The position numbers and the translations under genes were made by a program. Of a DNA stretch of 64,000 bases, positions 1 through 64,000 are shown piece by piece. This DNA is from Cupriavidus sp. 2SB. GTDB lineage: Bacteria; Pseudomonadota; Gammaproteobacteria; Burkholderiales; Burkholderiaceae. The DNA is taken from the NCBI RefSeq assembly GCF_005503625.1, contig NZ_SCMX01000029.1, positions 1-64,000 on the forward strand, read 5' to 3'. The notes under the pieces were generated by a model that made no database searches, was not told the DNA's origin, and saw nothing but the letters and a program-made list of their open reading frames with translations. Numbering within the stretch: position 1 is the first letter of the stretch; every line of letters begins with the position of its first letter.

Positions 1-3000
1 CGATGCACAACTCACCCGGCACGCCAGCCGGTGTGGCCTGCATCTGGCCGTCGAGCACATAGACCCGGCGACCCGCCAGCGGCGTGCCAATCGGCATCTG
101 CACCGGCAACGGCCTGCCTTCGACGTACGGCGCGCAGTCCAACACGGTGGCCGTGACCGTGGCTTCGGTCGGACCATACGTGTTCAGCAGCGTCACGTGC
201 GACAGCCCCGCTTCGCGCCAGGCCTTGAGCCCTTCGGGCGGCATCGCTTCGCCGCCTGCGTGGACCTGGCGCAGCACGCCGTAGTCACGCGGACCCTGGC
301 GCGCAAAGTCCTGCACCAGCAGGAACCAGTAGGCCGTGGTCAGATCGACCACGCTGATGCGCTGCGCGATCAGGCGTTGATGGAAGGTCTCGCTATCCCA
401 CAACTGCGGGCCACGCAGCACCACGGCGGCGCCCGCGCACAGCGGCGGGTAAAGCTGCTCGACAAAGCCGTCGAAGTTCAGCGTGGCGAACTGCAGCATG
501 CGGTCCGCCGGGGTCAGGCCGAAGAAGCCGATCGACACCTGCGCGTGGCCGGCCAGCGCGGCGTGAGACATCCCCACGCCCTTGGGACGGCCCGTCGAGC
601 CGGAGGTGTAGATCACATACGCCAGTTGGTCGCGATGGACCGGCACCGCCGGGTCGCTATCCGGGCCGTCGATGTCGAGCAAGGCCGCGAGATCAAGAAC
701 GGGCACCGTGCCCTGCGGCAGCCGGTCGCGCACGGCATGGTGCGTCAGCAGCAAGGCGATGCCGCTGTCTTCGACCATGTACGCCAGACGCTCGGCCGGA
801 TAGGCGGGGTCCAGCGGTACGTAGGCCGCCCCGGCCTTGAGGATGGCGAGCAGCGCCACGACCATGTCCGTCGAACGCGGCACCGCGAGGCCCACGCGGT
901 CATCGGCGCGCACGCCCTGTGCGATCAGTCGATGGGCCAGCCGGTTCGCGCGACGTTCCAGTTCGCCGTAGGACAAGCCCGCGGCCTCATCCTCGAACAG
1001 CACGGCCAGTGCGTCGGGGTTGCGACGCGCCTGCGCCTGGAAGGCCAGGTGCACGAGCGGCGCATGGTCTTGTTGTGTGCCCGTGCCCCAGTGGGACAGC
1101 ACCGCGTGTTCCGCGTCGTGCAGCGCCACCAATCCGCCAACTGCCGCCGATGCATCGGCGGCCAACGCTTGCAGCAGACGCACGGTGTGATCCGCCACGC
1201 GTGCCGCATCGCCCTCGCTCAGCGCCGCGCGATCGAAGTCGATCTGCAGATGCAATGTCGGCACGGCGTACGCAGTGACGGTCACCGGATAACTGGTTTC
1301 GTCGCGACGATGGATGACAGTTGCCTGCAAATTGTCCGGCAGCGTTTCGCGCAGCGCGGCATCGACCGGATAGTTCTCGAAGACCAATACCGAATCGAAC
1401 AGCGCCTGTCCGGCCTGCCCTGCCCAGCGCTGGATGTCGTAGAGCGGCGTGTGCTCGAATTCGCGCGACGCCAGGTTGTGCGCCTGCAGATCGCGCAGCC
1501 AGTTGCCCACGGTCTGCCCCGCCTTCGGCGCCGCCACCACCGGCAGCGTGTTGATGAACAGGCCAAGCAGCGTCTGCGCACCCGGCACGTCGTCGGGACG
1601 TCCGGCCACCGTCGCGCCAAAGCTGACGGTCTGCTGTCCGGTATAGCGCTGGAGCACCAGCGCCCATGCGGCCTGCATCAGCGTGTTGAGTGTAATGCGT
1701 TCGCGACGCGCAAACGCGGTGAGCGCAGCGGTGGCGGCATCGTCGAACACGCGCGTCTCGCGGCCCTTGCCCATGGCGCTGGGCGGCGTCGGCAGCGTCT
1801 TTGCCAGATGCGTGTTCCCCTCCAGCCGCGCCAGTTGCGTGCCCCAGTATTGCCGCGCCGCGTCGGCGTCCTGCGCCTGCAGCCAGCCGATATGGTCGCG
1901 GTAGCGTCCGGACTTCGGCGTGGCGGGCTGACCCGCATAGGCGCGCAGCACCTCGCCCATCAACTGCGACGTGCTCCAGCCATCGAGCAACAGGTGATGG
2001 CTGGTCCAGACCAGATGATGCCGCTGCGCAGCCGTGCGCACGAGCACGAGCCGGATCAGCGGCGGCGCGGCAAGGTCGAAGCCACGCGCCAGTTCCGAGG
2101 CGGCCAGTGCTTCGAGCGCGGCGTCGTGCTGGTCCGTGGATCGATCACGCCAATCGTGTTCGGTCAACGGCAGCGCGCCGGGACGCGCCACCCATTGCAG
2201 CGGTGTCTCGCCTGTGAGGAAGCCGGTACGCAACACTTCATGCCGTGCAAAGACCTGCTGCCACGCGGCACGGAAGCGTGCGACATCGAGGCCGTCGAAG
2301 TCGATACGCAACTGGTTCAGATACGCCGTGGCCTCGGGGTCGAGCAGCGCGTGGAACAGCATGCCGGCCTGCATCGGCGAGAGTGGATAGAGGTCTTCCA
2401 GCTCTGCCGTCGCGCCCGCCGCCATCGGCAGCGTATCGAGTTGCGCCTGCGTGAGACCGGCAAGCGGTACGTCCGAAGGCGTCACGCCACGGTTGCCGGC
2501 GAGGCAATGCGCGATCAGCGATTCCAGATGCGTGCGATAGCGCTCCAGCAGCCCCTGCACTGTAGCGTCGTCGTGCAGCGCGCGGCTGAACGACCAGCTC
2601 AGGCTCAGGCGCCCGCCATGGACCATCGCGCCCACGTCGAACCATGTGCGGCGCGTGCTTTCCGGTGCGCGCTGGCGCCCTGCCGATTCGCGCGCCGGCT
2701 GCCACACGGCGCCATTGCCGAACGCCTGGTCGAATTGCCCCAGATAGTTGAACGTGACCTGCGGATACGGCAGATCGCCCAGTGCGCGGCCTGCCTCGGT
2801 CATATGGCGCAGCACGCCATAACCGAGCCCCTTGCAGGGCACGGCGCGCAACTGTTCCTTGATGGCCTTGAGCGATTCGCCTTCTCCACGGCTACCGGGC
2901 GTCAGCCGCACCGGGAACAGCGACGTCAGCCAACCCACCGTGCGCGTGAGATCGATTCCCTCTTCCAGTTCCTCGCGGCCATGGCCTTCGAGTTCCACGA

Positions 3001-6000
3001 CCACGCTGTCCCGGCCATCCCATTCGCAGAGCGTGCGGGCCAGCGCGGCCAGCAGGATGTCGTTGATCTGCGTGCGGTATGCCTGCGGCACCTCGTTGAG
3101 CAACTGGCGCGTCGTTGCCTCGTCGAGCGTGACGCTCAGTGCGTGCGCATCGGCCACGGTGTTGCTGCCGCCCGCCTTTGTGGGGAAGCTGCGTGATTCG
3201 CCCTGTTCGACGTGCCACTGCGCCTGCCAGTAAGGCAGTTCGGCGGCCATCGCGGCACTACCGGCGTGGCGTTGCAGCGTTTCGACCCATGCCTGCAGCG
3301 TGCTGGTCGACGGCGGCAATGTCACTGCCTGCCCTTGCCCGAGTTGCTCGTACGCGGCGTGGAGATCTTCGACGATCACGCGCCACGACACGCCATCCAC
3401 CACCAGGTGATGGGCGGCCAGCAGCAGCCGGCCCGGGCGCGACGGCCCGAGGTCGATCCACACGGCCTGGAAAGGGCGGGACAGGTCGAGGCTGCGCTGG
3501 ACGGCATCCGCTGCCTCCGCGATGGCCTGCGATGCATCCTCGGCGTCCGCCTGCGACACCACCTTGAACGATGACGTCCCCAACGCGGCCAGCGATTGTT
3601 GCCATGCGCCGTCGCGCTGCGCGAACCGTAGCCGCAATGCGCCGTGTTGGTCCACCACATGCGCCACGGCGCGGCGTACCCGTTCGACATCGACCGGCGC
3701 GCTGCTCTCCAGCATCAGCGACTGGTTCCAGTGGCTGGTGGCAAACGGATGCGCGGCGGCGTGGGCGAAGAACCAGTGCTGGGCCGGCGTCAGGGCGAAC
3801 CAGGTTTCGGTGGCCAACGTCGCGGCCGGCGCCGGTACGGCAGCGCTCTGCACGCGCGTTGCCACGGCCGCGACCGCTGAAACGGTCTGCCCTTCCATCA
3901 ACTGGCGCGGTGTCAGCTTCACGCCGCGACGGCGGGCCCGCGCCACGATCTGCAGCGTCAGGATCGAATCTCCGCCCAGTTCGAAGAAATTGTCGTGACG
4001 GCCCACGCGCGCCACGCCGAGGATCTCTGCCCAGATGGCAGCCAGCGTGGTTTCGACTTCACCCTCTGGCGCCGCGAACCCGTCGCCGTCGTCGCCCTGC
4101 TGCGCTGCGGGTTCTGGCAACGCGCGGCGATCCACCTTGCCGTTTGGCGTCAGCGGCAGCGCGTCGAGCACCATGATGGCGGCCGGCACCATGTAGTCCG
4201 GCAGCGTCGCGGCCAGTTGCTCGCGCAGGCTTGCCACATCGGGGTGGCCCTCGCCGTTGCCCACCACATAGGCGTGCAATTGCGTGCGCCCATCATCGGC
4301 GTCGCGGGCAATCACCTCGGCGCGGCTCACGCGCGGCAAGGCCGCCAGCGCCTGCGCCACCTCGCCCAGTTCCACGCGATAGCCGCGCACCTTGACCTGA
4401 TCGTCCACCCGACCGAGGAATTCGAGGCTGCCGTCCTCGCGCATCCGCACGCGGTCGCCCGTGCGATACAGCCGCGCGCCATCGCCCATCGGATTCGCCA
4501 CAAAGCGCTCGGCGGTCTGTGCGGCACGCCTCTGATAGCCACGCGCCAGTCCGGCCCCACCCAGGTACAGCTCGCCCACGCCACCGCGCGGCACGGCATT
4601 CAGGCCCGCATCCAGCACGTAGGCGGCATTGCCCGCCAGCGGATGGCCGACGGGCAACGTCGCGGCGGCGCGGTCCGCCGTGGCGGCCTCCTGCGTCAGG
4701 ATGCCCACCGTGGTTTCAGTCGGGCCATAGTGGTTCATGACGCGCGTTTCCGGGCGCAGTTCGGCGATGCGCGCCAGCAGCGGCCAGCGCGTAGCCTCGC
4801 CGCCCAGCACCAGCCGCGCACGCGGCAGCACCGCCGCAGCGTGCTGGGCGCTCAACAACGCCTGCAGATGGCCCGGCACGATCTTGAGCACGTCCACGGC
4901 ATGGCGGTCCATGTAGTCCGCAAACCGGTCCGGATCGAAGGCACGCTCCGGCGCGAGCATATGAAGCAGACGCCCGGAGCACAGCGCGCCGAACAGCACC
5001 GTATGGCCCAGATCGGCGCCCACGGTCGAGGCCATTGCCATGCTGCGCGCTGTCTCGGGCAGGTCCATCCGCTGCAGCACGGCCCGCACGTAGTTGGCAA
5101 GCGCGCCATGGCTGATGACCACGCCCTTGGGCTGCCCGGTCGAGCCGGACGTGTAGATCAGATAGGCCGGCAACGCGGGATGCGGCGCGGCGTCCAGCAA
5201 CGCCGGCAGCGCCTGCGCATCACCGGAGTCGGTCAGGGACATCACGGGAACGCCAAAGCCGCTGGCGTTACCGGTTGCATCGAGCACCAGCGATGCCTGG
5301 CTATCGTCGACCACGTAGGTCAGGCGCGATGCCGGCAATGCGGGATCGAGTGGCACATACGCGCCACCGGCCTTGAGCACCGCCAGCAGGCCCAGCACCA
5401 TTTCGATGGAGCGCTGCGCATGCACGCCCACGCGCGATTCCGCGCCGATGCCCTGCGCGCGGAGCCGTTGCGCCAGCCGGTTGCTGCGCGCGTCGAGGTC
5501 CGCGAACGTGACACTGCGGGCGCACTGATCCACCTCGTCGGCCACGGCCTGCGCGGCAGGGGTGCGACGCACGGCATCGCGCCAGAGGGCCAGCACATTC
5601 GGGGCGGGCTCTGCGGCCGGCGCGTGCGCCACGACAGGAACGGGGGCGAGCGCGCCCAGTGCCACGTCCGGGTGCTGCTGTCCCACGCGGACCATGTCAT
5701 GCAGCACGCTGTCGAAGGCGTCCGCGATGCGTGCGGCCATGGCCTCATCCACGTGCGCCAGATCGTGCAGGTAATCGAAACTCAACGTGGCGCCGGTCTT
5801 CACGCGCAGCGTCAATGGATAGTGATTGCCGTTGCCAGAACGGACATCGGTAAATGTCAGTCCGGCCGGGTTGCGCGACAGTGCTTCGTCCACGGGATAG
5901 TTTTCGAAGACGATGATGGTATCGAACAGCCCCTGCCCGCTGGCACCGGCCGCGCGCTGGATGTCATGCAGCGGCAGGAACTCATGCTCGCGCGAGGCGA

Positions 6001-9000
6001 TACTCTGGGCCTGCAACGTATCAAGCCAGGCATTCAGCGCATCGCCGGGGCGCGGCTGCGCCACCACGGGCAGCGTGTTGATAAAGAGTCCGACCATGCG
6101 CTCGACACCCGGCACATCCATCGGACGTCCCGCCGTGGTCGCGCCAAAGCACACGGCGTCCTGACCGGTGAGACGTTGCAGCAGGATGGCCCATGCGCCT
6201 TGAATCAGCGTGTTCAGCGTGACGCGGCGCGTCCGCGCAAACGCCTGCAGGCTGTCGTTCCGCGCCGCGTCGAGCACGCGCGGATAAGCGCGGTAGCCGT
6301 GGCGACCCACCGGGGCGGTCAATGCATCGGCCACGCGAGTGGGTGCGGTGAGGATCGCCAGTCGACTGCCCCAGTAGCTGCGCGCTGCGGCGGTGTCCTG
6401 CTGTCCCAACCAGCCGATGTAGTCGCAGTAGCGCGCGGTCTGGGGCGGCAGCGACTGGCCGGCATAGTGACTCAGCACCTCGCCGAGCAGTTGCGACGTG
6501 CTCCAGCCATCGAGCAGCAGATGGTGATGGGTCCAGATCAGGTGATGGCGTGTGGCGCCGATGCGTACCAGCGCCAGCCGCATCAGCGGCGGTTGCGCCA
6601 GATCGCAGCCCTGGTCGCTCTCGGCCTGCGCCAGCGTGTCCAGCGCCGGAGCGAGATCGTGGGGCGCCTCGGCTTCGACCCCATCGACCACGGTCAGCGG
6701 CAACGGCACGGTCCGTGCCACCCATTGCAGTGGCGTTTCGCCGGCGAGGAAGCCGGTCCGGAGAATGTCGTGCCGGTCCAGCACGGCCTGCCACGCCGCG
6801 CGGAAGCGTTCGACATCGAGGTGGTCGATATCGGCGCGCAACTGGTTCAGATACGTATCGCCCTGCGCCGCGTGGGCACTCAGGAACAGCATGCCGGTCT
6901 GCATCGGCGCCAGCGGGTACAGGTCCGCGATGTCAGCCGCATCCACTGGCAAGGCCAGCGTGTCGAGCGCTGTTTGCGTCAGGCCCGCCAGCGGGAAGTC
7001 CGATGGCGAGACACCGCGCGCACCGCTGGTGCAATGCGCGATCAACGCCTGCAGCTCGCGCTGGAAGCTGGCGGCAAGGGCCTCCATCGCCGGGCGCGCG
7101 TGGCGGTTGCGGCTGTAGTGGACTGTCAGCGTCAGCGTCTGGTCGTAGACCTGACCATTGATCGCCAGCGCGTGCATCAGCGGCGCGTCGGCATCCATGG
7201 CAGGACCGGCGCTTTCGTTGGCGGGTTTCCAGCCGTTTTCCGCATCGAACGCACCGTCGAACTGGCCCAGGTAGTTGAAAACGACTTCCGGACGCGGTAA
7301 GGCCTTCATCGCCGCCTGCTGCGCGGGGGTGCCTATTTCGCGCAGCACGCCATGGCTCAGGCTACGTCCCGGTACGGCGCGCAGGTGTTCCTTGACGCGT
7401 CGCAGCGCATCACCCGGTTCGCCCAGCGGCGCCAGCGCCACCGGATACAGGCTCGTGAACCAGCCGACCGTACGCGAGATATCGAGGTCAGACACGGCGT
7501 CGCGGCCATGGCCTTCGAGATCGACAAGGATCTGGTCGCCACCGGTCCAGCCGCACAGCGCACGGCCCAGTGCCGTGAGCAGGATGTCGTTGACTTGCGT
7601 GCGATAGGCGGCCGGTGCCTCGCGCAGCAATGCCGACGTGGCGGCTGCGTCGAGCGTCAGCGTGACACTGTCGCGCTCGCCAACCGTGCCGAAGGCTGCC
7701 GCGCCATCGCGTGGCAGCGCCACCGGCACGTTGCGCAATGCCTCCCACGCAGGCAAATCGGCGGCGTGCGACTCGGCATGGTCGCGCAGTGCCAACGCCC
7801 ACGTCTGCACACTGGCTGTGCGCGGTGGCAACGCCACGGACTGGCCCGCGCATCGTTGCTGATACGCGGTGCGGAGATCGTCGAGCAGGATGCGCCATGA
7901 CACGCCATCGACCGCCAGATGGTGGATCACCAGCAGCAGCCGGTAGGCAGGCGCGGCGTCATCGATCTCGATAGAGACTGCGCGCACGAGCGTGCCGGTG
8001 TTCAGGTCCAGGCTGCGTTGGGCCTCGGCGCACAGCGCATCGAGACCGTCTGCCGGGGTCTGCCGTGTCCACAACACGTCGTGCCTCGGCGTGCTACCGG
8101 CGGCCGCACACGTCTGGTGCCAGTGGCCGTCCACATCGCAAGTGAACTGCATGCGCAGCGCGTCGTGATGGGCGATCAGCGCGGCCAGTGCCTCGCGCAT
8201 GGGCTGCGCGGCGATGGGGGCGGCCGATTGCAGCAGCACCGCCTGATTCCAGTGGTGGCGCACTGGCATGTCCATGCCGAAGAAAGCGGCCTGGAATGGC
8301 AGCAGTGGCACATCGCCCGAAGCCGGCGCGTGTTCACGCACCGCCAGTTGGGCGGGGACGGCCACGGCAGCCAGTCGGGCAAGCGTCTGCGACTCGAACA
8401 TCTGGCGCGGCGTCAGTTGCCACCCGGTACGCCCTGCGCGCGACACGATCTGCAAGCTGATGATGGAATCGCCACCCAGTTCAAAGAAGTTGTCGTGACG
8501 GCCCACGCGTTGGATGCCGAGCACCTCCGCCCAGATGGCAGCCAGCGCGATTTCCGCTTCGCCTTGCGGCGCTTCGTAGCTGGCCTGCGTTTGCGCTTCC
8601 GGTGCCGGCAGCGCCTTGCGATCCAGCTTGCCGTTGGCGTTCAGCGGCAGACGATCGAGCACCATCAACGCGGACGGCACCATGTACTCGGGCAATGCTT
8701 CACCGAGCCTGACACGCATCGCCTGCGCATCGAGCGACTGCCCTGCCCGGCATGCCACGTAGGCCACCAGTCGCGTGCCGCCTACGGCAACCACCACCGC
8801 CTCCGCCACTTCGGGCAGCGCCAGCAACTGCGCCTCGATCTCGCCCAGTTCGATCCGCAGGCCACGGATCTTCACCTGATGGTCTATCCGCCCCAGGTAT
8901 TCCAGTTGCCCATCGGCACGCCAGCGCACCAGATCGCCCGTGCGATACAGGCGCCCGCCTGCCTCGAAGGGATCGGCCACGAAGCGCTCGGCGGTCAGGC

Positions 9001-12000
9001 CCGGACGACGCAGATAGCCGCGCGCCAATCCCACGCCGCCCAGATACAACTCGCCCGCCACGCCCTGCGGCACGCGGTTCAGGCTACCGTCGAGCACATG
9101 CGTGCGGATGCCCGACAGCGGTCGGCCAATCGGCACTTGCCGCCCTTCGGCGCGGCAGTTCCAGTACGTGACGTCGATCGCCGCCTCGGTCGGGCCATAG
9201 AGGTTGTCGAGCGAGACCCACGGCAAACGCGCCAGCACCTGCGCCTGCACTTCTGCGGGCAACGCCTCGCCGCTGCACACGATGCGCCGCACGCTGCGGC
9301 AGGCTTCCACGCCATCGTGGGCCATGAATGCGGCCAGCATCGACGGCACGAAGTGCAGCGTGCTCACGTCATGCGCCGCAATGCGCGCCACGAGCCGCGC
9401 CGGATCGCGATGCTCGCCCGGTGCTGCCAGCGCCAGACGCGCACCGGCCATCAGCGGCCAGAAGAACTCCCAGACCGAGACATCGAAGCTGAACGGGGTC
9501 TTCTGCAACACGGTGTCCGACGCGCTCAGTGCATACGCCTGCTGCATCCACGCGAGCCGGTTATGCAGCGCGCCGTGCCGATTGGCCGCGCCCTTGGGGC
9601 GTCCCGTGGAGCCCGAGGTGTAGATCACGTAGGCCAGGCTCTCGGCGTGCAGCGGCACCGCTGGCGCGTAGGTCGGCCACGCATTCCAATCGAGCGTATC
9701 GAGATCGAGCCACGTGGCGGCCAGCCGGGCCGGCACCCGTTCGCGCAGATGCGACTGCCCGAGCAGCAGCGACACCGCGCTGTCCTCGACCATGTACGCG
9801 ATGCGCTCGGCCGGATACTCGGGATCGATGGGCACATAGGCGCCACCGGCCTTGAGGATGCCGAGCAGGCCCACCACCATCTCGATCGAGCGTTCGGCCA
9901 CGATGCCCACGGGCATCTCGGGACGCACGCCCAGTGCGATCAGTTGATGCGCCAACCGATTGGCACGCGCATCCAGCTCCGCGTAGCGCAGCGATTGCTC
10001 GCCGAACACCAGGGCCACTGCATCGGGCGTGGCCGCTGCCTGTCGGGCAATGAGGTGATGCACCGGCTCCGGCGTGCCGTGCGTATCCGTGTTGATGCCC
10101 CAGCCATCGAGCCGCGCGCCTTCCTCGGCGCCCAGCAGCGGCACATCGGCCACAGCCGTATCGGGCTGCGTGGCGAGCGCTTGCAGCATGGCTTCGTAGT
10201 GCGCCGCCATGCGCGCCATGGTCTCCGGCTCGAACAGTTCGGCGGCATAACGCAGCGTCAGTTGCAGCGTGCCGTCGTCGTGTTCGATGGAGTCGAGGAC
10301 CAGTTCGAACTGTGCGGCCTGTGCGCCAACGGCCCACGGCGTCACCGACAGATCGCTCGACCCGGCCAGCGCGGCCAGCGCGGCGCGGTTGTCACGCTGG
10401 TGATTGAACATGACCTGGAACAGCGGCGGATGGCTCAGGCTGCGCTCCGGCTGCAGCGCATCCACCAGTTGCTCGAATGGCAGGTCCTGATGGGCCTGCG
10501 CGCCCAGCGCAGCTTCGCGGGTCTGTGCCAGTGCCTGCGCCAGTGTCATGCGCGGGTCGGCTTGCAGCCGCATCACCTGCGTATTGACGAAAAGCCCGAC
10601 CGTGTCCTGCACATCGGCACGATGCCGGTTGGCGATGGGCACGCCCACGCGAATATCGGCCAGCCCGGTGTAGCGCGACAGCAGCGTCTGGAACGCCGTC
10701 AGCAGCGCCATGAACACGGTGGCGCCGCTGGCCTGCGCACGCTGGGCCAGTGCATCGCGCACGGTTCTGGGCAGCGTCGCCACGTGGCGTGCCTCGCGGT
10801 AGCCGTCGGCGGCCAGCCGGGGGGCGTCGGCGGGCAGTTGCAGCACCGGATGATCGTGGCCAAGCTGCGTGCGCCAGTAGTCGAGTTGGCGGGTCTGCTC
10901 GGCGGCATCGAACCAGCCGCGCTGCCATGCCGCATAGTCCACGTACTGGACGGCCAGCGGTGCCACCGGCAACGCCTGCCCGTTCCGCAGCGCGCCGAAT
11001 CGCGTCACGAACTCGTCGACGATCACGCGCATCGACCAGCCATCCGAGGCAATGTGATGCATCACCACGACCAGCCGATGGTCGTCATCGGCCATGCGGA
11101 TCAGCGCCGCACGCACCGGAATCTGGCCTTCGAGATCGAATGGCGTCAGCGCCAGACGGGCGGCCTCGTCCGTGGCCGATGCCTCGGCGCCCGCAGTGTT
11201 CCGCAGGTCGATCACCGGCACGTCGAACGTCGCCTCCGGCAGCACCCGCTGCATGGCCTTGCCATCGGCATCGGCCACGATCACCGTGCGGAATGCTTCG
11301 TGCCGCGCCACCACGGCACGCAGTGCCTGCACCAGCAGATCGATGTCGAGCGCGCCCTGCAAGCGCAGGCCACCGGCGATATGGTTGGCCGTGCTGGCAG
11401 GGTCCAGCTTCCAGAGGAACCACTGGCGTGCCTGCGCCGGCGACAGCGGTTGCGGATCGAAACGAACATCGTCGGCCAACCGGGGCATGGCGGGCAACGG
11501 CGCCGCGTCGGACTGTGCGACGGCCACGGGCGCCACGGCAGCGGCGTGTGCCGCGGCGAGCGCCGCCAGCGTCTGGTGCTCCAGCAACTGGCGCGGCGCC
11601 AGCTTGATGCCCTGCTTGCGTGCGCGGGCCACCACCTTGAGGCTCAGGATGGAATCGGCGCCCAGTGCGAACACATTGTCGCTGCGCCCCACGCGCGCCA
11701 CGCCCAGCACCTCGGCCCAGATCGCGGCCAGCTTCTCTTCGAACTCGCTCTGCGGCGCTTCGTAGCGCGAGCCGCCATCGCGTTCCGGACGCGGCAATGC
11801 CTTGCGGTCGATCTTGCCGTTGGCGTTCAGCGGCAGTGCATCGAGCAGCACGATCGCTGCCGGCACCATGTAGTCGGGCAGTGTCGCGGAGAGCCGCTCG
11901 CGCAACGTGTTGGCATCGGCGCTGCCCACCACATACGCGCACAGCATCGCGCGGCCATCGTCGGCCTGGTCCGCCAGCACCTCGGCCTCGGCAACGCCCG

Positions 12001-14758
12001 GCAGGGCCAGCATGGCGCGGCGCACCTCACCGGGCTCCACCCGATAGCCGCGAATCTTGACCTGGTCATCGACCCGGCCCAGGAACGCAAGGCTGCCATC
12101 GGGCAGCATGCGCACCTTGTCGCCGGTCCGGTACATGCGCTCGCCCGCGCGCAGCGGATGGGCGACAAAGCGTTCGGCGGTCTGTCCGGGACGGGCCGCG
12201 TAACCGCGCGCCACGCCGGGGCCGGACAGGTACAACTCGCCCGCCACGCCCTGCGCCACCGGGTTCATGTCGGCGTCGAGCACCATGGCCTTGCCGTTGG
12301 CAAGCGGCTTGCCCAGCGGCAGGCCCGCCGCCGTGCGATTGGCCGTCTGGCCGTCCTGCGTCAGCACGCCCACCGTGGTCTCCGAGGGACCATAGTGATT
12401 CATCACGGCACAGCCGGGGCGCAGCGCGTGGATACGGTCGAGCAGATCCCACGAGGTGGACTCGCCGCCAAGCACCAGCAAATGGCGCGGCAACACCGAC
12501 GCGGCATCGCGGGCCTGCAGCAGGGCCTGCAGATGGCTCGGCACGATCTTGAGCGCATCCACGCCGTGCGCGGCCATGTACTCGCCGAAACGGTCGGGAT
12601 CGAACGCACGCTCGCGGCTGATCAGGTGCAGCGTCCGTCCGCTGCACAGCGCGCCGAAGAAGCTCGTGTGCCCCAGGTCGGCGGCCACCGTGGAGATCAT
12701 CGCCAGGCTCCCGGCTTCCGCCGGCAGCGCCATCCGGTCCAGCACGGCACGCACATAGTGTGTGAGCGCGCCACGCGCGACCGTGACACCCTTTGGCTGG
12801 CCCGTGGACCCCGATGTGTAGATCACGTAGGCGGCCTGCGCCGGATGAACCGGCGCAGGCTGCCAGTCCGGCACCATGGCCGGCGCCTCGCCCTCGCAAG
12901 TCAGCGGCCAGACTTCGATATCGGCCGTCCACGCCGGCGCCACGGCGGCAAGCAGCAATGCGGCGCCGCTGTTCTCCACCTGATAGGCCAGACGGTCGGC
13001 CGGCAGTTGGGGATCGAGCGGGACATAGGCGGCACCGGCCTTGAGCACGGCCAGCACACCCAGCACGAAGGCATTCGAGCGTTCGGCGAGGATGGCGACA
13101 CGGCTCTCCGCGCCGATGCCATGCGCCTGCAGCTTGCGAGCCAGCGCGCTGGCGCGGGCATCGACGCTGGCGAAGTCATGACCGCCAGACTCGTCGTGAA
13201 CGGCGAGCCGCGCAGGCACATCGCGCACGGCCTGATCCCACGACGCCATGAGGTCTGCCACGGCGAACGTTTGCGCGGGACCGCACAGCGCCGTCTGCGC
13301 GCCCGGTACGCGATAGGCGGCCAGCGGCAATGTCGGCGCGGTCACCGCCTGCTCGGCGATGGCAGCCAGTGCGGTGCCAAAGCGCGCGATGGTAGCTTCG
13401 TCGAAGCGTGCGGCAGCGTAGGCCAGTACGCATTCGATACCGTCCTGGCGATCCGTGAAATCGAAGCTCAGGTCGAAGTGGGCATGGCCGCCGCTCAGTT
13501 CCTCGATCCGGATCTCAAGGCCCGCTGCGTGGAAGTTCGCGGGCCGGTCCTGCTGCTCGGTGCACTTCACCTGGAACAGCGGATGCACGCCCGGCTGACG
13601 CTCCGGCGCCAGCGCATCGACAAGCATCTCGAAGGGCAGGTCCGGATGTGCCTGTGCGTCGAGCACGGCATCGCGCACACGGGCCAGCAGTGATGCGAAC
13701 CCTTCGCGTGCATCCAGCTCGGCGCGGATCACCTGGACATTGAGCAGGCAGCCGATCAAGCCCAGCGTCTCGGCTTTTTGCCGGCTCGCCAATGGCGATC
13801 CCACGCGCAGATCGGACTGTCCACCGTGCCGATACAGCGCCACGTCCAGCAGCGCGAGCATCACCATGTACACCGAGGCGCCCTGGGCACGGGCCAGTGC
13901 GCGCAGGCGCTGGCTCAGTTCGGCGGAAAGCACCATGCGGTGGCGCCCTTCGCGTGCGGCGAGATGGGCCGGCGCGGCAACGTCGCGCTCGCGGTCGAAC
14001 GGCAGCACGGCGATGGCGTGGACGTCGCCAAGACGCCCGGTCCAATGCGCAAGCTGCCGCTCGGCCACGCCAGCTTCGAGCCAGTTGCGTTGCCATACGG
14101 CGTAGTCGGCGTACTGGATCGGCAGCGGGGGCGGCGCGGCCACGCCGCCCTGTGTCAGCGCCTGGTAGTGGCCGAGCAGTTCGTCGATGGCAATGCGGAT
14201 CGACCAGCCATCGGCGGCGATGTGGTGGACAGACAGCGCCAGCACATGCTCGGCATCGCCGGTCTGGAACAGCGCGGCACGGATCGGTGCCGCGATATCC
14301 AACTGGAACGGCTTTTCGCGGAAGGTGTCGAGCCGCACGCGGAGCGTCGCTTCGGTGTCTTCACCGCGCAGATCTTCGAACGGCAGCGGTAAATCGACGT
14401 GTTCCAGCACATGCTGGGACGCCTCGCCATCGTCGGCCACACGGTAAACGGTGCGCAGGATGTCGTGCCGCCGGGTCAATCCGTTCAAGGCTGCGTGCAG
14501 TGCCGTGCGATCCAGTGTGCCGCGCAGATGCAAGGCGCCCGGCAGGTTGTAGGCCGGGCTCGTGGGATCGAGCTGCCAGGTGAGCCACATGGCGCGCTGC
14601 GCGTACGAGAGCGGCAGCGGCGCATCGCGGCGGGCCGGAACGATCGGCAGCTCGGCCGCGCTCAGGCCCATGGCTTCGAGCTTGCTCAGGAATTCGCGGC
14701 GGGCTTGCGGTGCCAGTGCGGCGAAACGTTGCGCGATCTGTTGTGCGTCCAATGCCAT
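1..14758 (-). CDS. Giant siderophore-type NRPS, C-A-T-C-A-T-E-C-A-T-E-C-A, cut by the left edge
   Basis: The frame is open without a stop from the ATG at 14758 to base 1, about 4,919 residues, so the C-terminus lies outside. Approximate domains are C1 45-470, A1 490-990, T1 1005-1075, C2 1110-1540, A2 1560-2050, T2 2065-2130, E1 2150-2590, C3 2610-3030, A3 3060-3560, T3 3570-3640, E2 3660-4110, C4 4130-4550 and A4 from 4570. All C and E domains keep HHxxxDG; the E domains carry EGHGR and NYLGQFD. By alignment to GrsA, A1 and A3 read DLTKVGHVG (Asp), A2 reads DVWHVSLID (Ser) and A4 reads DGEDHGTVT. I cannot assign A4 securely; its acidic pocket suits a basic residue such as an ornithine derivative. 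The start lies 2 bases after the stop of the upstream NRPS gene, implying coupling. A terminal thioesterase is not visible in the window. Confidence 0.93.
8475..10291. repeat. Direct repeat copy 1: serine A-domain unit in giant NRPS module 2
   Basis: About 1,817 bases match 14969-16785 at a constant offset of 6,494. Only two or more differences are seen near the 8,550 end and none was noticed over the following 1.7 kb. The repeat covers the last part of a condensation domain, the whole Ser-coded A domain and the start of the T domain. Confidence 0.93.
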
Positions 14759-14760
14759 GG

Positions 14761-17700
14761 TTATTCCAGTCCTTCCAGTGCGTTGAGCAGGTCGTCCATT
14801 GCAGACAGGCGCTGCTGCTGGCCACCCAGCGTGTTGGTGTCGCTGGCGGCGATATGTCTGGCGAGCGCGTGCGGCGTGGGGTGATCGAACAGGTGCCGCA
14901 TCGGGAGATCCCATCCGTGGCGGGACACGAGCAGCGCACTGACGCGCACCGTGGACAGCGAATCGCCGCCCAGTTCAAAGAAGTTGTCGTGACGGCCCAC
15001 GCGTTGGATGCCGAGCACCTCCGCCCAGATGGCTGCCAGCGAGATTTCCGCTTCGCCTTGCGGCGCTTCGTAGCTGGCCTGCGTTTGCGCTTCCGGTGCC
15101 GGCAGCGCCTTGCGATCCAGCTTGCCGTTGGCGTTCAGCGGCAGACGATCGAGCACCATCAACGCGGACGGCACCATGTACTCGGGCAATGCTTCACCGA
15201 GCCTGACACGCATCGCCTGCGCATCGAGCGACTGCCCTGCCCGGCATGCCACGTAGGCCACCAGTCGCGTGCCGCCTACGGCAACCACCACCGCCTCCGC
15301 CACTTCGGGCAGCGCCAGCAACTGCGCCTCGATCTCGCCCAGTTCGATCCGCAGGCCACGGATCTTCACCTGATGGTCTATCCGCCCCAGGTATTCCAGT
15401 TGCCCATCGGCACGCCAGCGCACCAGATCGCCCGTGCGATACAGGCGCCCGCCTGCCTCGAAGGGATCGGCCACGAAGCGCTCGGCGGTCAGGCCCGGAC
15501 GACGCAGATAGCCGCGCGCCAATCCCACGCCGCCCAGATACAACTCGCCCGCCACGCCCTGCGGCACGCGGTTCAGGCTACCGTCGAGCACATGCGTGCG
15601 GATGCCCGACAGCGGTCGGCCAATCGGCACTTGCCGCCCTTCGGCGCGGCAGTTCCAGTACGTGACGTCGATCGCCGCCTCGGTCGGGCCATAGAGGTTG
15701 TCGAGCGAGACCCACGGCAAACGCGCCAGCACCTGCGCCTGCACTTCTGCGGGCAACGCCTCGCCGCTGCACACGATGCGCCGCACGCTGCGGCAGGCTT
15801 CCACGCCATCGTGGGCCATGAATGCGGCCAGCATCGACGGCACGAAGTGCAGCGTGCTCACGTCATGCGCCGCAATGCGCGCCACGAGCCGCGCCGGATC
15901 GCGATGCTCGCCCGGTGCTGCCAGCGCCAGACGCGCACCGGCCATCAGCGGCCAGAAGAACTCCCAGACCGAGACATCGAAGCTGAACGGGGTCTTCTGC
16001 AACACGGTGTCCGACGCGCTCAGTGCATACGCCTGCTGCATCCACGCGAGCCGGTTATGCAGCGCGCCGTGCCGATTGGCCGCGCCCTTGGGGCGTCCCG
16101 TGGAGCCCGAGGTGTAGATCACGTAGGCCAGGCTCTCGGCGTGCAGCGGCACCGCTGGCGCGTAGGTCGGCCACGCATTCCAATCGAGCGTATCGAGATC
16201 GAGCCACGTGGCGGCCAGCCGGGCCGGCACCCGTTCGCGCAGATGCGACTGCCCGAGCAGCAGCGACACCGCGCTGTCCTCGACCATGTACGCGATGCGC
16301 TCGGCCGGATACTCGGGATCGATGGGCACATAGGCGCCACCGGCCTTGAGGATGCCGAGCAGGCCCACCACCATCTCGATCGAGCGTTCGGCCACGATGC
16401 CCACGGGCATCTCGGGACGCACGCCCAGTGCGATCAGTTGATGCGCCAACCGATTGGCACGCGCATCCAGCTCCGCGTAGCGCAGCGATTGCTCGCCGAA
16501 CACCAGGGCCACTGCATCGGGCGTGGCCGCTGCCTGTCGGGCAATGAGGTGATGCACCGGCTCCGGCGTGCCGTGCGTATCCGTGTTGATGCCCCAGCCA
16601 TCGAGCCGCGCGCCTTCCTCGGCGCCCAGCAGCGGCACATCGGCCACAGCCGTATCGGGCTGCGTGGCGAGCGCTTGCAGCATGGCTTCGTAGTGCGCCG
16701 CCATGCGCGCCATGGTCTCCGGCTCGAACAGTTCGGCGGCATAACGCAGCGTCAGTTGCAGCGTGCCGTCGTCGTGTTCGATGGACTCCAGCATCAGTTC
16801 GAACTGGGCATTGCCATGCGGCAGGTCGATGCGCGAAACGGCCAGGCGGGGCCAGCCGGACAACGCGCTGTCATCGCGCCGCACGTGGTTGAACATCGCC
16901 TGAAACAGCGGATGGTGGCCGGGCGTGCGTTCCGGCTGCAACGCCTCCACCAGTTGCTCGAACGGCAGGTCCTGGTTTGCCTGGGCGTCGAGCGCTGCGG
17001 CGTGGATGTGGTGCAGCACCTGCCCCAGCGTCACGCGCGCGGCCATGCGCGATTGCAGCACCACCGTGTTGATGAAGAAGCCCACGACACCAGCGGTTTC
17101 CGCGCGATTGCGGTTGGCAAACGGCACGCCGGTCCGGATCACCGGCAGATCGGCGTAACGGTGCAGCAGCGCGTGAAAGGCAGCGAGCAGCACCGAGAAC
17201 AACGTGCTGTCGGCCGCCTGCGCGCGCTGGCGCAACTGGGCCAGCAGCGCGGGCGGCACAGCAAAGACATGCGCCGCAACGTGATAGCCCGCCGATGCCA
17301 GACGGGGCCGGTCCGTCTGCAGCGACAGCACCGGATGCGCATCGCCAAGCTGCGTGCGCCAGTAACCGAGTTGACGCGCCTGTTCGCCGTCCTTGAGCCA
17401 GTCACGCTGCCACTCGGCGAAATCGGCATAGTCGATGTCAGGCGGCGGCAGTGCCTCGACACGCCCGGCCACGTGAGCGCGATAGGCGCGCGACAGATCC
17501 GCGAGGATCACCTGCGTCGAGACGGCGTCCGACACGATGTGATGCATCACCACCACCAGCTCGGCATCGTTGGCCGCGCGCTGGCACAGCGCCACACGCA
17601 TGAGCGGGCCACGCTCCAGATCGAACGGCGTATCGCACAGGCGACGGATGGCGCCGTGCGATGCCGCGTGGTCCACCACTTCCAGCACGATGTCAGCGGT

Positions 17701-18060
17701 GGGCTGCACGCATTGTTCGGCCTCGCCAGCTTCATTGGTGCGAAACACCGTGCGCAGTGCCGCGTGCCGCCCCACGAGCACCGCCAGGGCATGCCGCAGG
17801 GCAGACACGTCGAGCGTGCCCTGCAGCCGCAAGCCGCCGCAGAGATGATAGGCGGTGCTGGCGGGATCGATCTTCGACAGCACCCACAGCCGTTGCTGCG
17901 CAAACGACAACCGTGCCGGGCCATCGGACGCGCGCCGCACGATACGGTCGGCGGCCGCCTGCGTAGCGGCGCCAGCGGCAGCCCCCCCACGCAGGCGCTG
18001 GCGCAGCAGGGCCAGTTGCGCCGGATTGAGGCTGGCGCGGCGAGCAGAAATATCTTGCAT
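14761..18060 (-). CDS. NRPS, single C-A-T module, predicted Ser
   Basis: This 1,099-residue protein is one elongation module: condensation about 50-480, adenylation about 500-985, and thiolation about 1005-1070 with Ser in GGDSL. The A-domain pocket reads DVWHVSLID, matching the serine code. It should accept the chain from the PKS module and add Ser before passing it to the giant NRPS. The condensation motif reads HHIVSDA rather than HHxxxDG, so the final Gly is Ala; the catalytic second His and the Asp remain. The gene starts 18 bases after the PKS stop and ends 2 bases before the giant NRPS. Its A domain and flanks (14969-16785) are almost identical in DNA to those of module 2 of the giant NRPS (8475-10291), which points to recent duplication or gene conversion. 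Confidence 0.93.
14969..16785. repeat. Direct repeat copy 2: serine A-domain unit in the single-module NRPS
   Basis: This is the partner of 8475-10291. Outside the repeat the condensation domains diverge immediately (after 16785) and the T domains differ after the shared core, so the repeat edges are sharp. Confidence 0.93.
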
Positions 18061-18078
18061 CGAACGATTTCGCTAGGG

Positions 18079-21000
18079 TCAGACGGGGAGCGTGGCGGCG
18101 GTGTCCGGGGTGTCGTCCTGCGCGATCTGTTCGATCAGCAGCAGTTCCACCAGCACCGCAAGCGCCTCCACCGTGGGGGTCTTGAAGAAGTCGACGGGTC
18201 GCACGGAGACGCCCCAGGCCGCACGCACGCGGGCCAGCAACTGGATGGCCAGCAGGGAATCGCCGCCCAGTTCGAACAGGTTGTCGTGGATACCTACGGG
18301 CGCCACACCCACCAGTTCGCCGAACAGCGCCGCCAGCCCCTGCGACAGATCGTCCTCCGCCGCCACGTATGGCACGCCGAGTGCCGGGCGCGGATGCTGC
18401 GGCCGGCTGGAGCGGCTGGCGTCGAGGGTGTCGAGCGTGTCGAACATCGCGAGATCGACGCCGCGCAGACGCTGCGTCAGATCGGTGGTGACGACAAGCA
18501 CCTGCGCACGAGGCGGACCGGACAGCACGCGTTCCAGCGCGGCACCGCCCTGTGCTGCCGGGATGCCGACGCCTTCGGGAAGCGCCATGGCCGCCGCCAT
18601 GCCCACATCGCGCCAGCCGTCCCAGTTGACGGCGATGACAGGAAACGACGCGTCGCGCAGTGCCGCCGTGGCGCGCGCATCGAGCCAGGCATTGGCCGCG
18701 GCATAGTCGGCGCGGCCAATGCCACCGGCGATGCTCGCCAGCGACGAACACAGCAATACGAAGTCGGGCTGCTGGCCTTGCAGCGCGGCCAGCAGGTGAC
18801 GCGCGCCGTCAACCTTTGGCGCCAGCACCCGCGCGGACTGTTCCGCGTTCCACTGCGAAAGGTACGCGTCGGCGGACGCGCCAGCGGCGTGGATCACGCC
18901 ATGCAGCGTGCCGAACATCTGCCGTGCTTCGGACACCGCGACTCGCATGGCCGTGGCGTCCGTCACATCGGCGGTCAGCGTCATGACCTCGGCGCCGAGC
19001 GATGCGAGGGACTGCAGTGCGGCCAGCCGCTCGCGCAGCGCCTGTGGCTGGGAGGCATCGGCGATGCGCGCGGCCCAGTCCGTACGCGGCGGCAATGCCG
19101 AGCGCTGCAGCAACACAAGGCGCGCCTGCCAGTGCTCGGCAAGATAACGCGCAAGCGTCAGGCCCACACCGCCAAGCCCACCCGTGATCAGGTACGTCCC
19201 GCCCTTCCGCAGACGCACCGGGGAATCCGGCGCATGGCGCAGCGCTTCGTGGCCGCGCACCCAACGATGCGGCCCGCGATAGGCGCTCATCGGCAACGGC
19301 TCGGCATCGTGCAGCGCGTCGCAAAGCTGCGTGACGAGGCGCGTTTCGGCGAAGCTGCCGGACGCGGGCACCTCGATATCGACGACGCCGCACACCACGT
19401 CCTGCAGTTCCTGCGGCATCACCAACGCGGGGCCGAGCAGCAGCGCACGGTCCGGATCGATGGGCTCGGTGCCCGTGACATCGGCCAGTCCCTGCGTGAC
19501 GATCTGCAGGACGAGCCGGCCCGGTGCACGAGATGCCGGCGCTGCCTCGATGGCACCCGCAAGGGCGACGAGGCTCGTCATGCCATGGGCGCTATCGAGC
19601 GTCCACAAACAGCAAATCCGCGCAATTGCGCCCACCTCGCGGCCAATCGCGCGCAACGCATCGGCCAGTGCCTCGGCATCGGCGGGCGGCGCGACGTGGT
19701 GGTGAGCATCCAGTCGGGCGTAGGTGGCACCCGCCGCGATGCTCGCCACGGTGCCCATACCGGCCAACCGCTGCAGCACACGATCATCGACACTGCCCGA
19801 CCCGCCCAGCACCACTGTGCAGCCTTCCTGTGCCGAGGATGCAGCGGGCAACGTCACGCGCTGCCAGGTGGGCACGTGGAACCAGTCATCGATTCCGCAC
19901 GGACCGGACGCGATCCCGGGCGCCTTGTCCGCCACGGCGGGGGCGTCGACCCAGAACGATCGATGCTCGAACGGATAGCCGGGCAGCGGAATACGGCGGC
20001 GTGCCGGACCGATCCGCTCAGCAAGTGCCACATCGATATCGACGCCGGCAGTCCACAGTTGCCCAAGGCAGCGCAGGTGCTGCAGCGCCTGCAGGTCTTC
20101 GCGCCGGGCATGGGGCAGCGTGGAGAGCGCCATGCGCCCTTCTGCCAGCGGATGACGCTTGACCAGCGACGTCAGCGTATCGCCAGGACCCACTTCGAGC
20201 GCAATGCAATCGGCCCGTTCCAGCAGACGCCCCAGCCCCGCCGCGAAGCGCACCGTGCCGCGCAGATGCTCTGCCCAGTAGCGCGGATCGCATGCCTGCG
20301 CGGCGGTGATCCAGTCGCCGGTCACGTTGGACACATAGGGAATCGACGGCGCGCGCAACGTCAGGCGGCCCACGACGGCCTCGAATTCCGCGATCACCGG
20401 ATCGAGCAGCGCAGAGTGAAACGCGTGCGAGACATGCAGGCGCCGGACTACCGCACCCTGCGCCAGCAACGCCTGTTCAGCCTTGCCGATAGCGTCCACG
20501 GTGCCGGCCAGCACACACAGTTCCGGCGCATTGACCGCTGCCAGATTGCAGCCGGCCTCGATCCACGGTGTCAATGCGCTTTCCGGGAGACCCACGGCCA
20601 GCATCGCGCCGGGTGGCGTCGACTGCATCAGGCGGCCACGTGCGGCCACCAGCACCAGTGCGTCGTCGAGCGTGAAGACGCCCGCCAGGCACGCGGCAAC
20701 GTACTCGCCAATGCTATGCCCGATCATTGCGGCGGGCTGGACGCCCCACGACATCCACAGTTTCGCCAGGGCGTACTCGATGACGAACAGCGCGGGCTGC
20801 GTCAGCGCGGTACGCGACAGTTCCGCGCCTGCCTTTGCGCTGGCGTCGGGGCTGGCGTCCGTGTCTTCCGGCCAGATCCATAGCCGCAGATCGGTGCCGA
20901 GCGGCTCGCGCAGGCGCTCGCAGCATGCATCCACCGTCGAACGGAATAGCGGCGCTGTGTCGTACAGCGCGCGAGCCATGCCCACGTGCTGCGCCCCTTG

Positions 21001-22638
21001 CCCCGGGAACAGGAAGGCGACCGAAGGCGGTTCATCGGCAGCCGCGCCGCTGACGAGGTGTGTCGCGCTGCGCGCGTGCAGCGCCTGCGCCGCCTGCGCC
21101 AGATCGCTGGCGATCACCACGGCGCGATGGGCAAACGGCTTGCGGCCCATCGCGAGCGTGTGGGCCACATCGGCAAGCTGCAGGTCCGGCTGGTGGTCAA
21201 GGTGATGCGCCAGCGCGTGGGTGGCATTCGCCAGTGCGGATTCGCTGCGCGCCGACAGCAGCAGCAGTTGGGCGCCTTCACTCGGCGTGCCGGCAGAACG
21301 CAGTGCCGGTGCTTCCTCCAGCACGGCGTGCGCGTTCGTGCCGCCCATGCCGAACGAACTCACGCCCGCGCGGCGCGGCACCGGGCCGGCGCTCCAGTGC
21401 GTGGCGCGCGTGTTGACAAAGAACGGACCCGACGCGAAATCGATGCCCGGATTCGGTGTCTCGAAATGCAGGCTCGGCGGCAAGGTGCGATGGCGCAGCG
21501 CCATCACGGCCTTGATAAGGCCCGCCACGCCAGCCGCCGCATCGAGATGGCCGATATTGGTCTTGACCGAGCCAATGGCACAGAAGCCGCGCCGCTGCGT
21601 GCCTTCGCGGAACGCCTGGGTCAGTGCCGCGACTTCGATGGGATCGCCAAGCGTGGTGCCCGTGCCATGTGTTTCGACGTAGCCAATGGAGTCAGGCGAG
21701 ACATCGGCCAGCATCTGGGCCAGCCCGATGGCATCGGCCTGCCCCGCCACGCTCGGCGCGGTATAGCCCACCTTGTTGGCGCCATCGTTGTTGAGCGCCG
21801 TGGCCTTGATGATGGCGTGGATCGTGTCGCCATCGTCCAGCGCCTGTTCCAGCCGCTTCAATGCCACGACACCGGCACCGCTGCCCAGTACCGTGCCATC
21901 GGCGCGTGCATCGAACGCCCGGCAATGCCCGTCCGAGGACAGGATCGCGCCTGCCTGATACGCATAGCCCTGCGCTTGCAGCAGGTTCAGCCAGACCCCT
22001 CCGGCCAGTGCCATATCGCATTCGCGCGCCAGCAGCGCCTGGCATGCCTGATGCACGGCCACGAGCGACGTCGAGCACGCCGTCTGCACCGTCAGCGCCG
22101 GGCCGCGCAGATTCAGCTTGTACGCCACGCGCGTGCTCAGGGCATCGCTGGCGTTGCCATTCATGAGTCCGATCAGTTCGGCGATGCCGGCATCCGTACC
22201 AAGCGCGCGCTGCGGCAGCAGATGCTTCATGAGATACAGGTTCGCGCCGGCGCCGGCATAGACGCCCACGGCCGCCTGCAACCGCGCTACGTCATAGCCC
22301 GCGTGCTCCATCGCATGCCATGCGCACTCCAGGAAAATGCGCTGCTGCGGATCGAGATACTGGGCCTCGCGCGGCGCGTAGCCGAAGAACGCCGCGTCGA
22401 AGCGGTCGAACCCTTCGAAGCGGACACCAGCCTTGACGTAGGCGGGGTCGACGATTCGCTCGGGTGGCACACCGGCTGCCGCAAGTTCCGCGTCGGAAAG
22501 CGTCGACACCGACTCGACACCGTTGCAGATATTGCGCCAGAACGCGTCCACGTCCGGCGCATCGGGGAACCGGCCCGCCATGCCCACGATGGCAATCTCG
22601 ATCCCGGTCAGATGGGTGGGCGTTTCGTACACCGGCAT
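18079..22638 (-). CDS. Modular type I PKS, KS-AT-KR-ACP, malonyl-specific
   Basis: This 1,519-residue single-module polyketide synthase has KS about 12-435 (active-site Cys in TACSTS near 186, plus HGTGT and NIGHLD motifs), AT about 540-830 (GHSIGEY near 640, HAFH near 740), KR about 1130-1310 (GGLGGVG, with the Ser and Tyr of the catalytic set) and ACP about 1430-1500 (GGDSL). HAFH is the usual malonyl-CoA signature. No DH or ER domain is visible, so the beta-hydroxyl made by KR should be kept. Acting after a serine-loading NRPS module, it would extend acyl-Ser to a 4-amino-3,5-dihydroxypentanoate-like, statine-type unit. Its ATG overlaps the upstream TGA by one base (TGATG), indicating translational coupling. 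Confidence 0.94.
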   Translation of the reverse strand: MPVYETPTHLTGIEIAIVGMAGRFPDAPDVDAFWRNICNGVESVSTLSDAELAAAGVPPERIVDPAYVKAGVRFEGFDRFDAAFFGYAPREAQYLDPQQRIFLECAWHAMEHAGYDVARLQAAVGVYAGAGANLYLMKHLLPQRALGTDAGIAELIGLMNGNASDALSTRVAYKLNLRGPALTVQTACSTSLVAVHQACQALLARECDMALAGGVWLNLLQAQGYAYQAGAILSSDGHCRAFDARADGTVLGSGAGVVALKRLEQALDDGDTIHAIIKATALNNDGANKVGYTAPSVAGQADAIGLAQMLADVSPDSIGYVETHGTGTTLGDPIEVAALTQAFREGTQRRGFCAIGSVKTNIGHLDAAAGVAGLIKAVMALRHRTLPPSLHFETPNPGIDFASGPFFVNTRATHWSAGPVPRRAGVSSFGMGGTNAHAVLEEAPALRSAGTPSEGAQLLLLSARSESALANATHALAHHLDHQPDLQLADVAHTLAMGRKPFAHRAVVIASDLAQAAQALHARSATHLVSGAAADEPPSVAFLFPGQGAQHVGMARALYDTAPLFRSTVDACCERLREPLGTDLRLWIWPEDTDASPDASAKAGAELSRTALTQPALFVIEYALAKLWMSWGVQPAAMIGHSIGEYVAACLAGVFTLDDALVLVAARGRLMQSTPPGAMLAVGLPESALTPWIEAGCNLAAVNAPELCVLAGTVDAIGKAEQALLAQGAVVRRLHVSHAFHSALLDPVIAEFEAVVGRLTLRAPSIPYVSNVTGDWITAAQACDPRYWAEHLRGTVRFAAGLGRLLERADCIALEVGPGDTLTSLVKRHPLAEGRMALSTLPHARREDLQALQHLRCLGQLWTAGVDIDVALAERIGPARRRIPLPGYPFEHRSFWVDAPAVADKAPGIASGPCGIDDWFHVPTWQRVTLPAASSAQEGCTVVLGGSGSVDDRVLQRLAGMGTVASIAAGATYARLDAHHHVAPPADAEALADALRAIGREVGAIARICCLWTLDSAHGMTSLVALAGAIEAAPASRAPGRLVLQIVTQGLADVTGTEPIDPDRALLLGPALVMPQELQDVVCGVVDIEVPASGSFAETRLVTQLCDALHDAEPLPMSAYRGPHRWVRGHEALRHAPDSPVRLRKGGTYLITGGLGGVGLTLARYLAEHWQARLVLLQRSALPPRTDWAARIADASQPQALRERLAALQSLASLGAEVMTLTADVTDATAMRVAVSEARQMFGTLHGVIHAAGASADAYLSQWNAEQSARVLAPKVDGARHLLAALQGQQPDFVLLCSSLASIAGGIGRADYAAANAWLDARATAALRDASFPVIAVNWDGWRDVGMAAAMALPEGVGIPAAQGGAALERVLSGPPRAQVLVVTTDLTQRLRGVDLAMFDTLDTLDASRSSRPQHPRPALGVPYVAAEDDLSQGLAALFGELVGVAPVGIHDNLFELGGDSLLAIQLLARVRAAWGVSVRPVDFFKTPTVEALAVLVELLLIEQIAQDDTPDTAATLPV

Positions 22639-25600
22639 CAGTTCACTCCCGCCTCGGTACGGCCCCGGCGTAGGCGCGCGGCCCGCTGGTCCTGCGCCCG
22701 TTGGCGCGTGTCCGCCACGGGCGCTGTCGTGCCGGCTTCCAGGTGGCGCCGCAAGGCGTCGATGGTTGGATACTGGAAGAGATCCACCAGCGGCACCCTG
22801 GTCGTCAGCCGTTCTTCCATCAGCCGGTGTACGCGGATCAGCAGCAGCGAGTGACCGCCGATATCGAAGAAGTTGTCTTGCTGGCCGACGCGCTCCAGGT
22901 GCAGCACCTCGGCCCAGATTTCGGCCAGCGCCTGCGCCAGTTCCCCAACCGGCGCTTCGAACGCGCGCGGACTTGCGGCTTCGGGCGCGGGCAGCGCCTT
23001 GCGGTCGATCTTGCCGTTGGCGTTGAGCGGCATACGCGCCAGCATCATCACGAGCGACGGCACCATGTAGTCCGGCAGCGTCTGCGCCAGGGCGGACTTG
23101 ATGGCAGCCGCATCACCGGTATCCGATGCATCGGCCTGGACGTATGCCACCAGGCGGTGCCCGGCGCCGGTATCCTGCGCCACCACCACGGCCTCGCGCA
23201 CGGTGGGCAGCGCCAACAGTGCCGCTTCCACCTCGCCCAGTTCGATGCGGAAGCCACGGATCTTGACCTGATGGTCGATGCGGCCCAGGTATTCGATCTG
23301 GCCATCGGCACGCCAGCGCACGAGGTCGCCCGTGCGATACAGGCGCCCACCGCTGTCATCCAGCGGATCGGCAACAAATCGCTCGGCCGTCAGGCCCGGC
23401 CGGTTCCAGTAGCCACGCGCCAGACTCAAGCCACCGAGGTGAAGCTCGCCGGCCACGCCCTGCGGCACGGGACGCAGCGCGGCATCGAGCACCCACGCCT
23501 GCGTGTTGCCAACGGGCTTGCCGATGGGCACGGTCAACGCGCCATCGTCGTGGCAGTCCCAGTACGTGACCTCGATGGCCGCTTCGGTCGGACCATACAG
23601 GTTCAGGAGCGTGGCCTGCGGAAATGCCTGCAGCACGCGCGCCTGGAGATCGGCCGGCAGCGCTTCGCCGCTGCACACGATGCGGCGGATGCGCTGGCAC
23701 GCGGCGGTAGCACCGTGCGCCATGAACGCCTGCAGCATCGACGGCACGAAGTGGATCGTCGTCACGCGATGCAGGTCGATCAGCGCCACGAGCCGGGCCG
23801 GATCGCGATGCTCGCCCGGTCCCGCCAAGGCCAGCGTGGCGCCAGCCGTCAGCGGCCAGAAGAACTCCCAGAACGAGATATCGAAGCTGTACGGGGTCTT
23901 CTGCAGCACGGTGTCCGTGCCATCCAGCGGTTGATGCTGCTGCCCCCAGGCCAGCCGGTTGCATAGCGCGCGATGCCGGTTGCCGGCACCCTTCGGACGC
24001 CCCGTCGAGCCCGATGTGTAGATCAGGTAGACGAGGTTTTCGCCATGCACCGCGATGTCGGGATTGTGTGCAGGCTCGGCGGACAGCGCCGCTGACAAGC
24101 CATCCACGTCGATGACCTGCAGGCCATCGACCACCGGCAGACGCTCCCGCAGATGCGCCTGCGTCAGCACCAGTGCCACGGCACTGTCGTCCAGCATATA
24201 GGCCACGCGGTCGGCGGGATGGTCGGGATCGATGGGCACATAGGCGCCGCCCGCTTTCATCACGGCCAGCAGGCTGACCACGAGTTCGACGGAGCGCTCC
24301 ATGGCGATGCCCACGCGGGTCTCGACACCCACACCGTGGCGGCGCAGGTGGTGCGCAAGCTGGTTGGCACGGGCGTTCAGTTCGGCGTAGTTCAACACGG
24401 CATCGCCGAAGCGCAGCGCCACGGCCTGCGGCAATCGCTGCACCTGCAGTTCGAACCAGCGATGCACGGTGTCGGGCGACAGACGCGCGACGGCGTCGCC
24501 GTGGCTCCATTGGGCCAGCGTTTCCTGCTCCACGGCACCGAGCAATGCGGTATCGCCAACGGTGGTGTCCGGCTGGCGGGCCAGCGTGTCGAGCACGCGC
24601 AGATAGTGTTCGGCAAAGCGCGCCATGGTGGCGGCTTCGAACACTTCGCGCGCATAGACCAGGCGCAGCGCCGCCGAGCCGTCGCGGTTCTCGCGAATCT
24701 CGACGGACAGTTCGAACTGCGCCGCAGTCCCCGGCAGCGCGGCACCGCTCGCCACCAGTCCCGTGATTGCCGAGAAGCGGCTGAAATCCTCGTGCTGGTG
24801 GTTGAACAGCACCTGGAACAGCGGCGCGTGGCTGAGGCTGCGTTCCGGCTGCAATGCCTCCACCAGTTGCTCGAAAGGCAAGTCCTGATTGGCCTGCGCG
24901 CCGAGTGCAGCCTGCCGTGCGGTGGCCAGCACTGTACCCAGCGGCGTACGGTCATCGAGCACGTTGCGCAGCACCACCGTATTCACGAACAGGCCGATCA
25001 CCCCCTGCGCAGCGGCGTGATGGCGATTGGCGACGGGCACGCCGACGCGGATATCGGTCTGGCCGGTGTGCCGATGCAACAGTGCCTGCAATGCGGCAAG
25101 CATCGCCATGAATGGCGTGGCCTCGCGGGCGGCTGCCGTGGCACGCAGCGCGGTCAGCAGCGACGATGGCAGCGCCATGTCGTAGGTGGCAGCGCGGTAT
25201 CGCGCCACGGCATCGCGCGGATGATCGACGGGCAGCGCCAGCACGGGATGCGTATCGCCAAGCTGTTCGCGCCAGTAGGCCAGTTGCCGATCCCGCTCGC
25301 CGCCCGCGAGCCACTGCGTCTGCCATGCCGCGAAATCGGCGTACTGGCGCGGCGCGGGCAGGTTGTTGTCATTGGTAAGTGCCGCGCGATAGTGCTGCGC
25401 GAGTTCGTCGATCCAGATACCCATCGACGTGCCATCGGACACGATGTGGTGCATCACCACCACCAGTTGATGGCGGTCCTCGGCCAGCCGGATCAGCGCG
25501 ACACGCCACAGCGGACCGGTGGCGAGATCGAACGGCTGGTCGGCCAGATCGCGGGCTGCGGCAGATGCGCTTGTGGCCTGCTGTGCGGCAGACAGACCGG

Positions 25601-27908
25601 AGACATCGTTGATGGCCAACGGCACCGGCTGATGGGGGCGCACCGTGGCAATGGGTTCGCCCTGCGCATTGGCGACGAAGACGGTTCGCAACACCGCATG
25701 ACGCCCGACCAGTGCGTCGACCGCGCGCCGCAGGGCGTCGGCATCGAGCGCGCCTTGCAGCGTCAGCACGCCGGCCACGTGGTACGCCGTGCTCGTCGGT
25801 TCAAGATGCCAGAGGAACCATTGCCGCTGCTGCGCATACGATAGCGATGCCACACCGCTATCGGGCAACGGTGCAATGGCCGCAACCGCAGCGTTGCCCG
25901 CCGCGATCACGCGTTTCAGCGCCGCGACGGCATCGCGCAGACGCGGATGCTCGAACAGCACGGACACCGGGAACGTCACGTTCCAGCGTGCCGTCACGGC
26001 AGCCGCAACCCGCGCCGCCGCCAGCGAATTGCCGCCCTGCAGGAAGAAATGCGCGTCAGCCGGCAGCGGTTCGCCGGACTTGCGATCCAGCACGTCGTCC
26101 CAGATGGCGGCGAGTTCCGCCACCAAGGGGTCCGACGTGTCGAGCGGCACCGCCTGCGGCACCACGGAAGCCGCCGCCTCGCCAATGAGTTCGATCCGGC
26201 CCTGCTCGACGATCGCATAGGCATCGAGCGTGCGCGTCTGCCAGCCCTGCCGGCACGCGCTGCGCTGCAGCTTGCCGCTCGACGTCTTGGGCAGCGCGCC
26301 CGGATTGAGCAATACCACCACGGACAGCGGTTCGCCGCAGGCTTCGCTGACGGCTGCGCTCAGCGCTTCCACCAGCGATTGCGGCGGCACGAGCTTGCGC
26401 GTGCTGCGCGAGACCTCCGCAGCCAGGCCAATGCCCTCCCGCCCGTCGACCTGCACCGCGAAGGCTGCCACGCGCCCCTTGCGCACCACATCGACCTCGG
26501 CTTCGACTGCCCGCTCCAGATCCTGCGGATAGAGGTTGTGGCCGCGCACGATGATGAGATCCTTGACGCGCCCGCTCACATACAGGTGCCCTTCGTGCAC
26601 GAAGCCCAGATCGCCGGTGCGCAGCCAGCGTGCGCCATCGTGTTCTACAAACGCCTCGGCCGTGGCAGCCGGATTGCCCCAGTACCCTGCCCCGATGCTC
26701 GGGCCGCTGGCCCAGATCTCGCCGATCACGCCATCGGCGGCAGGCTGCAGCGTGGCAGGCGCGACGATGCGAACCCTGTGATCGGCCGTGACCGTGCCGC
26801 AGCCAACAAGCGCGGTGCCAGCCTCGCTCGATCGCGCGGTGCCGCTGGCAAGCGCCTGTGCGTCAAACGTCTGCACCGGCATGCCCGCGCCGCGCTGGAC
26901 GCCCGTCACAAACAGCGTGGCTTCGGCAAGTCCGTAGCACGGGTAGATGCTGTCGGCGCGGAATCCCACCGGGCCGAAGCGCTCGGCAAATGCCTGCATG
27001 GTGTCCGCGCGCACCGGCTCCGCGCCCGTATAGGCCACGCGCCAGCACGACAGGTCGAGCCTGGCAAGCTGCGCATCCTTGACCCGGTCCAGGCACAGTC
27101 GATAGGCAAAGTCCGGACCGCCGCTCAGCGTGGCGCGGTGGCGCGAGATCATCTCCAGCCAGCGGATCGGCCGCTCCAGGAAGAACTGCGGCGATGTCAG
27201 CACGCATGGAATCCCGCTATAGAACGGCTGCAGCAGGCCGCCAATCAGGCCCATGTCGTGATACAGCGGCGCCCAGACCGCGAACTTGTCTGCCGGTCCG
27301 ATGCCGAGTCCTGCGCGAATCGCACGCTCGTTGGCAATCAGGTTGCCATGCGTCACCATCACGCCCTTGGGCGCCGAGGTGGAACCCGAGGTGTACTGCA
27401 GGAAGGCCACATCGGTGAGCGCCGGGGTGCATGGTGCCCAGTGGGCGGCCTGCGCTGCATCGATGTCGTCGACCTCGATCACCGCAACCGCAGCGCCGAT
27501 GGCAACCGCCACGTCGGCGCCTAGCCCGGCCGTGGTCAGCACGAAGCGGGCTTCGGCATCGGCCGCGATGCCGGTCAGGCGCTCCAGTTGCTGCTGGCGC
27601 GCCGCGTCCGGCGCGAACACGGGCACGGCCACGGTGCCGGCGTAGAAGCACGCAAACATCGCCACGGCATAGTGGTCGTCGTTGTCGAGCATGACCAGTG
27701 CACGTTCGCCGCGCGCGCCACGCTGCTGCAGGACGGCGGCCAGCGCCCGCACGCGTGCGGCAAAGGCGTGATACGTCCAGGACGATTCCGCCAGCCCCGT
27801 GCCATCGTCCCCGACGGTCACCAGTGCAATGTCATCGGGGCGATGCGTGGCGAGTGCCTCAAGATGGCTGACAAAGTCCACCGGTTCCTGCCAAGTCTGT
27901 GTGTTCAT
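22638..27908 (-). CDS. Loading megasynthase, FAAL-ACP-C-A-T, predicted fatty acid then Ser
   Basis: This 1,756-residue protein begins with a fatty acyl-AMP ligase (about 1-600; [11 protein letters not shown] near 176), followed by an acyl carrier domain (GGNSL near 628), a condensation domain (HHIVSDG near 821), an adenylation domain (about 1170-1640) and a T domain (GGHSL near 1686). The FAAL activates a free fatty acid as adenylate and loads it on the ACP, which explains lipoinitiation of the peptide. The A pocket reads DIWHVSLIE, close to the serine code. The ATG at 27908 is chosen because GGAAG lies 5 bases upstream; an in-frame ATG at 27920 and an open frame back to 28037 are less likely. 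It ends in a one-base overlap with the PKS gene. Confidence 0.94.
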
Positions 27909-27966
27909 CTCTGCTTCCATCGTCCGCTGTGCGGGGGTCACGGGGTTGGCGCGCGGCCGGGGGTCA

Positions 27967-28950
27967 TCACTTGCCGAGGTTGCCGTGCGGCTCGGCCATG
28001 GCCACCACCACCTTGCGCGGTCCCTTGAACGGCGCACGGGCGTGAGCCGCCAGCATGTTGTCGAGCATCAGCACATCGCCGGATTCCCAGCGGAACGACA
28101 CGGTTTCCGCGTCGAGCACGGCGCGCACCTCGTCAAAGATCGCATCGGAGATCGGTGAGCCATCCGCGAAATACGTGTTGCGCGGCAGGTTGTCCTCGCC
28201 GAGCAGTTCTTCCAGCGATTCGCGCACTTCGGGTTGCAGGTTCGACACGTGAAACAGGTGCGCCTGGTTGAACCAGACCATTTCGCCGGTCACGGGATGC
28301 CGCTCCACGGCCTGGCAAAGCTGCGTGGTACGCAGGTCGCCATCGTCCTTCCATTCCCACCGGATATCGGCCCGCTTGCAGAATGCTTCCACTTCGGCGC
28401 GGTTTTCGGTGTTGAACACCTTCTGCCATGGCACATCGAACTCGCCGTAGTTGCGCACGTAGAGCACGCCGGGCGCGAAACGTTCGCGCAGCGCATCGGG
28501 CATGCGGCGGTAAATGGCGCGGCTGTCGGCAATCGGTGTCTCGCCGCCTTCGGGCGACGCCGTGACGCAGTGAAACCAGATCTTCATCGGCCATTCGCGC
28601 GTGTACGCCTGCTCGTTGTGCAGGGGGATGTGCTGGTGCGCGGGGTATTCCGTGGACGTGTAGATGCCGGCGCCGGCTGCGTCCACGGCGCTGCGCGGCG
28701 TCGACGCGAACTCGTACTTGAGCAGCGGATGGCCAAACGATGCGGCGAACTTCTGGAACACATCGACGGATGGCACATCGAATCCACGCAGCAGCACGCC
28801 GCCTGCGCGCTGCACGGCTTCATCGATGGCGGCACGGTGCTTGGCGAGTCCATCGAGCAGCGGCTGGCCCGGCGCATCGGGCACGATCAGCACGGGCAGT
28901 TCGGAGCCAACGGGCGCCCGGCGTTCCAGGCGGTTCAGGGTTTCGTTCAT
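27967..28950 (-). CDS. TauD/SyrP-like Fe(II)/2-oxoglutarate dioxygenase, probable aspartate beta-hydroxylase
   Basis: The 327-residue protein belongs to the TauD/TfdA fold. The proximal metal motif is HNE (an HxE version of HxD/E) in the segment before QAYTREWP. The distal His lies near the C-terminus in AAHAR, followed by the Arg that would bind 2-oxoglutarate. SyrP-type members hydroxylate Asp held on NRPS carrier domains. The giant NRPS next door has two Asp-coded A domains, so the likely job is making beta-hydroxyaspartate, a bidentate iron ligand that also makes such siderophores photolabile. The start at 28950 has a strong AAGGAG site; the longer reading frame to 28998 lacks one. Substrate is inferred from context, not shown by the sequence. 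Confidence 0.87.
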
Positions 28951-29033
28951 GCAGACTCCTTGATGGCAGTCCCGCGCGGCGGCATGATCGCCGGGCACGG
29001 GCGGCGCGAATGCATTGGAAGTGATGCCTGGGA

Positions 29034-29792
29034 TCAGGCGGCAACGTGCGCGCTATCGTTGGTATCGGCGGCATCGGCGGCGCCTGCGCGCAGGCTCTGC
29101 GCGAGCCGCCGCTGCACCGTGTCCAGTACCTCGGCCTCCTGATGGCGCACGAAGAAATGATTGCCGTCGAACCAGTCGAGCGTGAAGGTGCCCTGGCCTT
29201 CCTCCTGCCAGGCGCCGATGCGTTCCGCCGTGATCGGGTCCTGGCGGCCAGCCAGCACATGCAACGGCATCGGCAGCGCGGCAGGCGTGGTGTGACGGAA
29301 GCTCTCGCAGATCCGGTAGTCCGCGCCCAGCACATCGAGCGTGATGCGCAGCAGTTCGGGGCTGTCGAAGACCTCATCGGGCGTGCCGCCCTGCCGCCGC
29401 AGATCCTCGATCAGACCGGCATCGTCGTCCTTGCAGGCAAAGCGCTCGGCGTCGCGCTGCGAGGGGGCGGGACTGCCCGACAGCAGCAATGCCAGCGGCA
29501 AGGGCTTGCCCTGCGCCTGCAACCGGCGCGTGATGCCATACGCGAGCAGCGCGCCCATGCTGTGGCCGAACAGCGCGTACTTTCCTTGCAGATGCGGCGC
29601 CTGCTCGTCACATAGCTGCGCCGCGAGCGAATCGAAGTCCTGGCAGAAGTCCTCGGCAAGCCGTCCGCCGCGCCCGGGCAATTCGACGGGCAGCACGTGT
29701 ACCCACGCGGGCAGCGTGCGGCGCCAGCGCAGGTACATCGTTGCACTGGCCCCGGCGCAGGGCAGACACAGCAGTGTGACCGGATCGTGCAT
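29034..29792 (-). CDS. Type II thioesterase (alpha/beta hydrolase), NRPS editing
   Basis: This 252-residue stand-alone thioesterase has the nucleophile Ser in FGHSMG (about residue 80) and a late catalytic His in DGNHFF, the family arrangement of GrsT/RifR-like enzymes. It begins with the family's usual CLPCAGA segment. Such enzymes remove aberrant acyl groups from carrier domains rather than release the product. The ATG at 29792 is 5 bases after the MbtH stop, so the two are co-translated; the in-frame extension to 29867 overlaps MbtH and has no family resemblance. It sits upstream of the dioxygenase and the synthetase genes on the same strand. Confidence 0.92.
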   Translation of the reverse strand: MHDPVTLLCLPCAGASATMYLRWRRTLPAWVHVLPVELPGRGGRLAEDFCQDFDSLAAQLCDEQAPHLQGKYALFGHSMGALLAYGITRRLQAQGKPLPLALLLSGSPAPSQRDAERFACKDDDAGLIEDLRRQGGTPDEVFDSPELLRITLDVLGADYRICESFRHTTPAALPMPLHVLAGRQDPITAERIGAWQEEGQGTFTLDWFDGNHFFVRHQEAEVLDTVQRRLAQSLRAGAADAADTNDSAHVAA

Positions 29793-29797
29793 ACCGC

Positions 29798-30034
29798 TCA
29801 ACCGGCCTGATCGCTGGTCTGCTGCGCCATCCACTCCTTGAGCGAGCGGGGACGCATGTCGGTCCACGTCTTCTCGACGTATTCGAGCACCGTCTTCTTG
29901 TCGCCCTTCACACCGTCGACGGCAGTCCAGCCGCCGGGCACCGTCTTCCAGTGCGGCCAGATGGAGTATTGCTCTTCCTGGTTGACCAGAACGATGAAGG
30001 TTTCGTCCTCGCGGTCGAAGCAGCTCGTAGACAT
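29798..30034 (-). CDS. MbtH-like protein
   Basis: This 78-residue protein has the complete MbtH signature: EEQYSIWP, VPGGW, and WTDMRPRSL near the C-terminus. MbtH-like proteins bind NRPS adenylation domains and are often needed for their folding and activity. The four or five amino-acid A domains encoded nearby are its likely partners. The ATG at 30034 is preceded by AGGA; the longer frame to 30109 adds residues unlike the family. It is the first small gene of the block and lies 146 bases downstream of the acylase. Confidence 0.96.
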   Translation of the reverse strand: MSTSCFDREDETFIVLVNQEEQYSIWPHWKTVPGGWTAVDGVKGDKKTVLEYVEKTWTDMRPRSLKEWMAQQTSDQAG

Positions 30035-30180
30035 GTGGAATCCTGTAGCGATGAGGGAAGTTGAAACCACTGCGCGCCGGATCGTGGCGCCAGCAGTGGC
30101 TCTCCGCATCTATGACGAATCAGCCCGCGATCTGTTCAGCGGCCTGCTGCGTCACATGCGCGATGCCCTCGCACAGGATG

Positions 30181-32577
30181 TCAGCGCTGCAGCACCGTGC
30201 GGCGCAATTGCGGATCGCGCCGGATGTCGGCATCGCGAAACGGAAAGACCAGCCAGTCCTTGTGCGCGTAGCGATTGACCGGTGCATCGCCCGCACCGCT
30301 GTCGATGGCGGTATCGCGCTGCCCATGCGCGAGCAGCGTGTGTGCCGTCACGCCGTCACGTGCAAAGCGCACCACCTGCAGATAGCTGTTGCCCTGAGAT
30401 TGCGGACCCATGCGCAAACTGTCATCGGCATTGCACTGCACGGCGAAATAGCCCATCTCCTGGCAGCCGCCGAAGATCGGCACGTCCTTGCCCGCGCTAC
30501 GCACGAACTGCGCGGCGCCCAGCACGGCGTCGGGCGCCAGGCCCTGTGCGGCCAGATCGCGCACGGCCGCTTTCAACGCGTCGGCGGCCTGCTGGCCGGA
30601 CGTGGCAGCCACCGGATCGCGCGGCGTATGCAGCGGATCGGCGGGCGAGAACGGCACTTGATAGAAGCCCTGCATCGGCGGCTTGGCAAGACGGCGCCAG
30701 AACGCGTTCCACAACAGCGCGCCCCGCTGCGCGCTATCGGCGGTATTGGGCCAGTGCCGCAGCACCTCGCACGGTTGCACGAGGCTGGCATCGACGCAGG
30801 CGCGCGCCAGCAGCGCTTGCTTGAACAGATCCGCCGACAGTGCGCGCGGTGCCAGGGCACGATCCATCAACGCACGCGCGACGTCGCGCGATGAGTGCGG
30901 CGGCTGCCCGCCGATGTCGGCGGCGATCCGATACCCTTCGCGGCTGCGCAGCGACAGCGCCTGACGCTCGCCACCCATCGACAGCGGAAAGCCTTCGAGC
31001 GGCTGCGCGGGATTGGTCAGCCAGTAGCTGTCGTTCATATTGGCGACATAGTCATCGCGAATCAGCGACGGCATGGCGGAGGCCGGCATGGCGCCCGCCT
31101 GCACAGCGCCCGCATCGGCCTTCCAGTCGCAGGCGGACTGGCTGCCGTCGAGCACTGGCGTCAGCGGGTCTACCGCCGCGAAGCCCTTCGACAAGGCGGT
31201 GCCGCAGCGCGCGCGCAGATCGTCCGGCGTATTCGGCATGGCGCCCATGTCGGCATACCAGACGCGGTTGTCGCGGCGACCGATGGCGATGGTATTGACC
31301 CACGGCGCCGCCACCATCCTGCGCTGGATCTGCATGAATGCATCGAGCGACCGTGCACGGTTCCACGCGAAGAACTGGGAGAAGATCCGATAGTTGTCCG
31401 CGTTGACGTCGCGGATTGCCAGCGCATGGGCGCGGCCCCAGCCAAACGCGGGATGATGCGCGCCAAGATCGAGCACCGGGCCGAAACGGGTGCGATACGA
31501 CATCCGGTGCACGGGGCGCACCACGCCATCGTTGCCGCGTACGTCGATGGTGACATTGCGGGCTTCCATCGCAACCGGAACGTTGTCCACGAGATAGCGC
31601 GTCGGGTCCTGCGGGTCCAGCTTCAGATCGAACACGCCGAAGCGGCGCGCGGCGGAAACGGTGTGGCTCCACGCGATATCGGCATTGAAGCCGATCATCA
31701 CGACGGGAATGCCGAGAAAGGCCACGCCGGCCACATCGAGCTTGCCCGGCAAGGTCAGGTGCATCTGATAGAAACGGTCCGGGCCACCCCAGTACCAGTG
31801 CGGATTGCCGAGCAGCACGCCGCCCTGCCCGCCCGTCACCGCGCCGCCGAACGCCACGGCGTTGCTGCCGAGTCCGGCCTGATCGCCAATCGGGATCGCC
31901 AGCCGATCCTGCAGCGCCTGCAGGGCCTGCGGTGGCGTGCCATCGCCCTCACGCCGGCCCACGGCCTCCTGCACAGGTGGCGCGGCCTTTGCCATATCGG
32001 GGATGAAGCGCGCATAGCCCGCCGCAATCTGCGCGGCGTACATGCGGCGATAGATGTCCTGCGCGCTGATATGGCGCACCCATGGCGCTGCCACGCAGGC
32101 AGGCGTGTTCGCGTCCGCCCGGGCCTTGCGCGCCTGATCGAGATAGCGGTTATAGCCCTCGGCAAAGCCGTCGATCATCGCGTTGAGTTCAGGCGGATGT
32201 TCGCGGCGGTAGCGCGCCACCACGGCGTCATCGGCATTGGCCAGAAAGAACGTGTCGAGGTCGAGATTGCGGGAGCGGCCAAACGTCGAGTTCGTCAAAG
32301 GCTTGGCCTCCGCCCCGAAGTACTGCGACCGCTGCCCCGAGAACGTCACGAAGCCGTCCGCCATCGTGCACAGCGCGTCTTCCGCCTGCGCGTACCCCAC
32401 CCCGAGGCCAAGGTCACGCCAACGGGTGGCGCGGATATGGGGAATGCCATCGGCGGTACGGCGAATCTCCACGGCAGGCGCCACCGTCTGCGGTTTGGCC
32501 TGGGCGCCCGGCGCGATGAGCCATGCCACGGCCACTGCCGCCGAAATCCGTCCCCACACCGTGTATGCCCGCCGCAT
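30181..32577 (-). CDS. PvdQ/AiiD-like N-terminal-nucleophile acylase, periplasmic
   Basis: The 798-residue protein has a Sec signal peptide (about residues 1-27, cleaved after AQA) and the penicillin acylase/PvdQ/AiiD layout. A short alpha chain is followed by a processing site at GLGSNA, where Ser becomes the N-terminal nucleophile of the beta chain. Family members hydrolyse long-chain N-acyl amides. PvdQ removes the fatty acid from pre-pyoverdine in the periplasm, and AiiD from a Ralstonia strain degrades acyl-homoserine lactones. Because it heads a FAAL-initiated lipopeptide locus, removal or recycling of the acyl tail is possible, as is quorum quenching. An in-frame TTG at 32607 was set aside. 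The GGAGG before the chosen ATG is unusually close (2 bases). Confidence 0.88.
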   Translation of the reverse strand: MRRAYTVWGRISAAVAVAWLIAPGAQAKPQTVAPAVEIRRTADGIPHIRATRWRDLGLGVGYAQAEDALCTMADGFVTFSGQRSQYFGAEAKPLTNSTFGRSRNLDLDTFFLANADDAVVARYRREHPPELNAMIDGFAEGYNRYLDQARKARADANTPACVAAPWVRHISAQDIYRRMYAAQIAAGYARFIPDMAKAAPPVQEAVGRREGDGTPPQALQALQDRLAIPIGDQAGLGSNAVAFGGAVTGGQGGVLLGNPHWYWGGPDRFYQMHLTLPGKLDVAGVAFLGIPVVMIGFNADIAWSHTVSAARRFGVFDLKLDPQDPTRYLVDNVPVAMEARNVTIDVRGNDGVVRPVHRMSYRTRFGPVLDLGAHHPAFGWGRAHALAIRDVNADNYRIFSQFFAWNRARSLDAFMQIQRRMVAAPWVNTIAIGRRDNRVWYADMGAMPNTPDDLRARCGTALSKGFAAVDPLTPVLDGSQSACDWKADAGAVQAGAMPASAMPSLIRDDYVANMNDSYWLTNPAQPLEGFPLSMGGERQALSLRSREGYRIAADIGGQPPHSSRDVARALMDRALAPRALSADLFKQALLARACVDASLVQPCEVLRHWPNTADSAQRGALLWNAFWRRLAKPPMQGFYQVPFSPADPLHTPRDPVAATSGQQAADALKAAVRDLAAQGLAPDAVLGAAQFVRSAGKDVPIFGGCQEMGYFAVQCNADDSLRMGPQSQGNSYLQVVRFARDGVTAHTLLAHGQRDTAIDSGAGDAPVNRYAHKDWLVFPFRDADIRRDPQLRRTVLQR

Positions 32578-32798
32578 CGCGCCTCCGCCCGTCCGTTGAT
32601 CGATCAACCCGGCATGCGTGACGCGGGCAATGACAAGACGATTGCGGGACCGGCATGTTCATCGATGGGGCGCAGGACCGGTCGGGTGTCCATGGATCTG
32701 AACAAATTTCACCACTGTTCGTCCTGCTAGCGGATGTCATCGCGTCACGGGCCACGCCCGGCGATGAAACGACCGTTCGAATACGTACCGCGACCATC
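32578..32798. promoter_or_regulatory. Divergent promoter region between siderophore locus and esterase/receptor
   Basis: These 221 bases separate the acylase (minus) from the esterase (plus), so promoters in both directions are expected. An AT-richer patch lies at about 32696-32722. I searched by eye for a 19-bp Fur box and for a clear extracytoplasmic sigma promoter and found neither with confidence. The short perfect palindrome TTGATCGATCAA at 32596-32607 lies just upstream of the acylase start and could be an operator. Confidence 0.4.
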
Positions 32799-33764
32799 AT
32801 GCCCCTGCACCCCGACCTCGACGCCTTCCTGGAAATGGCGAACCTCGCCAGCCAGTCACGTCGCCCGATGAGCGAGATGACGCCCGACGAGGCGCGCGCC
32901 ACTTATGACGCGTCAACGCTGGCGCTCGACGCGCCGGGCGCCGAGATTCCGGTCGAGGCGCTGCACATCCCCGCGCGCGATGGTCACGCGCTGCCGGCAC
33001 GGCTGTATCGCGGGTCGGATACAGCCACCCCCGCGCCCGTGCTGCTGTACTTCCACGGCGGCGGCTACGTGGTGGGCGGACTGGACTCGCACGACTCGCT
33101 GTGCCGCGATCTCGCGGACGCCGCGCAGTGTGCCGTGCTCTCGATCGACTACCGGCTGGCCCCCGAGCACAAGTTCCCCACCGCCTTCCACGATGCCGAG
33201 GATGCCTGCGCCTGGCTCCGCGCCAATGCCGCCAGCCTGGGGCTCGACCCCGAGCGGATCGCCATCGGCGGCGACAGCGCAGGCGGCACGCTGGCGACGG
33301 CGCTGTGCATTGCCGCGCGCCACGCTGGCACGCCGCAGCCGCGGCTTCAGGTGCTGCTGTACCCATGCACCAGCGCGCATCAGGACACCGCTTCGCATGC
33401 CCGCCTGGCCGTTGGCTATCTGCTGGAGCAGCGCACGCTGCAATGGATGTTCGGCCACTACCTGCGGCATGCGGATGACCGGGCGGACTGGCGCTTCGCT
33501 CCGCTGGAGGCCACGGACCTCGGCGGCCTCGCGCCGGCGCTGATCGTACTGGCCGAGTTCGATCCCCTCGTCGATGAAGGCCACGCCTACGCCCGCAGGC
33601 TGCAGGCCGCAGGCGTGACCACCCAGACGGTGGTCTGGCCCGGCGTGGTGCACGACTTTGCGCGGCTCGGCAACGTTGTGGAAGAAGCCGCCCGCATGCG
33701 CGCACAAGTGGGACGCGCCATTGCCGAAGCCTTCCATCACCGGGAGCCATCCACCCCTTCGTAA
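32799..33764 (+). CDS. HSL-family alpha/beta hydrolase (esterase)
   Basis: The 321-residue protein shows the hormone-sensitive lipase (Aes/BFAE) set: oxyanion motif HGGG at about residue 88, nucleophile in GDSAGG at about 160, Asp in EFDPL at about 255 and His in VHDF at about 285. Length is typical. The track frame is open back to 32655 but homology-like sequence begins at MPLHPDLDAF, so 32799 is chosen, although no strong Shine-Dalgarno is present. It is divergent from the siderophore operon and upstream of the receptor gene. Whether it acts on the siderophore or on unrelated short-chain esters cannot be told from sequence. Confidence 0.88.
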   Translation: MPLHPDLDAFLEMANLASQSRRPMSEMTPDEARATYDASTLALDAPGAEIPVEALHIPARDGHALPARLYRGSDTATPAPVLLYFHGGGYVVGGLDSHDSLCRDLADAAQCAVLSIDYRLAPEHKFPTAFHDAEDACAWLRANAASLGLDPERIAIGGDSAGGTLATALCIAARHAGTPQPRLQVLLYPCTSAHQDTASHARLAVGYLLEQRTLQWMFGHYLRHADDRADWRFAPLEATDLGGLAPALIVLAEFDPLVDEGHAYARRLQAAGVTTQTVVWPGVVHDFARLGNVVEEAARMRAQVGRAIAEAFHHREPSTPS

Positions 33765-33836
33765 CCAACACTTCGGCCTGCGTTTTCAAGGGAGATGGCT
33801 GCGTCGTGCGGCCAGGGGAACGCAGATCGATGAATG

Positions 33837-33859
33837 CCAGCGCATGCGTCTTGCGCTGG
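33837..33859 (+). terminator. Perfect 8-bp hairpin between esterase and receptor
   Basis: CCAGCGCA and TGCGCTGG form a perfect stem around a 7-base loop. No T-run follows, so it is a weak terminator candidate; an RNA element in the receptor leader is equally possible. Confidence 0.35.
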
Positions 33860-33937
33860 ATAGTGCAACCGGCAGCAGCGGCCTAGACGGGACACCGAAG
33901 CCAGCCGGCATCTCAACCCTGCTCGATAACTAGACTG

Positions 33938-36100
33938 ATGGAAACCACCTCGCATTTCACCCCTGCCGTTGTGCCATTCCGGCGCAAGCGCCTGGATCAG
34001 GCGCTGCACGGCGCCCTGCTCACCCTTGCCCTGTCCGCCAGCGTCGCGCACGCCCAGGAAACGCCCGCTCCGGCCGGTGACAACGCCCCCACGCTGCCCA
34101 CGGTCACCGTCAGCAGCAAGGCCGACACGCTGGACGAATACCGCGCCGACAAGGCCAGCATGGGCGCGTTCGGCAACACGCCGCTGCAGGACACGCCATT
34201 CAGCGTGGACGTGGTGACGCGCGACCTCATGGACAACCAGCAGGCCACGTCCATCGTGCAGGCGCTGAAGAACGACGCCTCGGTTTCGATGACCAGCAAC
34301 AACATCGGCGGCCTGTCGTCGCAGATCGCCGTGCGCGGCATCACGCTGGACCTGCTGAACGGCCGCAAGGTTGACGGCCAGAACATCTTCGGCTGGAGCG
34401 GCGACCTGCCGCTGGATCACTTCGAACAGGTGCAACTGCTCAAGGGTGCGGGCGGTTTCCTCTATGGCTTTGCCGCGCCGGGCGGCATCATCAACTTCAT
34501 CAGCAAGCGTCCGACCGATGTGCCGCTGCGCAGCGTGACCACCTCCTTCACGAGCCGTGGCACGTTCATGCTGGGCGGTGACCTGGGCGGCCGCTTCGGC
34601 CCCGACGACCGCTTCGGCTATCGCGCCAACGTGGTCGGCGAGGAAGGCGATACCTACGTGAAGGACGGCGGCCACATCAAGCGCGGTTCGGCATCGCTGG
34701 CCCTGGATTGGCGCATCATGCCGAACCTGGTCTGGAGCGCGGACGGTCTGGCGCTGGATCGCGTGGTCAAGGGTTCCACGAGCTGGGGCCTGTTCCCGAA
34801 TGCCAGCGGCGAAGCCGGTGACACCGCCATCGCCCCGCCGCCCGGCGCCATCAGCGGCAGCAAGCGCATCTACTCGCCGTTCACGAGCTACGAGACGCGT
34901 GCCAAGATCTGGGGCACGTCGGTGGACTGGGGCTTTGCGGAGAACTGGAACGCGCGGATCGCGTATCGCGGCTCGACCATGGATCGTGTCTACCTGAACG
35001 GCACGATCTACGCCAACGCCGCCGGCGACTATACCGAGGAACAGTACGGCGGCATGGACCGCTTCAAGACCGATGACGTCATCGGCATGGTGACGGGCAA
35101 GGTCAAGACCGGCTTCATCACACACGACCTGACCTTCGGCCTGCAGTACAGCCGCAATCGCTCGTACTATTCGAACGTCTTCAACTACGCGGTACTGGGC
35201 AGCGGCAACCTGGCGAATCCCGGCAACTTCGACAATCCCCACCTGTCCGCCGAATCGCCCGATACGCTGGGCAGCTACACGGCGCAGCGCGCGGTGTTCG
35301 TGTCCGACACGATGCACCTTGGCGAGAAGTGGGACCTGGTGGTCGGTGTGCGCCGCAACAGCATCAAGGACTCCGTCAACGACTACGACAAGGCCGCGAC
35401 GACGCCCACCGGCGCCATCATCTTCAAGCCGCTGCCGGGCGTGTCCACGTACGGTAGCTACGTGGAATCGCTCGAACAGGGCGCCACCGCACCGCTGACC
35501 GCCGCCAATTCGCGCCAGGTCTTCAGCCCGCTCAAGAGCAAGCAGGTGGAACTGGGCGTGAAGGCACAGCGCGAGAACTGGTCGGCCAACGCGGCCCTGT
35601 TCCGCATCAATCGCGGCCTGACCTACACGAACAACAGCAACGTGTTCACGCAGGACGGCGAGGAACGCTATGACGGCCTGGAATTGGGCGGCAGCGTCCG
35701 CGTGACGCCCCAGTGGCTGGTCAACGCCAGCGTGATGTTCCTGAACGCCAAGAGCGAAACCGCTGCGGAAGGCATCTCGGGCAAACGCGCCAACGGCACG
35801 CCGAAGCAACAGGCATCGCTCTACACCGAGTACCGCCTCTGGGATACAGGCTTCACCCTGACGGCAGGCATGCAGTACTACGGCGCCCGCCCGATCGACG
35901 CAGCCAACACGGTGTCGCTGCCGTCGTACACGCTGTTCGATGCGGGCGTGCGCTACACCACGCGCGTGGCCGGCAAGCGCACGACGGTGCGCTTCAACAT
36001 CGACAACCTCACGAACAAGGCCTACTGGATTACCAGTGCGTCCTACCTGACGCAGGGCGCGCCACGGGTCTTCAAGCTGGGGGCACAAATCGACTTCTGA
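33938..36100 (+). CDS. TonB-dependent siderophore receptor
   Basis: The 720-residue outer-membrane receptor has a signal peptide ending AHA at about residue 39, a plug domain about 65-180 (TPFSVDVVTRDLM, then IRG-like AVRGI and the GAGGFLYGFAAPGGIINF segment) and a 22-strand-type barrel ending in a C-terminal Phe. This is the FhuA/FpvA-like siderophore receptor class, energised by TonB-ExbBD. Placement next to the lipopeptide siderophore genes makes uptake of that ferric siderophore the likely role. No N-terminal signalling extension for an anti-sigma partner is seen before the plug. The ATG at 33938 lacks an evident Shine-Dalgarno, so the start is less certain than the rest. Confidence 0.94.
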   Translation: METTSHFTPAVVPFRRKRLDQALHGALLTLALSASVAHAQETPAPAGDNAPTLPTVTVSSKADTLDEYRADKASMGAFGNTPLQDTPFSVDVVTRDLMDNQQATSIVQALKNDASVSMTSNNIGGLSSQIAVRGITLDLLNGRKVDGQNIFGWSGDLPLDHFEQVQLLKGAGGFLYGFAAPGGIINFISKRPTDVPLRSVTTSFTSRGTFMLGGDLGGRFGPDDRFGYRANVVGEEGDTYVKDGGHIKRGSASLALDWRIMPNLVWSADGLALDRVVKGSTSWGLFPNASGEAGDTAIAPPPGAISGSKRIYSPFTSYETRAKIWGTSVDWGFAENWNARIAYRGSTMDRVYLNGTIYANAAGDYTEEQYGGMDRFKTDDVIGMVTGKVKTGFITHDLTFGLQYSRNRSYYSNVFNYAVLGSGNLANPGNFDNPHLSAESPDTLGSYTAQRAVFVSDTMHLGEKWDLVVGVRRNSIKDSVNDYDKAATTPTGAIIFKPLPGVSTYGSYVESLEQGATAPLTAANSRQVFSPLKSKQVELGVKAQRENWSANAALFRINRGLTYTNNSNVFTQDGEERYDGLELGGSVRVTPQWLVNASVMFLNAKSETAAEGISGKRANGTPKQQASLYTEYRLWDTGFTLTAGMQYYGARPIDAANTVSLPSYTLFDAGVRYTTRVAGKRTTVRFNIDNLTNKAYWITSASYLTQGAPRVFKLGAQIDF

Positions 36101-36125
36101 CCGCACGAACCGCCCGGGCCCGAAA

Positions 36126-36159
36126 CCCGCCCGGGCGGGGTCGGTCCCGCTCGGGCGGG
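36126..36159. terminator. GC-rich hairpin between convergent receptor and ABC-importer genes
   Basis: Two 14-base arms (36126-36139 and 36146-36159) pair with one G-T wobble around a 6-base loop. It lies 26 bases after the receptor stop and before the stop of the oppositely oriented ATPase gene. No T-run follows, so intrinsic termination is uncertain. Confidence 0.45.
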
Positions 36160-36244
36160 AGCGAGCTGACGACCGTGGCCATCGGCCAAATGGCGCACGG
36201 CGGATCGGCGCTCCGCCTGGCAAGCCGTACGCATCGGGATGCGC

Positions 36245-36976
36245 TCAGGCCTCCACCATCCCCAGGAATTGCTGCAACTCCGGCGTCTGCGGCCGTGCGA
36301 ATACCGCATCGGGCGCGCCCATCTCATGCACCTTGCCCTGGTGCATGAAGACCACACGGTCGCACACCTCACGTGCGAAGCGCATTTCGTGCGTCACCAT
36401 CAGCAAGGTCATGCCATCGGCAGCCAGGCCGCGCACGACCTGCAGCACTTCGTTCACGAGTTCGGGATCGAGCGCCGAGGTAATCTCGTCGCACAGCAAG
36501 GCGGTCGGCTGCATGGCCAGCGCGCGCGCAATCGCCACGCGCTGCTGCTGCCCGCCGGACAACTGATCCGGATACGCGTCGAACCTGGCAGACAAACCCA
36601 CCCGTGCCAGGTTTTCCTCGGCCAGTTCACGGGCGCGTGCCTCCGGCACGCCCTTCACCACCATCGGCGACAGCATCACGTTGCGCCCCGCACTCAAGTG
36701 CGGAAACAGGTTGAACTGCTGGAAGATCATGCCCACTTTCAGGCGAAGCGCACGCAGTTGCAGTTCGCTGTCAGCCAGGTGCGCGCCGGCCACGGTGATC
36801 GCACCCGAGTCGATGGTTTCCAGTCCGTTGATGCAACGTAGCAGCGTGCTCTTGCCCGAACCGCTCTTGCCGATGATGGCAATGACCTCGCCCGGTTCCA
36901 CCGAAAGGGATACACCCTTCAGGACCTGATTGCTGCCGAACGACTTGCGGACCTGGTCAATGGCGATGAGCGGCAT
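36245..36976 (-). CDS. Polar amino acid ABC importer, ATPase subunit
   Basis: This 243-residue ATPase of the GlnQ/HisP type has Walker A GKSGSGKST at about 36-44, Q-loop in FQQFNLF, signature LSGGQQQR and Walker B LLCDEITSALDPE, with the switch His in THEM. It powers uptake by the two permeases upstream, with which it overlaps by 20 bases at the start. The gene is the last of the importer operon and converges on the receptor gene. The amino acid transported cannot be read from the ATPase. The neighbouring acdS and E1 genes suggest a small amino acid or related compound. Confidence 0.93.
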   Translation of the reverse strand: MPLIAIDQVRKSFGSNQVLKGVSLSVEPGEVIAIIGKSGSGKSTLLRCINGLETIDSGAITVAGAHLADSELQLRALRLKVGMIFQQFNLFPHLSAGRNVMLSPMVVKGVPEARARELAEENLARVGLSARFDAYPDQLSGGQQQRVAIARALAMQPTALLCDEITSALDPELVNEVLQVVRGLAADGMTLLMVTHEMRFAREVCDRVVFMHQGKVHEMGAPDAVFARPQTPELQQFLGMVEA

Positions 36977-37613
36977 GGAATTTCCTCTCCAGCATCTTGC
37001 TGTATTGCGAAAGCGGCCAGCACAGCGCGAAGTACATCAGCGCCACGGCCGCATACACGGTGAACGGTTGGAACGTGGCGTTGACGATCATGGTCCCCGC
37101 CTTGGAAAGCTCGGTGAAGCCGATGATCGACGCCAGTGCCGTGCCCTTGACGACCTGCACGCCAAAGCCTACGGTCGGCGCCACCGCGATGCGCAGCGCC
37201 TGCGGCAGAATCACGTGGCGCATCTGCTGGACATAGTTCATGGCCAGGCTGCCCGACGCTTCCCACTGACCGCGTGGAATGGCCTCGACGCAGCCGCGCC
37301 AGATTTCTGCCAGGAACGCCGCGGTCCACAATGTCAGCGCCAATCCGGCGGCAAGCCACGCAGGTACTTCGATGCCCATTAATGCCAGCCCGAAGAACGC
37401 CAGGAACAACTGCATCAGCAGTGGCGTGCCCTGGAAAATCTCGATATAGGCCCACGTTGCGCGACGTAGCATCGGGCGCTTGCTGGTTCGCATCAGCAGG
37501 ACCAGCAACCCCACGATGCCTCCGCCCACAAAGGCCACCAGCGACAGCAGCACGGTCCAGCGTGCCGCCAGCAACAGGTTGCGGACGATATCCCACGTTG
37601 AGAATTCGATCAT
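36957..37613 (-). CDS. Polar amino acid ABC importer, permease 2
   Basis: This 218-residue HisM/GlnP-family permease has about five hydrophobic segments and the EAA loop (EASGSLAMNYVQQMRHVILPQ). The conserved FQGTPLLMQLF segment precedes it. It overlaps the other permease by 4 bases (ATGA) and the ATPase by 20, a tight operon typical of subunits assembled in fixed ratio. The two permeases probably form a heterodimer in the inner membrane. Confidence 0.92.
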   Translation of the reverse strand: MIEFSTWDIVRNLLLAARWTVLLSLVAFVGGGIVGLLVLLMRTSKRPMLRRATWAYIEIFQGTPLLMQLFLAFFGLALMGIEVPAWLAAGLALTLWTAAFLAEIWRGCVEAIPRGQWEASGSLAMNYVQQMRHVILPQALRIAVAPTVGFGVQVVKGTALASIIGFTELSKAGTMIVNATFQPFTVYAAVALMYFALCWPLSQYSKMLERKFHAAHRH

Positions 37614-38278
37614 CGGACGCCCCGCGCAAAAAGCTGCCGGCCAATGCCGCGCAGCAGTTGGCGCAACACCAGCGCCAGTAGCAGGTAGATCAGGGTACTG
37701 ACCAGGTACACCTCGAAAGCCCGGAAATTGCGCCCCTGGATAAAGTTGGCCGCATAAGTCAGGTCTTGCGCCGCAATCTGCGAGCAGACCGCCGACCCCA
37801 GCATCACGATCACGATCTGGCTAGACAGCGCCGGCCAGATCTTCTGCAACGCGGGGCGCAGCACCACGTGACGGAATACCTGGAACGGCGACATGGCCAG
37901 ACTCGCGCCAGCCTCGAACTGCCCGCGCGGGGTGGCGGCCAGCCCGGCGCGAACGATCTCGGTGCCATATGCCCCCAGGTTGATGACCATGGCCAGCGAC
38001 GCCGCCAGCATCTCGGGCAGATGCACGCCCAGACTTGGCAACCCGAAGAAGATGAAGAACAACTGGATCAGGAACGGCGTGTTCCTGATCAGCTCCACAT
38101 AGGCGCTGACCACGGTGCGCAGCCACGCCGGCCCCTGGGTCTTGGCCCAGGCACCGGCAACGGCCACCGCCACGCCCAGCACACCGCCCGTCAGCGTCAG
38201 TTGCGCGGTGACGGCAATGCCCTTGAGCAGCACATCGGTGTAGTCAAGCACCGACAGGAAATCGAACTGGTAAGCCAT
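37610..38278 (-). CDS. Polar amino acid ABC importer, permease 1
   Basis: This 222-residue inner-membrane permease belongs to the same HisM/GlnP family. It has the RNTPFLIQLFFIFFGLP segment and an EAA loop (EAGASLAMSPFQVFRHVVLRP). It follows the binding-protein gene by 24 bases and overlaps the second permease by 4, so it is part of one transcript. Confidence 0.92.
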   Translation of the reverse strand: MAYQFDFLSVLDYTDVLLKGIAVTAQLTLTGGVLGVAVAVAGAWAKTQGPAWLRTVVSAYVELIRNTPFLIQLFFIFFGLPSLGVHLPEMLAASLAMVINLGAYGTEIVRAGLAATPRGQFEAGASLAMSPFQVFRHVVLRPALQKIWPALSSQIVIVMLGSAVCSQIAAQDLTYAANFIQGRNFRAFEVYLVSTLIYLLLALVLRQLLRGIGRQLFARGVR

Positions 38279-38302
38279 GCTTCAACCCGGTGGCGGCGCG
38301 AA

Positions 38303-39115
38303 TCAGAGTTGTGCCGGCAGCGGACGCAGCAGCCACTTGATCGACAGCGAGTTCAGCGAACCGTCCTTCTTCGACTCTGCGAGGATCGCATTGACCTTGT
38401 CCTGCAGCGCCTTCTCGCCCTTGTTCATGCCGATAAAGCATGGCGAGTTCTTGATCAGGAACTTGGTTTCCGGTGCCTTGGGCGGATGCTTGGCGATCAG
38501 CGTCGATGCCACGACATTGCCGGTGGCAATCAGTTGCACCTGGCCAGACAGGAACGCCGAGATCGTCGCGTTGTTGTCTTCGTAGCGCTTGATCGTGGCG
38601 CCGGCCGGCGCAATCTTGCTCAGTTCCAGGTCTTCCACGGCACCGCGTGTCACACCCACGGTCTTGCCGGCGAGGTCGGCCGCGTTCTTGACCGGCAGGT
38701 CGGCCGGACCGAACACGCCGTTGAAGAACGGTGCGTAGGCTTCGGAGAAATCGAGCACCTTCTCGCGCTCGGGGTTCTTGCCCATGCTCGAAATCACCAG
38801 GTCGACCTTGCGCGTCTGCAGGTATGGCACGCGGTTGGTACTGGTCACCGGCACCAGTTGGAGCTTGACGCCCATCTTCTTCGCCACCAGCGCGGCCACG
38901 TCGATATCGAGGCCTTGCGGTGCCATGTCGGCGCCAATCGAACCAAACGGCGGGAAGTCCTGCGGCACGGCCACGCGCAATACGCCAGCCTTGGTGACGT
39001 CCGCAAGCGTGTCGGCATGGCCCAGCGTCGGCAAGGCCGTTGCGCACAGACCGGCCAGCATGGCAACCATCAGGCCACGACGGGAAAACTTCTTGAGGGC
39101 GTTGACGTGGAACAT
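38303..39115 (-). CDS. Amino acid ABC importer, periplasmic binding protein
   Basis: The 270-residue family 3 solute-binding protein has a signal peptide ending GHA at about residue 34, then GVLRVAVPQDFPPFG, the typical start of the mature fold, and the DFSEAYAPFF and AFLSGQVQLIATGN segments. It captures the substrate in the periplasm for the two permeases downstream. The KKFSRRGLM stretch in the signal has a paired Arg but not a full Tat motif. It starts 11 bases after the GntR regulator stop, so regulator and importer appear to be one operon. Confidence 0.92.
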   Translation of the reverse strand: MFHVNALKKFSRRGLMVAMLAGLCATALPTLGHADTLADVTKAGVLRVAVPQDFPPFGSIGADMAPQGLDIDVAALVAKKMGVKLQLVPVTSTNRVPYLQTRKVDLVISSMGKNPEREKVLDFSEAYAPFFNGVFGPADLPVKNAADLAGKTVGVTRGAVEDLELSKIAPAGATIKRYEDNNATISAFLSGQVQLIATGNVVASTLIAKHPPKAPETKFLIKNSPCFIGMNKGEKALQDKVNAILAESKKDGSLNSLSIKWLLRPLPAQL

Positions 39116-39126
39116 CGCGAGTTTCC

Positions 39127-39900
39127 TTAGCTTCGAGAGGGAGTGGATGGGTTCGGGGACAGATTCCCGGACGGTAAAACGGAAGTTGATACGCGTTGCG
39201 GGTCCACTGGCGCCAGTGCGTGGCGCAGGTGCGCGAGCGGATCGAGGGGCGGCACGGCGTCAAGGCTCGTGTGGACTTCGCCCAGATGTTCGGCCATCAG
39301 GCGTGCGGCCAGCGCGCCATCGCCATCGGCCAGTGCGTTGACGATGTCTTCATGCTGGCTGCATGAGCGCCCGGCATCCGCGGCCGACTGATTGCGGCTG
39401 GCCACCAGCGTGGTACGCGCGGTCAGGTCACGCAATGTATCGGTGAGCAGGCCATAGCCAAGCGAGGCACACAGGCATACGTGGAAATCGCCAAGCAGGA
39501 AGCTGCGTACGCTGGCGTCGTCGCCATCGAGCGCGGCTTTTTCGCGGGCGATATGCACCTTGAGCGAATGAATCGCCTGAACGCCTGGCGGCCGTTCCGC
39601 ACTGACTTCGCGCAGCAACCCGGTTTCGATGATGCGGCGCGCGTCGAACGCAGCGCGAATGTCATCGGCGCTCGGTTCCACCAGGAACCAGCCGCGCCGC
39701 GAGCTGACAGTCACCATGCCACGCGCGGCTAGGCGCATCAGCGCTTCACGCACCAGCGTGCGGCTCACGCCAAATAGCGCAGCAAGTTCCTGCTCGCCCA
39801 GGCGCGATCCAGGAAGCAGCTTCTGGCCAAGCATCGCCTCGGTGATGCGGTTGGCGATGTCAGCGGGAGATTTGTCGGTGGTTTCGGTCACGGCAATCAC
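39127..39900 (-). CDS. GntR-family (FadR/FCD) transcriptional regulator
   Basis: An N-terminal winged helix-turn-helix (SRLGEQELAALFGVSRTLVREALMRL in two parts) is followed by an all-helical FCD ligand domain containing metal-type His residues (HVCL, QHEDI, EHL). It probably senses a small carboxylate or amino acid and controls itself and the importer genes that follow 11 bases downstream. The start is uncertain. The frame is open to a TTG at 39966, but a GntR-like operator lies at 39922-39933 inside that extension, so the GTG at 39900 is preferred (another GTG is at 39891). No strong ribosome site precedes any of them. Confidence 0.86.
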   Translation of the reverse strand: MIAVTETTDKSPADIANRITEAMLGQKLLPGSRLGEQELAALFGVSRTLVREALMRLAARGMVTVSSRRGWFLVEPSADDIRAAFDARRIIETGLLREVSAERPPGVQAIHSLKVHIAREKAALDGDDASVRSFLLGDFHVCLCASLGYGLLTDTLRDLTARTTLVASRNQSAADAGRSCSQHEDIVNALADGDGALAARLMAEHLGEVHTSLDAVPPLDPLAHLRHALAPVDPQRVSTSVLPSGNLSPNPSTPSRS

Positions 39901-39921
39901 TTGAGCAAGTGGTATGCCATG

Positions 39922-39933
39922 CTTGTATGCAAG
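39922..39933. promoter_or_regulatory. Candidate GntR/FCD operator
   Basis: CTTGTATGCAAG is a near-palindrome differing by one base from the TTGTATACAA core seen in several FadR-subfamily operators. It lies 22 bases upstream of the preferred regulator start, where autoregulation would be expected. Confidence 0.5.
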
Positions 39934-40076
39934 ATTTGTCGGCAAACAGCCCCATTCCACGCGCAAGAATCGGGCATGCGCCGTGCCATGACTCCCCAGC
40001 GCGGTGCGCGACGCGCGGCCTTGGTGCCGAACCGGGCCGCGCGTCAGGTAGGAAACAACGGTGGATCAGGCGCGGG

Positions 40077-42776
40077 TCATATCGATGCCAACGCAATCAC
40101 GTCGGCCAGGTGCCGCCGCTCCGCGACCGTTTCCTCGGCCACGATTTCCTCCACGGCACGCAGGCTGGCCTGCACGATCGCCGCCGCATCCACCTCGAAA
40201 TGGCGCCGCAACGCCGCGCGCGAATCGCTGCGGCCGAAGCCGTCGGTACCCAGCGTCACGTAGCGTCGGCCGGCCGGCAGGAAGGCACGCACCAGTTCCG
40301 GCAGTGCGCGTACATAGTCGGTGGCGGCAATGATCGGCCCAACACTGGGCTGCAACTGCCGGCCCAGCCAGCTTTGGTCAGCGGGCCCCTTGCCATGGCG
40401 CCACTGCTGTTCGCAGTCCGCGCCCTCGCGCGCAAGCTCGATATAGCTGGTGACACTCCATACATCAGCCGCCACCCCGTGCTCCTGCTCAAGCTGCCGC
40501 GCGGCCTTGAGGACTTCGCCCATGATGGCGCCGCTGCCAAACAGCTGCACCCGGTGCGCAAAGTCGCCGCCGGGGCGGTGCAGATAGATGCCGCGCACCA
40601 CGCCTTCATGCGCTTCGGGCCGCAGGCTCGGGTTCTCTACAGCCTCATTGGTCACGGTCAGGTAATAGAACTCGTCGGCCTGCTGTTCGAGCATGCGGCG
40701 CATGCCGTGGTCGACAATGACCGCCAGTTCGCCCGCAAACGCGGGATCATAGGCGCGGCAGTTCGGGATGGTGGCCGCAGCAAGATGGCTGCTGCCGTCC
40801 TGATGCTGGAGCCCTTCTCCACCGAGCGTGGTGCGTCCCGACGTGGCGCCTACCAGGAAGCCGCGAGCGCGCTGGTCGGCGGCAGCCCAGATCAGGTCGC
40901 CCACGCGCTGGAAGCCGAACATGCTGTAGTAGATATAGAACGGCAGCATCGGCAGGCCATGCGTGGCATAGCTGGTGGCCGCCGCCGTCCACGACGACAG
41001 CGCACCCGCCTCGGTAATCCCCTCCTCCAGGATCTGGCCGTCGCGCGTTTCGCGGTACGACAGCATCGACGCCGAGTCTTCCGGCTGGTAAAGCTGGCCG
41101 AATGGCGCATAGATGCCAACCTGCCGGAACAAGCCAGCCATGCCGAACGTGCGCGCCTCGTCGGCCACGATCGGGACGATACGCGGACCCAGCACCGGAT
41201 CCTTGAGCAGTGCGCCAAGCTGCCGCACCAGTGCCATGGTCGAGCTCATCGCCTTGCCGTCGGCATGGAGTGCGAAGGCGGCGGTCGCTTCCAGACCGGG
41301 CACCGCCAGGGTGGCGCCACTGGTACTGCGTACCGGCAGATAGCCGCCCAGTTCGGCGCGCCGCGCCTGCAGGTATTGCATTTCGGGACTGTCTTCGTGT
41401 GGCCGGTAGAACGCCGCATCCATGACCTGCTGGTCAGACAGCGGCAGACTGAAACGGTCGCGGAACGCCATCAGGTCGGCCTGGCTCAGCTTCTTCTGCT
41501 GATGGGTGGTCATGCGGCCCTGCGCGATGGAGCCCATGCCGTACCCCTTCATCGTCATGGCCAGCACGACGGCGGGCCGGCCCTTGCAGCCCGCGGCTTC
41601 GGCAAATGCCGCATGAATCTTGACGGGATCATGGCCGCCCCGGCGCAACTGGTCGATCTGCGCATCGGAAAGATGCGCCACCAACGCGCGCAACTCCGGA
41701 GTCTTGCTGAAGAAGTGGGCGCGGTTGAACGTTCCGTCATTGGCGGACAAGGTCTGGAACTCGCCATCGAGCGTCTGCGCGAACGCACGGCTGATCGCAT
41801 GGTTGTGATCGCGCGCCAGCAGTGCATCCCATTCCGAGCCCCACAGGCACTTGACCACATGCCACCCCGCGCCGGCGAACAGCGCCTCCAGTTCGTCGAC
41901 GATGCGCCCATTGCCGCGCACCGGACCATCGAGCCGCTGCAGATTGCAGTTGATCACGAAGGTGCAGTTGTCGAGCTGTTCGCGTGCGGCAAGCGTCAGT
42001 GCGGCGACCGATTCGGGCTCGTCCATCTCGCCATCGCCAAAGAAGCCCCATACGCGACGTCCACCGGTCTCGCAAAGACCCCGGTTCTGCAGGTAGCGCA
42101 TGAAGCGCGCCTGATAAATCGCGTTGAGCGGGCCAATGCCCATCGAGCCGGTGGGAAATTGCCAGAAATCCGGCATCAGGTACGGATGTGGATACGAACT
42201 CAGTCCGCGCAGCCCCTGCGCTTCGGCCACCAGTTCCTGTCGGTAGTGGCACAGCGCCGATTCATCGAGCCGTCCTTCCAGAAACGCGCGCGCATAGACG
42301 CCGGGCGCCGAGTGCGGCTGGAAGAAAACCAGATCGGCACCGTGAGGTGCGGCATTGCCACGGAAGAAATGCTGGTAGCCCACCTCGAACAGATCCGCGG
42401 CCGATGCATAACTGGCGATATGACCGCCGAGTTCGCCGTGCGCGCGATTGGCACGTACCACCATGGCCAGCGCATTCCAGCGCAGGATGGCCGACAGGCG
42501 CTGTTCGATTGCCAGGTCGCCCGGATACGCCGGCTGGTCCTCCACCGGCACCGTGTTCAGGTACGGCGTGACCTGCGCCGGACGCCATGGCAAGCGCCGT
42601 TCGCGCGCATGGGCCAACAGTGCATCCAGGATTTCGCAGGCACGCTCGCGGCCCCGCTCCGCGCCCCACGCCGATAGCACGCCATCGAGCGCCTCGCACC
42701 ACTCCTGAAGCTCCTGCGGATCTGCCTGGGCGTGTAGCGCGTTCGCGGCTGCACTGACGCGGTCATGCTGTTCCAT
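40077..42776 (-). CDS. Homodimeric pyruvate dehydrogenase-type E1 (2-oxoacid dehydrogenase, TPP)
   Basis: The 899-residue protein has AceE-type length and layout, including the TPP/Mg motif GDGEMDEPES with the following NCN, and the HQDGSSHLAAATIPNCRAYDP segment of the transketolase-like half. E1 decarboxylates a 2-oxoacid and passes the acyl group to an E2 lipoyl domain; no E2 or E3 gene is nearby, so it would have to use those of the housekeeping complex. MdeB of Pseudomonas putida, an E1 homologue next to methionine gamma-lyase, is a precedent for a second E1 acting on 2-oxobutyrate. Here ACC deaminase, which also yields 2-oxobutyrate, is two genes upstream in the same orientation. Start 42776 is set by AGGAG 8 bases upstream. 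Confidence 0.9.
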   Translation of the reverse strand: MEQHDRVSAAANALHAQADPQELQEWCEALDGVLSAWGAERGRERACEILDALLAHARERRLPWRPAQVTPYLNTVPVEDQPAYPGDLAIEQRLSAILRWNALAMVVRANRAHGELGGHIASYASAADLFEVGYQHFFRGNAAPHGADLVFFQPHSAPGVYARAFLEGRLDESALCHYRQELVAEAQGLRGLSSYPHPYLMPDFWQFPTGSMGIGPLNAIYQARFMRYLQNRGLCETGGRRVWGFFGDGEMDEPESVAALTLAAREQLDNCTFVINCNLQRLDGPVRGNGRIVDELEALFAGAGWHVVKCLWGSEWDALLARDHNHAISRAFAQTLDGEFQTLSANDGTFNRAHFFSKTPELRALVAHLSDAQIDQLRRGGHDPVKIHAAFAEAAGCKGRPAVVLAMTMKGYGMGSIAQGRMTTHQQKKLSQADLMAFRDRFSLPLSDQQVMDAAFYRPHEDSPEMQYLQARRAELGGYLPVRSTSGATLAVPGLEATAAFALHADGKAMSSTMALVRQLGALLKDPVLGPRIVPIVADEARTFGMAGLFRQVGIYAPFGQLYQPEDSASMLSYRETRDGQILEEGITEAGALSSWTAAATSYATHGLPMLPFYIYYSMFGFQRVGDLIWAAADQRARGFLVGATSGRTTLGGEGLQHQDGSSHLAAATIPNCRAYDPAFAGELAVIVDHGMRRMLEQQADEFYYLTVTNEAVENPSLRPEAHEGVVRGIYLHRPGGDFAHRVQLFGSGAIMGEVLKAARQLEQEHGVAADVWSVTSYIELAREGADCEQQWRHGKGPADQSWLGRQLQPSVGPIIAATDYVRALPELVRAFLPAGRRYVTLGTDGFGRSDSRAALRRHFEVDAAAIVQASLRAVEEIVAEETVAERRHLADVIALASI

Positions 42777-42876
42777 CGAGTGTCTCCTGCGAGGTTCAGG
42801 CTGGGTCCACCCCAACCAGTTTTCGGGCTGGTCGTGGTGTCGCAGCAAATTCAGCGAACAAAGTCAGCGAACAAGG

Positions 42877-43890
42877 TCAGTTGGCCTGGATACCTGACTT
42901 CTGTGCAACCGTACGCATGCGCGGCAATTCGCGGTCGATCATGACACTGACCTGCTCCGCCGGCGCGTATTTGGGTTCCAGTCCATTGGCCAGCAGCTTC
43001 TGCCGCACCTCGGGGTCCTTCATCGCTTGTGCCAGCGCACTGTCCAGCCTGGCCCGTACATCGGCGGGCAAGCCACGTGGCGCCGCAATGGCCACCCATG
43101 AATCCGCATCAAAGCCAGGATAGCCGGCTTCCGCCACCGTGGGCACCTCGGGCAACAATGAAGCGCGTGTGGCGCCAGTCACCGCAATCGGCTTGATCTT
43201 TCCGCTACGGATATGCGGCAGCGACGCGGCCACGGTGTCGATCGAGAACGGAATCTGCCCACCAATCAGGTCGGCGATGGCCGGTGCGCTGCCCTTGTAC
43301 GGAATGTGTTGCATCTTCATGCCCGTGGCACTCAGCAGCAGCTCGCCGGCAAAGTGCCCGGTGGTGCCGCTACCAAACGACCCATAGACATACTTGCCCG
43401 GCGCCGCACTGACCGCACTGACCATCTGCGGCAGGTTGTCGACGGGCACCGACCGATTGGCGACCACGATCAACGGTACACGGGCCACCAGCCCCACCGG
43501 TTCGAAGCTCTTCACCGGATCGTACGGCAGGCTGGCATTGATGGCCGGATTGACGGTGAATGTCGATCCCGAACTGATCAGCAGTGTGTAGCCGTCGGCC
43601 GTGGCCTTGGCCACGTATCCTGCCCCGACAATCGTGCCGGCTCCGGCGCGGTTCTCGATCACGACCGGCTGGCCCAGCGCATCGCCGAGCGATTTGCCGA
43701 CCAGCCTTCCGATGATGTCTACCGCACCGCCGGCCGGAAACGGCACCACCAGCACCACGGGCCGCGTCGGATAGCTCGCGGCGTGGCTATTGGCCGCATG
43801 GGCAGCAAGCATGGCCATGGCCGGCAGCGCGCACACGCTGGCCGTCGCCATGATCCTCCGTAGAAACTCCTTCCGTAGCGAGGCAATCAT
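42877..43890 (-). CDS. Bug/TctC-family periplasmic binding protein
   Basis: The 337-residue protein has a signal peptide (ending about SHA at residue 39), then YPTRPVVLVVPFPAGGAVDIIGR, the hallmark Bug start, and the GSGTTGHFAGELL and HIPYKGSAPA segments that line the ligand pocket. Bug proteins feed TctAB-type transporters or act as sensors, binding carboxylates and amides. No TctA or TctB gene is in the window, so it may be an orphan. AGGGGA lies 6 bases before the ATG at 43890. It sits between acdS and the E1 gene on the same strand with gaps of about 100 bases. Confidence 0.92.
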   Translation of the reverse strand: MIASLRKEFLRRIMATASVCALPAMAMLAAHAANSHAASYPTRPVVLVVPFPAGGAVDIIGRLVGKSLGDALGQPVVIENRAGAGTIVGAGYVAKATADGYTLLISSGSTFTVNPAINASLPYDPVKSFEPVGLVARVPLIVVANRSVPVDNLPQMVSAVSAAPGKYVYGSFGSGTTGHFAGELLLSATGMKMQHIPYKGSAPAIADLIGGQIPFSIDTVAASLPHIRSGKIKPIAVTGATRASLLPEVPTVAEAGYPGFDADSWVAIAAPRGLPADVRARLDSALAQAMKDPEVRQKLLANGLEPKYAPAEQVSVMIDRELPRMRTVAQKSGIQAN

Positions 43891-43990
43891 TTGCGTTCCC
43901 CTGCGTGAAACGAACATGAAGCGAAGCGAGACCTCCGCACCGGTGGTCAGTGCCGGCGCGGATACGTGCACGACGACAGCGCTGGTGCGT

Positions 43991-45007
43991 TCAGCCGTTG
44001 CGGAACAGGAAGCTGTAGGCGCTCAATGCAGGTGCACCGCCCAGATGGGCGTACAGCACGCGCGAACCGGCCGGGAATTCACCGCGCTGCACCATGTCGA
44101 TCATGCCGTGCATCGATTTACCTTCGTAGACGGGGTCGGTCATCATGCCTTCGAACTTCGCGCACATCCGGATCGCTTCCATCGTGCCGGCGGACGGCAG
44201 GCCATACTCGGGACCACCGTAGCGGGTATCGAGCACCACGTCGGCATCGACGATATCGCGGTCGAGTTCGACCAGGCCGGCCGTATGCCTGGCGATACGC
44301 AGGATCTGTGCGCGCGTTTGCTCTGGCTTGGCCGATGCGTCGATACCGATCACGCGATCGGCGCGGCCATCTTCCGCAAACCCCACCACCATGCCCGCCT
44401 GTGTACTGCCGGTTACCGAGCACACCACGATGTAGTCGAACTTGAAGCCGAGTTCGGCTTCCTGCGCGCGGACTTCCTCGGCAAACCCGACAAACCCCAG
44501 GCCGCCCAGCGGATGCTCGGAGCAACCGGCCGGGATCGGATACGGCTTGCCGCCCTCCTTGCGCACGCTTTCCATGGCGTCTTCCCAGCTCTTGCGGATA
44601 CCGATATCGAAACCATCGGCCACCAGTCGCACGTCGGCACCCATCATGCGCGAGAGCTGGATATTGCCCACGCGGTCATATACGGCATCGGCATAGTTGA
44701 CCCAGTTCTCCTGCACCAGTACGCACTTCAGGCCAAGGTGCGCCGCCACGGCCGCCACCTGGCGTGTCTGGTTCGACTGGATGCCGCCGATCGACACCAG
44801 CGTGTCGCATCCCTGCGCCAGCGCGTCGGGAATCAGGTATTCGAGCTTGCGGGTCTTGTTGCCGCCGAACGCCAGGCCGCTATTGCAGTCTTCGCGCTTG
44901 GCAAACAACTCCACCTTGCCGCCCAGGTGCGCGGACAAGCGTTTCAGAGGCTGGATCGGGGTGGGTCCGAACGTCAGGGGATGGCGAGCGAAACGCTTGA
45001 GATTCAT
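43991..45007 (-). CDS. acdS: 1-aminocyclopropane-1-carboxylate (ACC) deaminase
   Basis: The 338-residue PLP enzyme converts ACC, the plant ethylene precursor, to 2-oxobutyrate and ammonia. It carries the AcdS sequence nearly throughout. The PLP Lys is in [10 protein letters not shown], Ser in [10 protein letters not shown], and the Glu in YEGKSMHG plus the Leu in YAHLGG, the two positions used to separate true ACC deaminases from D-cysteine desulfhydrases, are both present. Length matches the family exactly. A GGAG site precedes the ATG. The Lrp-type regulator gene acdR is divergent, the usual arrangement. The enzyme suggests association with plants. Confidence 0.96.
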
Positions 45008-45211
45008 GGTGGCAACTCCAGGGTTGAGGGGCGTATCCCGTCATCGACGTGCCGCGCAGTAACGCTTGCGCCTGCGAGCGGCAGATCAATGTTGCGATGG
45101 GTTCCATCCTAAGAAAAAACTCACGAAACGTGCTTGCAAAAAACTCGCTTTTTGAACACGATTAAAAGGAACAACAAGCCTTGTAACTTCAAAAATTCTT
45201 TCTCGAAGCCC
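45008..45211. promoter_or_regulatory. acdS-acdR divergent control region
   Basis: This 204-base gap becomes markedly AT-rich at about 45110-45210, with several A and T tracts, in contrast to the flanking GC-rich genes. In known systems AcdR binds such a gap to switch acdS on with ACC. Candidate -10 elements exist in the A/T tracts but I could not fix one promoter. Confidence 0.5.
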
Positions 45212-45766
45212 ATGAAAGAAACAAAATTTCGCACCAAATCCGGCCCGGATGCACCGCCCCATGCACCATCTTCGGCACCGTCGAATACGGCAGCTTCGCC
45301 GCACATCGAGGCCCTGGATCGTGCGGACAAAGCCATCCTGCGCACGCTGCAACAGGACGCTTCGATATCCAATGTGGCGCTGGCGGCCAAGGTCAACCTG
45401 AGTCCGCCCGCGTGCCTGCGGCGCGTGGAACGTCTGAAGGAAATGGGATTGATCCGCGGCATCGTGGCGCTCTTGAATCCCAGTGCGCTCGATGCGGGAA
45501 TGCTGGTGATGATCGGCGTGGTGCTGGACCGCTCCACGCCGGAGTCTTTCGCGCAGTTCGAGACCGCTGCCCAGCAGGTATCGGGCTGCATGGAATGCCA
45601 CGTGGTGACTGGCGAGTTCGACTACTTCATGCTGGTGCGCACCAAGGACAGCGACAGCTTCAACCGGCTCCATGCAGAGCAACTGCTCTATCTGCCGGGT
45701 GTGCGGCAGATCCGCTCGTTCATGGTGCTCAAGCAGGTGTTGTCGACCACGCAGTTCCCGATCTGA
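45212..45766 (+). CDS. acdR: Lrp/AsnC-family regulator of ACC deaminase
   Basis: The 184-residue protein has a helix-turn-helix at about 30-90 (LDRADKAILRTLQQDASISN, then LSPPACLRRVERL) and a RAM-type ligand domain (MECHVVTGEFDYFMLV). Lrp-type AcdR proteins form octamers that bind the acdS promoter and respond to ACC and leucine. It is divergent from acdS. The frame is open to 45134, but the ATG at 45212 gives a length closer to the family; a weak GAAG lies before it. The N-terminal 30 residues are Pro/Ser/Ala-rich and probably disordered. Confidence 0.9.
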   Translation: MKETKFRTKSGPDAPPHAPSSAPSNTAASPHIEALDRADKAILRTLQQDASISNVALAAKVNLSPPACLRRVERLKEMGLIRGIVALLNPSALDAGMLVMIGVVLDRSTPESFAQFETAAQQVSGCMECHVVTGEFDYFMLVRTKDSDSFNRLHAEQLLYLPGVRQIRSFMVLKQVLSTTQFPI

Positions 45767-45768
45767 AT

Positions 45769-45990
45769 TTAGGACGTTGTGCCCGAACGGTCGCCTACCT
45801 GCTGAACAAGGGACCCGGGAAGGTCAATGTCAGCGCGCTGCAGGCATTCAACACACAGGATGCATCGGGCAATGTCGCGCTATTCAACACGGGCGATGCA
45901 GGCGTGATGGTGAAGAACGGGCCGATCTATGCTCTCATCATGAACCCGAACAAGTACTATCCGTTCGTTCAGTTCGGCATGGCCAGGTAG
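45769..45990 (+). pseudogene. C-terminal remnant of an unrecognised protein
   Basis: Directly after acdR an open frame of about 70 codons with normal coding composition runs to a TAG at 45988, including NTGDAGVMVKNGPIYALIMN and KYYPFVQFG. It has no plausible own start; upstream the frame passes through acdR out of phase. It looks like the tail of a gene whose front was lost. I do not recognise the family. Confidence 0.35.
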
Positions 45991-46029
45991 CCATTCGCCG
46001 CGCATTCCCGCGTTGCGGGCGGCGCCACC

Positions 46030-46057
46030 TTGGCAACTCAACCAAAAAACTTAATGA
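46030..46057 (+). promoter_or_regulatory. Candidate sigma-70 promoter for the 46175-49947 gene pair
   Basis: TTGGCA and TAATGA are separated by 16 bases in a locally AT-rich stretch about 118 bases before the first start codon. This is a by-eye match only. Confidence 0.35.
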
Positions 46058-46174
46058 TCCTGTTAAAAACGCTCACTATGACAAAGTGATTCCGTTTGCT
46101 GTAATCGACTCATCAGGAATTTTGCACTCTGGTTTCCCCACGGCGGGTACGGCCGCACCGCGAGGACAGTCGAT

Positions 46175-46753
46175 ATGCAATGGCGCTCATCGATTCTCAG
46201 AGTTTCGGCGTACCTGACGTGGTGCGTGCCTCTTCTGGGGAATGCCGCCTCCACAGACGCCCCCTCCAATGATGTGCCGCGTGGTGCATATATGGCCAGC
46301 CAATGTACGCGCGCGTCCCAATGTCCACGGTTCGACGACGCGTATGCAACCACGCCTGCGTTCCGACATGCCCTCTCCCTGGCATTGCGTCATGCCAATC
46401 AGGACGTCCCTGTCTGGGTAAAGGGCAAGCTTCCTGGCGCCAGCACGCACCGTGACTCGCCGTCGGGTAGCGCGTCTCCCATGCTACCTCTACGGATCGA
46501 TGACCAGCCGTACGTGCTTGGCACAATGGCCGATCCAGAGAATCCTGATCACAACATCGCCGCTCTTTACGACACGCAGCGAGGTTTTATCACGGTGCAC
46601 TATGTCAATCCGAGTGGCGAAGAATTACTGATCGGGGATTCAACAGAGATTCTCCGCAAGGTAATGGTCGACTACCTGAATCCGGCCTCTGCATTTTCTC
46701 GGTCGCTGGTCCGGCCCGACGTTGCCCTGCCCATTCCCGTGAGCAGTAAATGA
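46175..46753 (+). CDS. Small exported protein, possibly Ivy-like lysozyme inhibitor
   Basis: The 192-residue protein has a signal peptide ending about NAA (residue 25). The mature part holds FDDAYATTPAFRHAL, VPVWVKG, a YVLGTM-x8-HNIAALYD segment and a GEELLIGD stretch. The order (helix, PxWV, then strands ending in a YD core and GE...LG) resembles Ivy-type c-type lysozyme inhibitors, but the CKPHDC loop of E. coli Ivy is not present, so this is a tentative resemblance. Two Cys residues near residue 45 could pair. AGGA precedes the ATG. The stop overlaps the autotransporter start (ATGA), so the two are coupled. If the function is not Ivy-like, it is an unknown periplasmic partner of the autotransporter. 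Confidence 0.5.
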   Translation: MQWRSSILRVSAYLTWCVPLLGNAASTDAPSNDVPRGAYMASQCTRASQCPRFDDAYATTPAFRHALSLALRHANQDVPVWVKGKLPGASTHRDSPSGSASPMLPLRIDDQPYVLGTMADPENPDHNIAALYDTQRGFITVHYVNPSGEELLIGDSTEILRKVMVDYLNPASAFSRSLVRPDVALPIPVSSK

Positions 46754-49700
46754 CACGCTTTCTCGGCATCGCGGCGTTCCTGACCACCGGGGCTGTGTCC
46801 GCACAAACCATCGGACCCGGGCCCGTAACCGCGCCCGTGACGAACAATGGCGCGACAGGCGACCGTACCGTCGTCGGCAACACACAGATCTCGACCACCG
46901 TCGCGGGTTCGGGCACTAGCGTGACTGCCGGCACCCTGACGTTCGACCCCAATGCAGCAGGCTTCCCGGCGGGTCCGATCTCCATACAGACCACCACCGG
47001 CCACGGCCTGTTTGTCAATTCCGACATCACGCCAGCGGCGATCATCGCACGGCCCGGTGTCTCGGTTTCTACGACTTCCCTCGGCTCTGGTGCGGTGGCG
47101 CTGGGCCAGGCCGCTAGTATCACCGCCAGCGGACTCACCATCAACAACGCGACCGCTGGCACAGGCGGCGGATATGGCGCCGTCGCGCAGAACGGCGGAC
47201 GTGTGTCGCTGACCGACACATCGATCACCACATCGCGTCAGGGCGCGATCGTGTTGGGAACTGGCGGCGTGGGTAGCAGCATGACACTGCAAGGCAACAA
47301 CAGCTTGACGAGCAACGGCGCGCAGAGCGTAGGCGTCTATGTGCAGAATGGTGGCACGTTGTCGCTGCCAGCGAGCACCGTCCTGAATCTGAACGGCCAG
47401 GGGAGCACGGGCCTGGTGCTGGAGGCGGTGACGCAGGGAACCGCGACCGTTGGAAATGGCCTGACCATTCACCTGACAGGGTCGGGCGAAAGCTATATCA
47501 ACGGCGGCACGGGGATTGCAGCTTTTGGCGGTACGACGGTCAGCTTCCAAGGTCTGGTCATAGACGGCGCAAATGCCAGTTCCGGTGTGATTGCAGTGGC
47601 GGGAGACCCGCGCGCGACGGCTGCGGTCAATGCGCCACGCAGTACGCAAATAGATCTGTCGGATGCCACGATTACGATAAATCGCGCTGGAACGTCGACC
47701 TACTCGGTGGCTGCAACACCCCTTACACAACTGGTTGCGAACGCCGGCGAATTGACTCCCGCACTGAACACCGTGAACAGCAGCGCGCCAGCGGGTCTTC
47801 GCGCGACACCCGGTGCACAAGCCACCGCAGCCGCAACTTCCACAATCAATGCCACCAACACGACCATCAACATGAACGCGGCCAATGGCTTTGGCGTCTA
47901 TGCGGGTGCACGTGCGGTGTCGGGCTTGAATACCGTCAACCTGACCCAGAGCACCGTGAACGGGAATGGCACGGGCGTGTACGGCCTGGGCGCCGATCAG
48001 AACGGCCTGGTCACGGCCACGGGATCTGCCATTAACACGTCCGGCACCGGCGGCGCGCTTTACCTGATTACCGGTATCGATGTGGCAGGAGGTGTCGGAC
48101 CGACCATCCAGCTCGGCAACACGAACGTCACCACCAGCGGCGACTCGACCGGCATTGTCTCTCGGAATTTTTCCAACACGCTCACCAATCGCGTCACGAT
48201 GTCGGGTGGCACGATGAACGTCCCAGATTCGGTGGCCATCGTAGCCACCGGGGGGCCAAGCAGCATTACGACTGACAATGCCGCCATCAGTGGAGGCAAC
48301 CTGTTGCTGCAGGCAATCGGCTCGGGTTCCGCGCCTCAGCCGACCACAGTGGAGTTGATCGCGCGCAATGGCAGCAGGCTCAACGGCAACGCCTTGGCAG
48401 ATGCCACCGCAGTCGCCAACATCTCATTGCAGACATCCTCCACATGGCGCGGCGCGGCACTGGATGTCACCAACGTGACAGTAGATTCCACGAGCACATG
48501 GTCGATCACGGGCGACTCGCGGGTGACGCAGCAAGTGAACAACGCCGGAACGGTGTCATTTACCCCGCCTGTGGCTGGCGCGTTCAAAACCCTGACCACC
48601 CGCAACTACGTCGGCAACGGTGGCGTTCTTGGCGTCAACACCTTTCTCGGCGCGGATGGTTCCGCATCAGACCGACTTGTCATCGATGGCGGCACGGCCT
48701 CCGGCACGTCGGGAATTCGCGTAACCAATGCAGGTGGCCAGGGCACGCTGACCACGCAGAACGGGATTCTGATCGTCGATGTTGCCAATGGTGGGACGAC
48801 CAGTGCGAGTTCCTTCACCCAGTCGGGCCGCGCAGTGGCCGGCGTCTATGAGTATCGCCTCTTCCGAGGCGCCGCCGACGGGTCCAATCCCAACGCCTGG
48901 TATCTGCGCTCCGAACGGGATGTGCCTCCAACCCCTCCGGTTCCACCGGTACCGCCTCCCCCCAACCCAGACATTGTGGTTCCGCTGCTGCGCCCGGAGG
49001 TTGGCGCCTATCTTGCCAATCAACGCTTGGCCGCCGGCTTCCTGGTACATAGCTTGCACGACCGTCTCGGTGAACCGCAGTGGACAGAACAGCAGACCTT
49101 CGAGAACGATGACAAGCGTCGGGGTGCGGGCTGGGTGCGCCTGGTGGGCAAGGACATCGGCTCACGCACGAGTAACGGTACCTTCGACGTGCAAAGCACA
49201 GCATGGATGCTCCAGATGGGCGGCGACGTAGCGCAGTGGTCCATCTTCCGCGGCGACGACAGAATGCACGTTGGCGGGATGCTTGGCTACAACTGGGGCT
49301 CGAGTACGGGGCGCGCCGACGGCAACCGCTTTACCGCCGATAGCGACGTCCAAGGCGTCAACGTTGGCATATATGGTACGTGGTTCCAGAACAATCAGTC
49401 TCGTTTGGGCTGGTACACGGACCTGTGGGCGCAATTCGGCTGGTTCACCAATCATGTCAACGGCGAATTTCTTCCTACAGTCAGCTACCACTCGAAAGTG
49501 CTCGCGCTGTCGGCGGAGACCGGATATGCGTGGTTGCCCAAGATGTCACGCGATTGGGTAATAGAACCGCAAGCGCAGGTGATTTATGTCCATAGCTACC
49601 AGGGCACCTTTAACGAGCCCACCGGCACCCAGGTCGGTGGCGCCGACGCCGACGGCGTGATCACGCGTCTTGGCGTCAGGTTCCACCGCACCTGGATAGA

Positions 49701-49947
49701 CGGCAAGGGCTATCGATATCAGCCATACCTCACACTGAACTGGTGGCACGACTCCATGAATAACACCATAGCTCTGAATGGTGTAGGCATGAGTGACCTC
49801 TACCCCAGCAACCGTTATGAAGTGAAAATTGGCTTTGACGGGCAGGGACGTCGCGGTTGGACCGGTTGGAGCAACGTTGGATGGCAATGGGGGTCCCAGG
49901 CCTATCACGCATTTATCGGACGCCTTGGCGTCAAGTACACGTGGTAG
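46750..49947 (+). CDS. Type V autotransporter, repetitive beta-helix passenger
   Basis: The 1,065-residue protein has a signal peptide ending VSA at about residue 18. Next comes a passenger of about 700 residues rich in Thr, Ser, Asn and Gly with repeating turns such as GVYVQNGGTLSL and GFGVYAGARAV that predict a pertactin-like beta-helix. An autochaperone-like segment (NYVGNGGVLGVNTFLGADG) and a Pro-rich linker (PPTPPVPPVPPPP) follow. The C-terminal 12-strand barrel (about 770-1065) ends in YTW. The barrel would insert into the outer membrane and export the passenger to the surface, perhaps as an adhesin. No protease catalytic motif or RGD was seen. Translation is probably coupled to the upstream small exported protein. 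Confidence 0.92.
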   Translation: MTRFLGIAAFLTTGAVSAQTIGPGPVTAPVTNNGATGDRTVVGNTQISTTVAGSGTSVTAGTLTFDPNAAGFPAGPISIQTTTGHGLFVNSDITPAAIIARPGVSVSTTSLGSGAVALGQAASITASGLTINNATAGTGGGYGAVAQNGGRVSLTDTSITTSRQGAIVLGTGGVGSSMTLQGNNSLTSNGAQSVGVYVQNGGTLSLPASTVLNLNGQGSTGLVLEAVTQGTATVGNGLTIHLTGSGESYINGGTGIAAFGGTTVSFQGLVIDGANASSGVIAVAGDPRATAAVNAPRSTQIDLSDATITINRAGTSTYSVAATPLTQLVANAGELTPALNTVNSSAPAGLRATPGAQATAAATSTINATNTTINMNAANGFGVYAGARAVSGLNTVNLTQSTVNGNGTGVYGLGADQNGLVTATGSAINTSGTGGALYLITGIDVAGGVGPTIQLGNTNVTTSGDSTGIVSRNFSNTLTNRVTMSGGTMNVPDSVAIVATGGPSSITTDNAAISGGNLLLQAIGSGSAPQPTTVELIARNGSRLNGNALADATAVANISLQTSSTWRGAALDVTNVTVDSTSTWSITGDSRVTQQVNNAGTVSFTPPVAGAFKTLTTRNYVGNGGVLGVNTFLGADGSASDRLVIDGGTASGTSGIRVTNAGGQGTLTTQNGILIVDVANGGTTSASSFTQSGRAVAGVYEYRLFRGAADGSNPNAWYLRSERDVPPTPPVPPVPPPPNPDIVVPLLRPEVGAYLANQRLAAGFLVHSLHDRLGEPQWTEQQTFENDDKRRGAGWVRLVGKDIGSRTSNGTFDVQSTAWMLQMGGDVAQWSIFRGDDRMHVGGMLGYNWGSSTGRADGNRFTADSDVQGVNVGIYGTWFQNNQSRLGWYTDLWAQFGWFTNHVNGEFLPTVSYHSKVLALSAETGYAWLPKMSRDWVIEPQAQVIYVHSYQGTFNEPTGTQVGGADADGVITRLGVRFHRTWIDGKGYRYQPYLTLNWWHDSMNNTIALNGVGMSDLYPSNRYEVKIGFDGQGRRGWTGWSNVGWQWGSQAYHAFIGRLGVKYTW

Positions 49948-50124
49948 CGGCCCGCCTGTGGGCTCCGCTGCTCCCCAGGACGATCACCGAAGTACCAATG
50001 TTCACGACACACAAGCGAACGCTACCGACTCAAGGTGATCCGGACCGCGGCAAGGGCCCGCACACCTTGCGCCTGCCCTGGTAACGCAATATTCTGATCA
50101 GGCCGACTGAAACACGCTGGAACC

Positions 50125-50871
50125 ATGAGACGCCTTCGCTATCTGACGCACCGGCACCGCACCCCCTCCTCAAACCTTACTCTTGGCCTACTACTCGCGC
50201 TGAATGCCGGCGCGGTTAATGCGGGCGGCTATATCGTGCTGCAACGCTATACCTCGCATATGACCGGCTTTGCCTCGCAGGTCTCGGACGGCGTGATACT
50301 AAGGGATTTCACGATGGTGGTCGCGTCCGCAGCGGCAATCGTCTCATTCACCGTCGGGGCAGCCGCCACAGCAATCCTGGTGAATTTCTCCCGCCGAATC
50401 CGGGCGCGCAGCATCTACGCGCTGCCTTTGCTGCTGGAAGCAGCGCTGCTGTTCCCATTTGGCGTGCTCGGGACCGCAACGCTGAGCTGGCAAACGCCAT
50501 TCGCCGCACCAGCCACCGTCTTGCTGCTCTGCTTCATGATGGGGTTGCAAAACGCGATCGGCTCCAAGACATCCGCCGGAAGTGTCCGCACCACGCATAT
50601 GACCGGCAACATCACCGATTTTGGGATGGAGTTGGGCAAGATGCTCTACTGGAACCGACGCGCGTTGCCGGAACACGCCCGTATCTGCGCCGACCTCCCT
50701 CGCTTGAAGCGCGCGGGCGGCCTGCTGCTGTCTTTCGTGCTCGGCGGCATGGCCGGTGCTGCAGGCTTCCAAAGCATCGGCTTTATTTTCGTCACGCCGT
50801 TCGCCTGTTTGCTGTTCGCGCTGGCGTGGATGCCCGCCAGAGCCGACTTCTCCAGGCGCCGCGGCGCATAG
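50125..50871 (+). CDS. DUF1275 (YoaK-like) membrane protein
   Basis: The 248-residue protein has about six hydrophobic segments and the DUF1275 landmarks: NAGAVNAGGYIVLQRYTSHMTGFAS near the N-terminus and the repeated half LQNAIGSKTSAGSVRTTHMTGNITD. The function of the family is unknown; an internal repeat with two HMTG motifs suggests a transporter-like fold. It ends 55 bases before the convergent acyl-CoA dehydrogenase. Confidence 0.85.
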   Translation: MRRLRYLTHRHRTPSSNLTLGLLLALNAGAVNAGGYIVLQRYTSHMTGFASQVSDGVILRDFTMVVASAAAIVSFTVGAAATAILVNFSRRIRARSIYALPLLLEAALLFPFGVLGTATLSWQTPFAAPATVLLLCFMMGLQNAIGSKTSAGSVRTTHMTGNITDFGMELGKMLYWNRRALPEHARICADLPRLKRAGGLLLSFVLGGMAGAAGFQSIGFIFVTPFACLLFALAWMPARADFSRRRGA

Positions 50872-50926
50872 ACTTCGGATGCGCACCGCACTGTTCAAGA
50901 GCGCTGGTGGCCGTTACTACATGTTT

Positions 50927-52699
50927 CTATACCAAATAATTGCTAGGCACATCGCCCGCCAACGATGCATCACGTAGCCCGAACGATTGGGACAAAATAT
51001 GCTGGGCGAAGAAGAGTGCCGTTGCAATCTTGGCCTCGGAGAAAGCCGGATCATCTGCCCGTCTCGCGTCCGCGACGAGCATGGCGCGGCCAAGCTGCCA
51101 GCCCGAGAAGACAATGCCGCATAGCTTCAGGTACGGCACGCTGCCGGCAAACACAGCGTTCGGGTCCGACTTTGCATTGGCAACAACGAATTCAACTACG
51201 GCCTCCAACGCGGCACGCCCCCTAGCCAGATGCTCCTTCACCGTCGCAAATGCGGCACCTCCATGCTTGCCCAGGGCCGCTTCGGTTTCGGCAATGCTGG
51301 CGCAGATGGCGCGCGCCACTGCACCGCCGTCGCGCACGGTCTTGCGCCCCACCAAGTCGTTCGCCTGGATTGCTGTTGTACCTTCATAGATCGGCAGGAT
51401 GCGTGCATCACGGTAGTGCTGGGCAGCGCCGGTTTCCTCGATGAAGCCCATGCCGCCATGCACTTGCACGCCGAGGCTGGTCACATCGATCGATAGTTCA
51501 GTGCTCCAGCCTTTCACGATCGGCACCAGGAACTCGTAGACCGCCTGGTTCTGCTTGCGCACGGTCTCGTCCGGATGATTCTGCGCAGCGTCGCTGGTAG
51601 CGGCAGCCACGTAAGCCACCGAGCGGGCACCTTCGATCAGACTGCGCATTGTCATGAGCATGCGCTTGACGTCGGGGTGGTGGACGATTGCCACCGCCTC
51701 GCGCGCCGAACCGTCGACCGGACGGCCCTGCACACGCTCCCGCGCATAGGCAACTGCCTGCTGGTAGGCGCGCTCGGAGACGGCGATGCCCTGCATTCCA
51801 ACCGCAAATCGCGCCGAGTTCATCATGACGAACATGTACTCCAGGCCGCGATTTTCTTCACCGACCAATGTGCCAATGGCACCGCCATGGTCGCCGAACT
51901 GCAAGATCGCGGTCGGGCTGGCCTTGATGCCCAACTTATGCTCGATCGATACACAATGCACATCATTGCGCGCGCCCGTGGAGCCATCCGCATTGACCAG
52001 GAGCTTGGGCACGATGAAGAGCGAGATGCCCTTCACACCTTCCGGCGCATTGGGTGTGCGGGCCAACACCAGGTGGACGATGTTGTCCGCCATATCGTGT
52101 TCCCCATACGTGATGAAAATCTTGGTGCCGAAGACCTTGTAGGTGCCGTCACCCAGCGGCTCGGCGCGCGCCCGTACTGCAGCCAGGTCGGAGCCTGCCT
52201 CGGGCTCCGTCAGATTCATCGTGCCAGTCCACTCGCCGGAGATCAGCTTGGGCAGGAATATCGCCTTCTGTTCCTCAGATCCCGCTGTCAGCAGCGCCTC
52301 AATAGCGCCATCGGTAAGCATCGGACACAGTGCAAATGACAAGTTTGCCGAATGCAACATCTCCTGGCATGCCGTCGCCAGCAACTTTGGCAGTCCTTGC
52401 CCACCAAATTGCGGCGGATGCAGTATCCCTTGCCAGCCCCCTTCCCCGAACTGGCGAAACGCGTCACTGAACCCCGGCGTCGAAACCACCGCGCCTTCAC
52501 TCCAGTGGCTTGGTTCAAGATCACCAATGCGATTCAGCGGTGCAATGACCTCCTCACTGAACCTGGCCGCTTCCTCCAATACTGCGCATGCGACATCCCA
52601 TGATGCGTCTTCGCATCCAGGCAGCGCGTTAACAGTCTCAAAACTCGCGATCGCGTCCAAAGTGAAATGCATCTCTTTTAATGGTGCGCGGTACGTCAT
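50927..52699 (-). CDS. Acyl-CoA dehydrogenase with C-terminal extension
   Basis: The 590-residue flavoprotein starts TYRAPLKEMHF, typical of the long (about 590-600 residue) acyl-CoA dehydrogenases. It contains the FAD/substrate motif TMNLTEPEAGSDL at about 155, GVQVHGGMGFIEE near 410 and the catalytic Glu in YEGTTAIQAND. It oxidises acyl-CoA to 2-enoyl-CoA with electrons to ETF. A GAGGAAG site sets the start at 52699. The truncated phosphotransferase gene lies upstream on the same strand; that pairing is common in Burkholderiaceae fatty-acid loci, so this gene may once have been part of a larger operon that the adjacent rearrangement cut off from its promoter. Confidence 0.94.
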   Translation of the reverse strand: MTYRAPLKEMHFTLDAIASFETVNALPGCEDASWDVACAVLEEAARFSEEVIAPLNRIGDLEPSHWSEGAVVSTPGFSDAFRQFGEGGWQGILHPPQFGGQGLPKLLATACQEMLHSANLSFALCPMLTDGAIEALLTAGSEEQKAIFLPKLISGEWTGTMNLTEPEAGSDLAAVRARAEPLGDGTYKVFGTKIFITYGEHDMADNIVHLVLARTPNAPEGVKGISLFIVPKLLVNADGSTGARNDVHCVSIEHKLGIKASPTAILQFGDHGGAIGTLVGEENRGLEYMFVMMNSARFAVGMQGIAVSERAYQQAVAYARERVQGRPVDGSAREAVAIVHHPDVKRMLMTMRSLIEGARSVAYVAAATSDAAQNHPDETVRKQNQAVYEFLVPIVKGWSTELSIDVTSLGVQVHGGMGFIEETGAAQHYRDARILPIYEGTTAIQANDLVGRKTVRDGGAVARAICASIAETEAALGKHGGAAFATVKEHLARGRAALEAVVEFVVANAKSDPNAVFAGSVPYLKLCGIVFSGWQLGRAMLVADARRADDPAFSEAKIATALFFAQHILSQSFGLRDASLAGDVPSNYLV

Positions 52700-52829
52700 C
52701 GGGAACTTCCTCTGTTGGGGGTAGATCGCCTCAGCGCCGGAATTGACTGCGAACTCACGCAACTCCGATTTTTGCCAGCCCTTCCGTCATCCGTGGCAGG
52801 CAGCGCCATTGTTTGGTCTGCAATATCGA

Positions 52830-53567
52830 CTATTGAATCAGTCGCCGCCCGGCTTGATAGCGCATCGCGAAATGCCAACCCAGTTCTGCCATGGGCCCAG
52901 CCTTGCGGCCGGTTTCAACCGCATCAGCAGCCGCCGCATTGCCTTGCCGCGCCCTCTCTGCGATGCCGAACATGATGGCAGCCAGTCGGAAGAGGTTGTA
53001 TGCGATGTAGAAATCCCAGTGCTCCATACCAGCGGTGCCATTGGCTTCGATATACCACTGCATATATGTCGTTTCGCTCGGTATCCCAAGGCTTGGGAGG
53101 TCGAGATCGGCAACTCCGCGCCATAGCGTTGACGGGATGTGCCAGCTCAGGCAGTGATAGGCAAAGTCGACGAGCGGATGTCCGAGTGCCGACAACTCCC
53201 AATCCAATACCCCGATGACTCTCGGCTCGCTCGGGTGGAAAACCAGGTTGTCCAGCCGGAAATCACCGTGAACGAGACGTGTCTCTTCGATTTCAGGGAT
53301 GTTCCTCGGAAGCCAGTTCATCAGCGCTTGCATGGCAGAACTGTCACCGGCGCCCGTGGTGCGGCACTGACGCGTCCATCCAGCAATCTGGCGCGCAAGG
53401 AAATTGCCGTGCGGACTGTAATCACAGAGTCCAACCTGTTCGACGTCAATGCGGTGGAGGGAAGCCAGTACGCGATTCATCTCTGCGTAAATGGCGTTGC
53501 GCTGCTCGGGCTGCATACCCGGCAACGACTGGTCCACCAGCACCCTGCCGTCCAGGTACGCCATCAA
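52830..53567 (-). pseudogene. Phosphotransferase (APH/ACAD10-like), N-terminus missing
   Basis: About 245 residues from [17 protein letters not shown] onward match the central and C-terminal parts of the APH-fold phosphotransferases found beside acyl-CoA dehydrogenases. The catalytic loop HGDFRLDN and metal site DWELSALG are intact. The roughly 100 N-terminal residues, which include the nucleotide-binding lobe and its Lys, are absent. At about 53567 the sequence switches abruptly into an inverted piece of a symporter gene. The remaining frame has only TTG or internal ATG starts, so a working kinase is unlikely. Confidence 0.85.
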
Positions 53568-53949
53568 ATAGAACGGCCAAGGACAGCAGCATCAGCAGAG
53601 AGCCGCCAAACATCAGTAGCACAGCCTTGATGATCTGGACCCACGTTGTCGCGACCATGCCACCCACAGTCACATAGATCATCATCAGCGCGCCCACTCC
53701 GACCACGGCGTAAGCATAGTCGATGCCGAACAGCAACTGGACCAACTCGCCAGCGCCTACCATTTGTACGATCAGGTAGAGCAGCACGACCACCAGGCTG
53801 CTGCCGGCAGCGACGCAGCGCGTGCTGACCGGGTCGAGACGGTCCGAGATGATATCCACAAAGGTGAATTTTCCGAGGTTGCGTAACCGCTCGGCCATCA
53901 GGAACAGCATCACCGGCCAGCCAATGAAAAAGCCGACGATGTACAGTAT
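53568..53949 (-). pseudogene. Inverted middle segment of an ActP-type sodium:solute symporter gene
   Basis: Read on the minus strand this segment encodes [20 protein letters not shown], a stretch with FVDIISDRL, then [18 protein letters not shown] and [13 protein letters not shown], the unmistakable middle membrane segments of the ActP/acetate permease family. The rest of the same protein lies on the opposite strand from 53950. Flipping this segment would place its end (LLSLAVL) directly before HFDFSFE, the next part of the protein. It therefore lies inverted relative to the C-terminal part. It has no start, no N-terminal segments and no stop of its own, since its left end fuses into the phosphotransferase. 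Confidence 0.88.
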
Positions 53950-54927
53950 CACTTCGATTTCAGCTTCGAAACCCTTGCCGCCAGGGCGGTTGCTGTACAT
54001 CACAGCGGCGCTGCCCTGCTCGCCCCCGGCACGCTGTTCGCCGATCCAATCTCCACGCTTTCCCTGTGTATGGCGACGGTACTCGGCCTGTCCGGGCTTC
54101 CGCACATTCTGATGCGCTTCTTTACGGTGCCGAATGCGCGCGAGGCGCGCAAGAGCGTGCTGGTGGCGAGCACTTGTATCGGCTACATGTTCCTCGCCAT
54201 GTTCGCAATCGGGCTCGCGGCCATCGTCATTGTCGGCACTGACCCTCAGTACTTTGAAGGCGGTCAAGTCGGAGGGAAGTTGCTCGGCGGTAGCAACATG
54301 GTCGCGATGCATCTCGCCAGCGCAACCGGAGGCAACGTGTTTCTCGGGTTCCTGGCGGCAGTCGCATTTGCCACGATTCTCGCCGTGGTTTCGGGTCTGA
54401 CGTTGGCGGGCGCCGCCGCGATCTCACATGACATCTACGCCAGTGTATTGTGCCGCGGCACCGCCACCGAGGCTGCGGAGATCGCCGTCACCAAGAAAGC
54501 CACGTTGATCATCGGCGTCATCGCGGTGCTGTTGGGGATCGGCTTTCGTGGGCAGAACCTCGCGTTCCTGGTCGCGCTTGCATTCAACGTTGCAGCCTCC
54601 GCCAATTTCCCGGTGCTGGTACTGTCGATGTACTGGCGCGGCCTGAGCAGCCGTGGCGCGGTCTGGGGCATCGTGGCCGGCCTGGTGTCATCTGTCACGC
54701 TCGTCGTCCTCTCCCCTGCAGTCTGGAAGAACGTGTTGGGACACCCCACTGCCATCTTTCCCTATGATCATCCTGCGCTGTTCACAGTCCCATTTGCGTT
54801 CCTGATCACCTATCTGTGCTCGCGCTTCGACACCAGTGCGCGAGCGAAAGCCGAGCGACAGGCGTTTGACGCGCAACTGGTGCGCGCACATACCGGCCAT
54901 GGCGCTGCGGCCGCTGCCAAGCACTGA
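53950..54927 (+). pseudogene. C-terminal part of ActP-type sodium:solute symporter
   Basis: The frame from HFDFSFE (53950) through [26 protein letters not shown] and VLSMYWRGLSSRGA to the stop at 54927 is 326 codons and uninterrupted, matching the C-terminal half of acetate permease-type (SSS family) symporters. The N-terminal half is missing, and the middle part is inverted immediately upstream. An internal ATG at 54070 could only start a fragment of about 285 residues, too short for a working transporter. The frame shows no decay, so the rearrangement looks recent. Confidence 0.87.
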
Positions 54928-55002
54928 CGCCCAGCACCCAACAGCGACGGCCATCCGTGATGGATGGCCTCAGCGCGCTTCACGAATGAACCAGGACAAT
55001 CC

Positions 55003-55821
55003 ATGCATTCTCCTTCGAACAATATCCCCGAGATGATGACGGCCGTCGAGATCACGCATCCTGGTGGCCCGGAAGTACTGGTGCCCACACGGCGACCTGT
55101 GCCTGTGCCCGGCCCGGGCGAACTACTGATCCGTCATCAGGCGGCTGGGATCAATGGCCCGGATGTATTTCAGCGCAAGGGGCTGTACGACCCGCCTCCT
55201 GGCGCCTCCGACATTCCCGGTCTCGAAGTCGCAGGAGAAGTTGTGGCCATCGGCGCTGGCGTGACAAGATTCCAGGCAGGTGACCTCGTTTGTGCATTGA
55301 TCCCTGGGGGTGGCTACGCTGAATATGGCGTCGCCAACGAGCACAATACGCTGTATCTACCCAAAGGCTTGCGACCGGTGGAAGCCGCTGCCATGCCGGA
55401 AACGTTCATGACGGTATGGCTGAATCTGTTCCAGAGGGGGCAGTTCAAACGGGGCGACTCGGTGTTGATCCATGGCGGCGCATCCGGCATCGGTACTGCG
55501 GCCACCATGCTCAGCAAGGCTTTCGGCGCGGCGAAGATCATTACCACCGTCGCCACGGCAGCGCAACGCGACGCCAGCCTCGCCCTCGGCGCTGACTATG
55601 CCGTCAATTATCTTGAAGAGGATTTTGTCGACGCTGCCATGCGCGTCACCGACGGCAAGGGTGTTGATATCGTAGTTGATATCATCGCCGGCGATTATGT
55701 CCCCAGGAACTACGCCGCTGCGGCCATTAACGGGCGTATTGTGCAGATCGGCGCGTGCGCGGCGGGACCAGCTTGGTCTGGATCATGGCTGGTGGCCATT
55801 GTGGCTGGTTCGCTGCGATAG
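55003..55821 (+). pseudogene. Zeta-crystallin/PIG3-type quinone oxidoreductase, C-terminus missing
   Basis: The frame encodes the N-terminal catalytic domain and most of the NAD(P)H-binding domain of an MDR-superfamily quinone oxidoreductase: GPGELLIRHQAAGINGPDV, DIPGLEVAGEVVAIG, and the nucleotide motif HGGASGIGTAA. It then reads AAAINGRIVQIGA and departs from the family near 55755, ending 20 residues later. Homologues continue for about 60 further residues that cover the substrate side. None of the other frames downstream shows the missing part, so this is a true truncation rather than a simple frameshift. AGGA precedes the ATG. Confidence 0.75.
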
Positions 55822-56431
55822 CTGGTGAGGATCGGGACATCAGACGCGCTGGTAGTTGGTGGGGTTCGCTAGACGATCACATCCCATTCGTTAAGTCTGC
55901 TCAAGTCGCACCATCTCGACGGCAGACTCAGGTCTTACGGTGCGGTAGCGATGTGAGTCGGCGACGATGACTTCAATCATCTGCTTGGCAACGCTCTGCG
56001 CCACCTCAAATGCCGCAAGCACTGCTATCGAAGACCCGTCGCACTACGTGCGATGGGAACGTGTGCCACCGGCCCGGTCTCTGCCGAGGTGACTGCGGGT
56101 ACCACTACGGTAGATGATCGCCCAAACGAAAGGCGGGCCACAAGCGCATGGGAGTCCAACAGAGGGGGGGAAGGCGGGGGGCTCTCCAAGCCATGCCATT
56201 TTCTCGCTATTGCCGAGCGTCCATTGTGCGGTGCCAAAGACTCCTGCGCTTTTGCAGAACCCTGCTTCGACATCGCCTACATTGCTAAGACCTGACTCTG
56301 GCTGCCCCCCCCCAAACAGGGAGGCTTCTTGCTATCGCCGCAACGATGCGCGGATCATTGCGTTAGCGAGACTTGTTTCTCCATCTGCCGAACCAGCAGG
56401 TGCGAGATACATTCAACCAAGGAATCCCGCC
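55822..56431. other. Degenerate intergenic stretch without a convincing gene
   Basis: About 610 bases lie between the truncated oxidoreductase and the crotonase gene. The only coding-like piece is a minus-strand open stretch of about 50 codons ending at 55891 (AKQMIEVIVADSHRYRTVRP), with no clear start and no recognised family. G and C homopolymers of 7-9 bases occur near 56163-56178 and 56307. It may be the remains of a mobile element or deleted gene, but no inverted ends or transposase motif were seen. Confidence 0.4.
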
Positions 56432-57397
56432 ATGTCGACTCTCTCACGACGTTCGTTTGTCCAGTCTATCGGTGCCGCCACGCTTGCGCCAGGAGTCTTG
56501 GTTGCCTCTGCGGAGGCAAAGGCTGCGGTCGGAATCTCCACCCCGCCCCTGGGGGCCGCCGCGAACTATGCCGACTACAAGCATATCCTGGTCGCCCAGG
56601 ATCGCGGTGTAGCCACCGTTACATTGAACTATCCTCCTTTCAACCTCCTCGACGAAGTTCTGTCGGAGGAATTCGACCGGCTTACCCGTCAGCTAGAGCA
56701 GGACGCAAGCGTACGAGTGGTGATCCTGCAGAGCGCCATTCCAAAGTTCTTTATCGCGCACTCCGGCCTGCACCGTGTCGGTTCGGCGCCAAAAACCACT
56801 TCGAATACACGCACCTTCCGCCTTACCCAGATGCTCGGGGAGCGCCTGCGCAACATGCCGAAGGCGGTGATCGCCAAGGTCGAAGGCATCGCCCGAGGTG
56901 GTGGATGCGAGATCGCGCTGGCTGCGGACATGTGCTTCGGCGCGATCGGCAAGGCTGTGTTCGGCCAGCCGGAAGTCATCTGCGGACTCGTCCCAGGAGG
57001 CGGTAACACGCAACGCCTGCCGCGGCGCATGGGACGTGCCCGCGCTCTCGAAGTACTGCTGGTTGGCGGAGATTTCTCCGCGGAACTGGCTGACCACTAC
57101 GGTTACATCAATCGGGCGCTGCCGGCCGGGGAATTGGGACCACTCGTAGACAAGCTCGCACGCCGCATTGCGACCTTCCCACCCTCCACCATCGCCCACC
57201 TGAAAGCGGCGGTTGACATGGGGTCCGACACATCCTTCTCCGAAGGGCTGTTGATAGAGGCACACGAGGCCGATCTTTGTGTCGCCAACGACGCCATACA
57301 GGCGCGCGTGAAAGCGATACTCGCAGCCGGCGCGGAAACCTACGAAGGCGAACTTCATTTTCCCGACCTGTCCGCGAAGCTGCCGCCCGCCGACTAG
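56432..57397 (+). CDS. Enoyl-CoA hydratase/isomerase-fold protein with Tat signal
   Basis: The 321-residue protein begins STLSRRSFVQSIGAATLAPG, a twin-arginine signal (SRRSFVQ plus a hydrophobic stretch, likely cleaved near AEA), followed by a crotonase domain. That domain has the VEGIARGGGCEIALAADMCF oxyanion/active-site region and the FGQPEVICGLVPGGGNTQRL segment at the position of the second catalytic acid. Crotonases act on acyl-CoAs in the cytoplasm, so export is odd; either the signal is kept as an anchor or the protein has another substrate. AAGGAA precedes the ATG at 56432; the frame is open to 56114 but without family resemblance there. Confidence 0.83.
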   Translation: MSTLSRRSFVQSIGAATLAPGVLVASAEAKAAVGISTPPLGAAANYADYKHILVAQDRGVATVTLNYPPFNLLDEVLSEEFDRLTRQLEQDASVRVVILQSAIPKFFIAHSGLHRVGSAPKTTSNTRTFRLTQMLGERLRNMPKAVIAKVEGIARGGGCEIALAADMCFGAIGKAVFGQPEVICGLVPGGGNTQRLPRRMGRARALEVLLVGGDFSAELADHYGYINRALPAGELGPLVDKLARRIATFPPSTIAHLKAAVDMGSDTSFSEGLLIEAHEADLCVANDAIQARVKAILAAGAETYEGELHFPDLSAKLPPAD

Positions 57398-57595
57398 GCG
57401 ATCTAAACATGCCTCCAGACATTGATTTGCCCGCCAGTGCGCGGAGGCCTCGGTACAAGCGGGCAAGTGCAGGAAACGCAGCAAGGCATCCGACATACCT
57501 GGCACATGCCGTGATTGATGCTTTTCTCTCGTATGGCGTAAAAGCCAGTGGAAATTAATCTCTAAAGCGCGTTCTTACTTAGAAGGAAGGTCATC

Positions 57596-58471
57596 ATGAC
57601 AACCCAGACAGACAGCAAGGAACCCACGCCTGATCCAGCCGAACACAAGGCGTTTTTCCCTTCCCCCTACTCGCTCTCACAATTCACTTCGCCAAAATCG
57701 GATCTCTCCGATGCGAACTATCCGGATGCGTATCATGGGGGCCGCTGGAAAGTACTGCTAGTCGCTGCGGATGAGCGTTACCTATTGACCGGAAGCGGTA
57801 CTTTTTTCTCCACTGGCAACCATCCGATCGAAACACTCCTTCCCATGTATCACATGGACCGCGCAGGCTTCGAGTTCGACATCGCCACTTTATCCGGCAA
57901 TCCCACCAAGTTCGAATGGTGGGCGTTTCCCTCGGAAGACGACGAGGTAAAGTCTTTCTACACTAAATACGAGAAAAAATTCCAGCAACCGCTCAAGCTT
58001 TCCGACGTAGTAACGTCCCTGGACAAGGATGCGAACTACATCGCCGTCTTCGTGCCCGGAGGGCATGGTGCTCTGATGGGGCTACCCTTCAGCGCAGATA
58101 TGAAAGCCACCTTGCAGTGGGCGATGCAAAACGACAGATACATCGTCACGCTGTGTCACGGTCCTGCCGCTTTACTTTCCGCGGGCGTCGACGAACCTGA
58201 CGGTGGAGATCTCTTCCGCGGCTACCGCATCTGCGCATTCCCCGATAGCCTGGACAAGCAGACACCGGACATTGGCTACATGCCTGGTCCATTGCGCTGG
58301 TTCTTCGGCGAAAAGCTTGCTGCGATGGGGGTTGAAATCGTAAACAAAAACATTGATGGCAGCACGTTCCAGGACCGGAAACTCCTCACGGGAGACAGCC
58401 CATTCGCGGCCAACAACCTTGGCAAGCTGGCTGCACGCACATTGCTGGACGAAGTGCAGAAAAACAGTTGA
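57596..58471 (+). CDS. hchA: Hsp31/HchA-type DJ-1 superfamily protein (glyoxalase III / deglycase)
   Basis: The 291-residue protein follows the HchA layout. It has an N-terminal DYPDAYHGG-like segment, GNHPIETLLPMYHMD, VPGGHGAL, and the nucleophile elbow TLCHGPAALL with Cys at about 184 and adjacent His. A C-terminal LTGDSPFAANNLGKLA closes the family pattern. The acidic partner (Glu in HPIETLLP) is present. Family members convert methylglyoxal to lactate without glutathione and act as holding chaperones. A strong AAGGAAGG lies just before the ATG, predicting good expression. No operon partner. Confidence 0.92.
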   Translation: MTTQTDSKEPTPDPAEHKAFFPSPYSLSQFTSPKSDLSDANYPDAYHGGRWKVLLVAADERYLLTGSGTFFSTGNHPIETLLPMYHMDRAGFEFDIATLSGNPTKFEWWAFPSEDDEVKSFYTKYEKKFQQPLKLSDVVTSLDKDANYIAVFVPGGHGALMGLPFSADMKATLQWAMQNDRYIVTLCHGPAALLSAGVDEPDGGDLFRGYRICAFPDSLDKQTPDIGYMPGPLRWFFGEKLAAMGVEIVNKNIDGSTFQDRKLLTGDSPFAANNLGKLAARTLLDEVQKNS

Positions 58472-59029
58472 ACGCTAGCTCTTGCACAGCCAGGGAAGTG
58501 CCGTTCCCAGGCATTTGATTTCCGCATCCTCTCGTAGAATTGATTCTCCTCTTGCCGCGGCGCGTAATTCAAAAAATCGCGCCGCGCAGTTTTCCGTATG
58601 ACATGGTGACCACGGGCCGCTAGCGTGCCCTCGCTGCGTTTGAAGACGCAGGGGCTGCCAATAGTCCCGTTTCCTCCAATCTGCCCGCCCTATTGGTCGA
58701 TGTCCCAGAACGGCCAGAAACCGCCATTTACGCTCGTAGCATGGGATGACCGCCTCCCTACCCAGAACGGTCATAGCTGCAAGCTCTCTACCGCAATCTC
58801 GGGAACGACAGTCTCACGAACGCGCGTCTCGCTCTATCCCTGTGTGTCGCTGGTAGGCGGCGCTGCCCAGTAGGTCGCGATCAATCCTAAGCTGAGGGGC
58901 TGATCACGGCTTGGTGACGCCTCATGGATCGGCAGGCTCCATTGCGCTTTTCCAAGTAATAGGTCGGCGTTGACCGTAAAGGTCCGGGCAGTGGGCGATG
59001 CATAGACGGCAACCTATTTTCCCATCCTG
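58472..59029. other. Intergenic stretch without a recognised gene
   Basis: Apart from the hairpin at 58556-58593, I see no frame with convincing composition or family resemblance between hchA and the convergent autotransporter. Short frames at 58475-58774 (minus) and 58625-58873 (plus) were judged to be chance. Confidence 0.5.
58556..58593 (+). terminator. Rho-independent-type terminator after hchA
   Basis: A perfect 9-bp stem (CGCGGCGCG with CGCGCCGCG) around a 13-base loop is followed after three bases by TTTT. It lies 85 bases after the hchA stop. Confidence 0.55.
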
Positions 59030-61825
59030 CTAGTAGACGTACTTGATGCCGAAATGACCACCGATAGAATAGCCGGTGTGATCGAGGCTGACACTGCTAT
59101 CAATGGCTACGAACGCGTTGATTTTCTTTGTTATCTGGCTATTCACGCCAACCTTGAACTGCCCCCACGAACCGCCCAGCAGCGAAGTCGTCGTCGTCGG
59201 GTTGTTGCCTTGCAAGTTGGTGAAGGTCGTCTTCGCGTTCCTGTCGCCGAGTTGACTCCACAGGCTGAACTCCCCGAAGAGCTGTGTCTTGTCGTTATTG
59301 GTGGCCGTCCAGTCCTTTGACACTCTCGCGCCGAGACGGCCATAGAGTTCATTGGTCGGTCCGAACGAGATCAGTGCCGCGGAGTCGGCAGTGCTGCCGA
59401 TACTGACGCGTTGATAGATCAGCGACAGCTTCGGGGTAATCGCCCAGCCATGGCCGAGTCCGAATTGGTAGCCGGCTTCAGCTTGCGCCGTGGTGCTGTT
59501 GCCGCTGGTCGAGATGTTCGAACCACCATGGGTCGATGCCTTTAGGTTTCCATACCAGGCTTCCTGAACGGCGAGGTCCGTGTAGAGGCCGTTGCCGTAC
59601 AGATGAGTCCAGTAGACTCCCACCGCATAGGCGTCATAGGCCACTCTGCCTGCCCTACCTCCCTCGATATCCCGAACGGTACTGTCCCAGCGGCCATAGC
59701 CAAAGTAGAGGCCGGCCAGGTCACTGGCCGTGCGCACGAGATCGATACCGGTCTGGATACCATAGAGTCCGTAGTCATAGGCCGGCGTTCCGTTGGCATT
59801 GGAGGCGCTACCGCCCTGATTGCCAAGCTGCCCAATGATTCGGGCCCACAGCGTGCCCGAGCATGCGCCTAAGTAACCGTTGTCACCAGCACCTTTGGTC
59901 CGGGCGTTGTCCTCATCGGTGCAAACGATAGCACCGGCACCACGGGCGGCCGCCTTACTCATCAGAGCGAGACCGCCGGTGCTTACCGACGAGCCGATCG
60001 TTGAGTCCACTACCGTCTCGGGACGAAGCGAGGAGCGCAAGTACCAATCGCCATCCGCGTTGTCTACCCCGTTCTGAACGAGTTTGTAGTGGTAGGCGCC
60101 GGCAGCGACCGGGCTCAGGAGGTTGAACGTACCGTTGGAGGTACCAGTGACCTGAATCAGTTGGATGCCGTTGCCAGTGGTCTGAGCGCCCAAGCCTCCC
60201 GCATTGACAACCTTGACGCCCGTCTGGCCCGCCGTATTGCCGTTGACGACGAGCTTGTCGGATGGCGAATTGTCCGCGCCGAGCACGGTATTGATAACCA
60301 TCGTGCCGCCATTGCCGACATAGTTGCCGTTGACAGTGAGCACCGTCCCCGGCGCGGTGCCAGAGCCCATGGTAACGACACCGGCATTGGAGAGTCCCGC
60401 GACGATCTGCCCGGACCCAGCCGGATCGATCGTGCCAGCAGAGGCGATGGCGACCGCTGATTTCGGGCTGAACGTGTTCACAGCGCCGGCTTGCAAGATG
60501 CCGGTCTGAACGTTCGTCGTGCCGACGTAGGTGTTGGCGTTCATCAACTTCAGCGTGCCAGCGCCTTGTTTTGTCAGGCCGCCTACACCAGACATCACCG
60601 TCGACGCCGTAACATCGAAACCATTGGAATCGATGTACATGCCTCCAGCGCCGATGGTGAAGGCGCCCGGCGCAAAGGCATCAATCAGGGCTGACTTGGG
60701 AGTGCTGTCGGTCGTCGCGCGCAGGGTTCCGTTGTCAAAGGTTACCGTCGCCGTACCGTTGCCCGGCCGCAGCCTTGATGTTTGGAGGACACCGTTGCTG
60801 TTGACCGTAAGCGCCGCGGTCGTGCCGTTGTCGGCGCCCACGATCACCCCTTTCAATGCAGAGACAAGTCCGCCGTCACTAACAGTCACCACTCCTTGTC
60901 CCGGCGTACTCCCAAACGAGAATGCGCCAATGCTGAGGCTACCGGAAACCGCGAATTGCGAACCGATGCCGTCGACAAGTAGCGAACCAGCGCCATTTAT
61001 GCCGATACGGGAGTCGGCCGCCTGGATCACGGCGCCATTGGAAACGGTGACATCGACACTATTCGTCGCCCCGCCGGCTTCGAAGGTGCCAGTGTTCCAG
61101 CGCGTACCTGGGCCGTCCACCAGCACGGTGATAGTGGACGCGGCAGTCGTCCCAGGCCCCTCCCCGATACTCGCTACGCGGGTCGTCAACTGACCGCCGT
61201 TTGTCAATGCGATCGTGGCGTCACCGCCCCGGCCAACGGCAAGGTAGCTTGTTGTCAGCGCGGATCCGCTTCCGGTGATCTCCAGGGCGCCAGCGTCGAA
61301 ACTCAGGATGCCTGGACTTGAAGAGCTCGGGCCATCCTGGATGCGGAGTTGAGCACCGTTGGATACAGTTAGTCCGCCGCCGCCACTAATCCCGAAATAG
61401 AAATAGCTTCCGGTATTCCAGACCGTACCCGGCCCATTCAACGTCAAGGTCGAGCCGGATGTGTTGATACCCAATGTGGTTGGATTGGTGCCAACGTCAA
61501 ACACGGTGCCACTGGCGGTTGTGATGTTCTGCGACAGCGTGATATCCGTGTTGTCGTCACCATCGGTATTCGCGGTGGCTACTGCCTGGGTCAGGCTGCT
61601 TGAGCTTGAGACAGTGTAGCTGGCCGCCGAAGCAATCGACGTGAAGAGCGTTGTGCCGCCTGCCAGTCCTCCGGCCAACACAAGCCAGGCATGGCCGCTG
61701 GCAAGCGTCTGGCGATGCTGCCGACGCGCGTGGCGTTGCGTCGGGCGTGGCCATTCCCCCCCTTCTTGCGTAGTGGTGCGCCCCCCGGATGCCGCATCAA
61801 TCAACACTGCCCTGGTCTTCTCCAT
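59030..61825 (-). CDS. Type V autotransporter with PATR repeats
   Basis: The 931-residue protein has an unusually long N-terminal export region: a charged stretch of about 35 residues, then HAWLVLAGGLAGGTTLFTS and a cleavage site near ASA at about 67. The passenger is a repetitive beta-helix with recurring NGGxLTV/VSNGAxL turns. A passenger-associated repeat (GAGTLKLMNANTYVGTTNV) and an autochaperone-like block (NYVGNGGTMVINTVLGAD) precede the 12-strand barrel of about 280 residues ending KYVY. The block resembles the one in the autotransporter at 46750-49947, though barrels and passengers differ. AAGGA sets the ATG at 61825; the frame is open to 61888. Surface adhesion is a guess from architecture. 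Confidence 0.92.
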   Translation of the reverse strand: MEKTRAVLIDAASGGRTTTQEGGEWPRPTQRHARRQHRQTLASGHAWLVLAGGLAGGTTLFTSIASAASYTVSSSSSLTQAVATANTDGDDNTDITLSQNITTASGTVFDVGTNPTTLGINTSGSTLTLNGPGTVWNTGSYFYFGISGGGGLTVSNGAQLRIQDGPSSSSPGILSFDAGALEITGSGSALTTSYLAVGRGGDATIALTNGGQLTTRVASIGEGPGTTAASTITVLVDGPGTRWNTGTFEAGGATNSVDVTVSNGAVIQAADSRIGINGAGSLLVDGIGSQFAVSGSLSIGAFSFGSTPGQGVVTVSDGGLVSALKGVIVGADNGTTAALTVNSNGVLQTSRLRPGNGTATVTFDNGTLRATTDSTPKSALIDAFAPGAFTIGAGGMYIDSNGFDVTASTVMSGVGGLTKQGAGTLKLMNANTYVGTTNVQTGILQAGAVNTFSPKSAVAIASAGTIDPAGSGQIVAGLSNAGVVTMGSGTAPGTVLTVNGNYVGNGGTMVINTVLGADNSPSDKLVVNGNTAGQTGVKVVNAGGLGAQTTGNGIQLIQVTGTSNGTFNLLSPVAAGAYHYKLVQNGVDNADGDWYLRSSLRPETVVDSTIGSSVSTGGLALMSKAAARGAGAIVCTDEDNARTKGAGDNGYLGACSGTLWARIIGQLGNQGGSASNANGTPAYDYGLYGIQTGIDLVRTASDLAGLYFGYGRWDSTVRDIEGGRAGRVAYDAYAVGVYWTHLYGNGLYTDLAVQEAWYGNLKASTHGGSNISTSGNSTTAQAEAGYQFGLGHGWAITPKLSLIYQRVSIGSTADSAALISFGPTNELYGRLGARVSKDWTATNNDKTQLFGEFSLWSQLGDRNAKTTFTNLQGNNPTTTTSLLGGSWGQFKVGVNSQITKKINAFVAIDSSVSLDHTGYSIGGHFGIKYVY

Positions 61826-62143
61826 CACTGATCCTTCCTTCTCAACTTCGCCCATTGGTATTTGTTTGATGACTTTTTCTACAACCACCCAGAAGACTTG
61901 TCGGACAACACCGGTGACACATGAGGGGATACATGCCGCGATATATGTCTTATCGGCACGCTGAAGCAGCGCTTGAGGGTGGGCGGGCCGTGTGCGATGT
62001 TCTTTTCATGGTGGACGGGCAGCAAATCCAATGTAAGCCGATTGTTTCGATTCTCTGGATTGTCTATCCAGCGATCGCCAGTTTATGCATGAGCACGGCG
62101 CCTCTAACGTAGAGACTCCCAACGTTTCACAAAGGAAATGCAG
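61826..62143. promoter_or_regulatory. Divergent control region, autotransporter and SDR gene
   Basis: This 318-base gap between divergent starts must hold promoters for both. It is less GC-rich than its flanks. A LysR regulator is encoded downstream of the SDR gene, but I could not identify a clear T-N11-A site or -35/-10 pair with confidence. Confidence 0.4.
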
Positions 62144-62917
62144 ATGACAGATCATTCCATTAAAGGCAAGACTGTACTCATTGCCGGCGGTGCGAAGAAC
62201 TTGGGCGGACTCATTGCTCGCGACCTGGCCCAGCAAGGTGCCAAAGCCGTTGTCATCCACTACAACAGTGCCACCAGCAAAGCCGATGCGGACGCGACAG
62301 TCGCCGCCGTCAAGGGCGCTGGTGCGCAGGCGATTGCGATCCAAGCGAACCTGACGACCGCTGGCGCGGTCGAGAAGCTGTTCGTCGATGCAATTGCAGC
62401 AGTGGGCAGCCCTGACATCGCGATCAATACAGTCGGCAAGGTTCTCAAGAAGCCCTTGGTCGAAATCAGCGAGGTCGAGTACGACGAGATGGCTGCGGTG
62501 AACTCGAAATCGGCGTTCTTCTTTCTTAAGGAAGCCGGCAAGCACGTCAACGACAACGGCAAGGTCGTCACAGTCGTCACCTCCTTGCTGGGAGCGTTCA
62601 CACCGTTCTATGCGGCTTACGCCGGCACCAAGGCGCCGGTCGAGCATTACACCCGCGCAGCCGCCAAGGAGTTTGGCACGCGTGGGATCTCGGTGACTGC
62701 GGTCGGCCCCGGTCCAATGGATACGCCGTTCTTCTACCCGGCGGAAGGCGCCGATGCGGTGGCCTACCACAAGACGGCCGGCGCTCTGTCGCCATTTAGC
62801 AGGACCGGTCTCACCGACATCGAGGACGTCGTTCCGTTCATCCGCCATCTGGTCAGCGACGGTTGGTGGATCACCGGCCAGACCATCCTGATCAACGGCG
62901 GTTACACGACCAAGTAA
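62144..62917 (+). CDS. Short-chain dehydrogenase/reductase (classical SDR)
   Basis: The 257-residue oxidoreductase shows the cofactor motif AGGAKNLGG at about 14-22, the NTVG segment replacing NNAG, Ser in VVTSLLG and the catalytic YAGTK, and ends INGGYTT as FabG-like SDRs do. The Tyr-x3-Lys and Ser are all present, so it should be active with NAD(P)H. The substrate is unknown. Two ATGs are in frame; 62144 is preferred because AAAGGA is then 8 bases away, while the one at 62138 abuts it. The LysR gene starting at 63497 on the same strand may regulate it. Confidence 0.92.
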   Translation: MTDHSIKGKTVLIAGGAKNLGGLIARDLAQQGAKAVVIHYNSATSKADADATVAAVKGAGAQAIAIQANLTTAGAVEKLFVDAIAAVGSPDIAINTVGKVLKKPLVEISEVEYDEMAAVNSKSAFFFLKEAGKHVNDNGKVVTVVTSLLGAFTPFYAAYAGTKAPVEHYTRAAAKEFGTRGISVTAVGPGPMDTPFFYPAEGADAVAYHKTAGALSPFSRTGLTDIEDVVPFIRHLVSDGWWITGQTILINGGYTTK

Positions 62918-63496
62918 TCAAGGTGGGGCGGGCACACACCTTCGGGCTGGTGTGCGCGCTTGCAGCGCTGTCACCAGCGAGTTCTCCTGATTGTTTTCCC
63001 CACGCCCGCCACACTCGCCACTATCGCGGCCTGGCGCTGTGGCACGCATGATCGGATGAATGACTTCGCCGTCCCTCGTTGGTCAGCACCCCCATTGGAT
63101 CAGCGCGAATGGTCTCCATGCGAAGGGCGGTTACTCAGAAGACTGTCCTTCGATCTCGTCTACGTCTTTGCTCTCACTCCACTCAACCACCAGATACTGC
63201 ACCACTTGACGCGATGGGCAGGACGGAATCTCTACGCATCTGGTTCCCGGTGTGGCCAGGCTGGCAGTACACTTGCTGGGTCAAAGACTGGCTCGATCCG
63301 GATACGCTGCACATCCGCAGTCTGTTGCTCGTCAAGATGCTATTGCGCCTTGTCATGGTAGCGAGCATCCCTCAGGCTTGCGGCGAGCACGGATTGATGT
63401 TCGCCGGTGGGATTTCGGGATCGCATTGGCTTCACCGGATGGACGGAAGCTGTAGCGAATTCGACCAGTCCCGAAGCCTCGAGCAAAGAGAGGAGC
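62918..63496. other. Intergenic stretch without a convincing gene
   Basis: About 580 bases between the SDR and LysR genes. The frames present (for example 62960-63361 and 63079-63504, plus strand) have irregular composition, are rich in Ser, Cys and Trp, and show no family I recognise. It could be a decayed gene. Confidence 0.45.
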
Positions 63497-64000
63497 ATGG
63501 ATAAATTTGAGCGGTATCGAGTTTTCGTGCAGGTGGCGGAGATGGGCAGCTTCATCAAGGCGGCACATGCACTGGAAGTGCCGCGCGCCTCCGTCTCGGC
63601 CGCCATCCGGCAGTTGGAGGACGAAGTTGGCACCCGTCTACTGCACCGAACCACGCGCCAGGTTCATCTGACCGCGGATGGCACGCGATTGCTCGAGCGC
63701 GTGCGTCCGCTACTGGCCGACGTGGAAGAGATCGACCTGCTGTTCCACGCCGGCCAGCGCCAGGTGTCGGGCCAGCTCCGGATTGACGTGCCCAGTCGGA
63801 TCGCTCGCCGCCTGGTAGCGCCGGCATTGCCGTCACTTCTGTGCCGGTATCCGCAGTTGCGCTTGATCTTGGGGTCGAACGATCGCGCGGTCGACTTGGT
63901 GCGGGACGGTGTGGATTGCGCAGTGCGGGTCGGCGCTCTGAAAGACAGCAGCCTGGTGGTGCGTTCGCTGGGAACAATCGCGCTGATTAACTGCGCCAGC
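63497..64000 (+). CDS. LysR-family transcriptional regulator, cut by the right edge
   Basis: 168 codons are visible and the frame is open at the right edge. The N-terminal helix-turn-helix reads FVQVAEMGSFIKAAHALEVP and then ASVSAAIRQLEDEVGTRLLHRTTR, the standard LysR DNA-binding region. The start of the effector-binding domain follows (QLRIDVPSRIARRLVAPALP). The subtype with LLHRTTRxVxLTxDG and QLRIDVP belongs to the large group that often controls an adjacent SDR or transporter gene. AGGAG lies one base before the ATG. Confidence 0.93.
   Translation, partial: MDKFERYRVFVQVAEMGSFIKAAHALEVPRASVSAAIRQLEDEVGTRLLHRTTRQVHLTADGTRLLERVRPLLADVEEIDLLFHAGQRQVSGQLRIDVPSRIARRLVAPALPSLLCRYPQLRLILGSNDRAVDLVRDGVDCAVRVGALKDSSLVVRSLGTIALINCAS

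Follow-up and report, generated by a model that had tools for sequence, protein, structure and literature searches.

The stretch of DNA analysed here (the window) is 64,000 nucleotides long and belongs to the draft assembly of Cupriavidus sp. 2SB, which comprises 6.98 Mb in 174 contigs and has catalogue values of 100% completeness and 0% contamination. It contains the remains of a kinase gene and of a symporter gene, with the middle part of the symporter gene lying backwards between the kinase and the rest of the symporter. The features of the locus are as follows, with the evidence for each in brackets.

50930-52762, minus strand: acyl-CoA dehydrogenase of the same cluster, frame open throughout (Pfam; collinear UM1 homologue).
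52830-53576, minus strand: C-terminal part of an APH-family (aminoglycoside phosphotransferase-like) kinase, the N-terminal part being lost (Pfam APH profile 75-216 of 239, matched on 52830-53567; alignment to the intact YR651 gene at 5694-6440).
53576/53577: junction J1, between the kinase and the inverted symporter piece (alignment, with seven relatives on the kinase side and nine on the symporter side).
53577-53948, minus strand: inverted 372-bp middle piece of an SSF/ActP-type symporter gene (minus-strand match to YR651 10145-10517, about 91%; UM1 match; Pfam SSF).
53948/53949: junction J2, between the far end of the inverted piece and the remaining symporter (alignment, with nine relatives on one side and eight on the other).
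53950-54927, plus strand: C-terminal half of the symporter, frame open, without the start region (Pfam SSF profile 171-406 of 406; 90% identity to YR651 10519-11496).
54964-55753, plus strand: oxidoreductase of the zinc-binding dehydrogenase family, shortened by a separate simple deletion (UM1 182151-181337 and 178019; Pfam ADH_N and ADH_zinc_N).
55754-56387, minus strand: pieces comprising the start of a MalT/LuxR-type regulator, a second SDR gene and intergenic DNA (YR651 14741-14970, 15275-15381 and 15857-16167; domains of the intact genes).

Matches to the Pfam SSF profile lie on opposite strands, with profile positions 43-166 on minus-strand 53446-53949 and positions 171-406 on plus-strand 53950-54924. 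In a BLAST comparison with YR651, window positions 52565-53576 correspond to 5444-6440 (plus), 53576-53957 to 10517-10136 (minus) and 53950-54927 to 10519-11496 (plus), and alignment to Cupriavidus pauculus UM1 gives the same layout. The initial annotation of this DNA had described a deletion combined with an inversion of the symporter middle, and this is borne out by Pfam, by the YR651 and UM1 alignments, and by ten relatives in the genus. It had placed a 380-bp inverted piece at 53568-53949; the inversion stands, but the piece actually occupies 53577-53948, so that its extent was off by up to 9 bases. Likewise, the fusion that it reported to a truncated kinase is real at the DNA level but not as a protein: the two pieces abut but are read in different minus-strand frames, so no fused protein results. 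Annotators should not call the minus-strand reading frame at 53446-54312 a gene.

The nearest relatives found are both Cupriavidus, namely strain YR651 (G017 C46 / L027, a 70,017-bp record) and C. pauculus UM1 (G012 C3 / L028, a 241,059-bp record). When 60 Cupriavidus genomes, including the source genome, were searched at a threshold of E<=1e-60, a match was found in 11, again counting the source. The intact order, present in 10 of the 59 other genomes, is kinase and SDR, both reading leftwards, followed by acyl-CoA ligase, DUF485 protein and SSF/ActP-type symporter, all reading rightwards. In all ten carriers the middle piece has its native orientation and adjoins the C-terminal half of the symporter, with the kinase 3.1-3.8 kb from it on one and the same contig. 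The comparison with intact relatives that had been proposed at the outset thus finds kinase and symporter in intact order in YR651 and UM1, and the arrangement of the window was not seen as a shared ancestral state in any of the ten genus carriers. The intact ancestor is reconstructed from relatives that are about 87-92% identical at the locus, no genome of the same species having been found. A second comparison set consisted of 59 loci, using a symporter reference of 523 residues. At 55 of these loci there is a single same-strand match running from before residue 40 to beyond residue 400; the remaining four (L082, L100, L115 and L116) have partial matches or two same-strand pieces, and none of these four has a minus-strand symporter match. 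In a plasmid collection 210 records match, and in none of them is 80% of the locus covered at a single place (best 10 of the 210 listed).

The gene content of the intact locus was read in YR651, where the DNA between the breakpoints holds the N-terminus of the kinase, the SDR, an AMP-binding enzyme of the acyl-CoA ligase type, the DUF485 protein and the N-terminus of the symporter. The lost DNA, both N-termini included, amounts to 3,704 bp, in both YR651 and UM1 coordinates. When the lost UM1 stretch is compared with the source genome, close matches are found at its two edges only (87% and 91%), and the assembly contains no close copy of the lost 3.7 kb elsewhere, the other matches having 64-71% identity and the best-scoring of them (on C1) 66%.

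The junctions can be placed to within one or two bases. At J1 the kinase sequence continues up to 53576 and the symporter sequence begins at 53576, giving a 1-bp overlap (G), or 2 bp if G was the adjacent native base. At J2 the inverted piece ends at 53948 and the right flank begins at 53950, with 0 bp of microhomology. The base between them, a T at 53949, is at a position that is variable in the relatives (A, G or C, and T in none), and it may be either native to this lineage or a single added or changed base. At the cut point within the symporter that both junctions share, no more than one base was lost or changed. Among 100,000 inverted joins made at random from the UM1 locus, 55, 28 and 11% had overlaps of 0, 1 and 2 bp, and the observed overlaps lie within this distribution, in so far as two junctions can be judged. 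The microhomology that the initial annotation suggested looking for is thus only what random joins give.

No insertion sequence or remnant of one was found at the junctions: kinase sequence gives way directly to symporter sequence at J1, and one stretch of symporter to the other at J2, with 0-1 extra base. The region of YR651 surrounding the piece (L027:10040-10620) contains four inverted-repeat pairs, none of which has arms at both ends of the piece; one is an 8-nt pair whose arms lie 49 bases beyond one end of the piece and 26 bases within the other, and there is a palindrome 22 bases past the right end. UM1 has 46 inverted-repeat pairs near the piece (25 of the 46 listed). A search around the kinase breakpoint found no inverted repeats.

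To the right of the symporter, the window shows further losses in comparison with UM1 and YR651: 3.3 kb at the end of the oxidoreductase (55753), with GGCG (4 bp) in common; 0.3 kb at 55976-55980, with ATCAT (5 bp) in common; about 0.5 kb at 56080; and 0.2 kb of intergenic DNA near 56385. The pieces within 55754-56387 are set apart by these collinear deletions. The window and C. numazuensis (L031) are collinear between symporter and oxidoreductase, so the 1.5 kb that lies there in UM1 need not represent a loss in the window. The 100 bp at 55981-56080 were considered as captured filler, and this was rejected: they have no close copy in their own genome and belong, in collinear position, to the second SDR gene.

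Two other observations may be recorded. In YR651 an internal part of this cluster's acyl-CoA dehydrogenase gene is missing (L027:5160-5447), with a 4-base overlap at the join. In the NRPS region of the window, 8466-10554 and 14960-17039 (about 2.1 kb each) are 96% identical, and 99% identical over the first 300 nt; the pair resembles the outcome of module duplication or gene conversion, and the draft assembly could err there.

For the kinase remnant and both symporter remnants, substitutions were counted as non-synonymous to synonymous (N/S) in unrooted trios, in which the window branch includes the stem. The window lineage has 29/117, and the YR651 and UM1 lineages together 36/87 (Fisher p 0.09). 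In a second trio (window, UM1 and G059) the counts are 27/78, 24/65 and 66/161, and the window lineage is again not raised. For the symporter half, the neutral expectation is about 2.27 non-synonymous changes to each synonymous one, with an assumed transition weight of 4:1. Even with zero non-synonymous change before the event, the neutral share of the window branch is at most about 16% (first trio); the second trio would give a looser bound. Neither the kinase piece nor the symporter pieces show a gap relative to YR651 or UM1. By these counts the remnants still show purifying selection, from which it follows that the event is recent, in agreement with the initial annotation, which had argued from the open frames.

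The most likely interpretation is that the locus carries a natural mutation scar of an ordinary kind, derived from the repair of broken DNA; it does not represent a new kind of system. We consider it probable that this was a recent non-homologous rearrangement with three breakpoints, most likely made by Ku/LigD end joining. The DNA would have broken three times within about 4 kb: once in the kinase (a) and twice in the symporter, near codon 74 (b) and near codon 198 (c). The stretch from a to b would then have been lost, the 372-bp fragment from b to c reinserted in reverse, and the ends of the fragment sealed to both flanks with almost no microhomology, the likeliest machinery being Ku/LigD joining of the broken ends. 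The resulting gene remnants would be non-functional pseudogenes. The proposal of one complex event, which deleted the kinase N-terminus, the intervening DNA and the symporter N-terminus and flipped the retained middle, had been made in the initial annotation, and is upheld by the intact order in relatives and by the loss of no more than one base at c.

The source genome encodes both Ku and LigD. Three Ku genes score above the family cut-off (contigs C91, C144 and C114), and there are two LigD polymerase domains (C91 and C114); on each of these two contigs about 2.8 kb separates the Ku domain from the LigD domain. However, the presence of Ku is no special pointer, since 56 of the 60 genus genomes have it, 11 of the 60 having at least three Ku matches, some of them fragments. 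C. necator has two Ku proteins, one of them plasmid-borne, according to the part of a Ku survey drawn on here (PMC11936186).

The main alternative, which had been raised as a possible mechanism from the start, is replication template switching. Here b to c would have been copied off the opposite strand by a fork or broken end, which then jumped to a, and three breaks would not be needed. We regard this as a possible but distinctly less probable route. Template-switch scars of the MMBIR/FoSTeS type combine a deletion with an adjacent inverted segment from one event, as is found here; if the template itself was broken at c, copying up to its end might also account for why c was used so exactly. 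J2 is straddled by a perfect 9-nt inverted repeat (53938-53946 / 53993-54001), which counts in favour of a switch, but repeats of this kind occur at about 2.4% of random window positions, and it is present in the derived arrangement only, both arms differing from the aligned Cupriavidus relatives. Template-switch junctions often have clear microhomology, and MMBIR-type events are defined by microhomology beyond chance at the switch points. Such an excess was not seen here, though two junctions give little power to see it. End joining fits slightly better, because the overlaps are no greater than in random joins and because Ku and LigD are encoded. This is a preference without proof: two junctions cannot separate the two mechanisms, and an overlap of 0-2 bp loosely fits both. 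Given the 4 and 5 bp of microhomology at two of the neighbouring deletions, another pathway may also have been active here.

It is unlikely that a simple inversion and a simple deletion occurred at different times, even though several simple deletions are already present at the locus. The second event would have had to end within one base of the first junction; the cut point, now represented at 53576 and 53949, lost no more than one base, a match that two independent events would have reached by coincidence, and for this reason one event is preferred over two. In addition, no intermediate was found in the ten genus carriers or the 59 loci, none of which is from the same species.

Rather less likely again is that the inversion and the deletions at 55753, 55980, 56080 and 56385 arose together in one local shattering of the chromosome, a bacterial mini-chromothripsis. 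Serial decay is the likelier history, because the SDR pieces are gapped relative to YR651 (3 gaps in one and 1 in the other) whereas the kinase and symporter are not, and because two of the deletions have 4-5 bp of microhomology. The SDR-region deletions look older than the inversion, on thin evidence; against this age stand the MalT piece, which has no gap relative to YR651, and the middle SDR piece, in which YR651 and UM1 already differ from each other by one gap.

An artefact of assembly or amplification is highly improbable: the assembly is a draft in 174 contigs, but an artefact would need two false joins as well as the absence of 3.7 kb from the whole assembly, in a genome catalogued as complete and uncontaminated. 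A programmed invertible element, whether an inverton or the target of a site-specific recombinase, has almost no probability: invertons are defined by inverted repeats that flank the inverted segment on both sides, and the locus resembles the intragenic kind in that a within-gene segment is inverted, but differs in that no YR651 repeat has arms at both ends of the piece, the inversion is coupled to the 3.7 kb loss, and re-flipping restores no whole gene.

The preferred reading, end joining at three breaks, can be compared with the repair of induced breaks in Streptomyces, as described in those parts of a published study used here (PMC5869714). Deletions there ranged from 191 bp to 23.6 kb, scars had 1-6 nt of microhomology in 50% of cases and nucleotide additions in 40%, and three scars had an inserted fragment, in two of them from nearby DNA. 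The scars of S. ambofaciens in that study were nuclease-induced and reportedly largely KuA-dependent, with inserts of 30, 42 and 83 bp at the central site and of up to 18.8 kb over all sites. The present locus is like these scars in the size range of its deletion, its scant microhomology and the joining in of a nearby fragment. Single bases are added in S. ambofaciens, while here an addition at 53949 is only one of two options; the present scar also differs in being natural, in having a 372-bp piece, and in that end joining is deduced. The resemblance to the Streptomyces scars is close, though it amounts to an analogy. A literature search covering titles and the openings of abstracts found no direct precedent for a natural deletion-inversion in bacteria, though one may exist in print.

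As a natural three-breakpoint deletion-inversion, the locus is a clean case: the bacterium encodes Ku and LigD, the breakpoints are located to within 1-2 bases, and intact relatives are available. With several simple deletions at the same locus, some of them probably older, it is a decaying accessory gene cluster, and serves as an example of the decay of a dispensable catabolic cluster.
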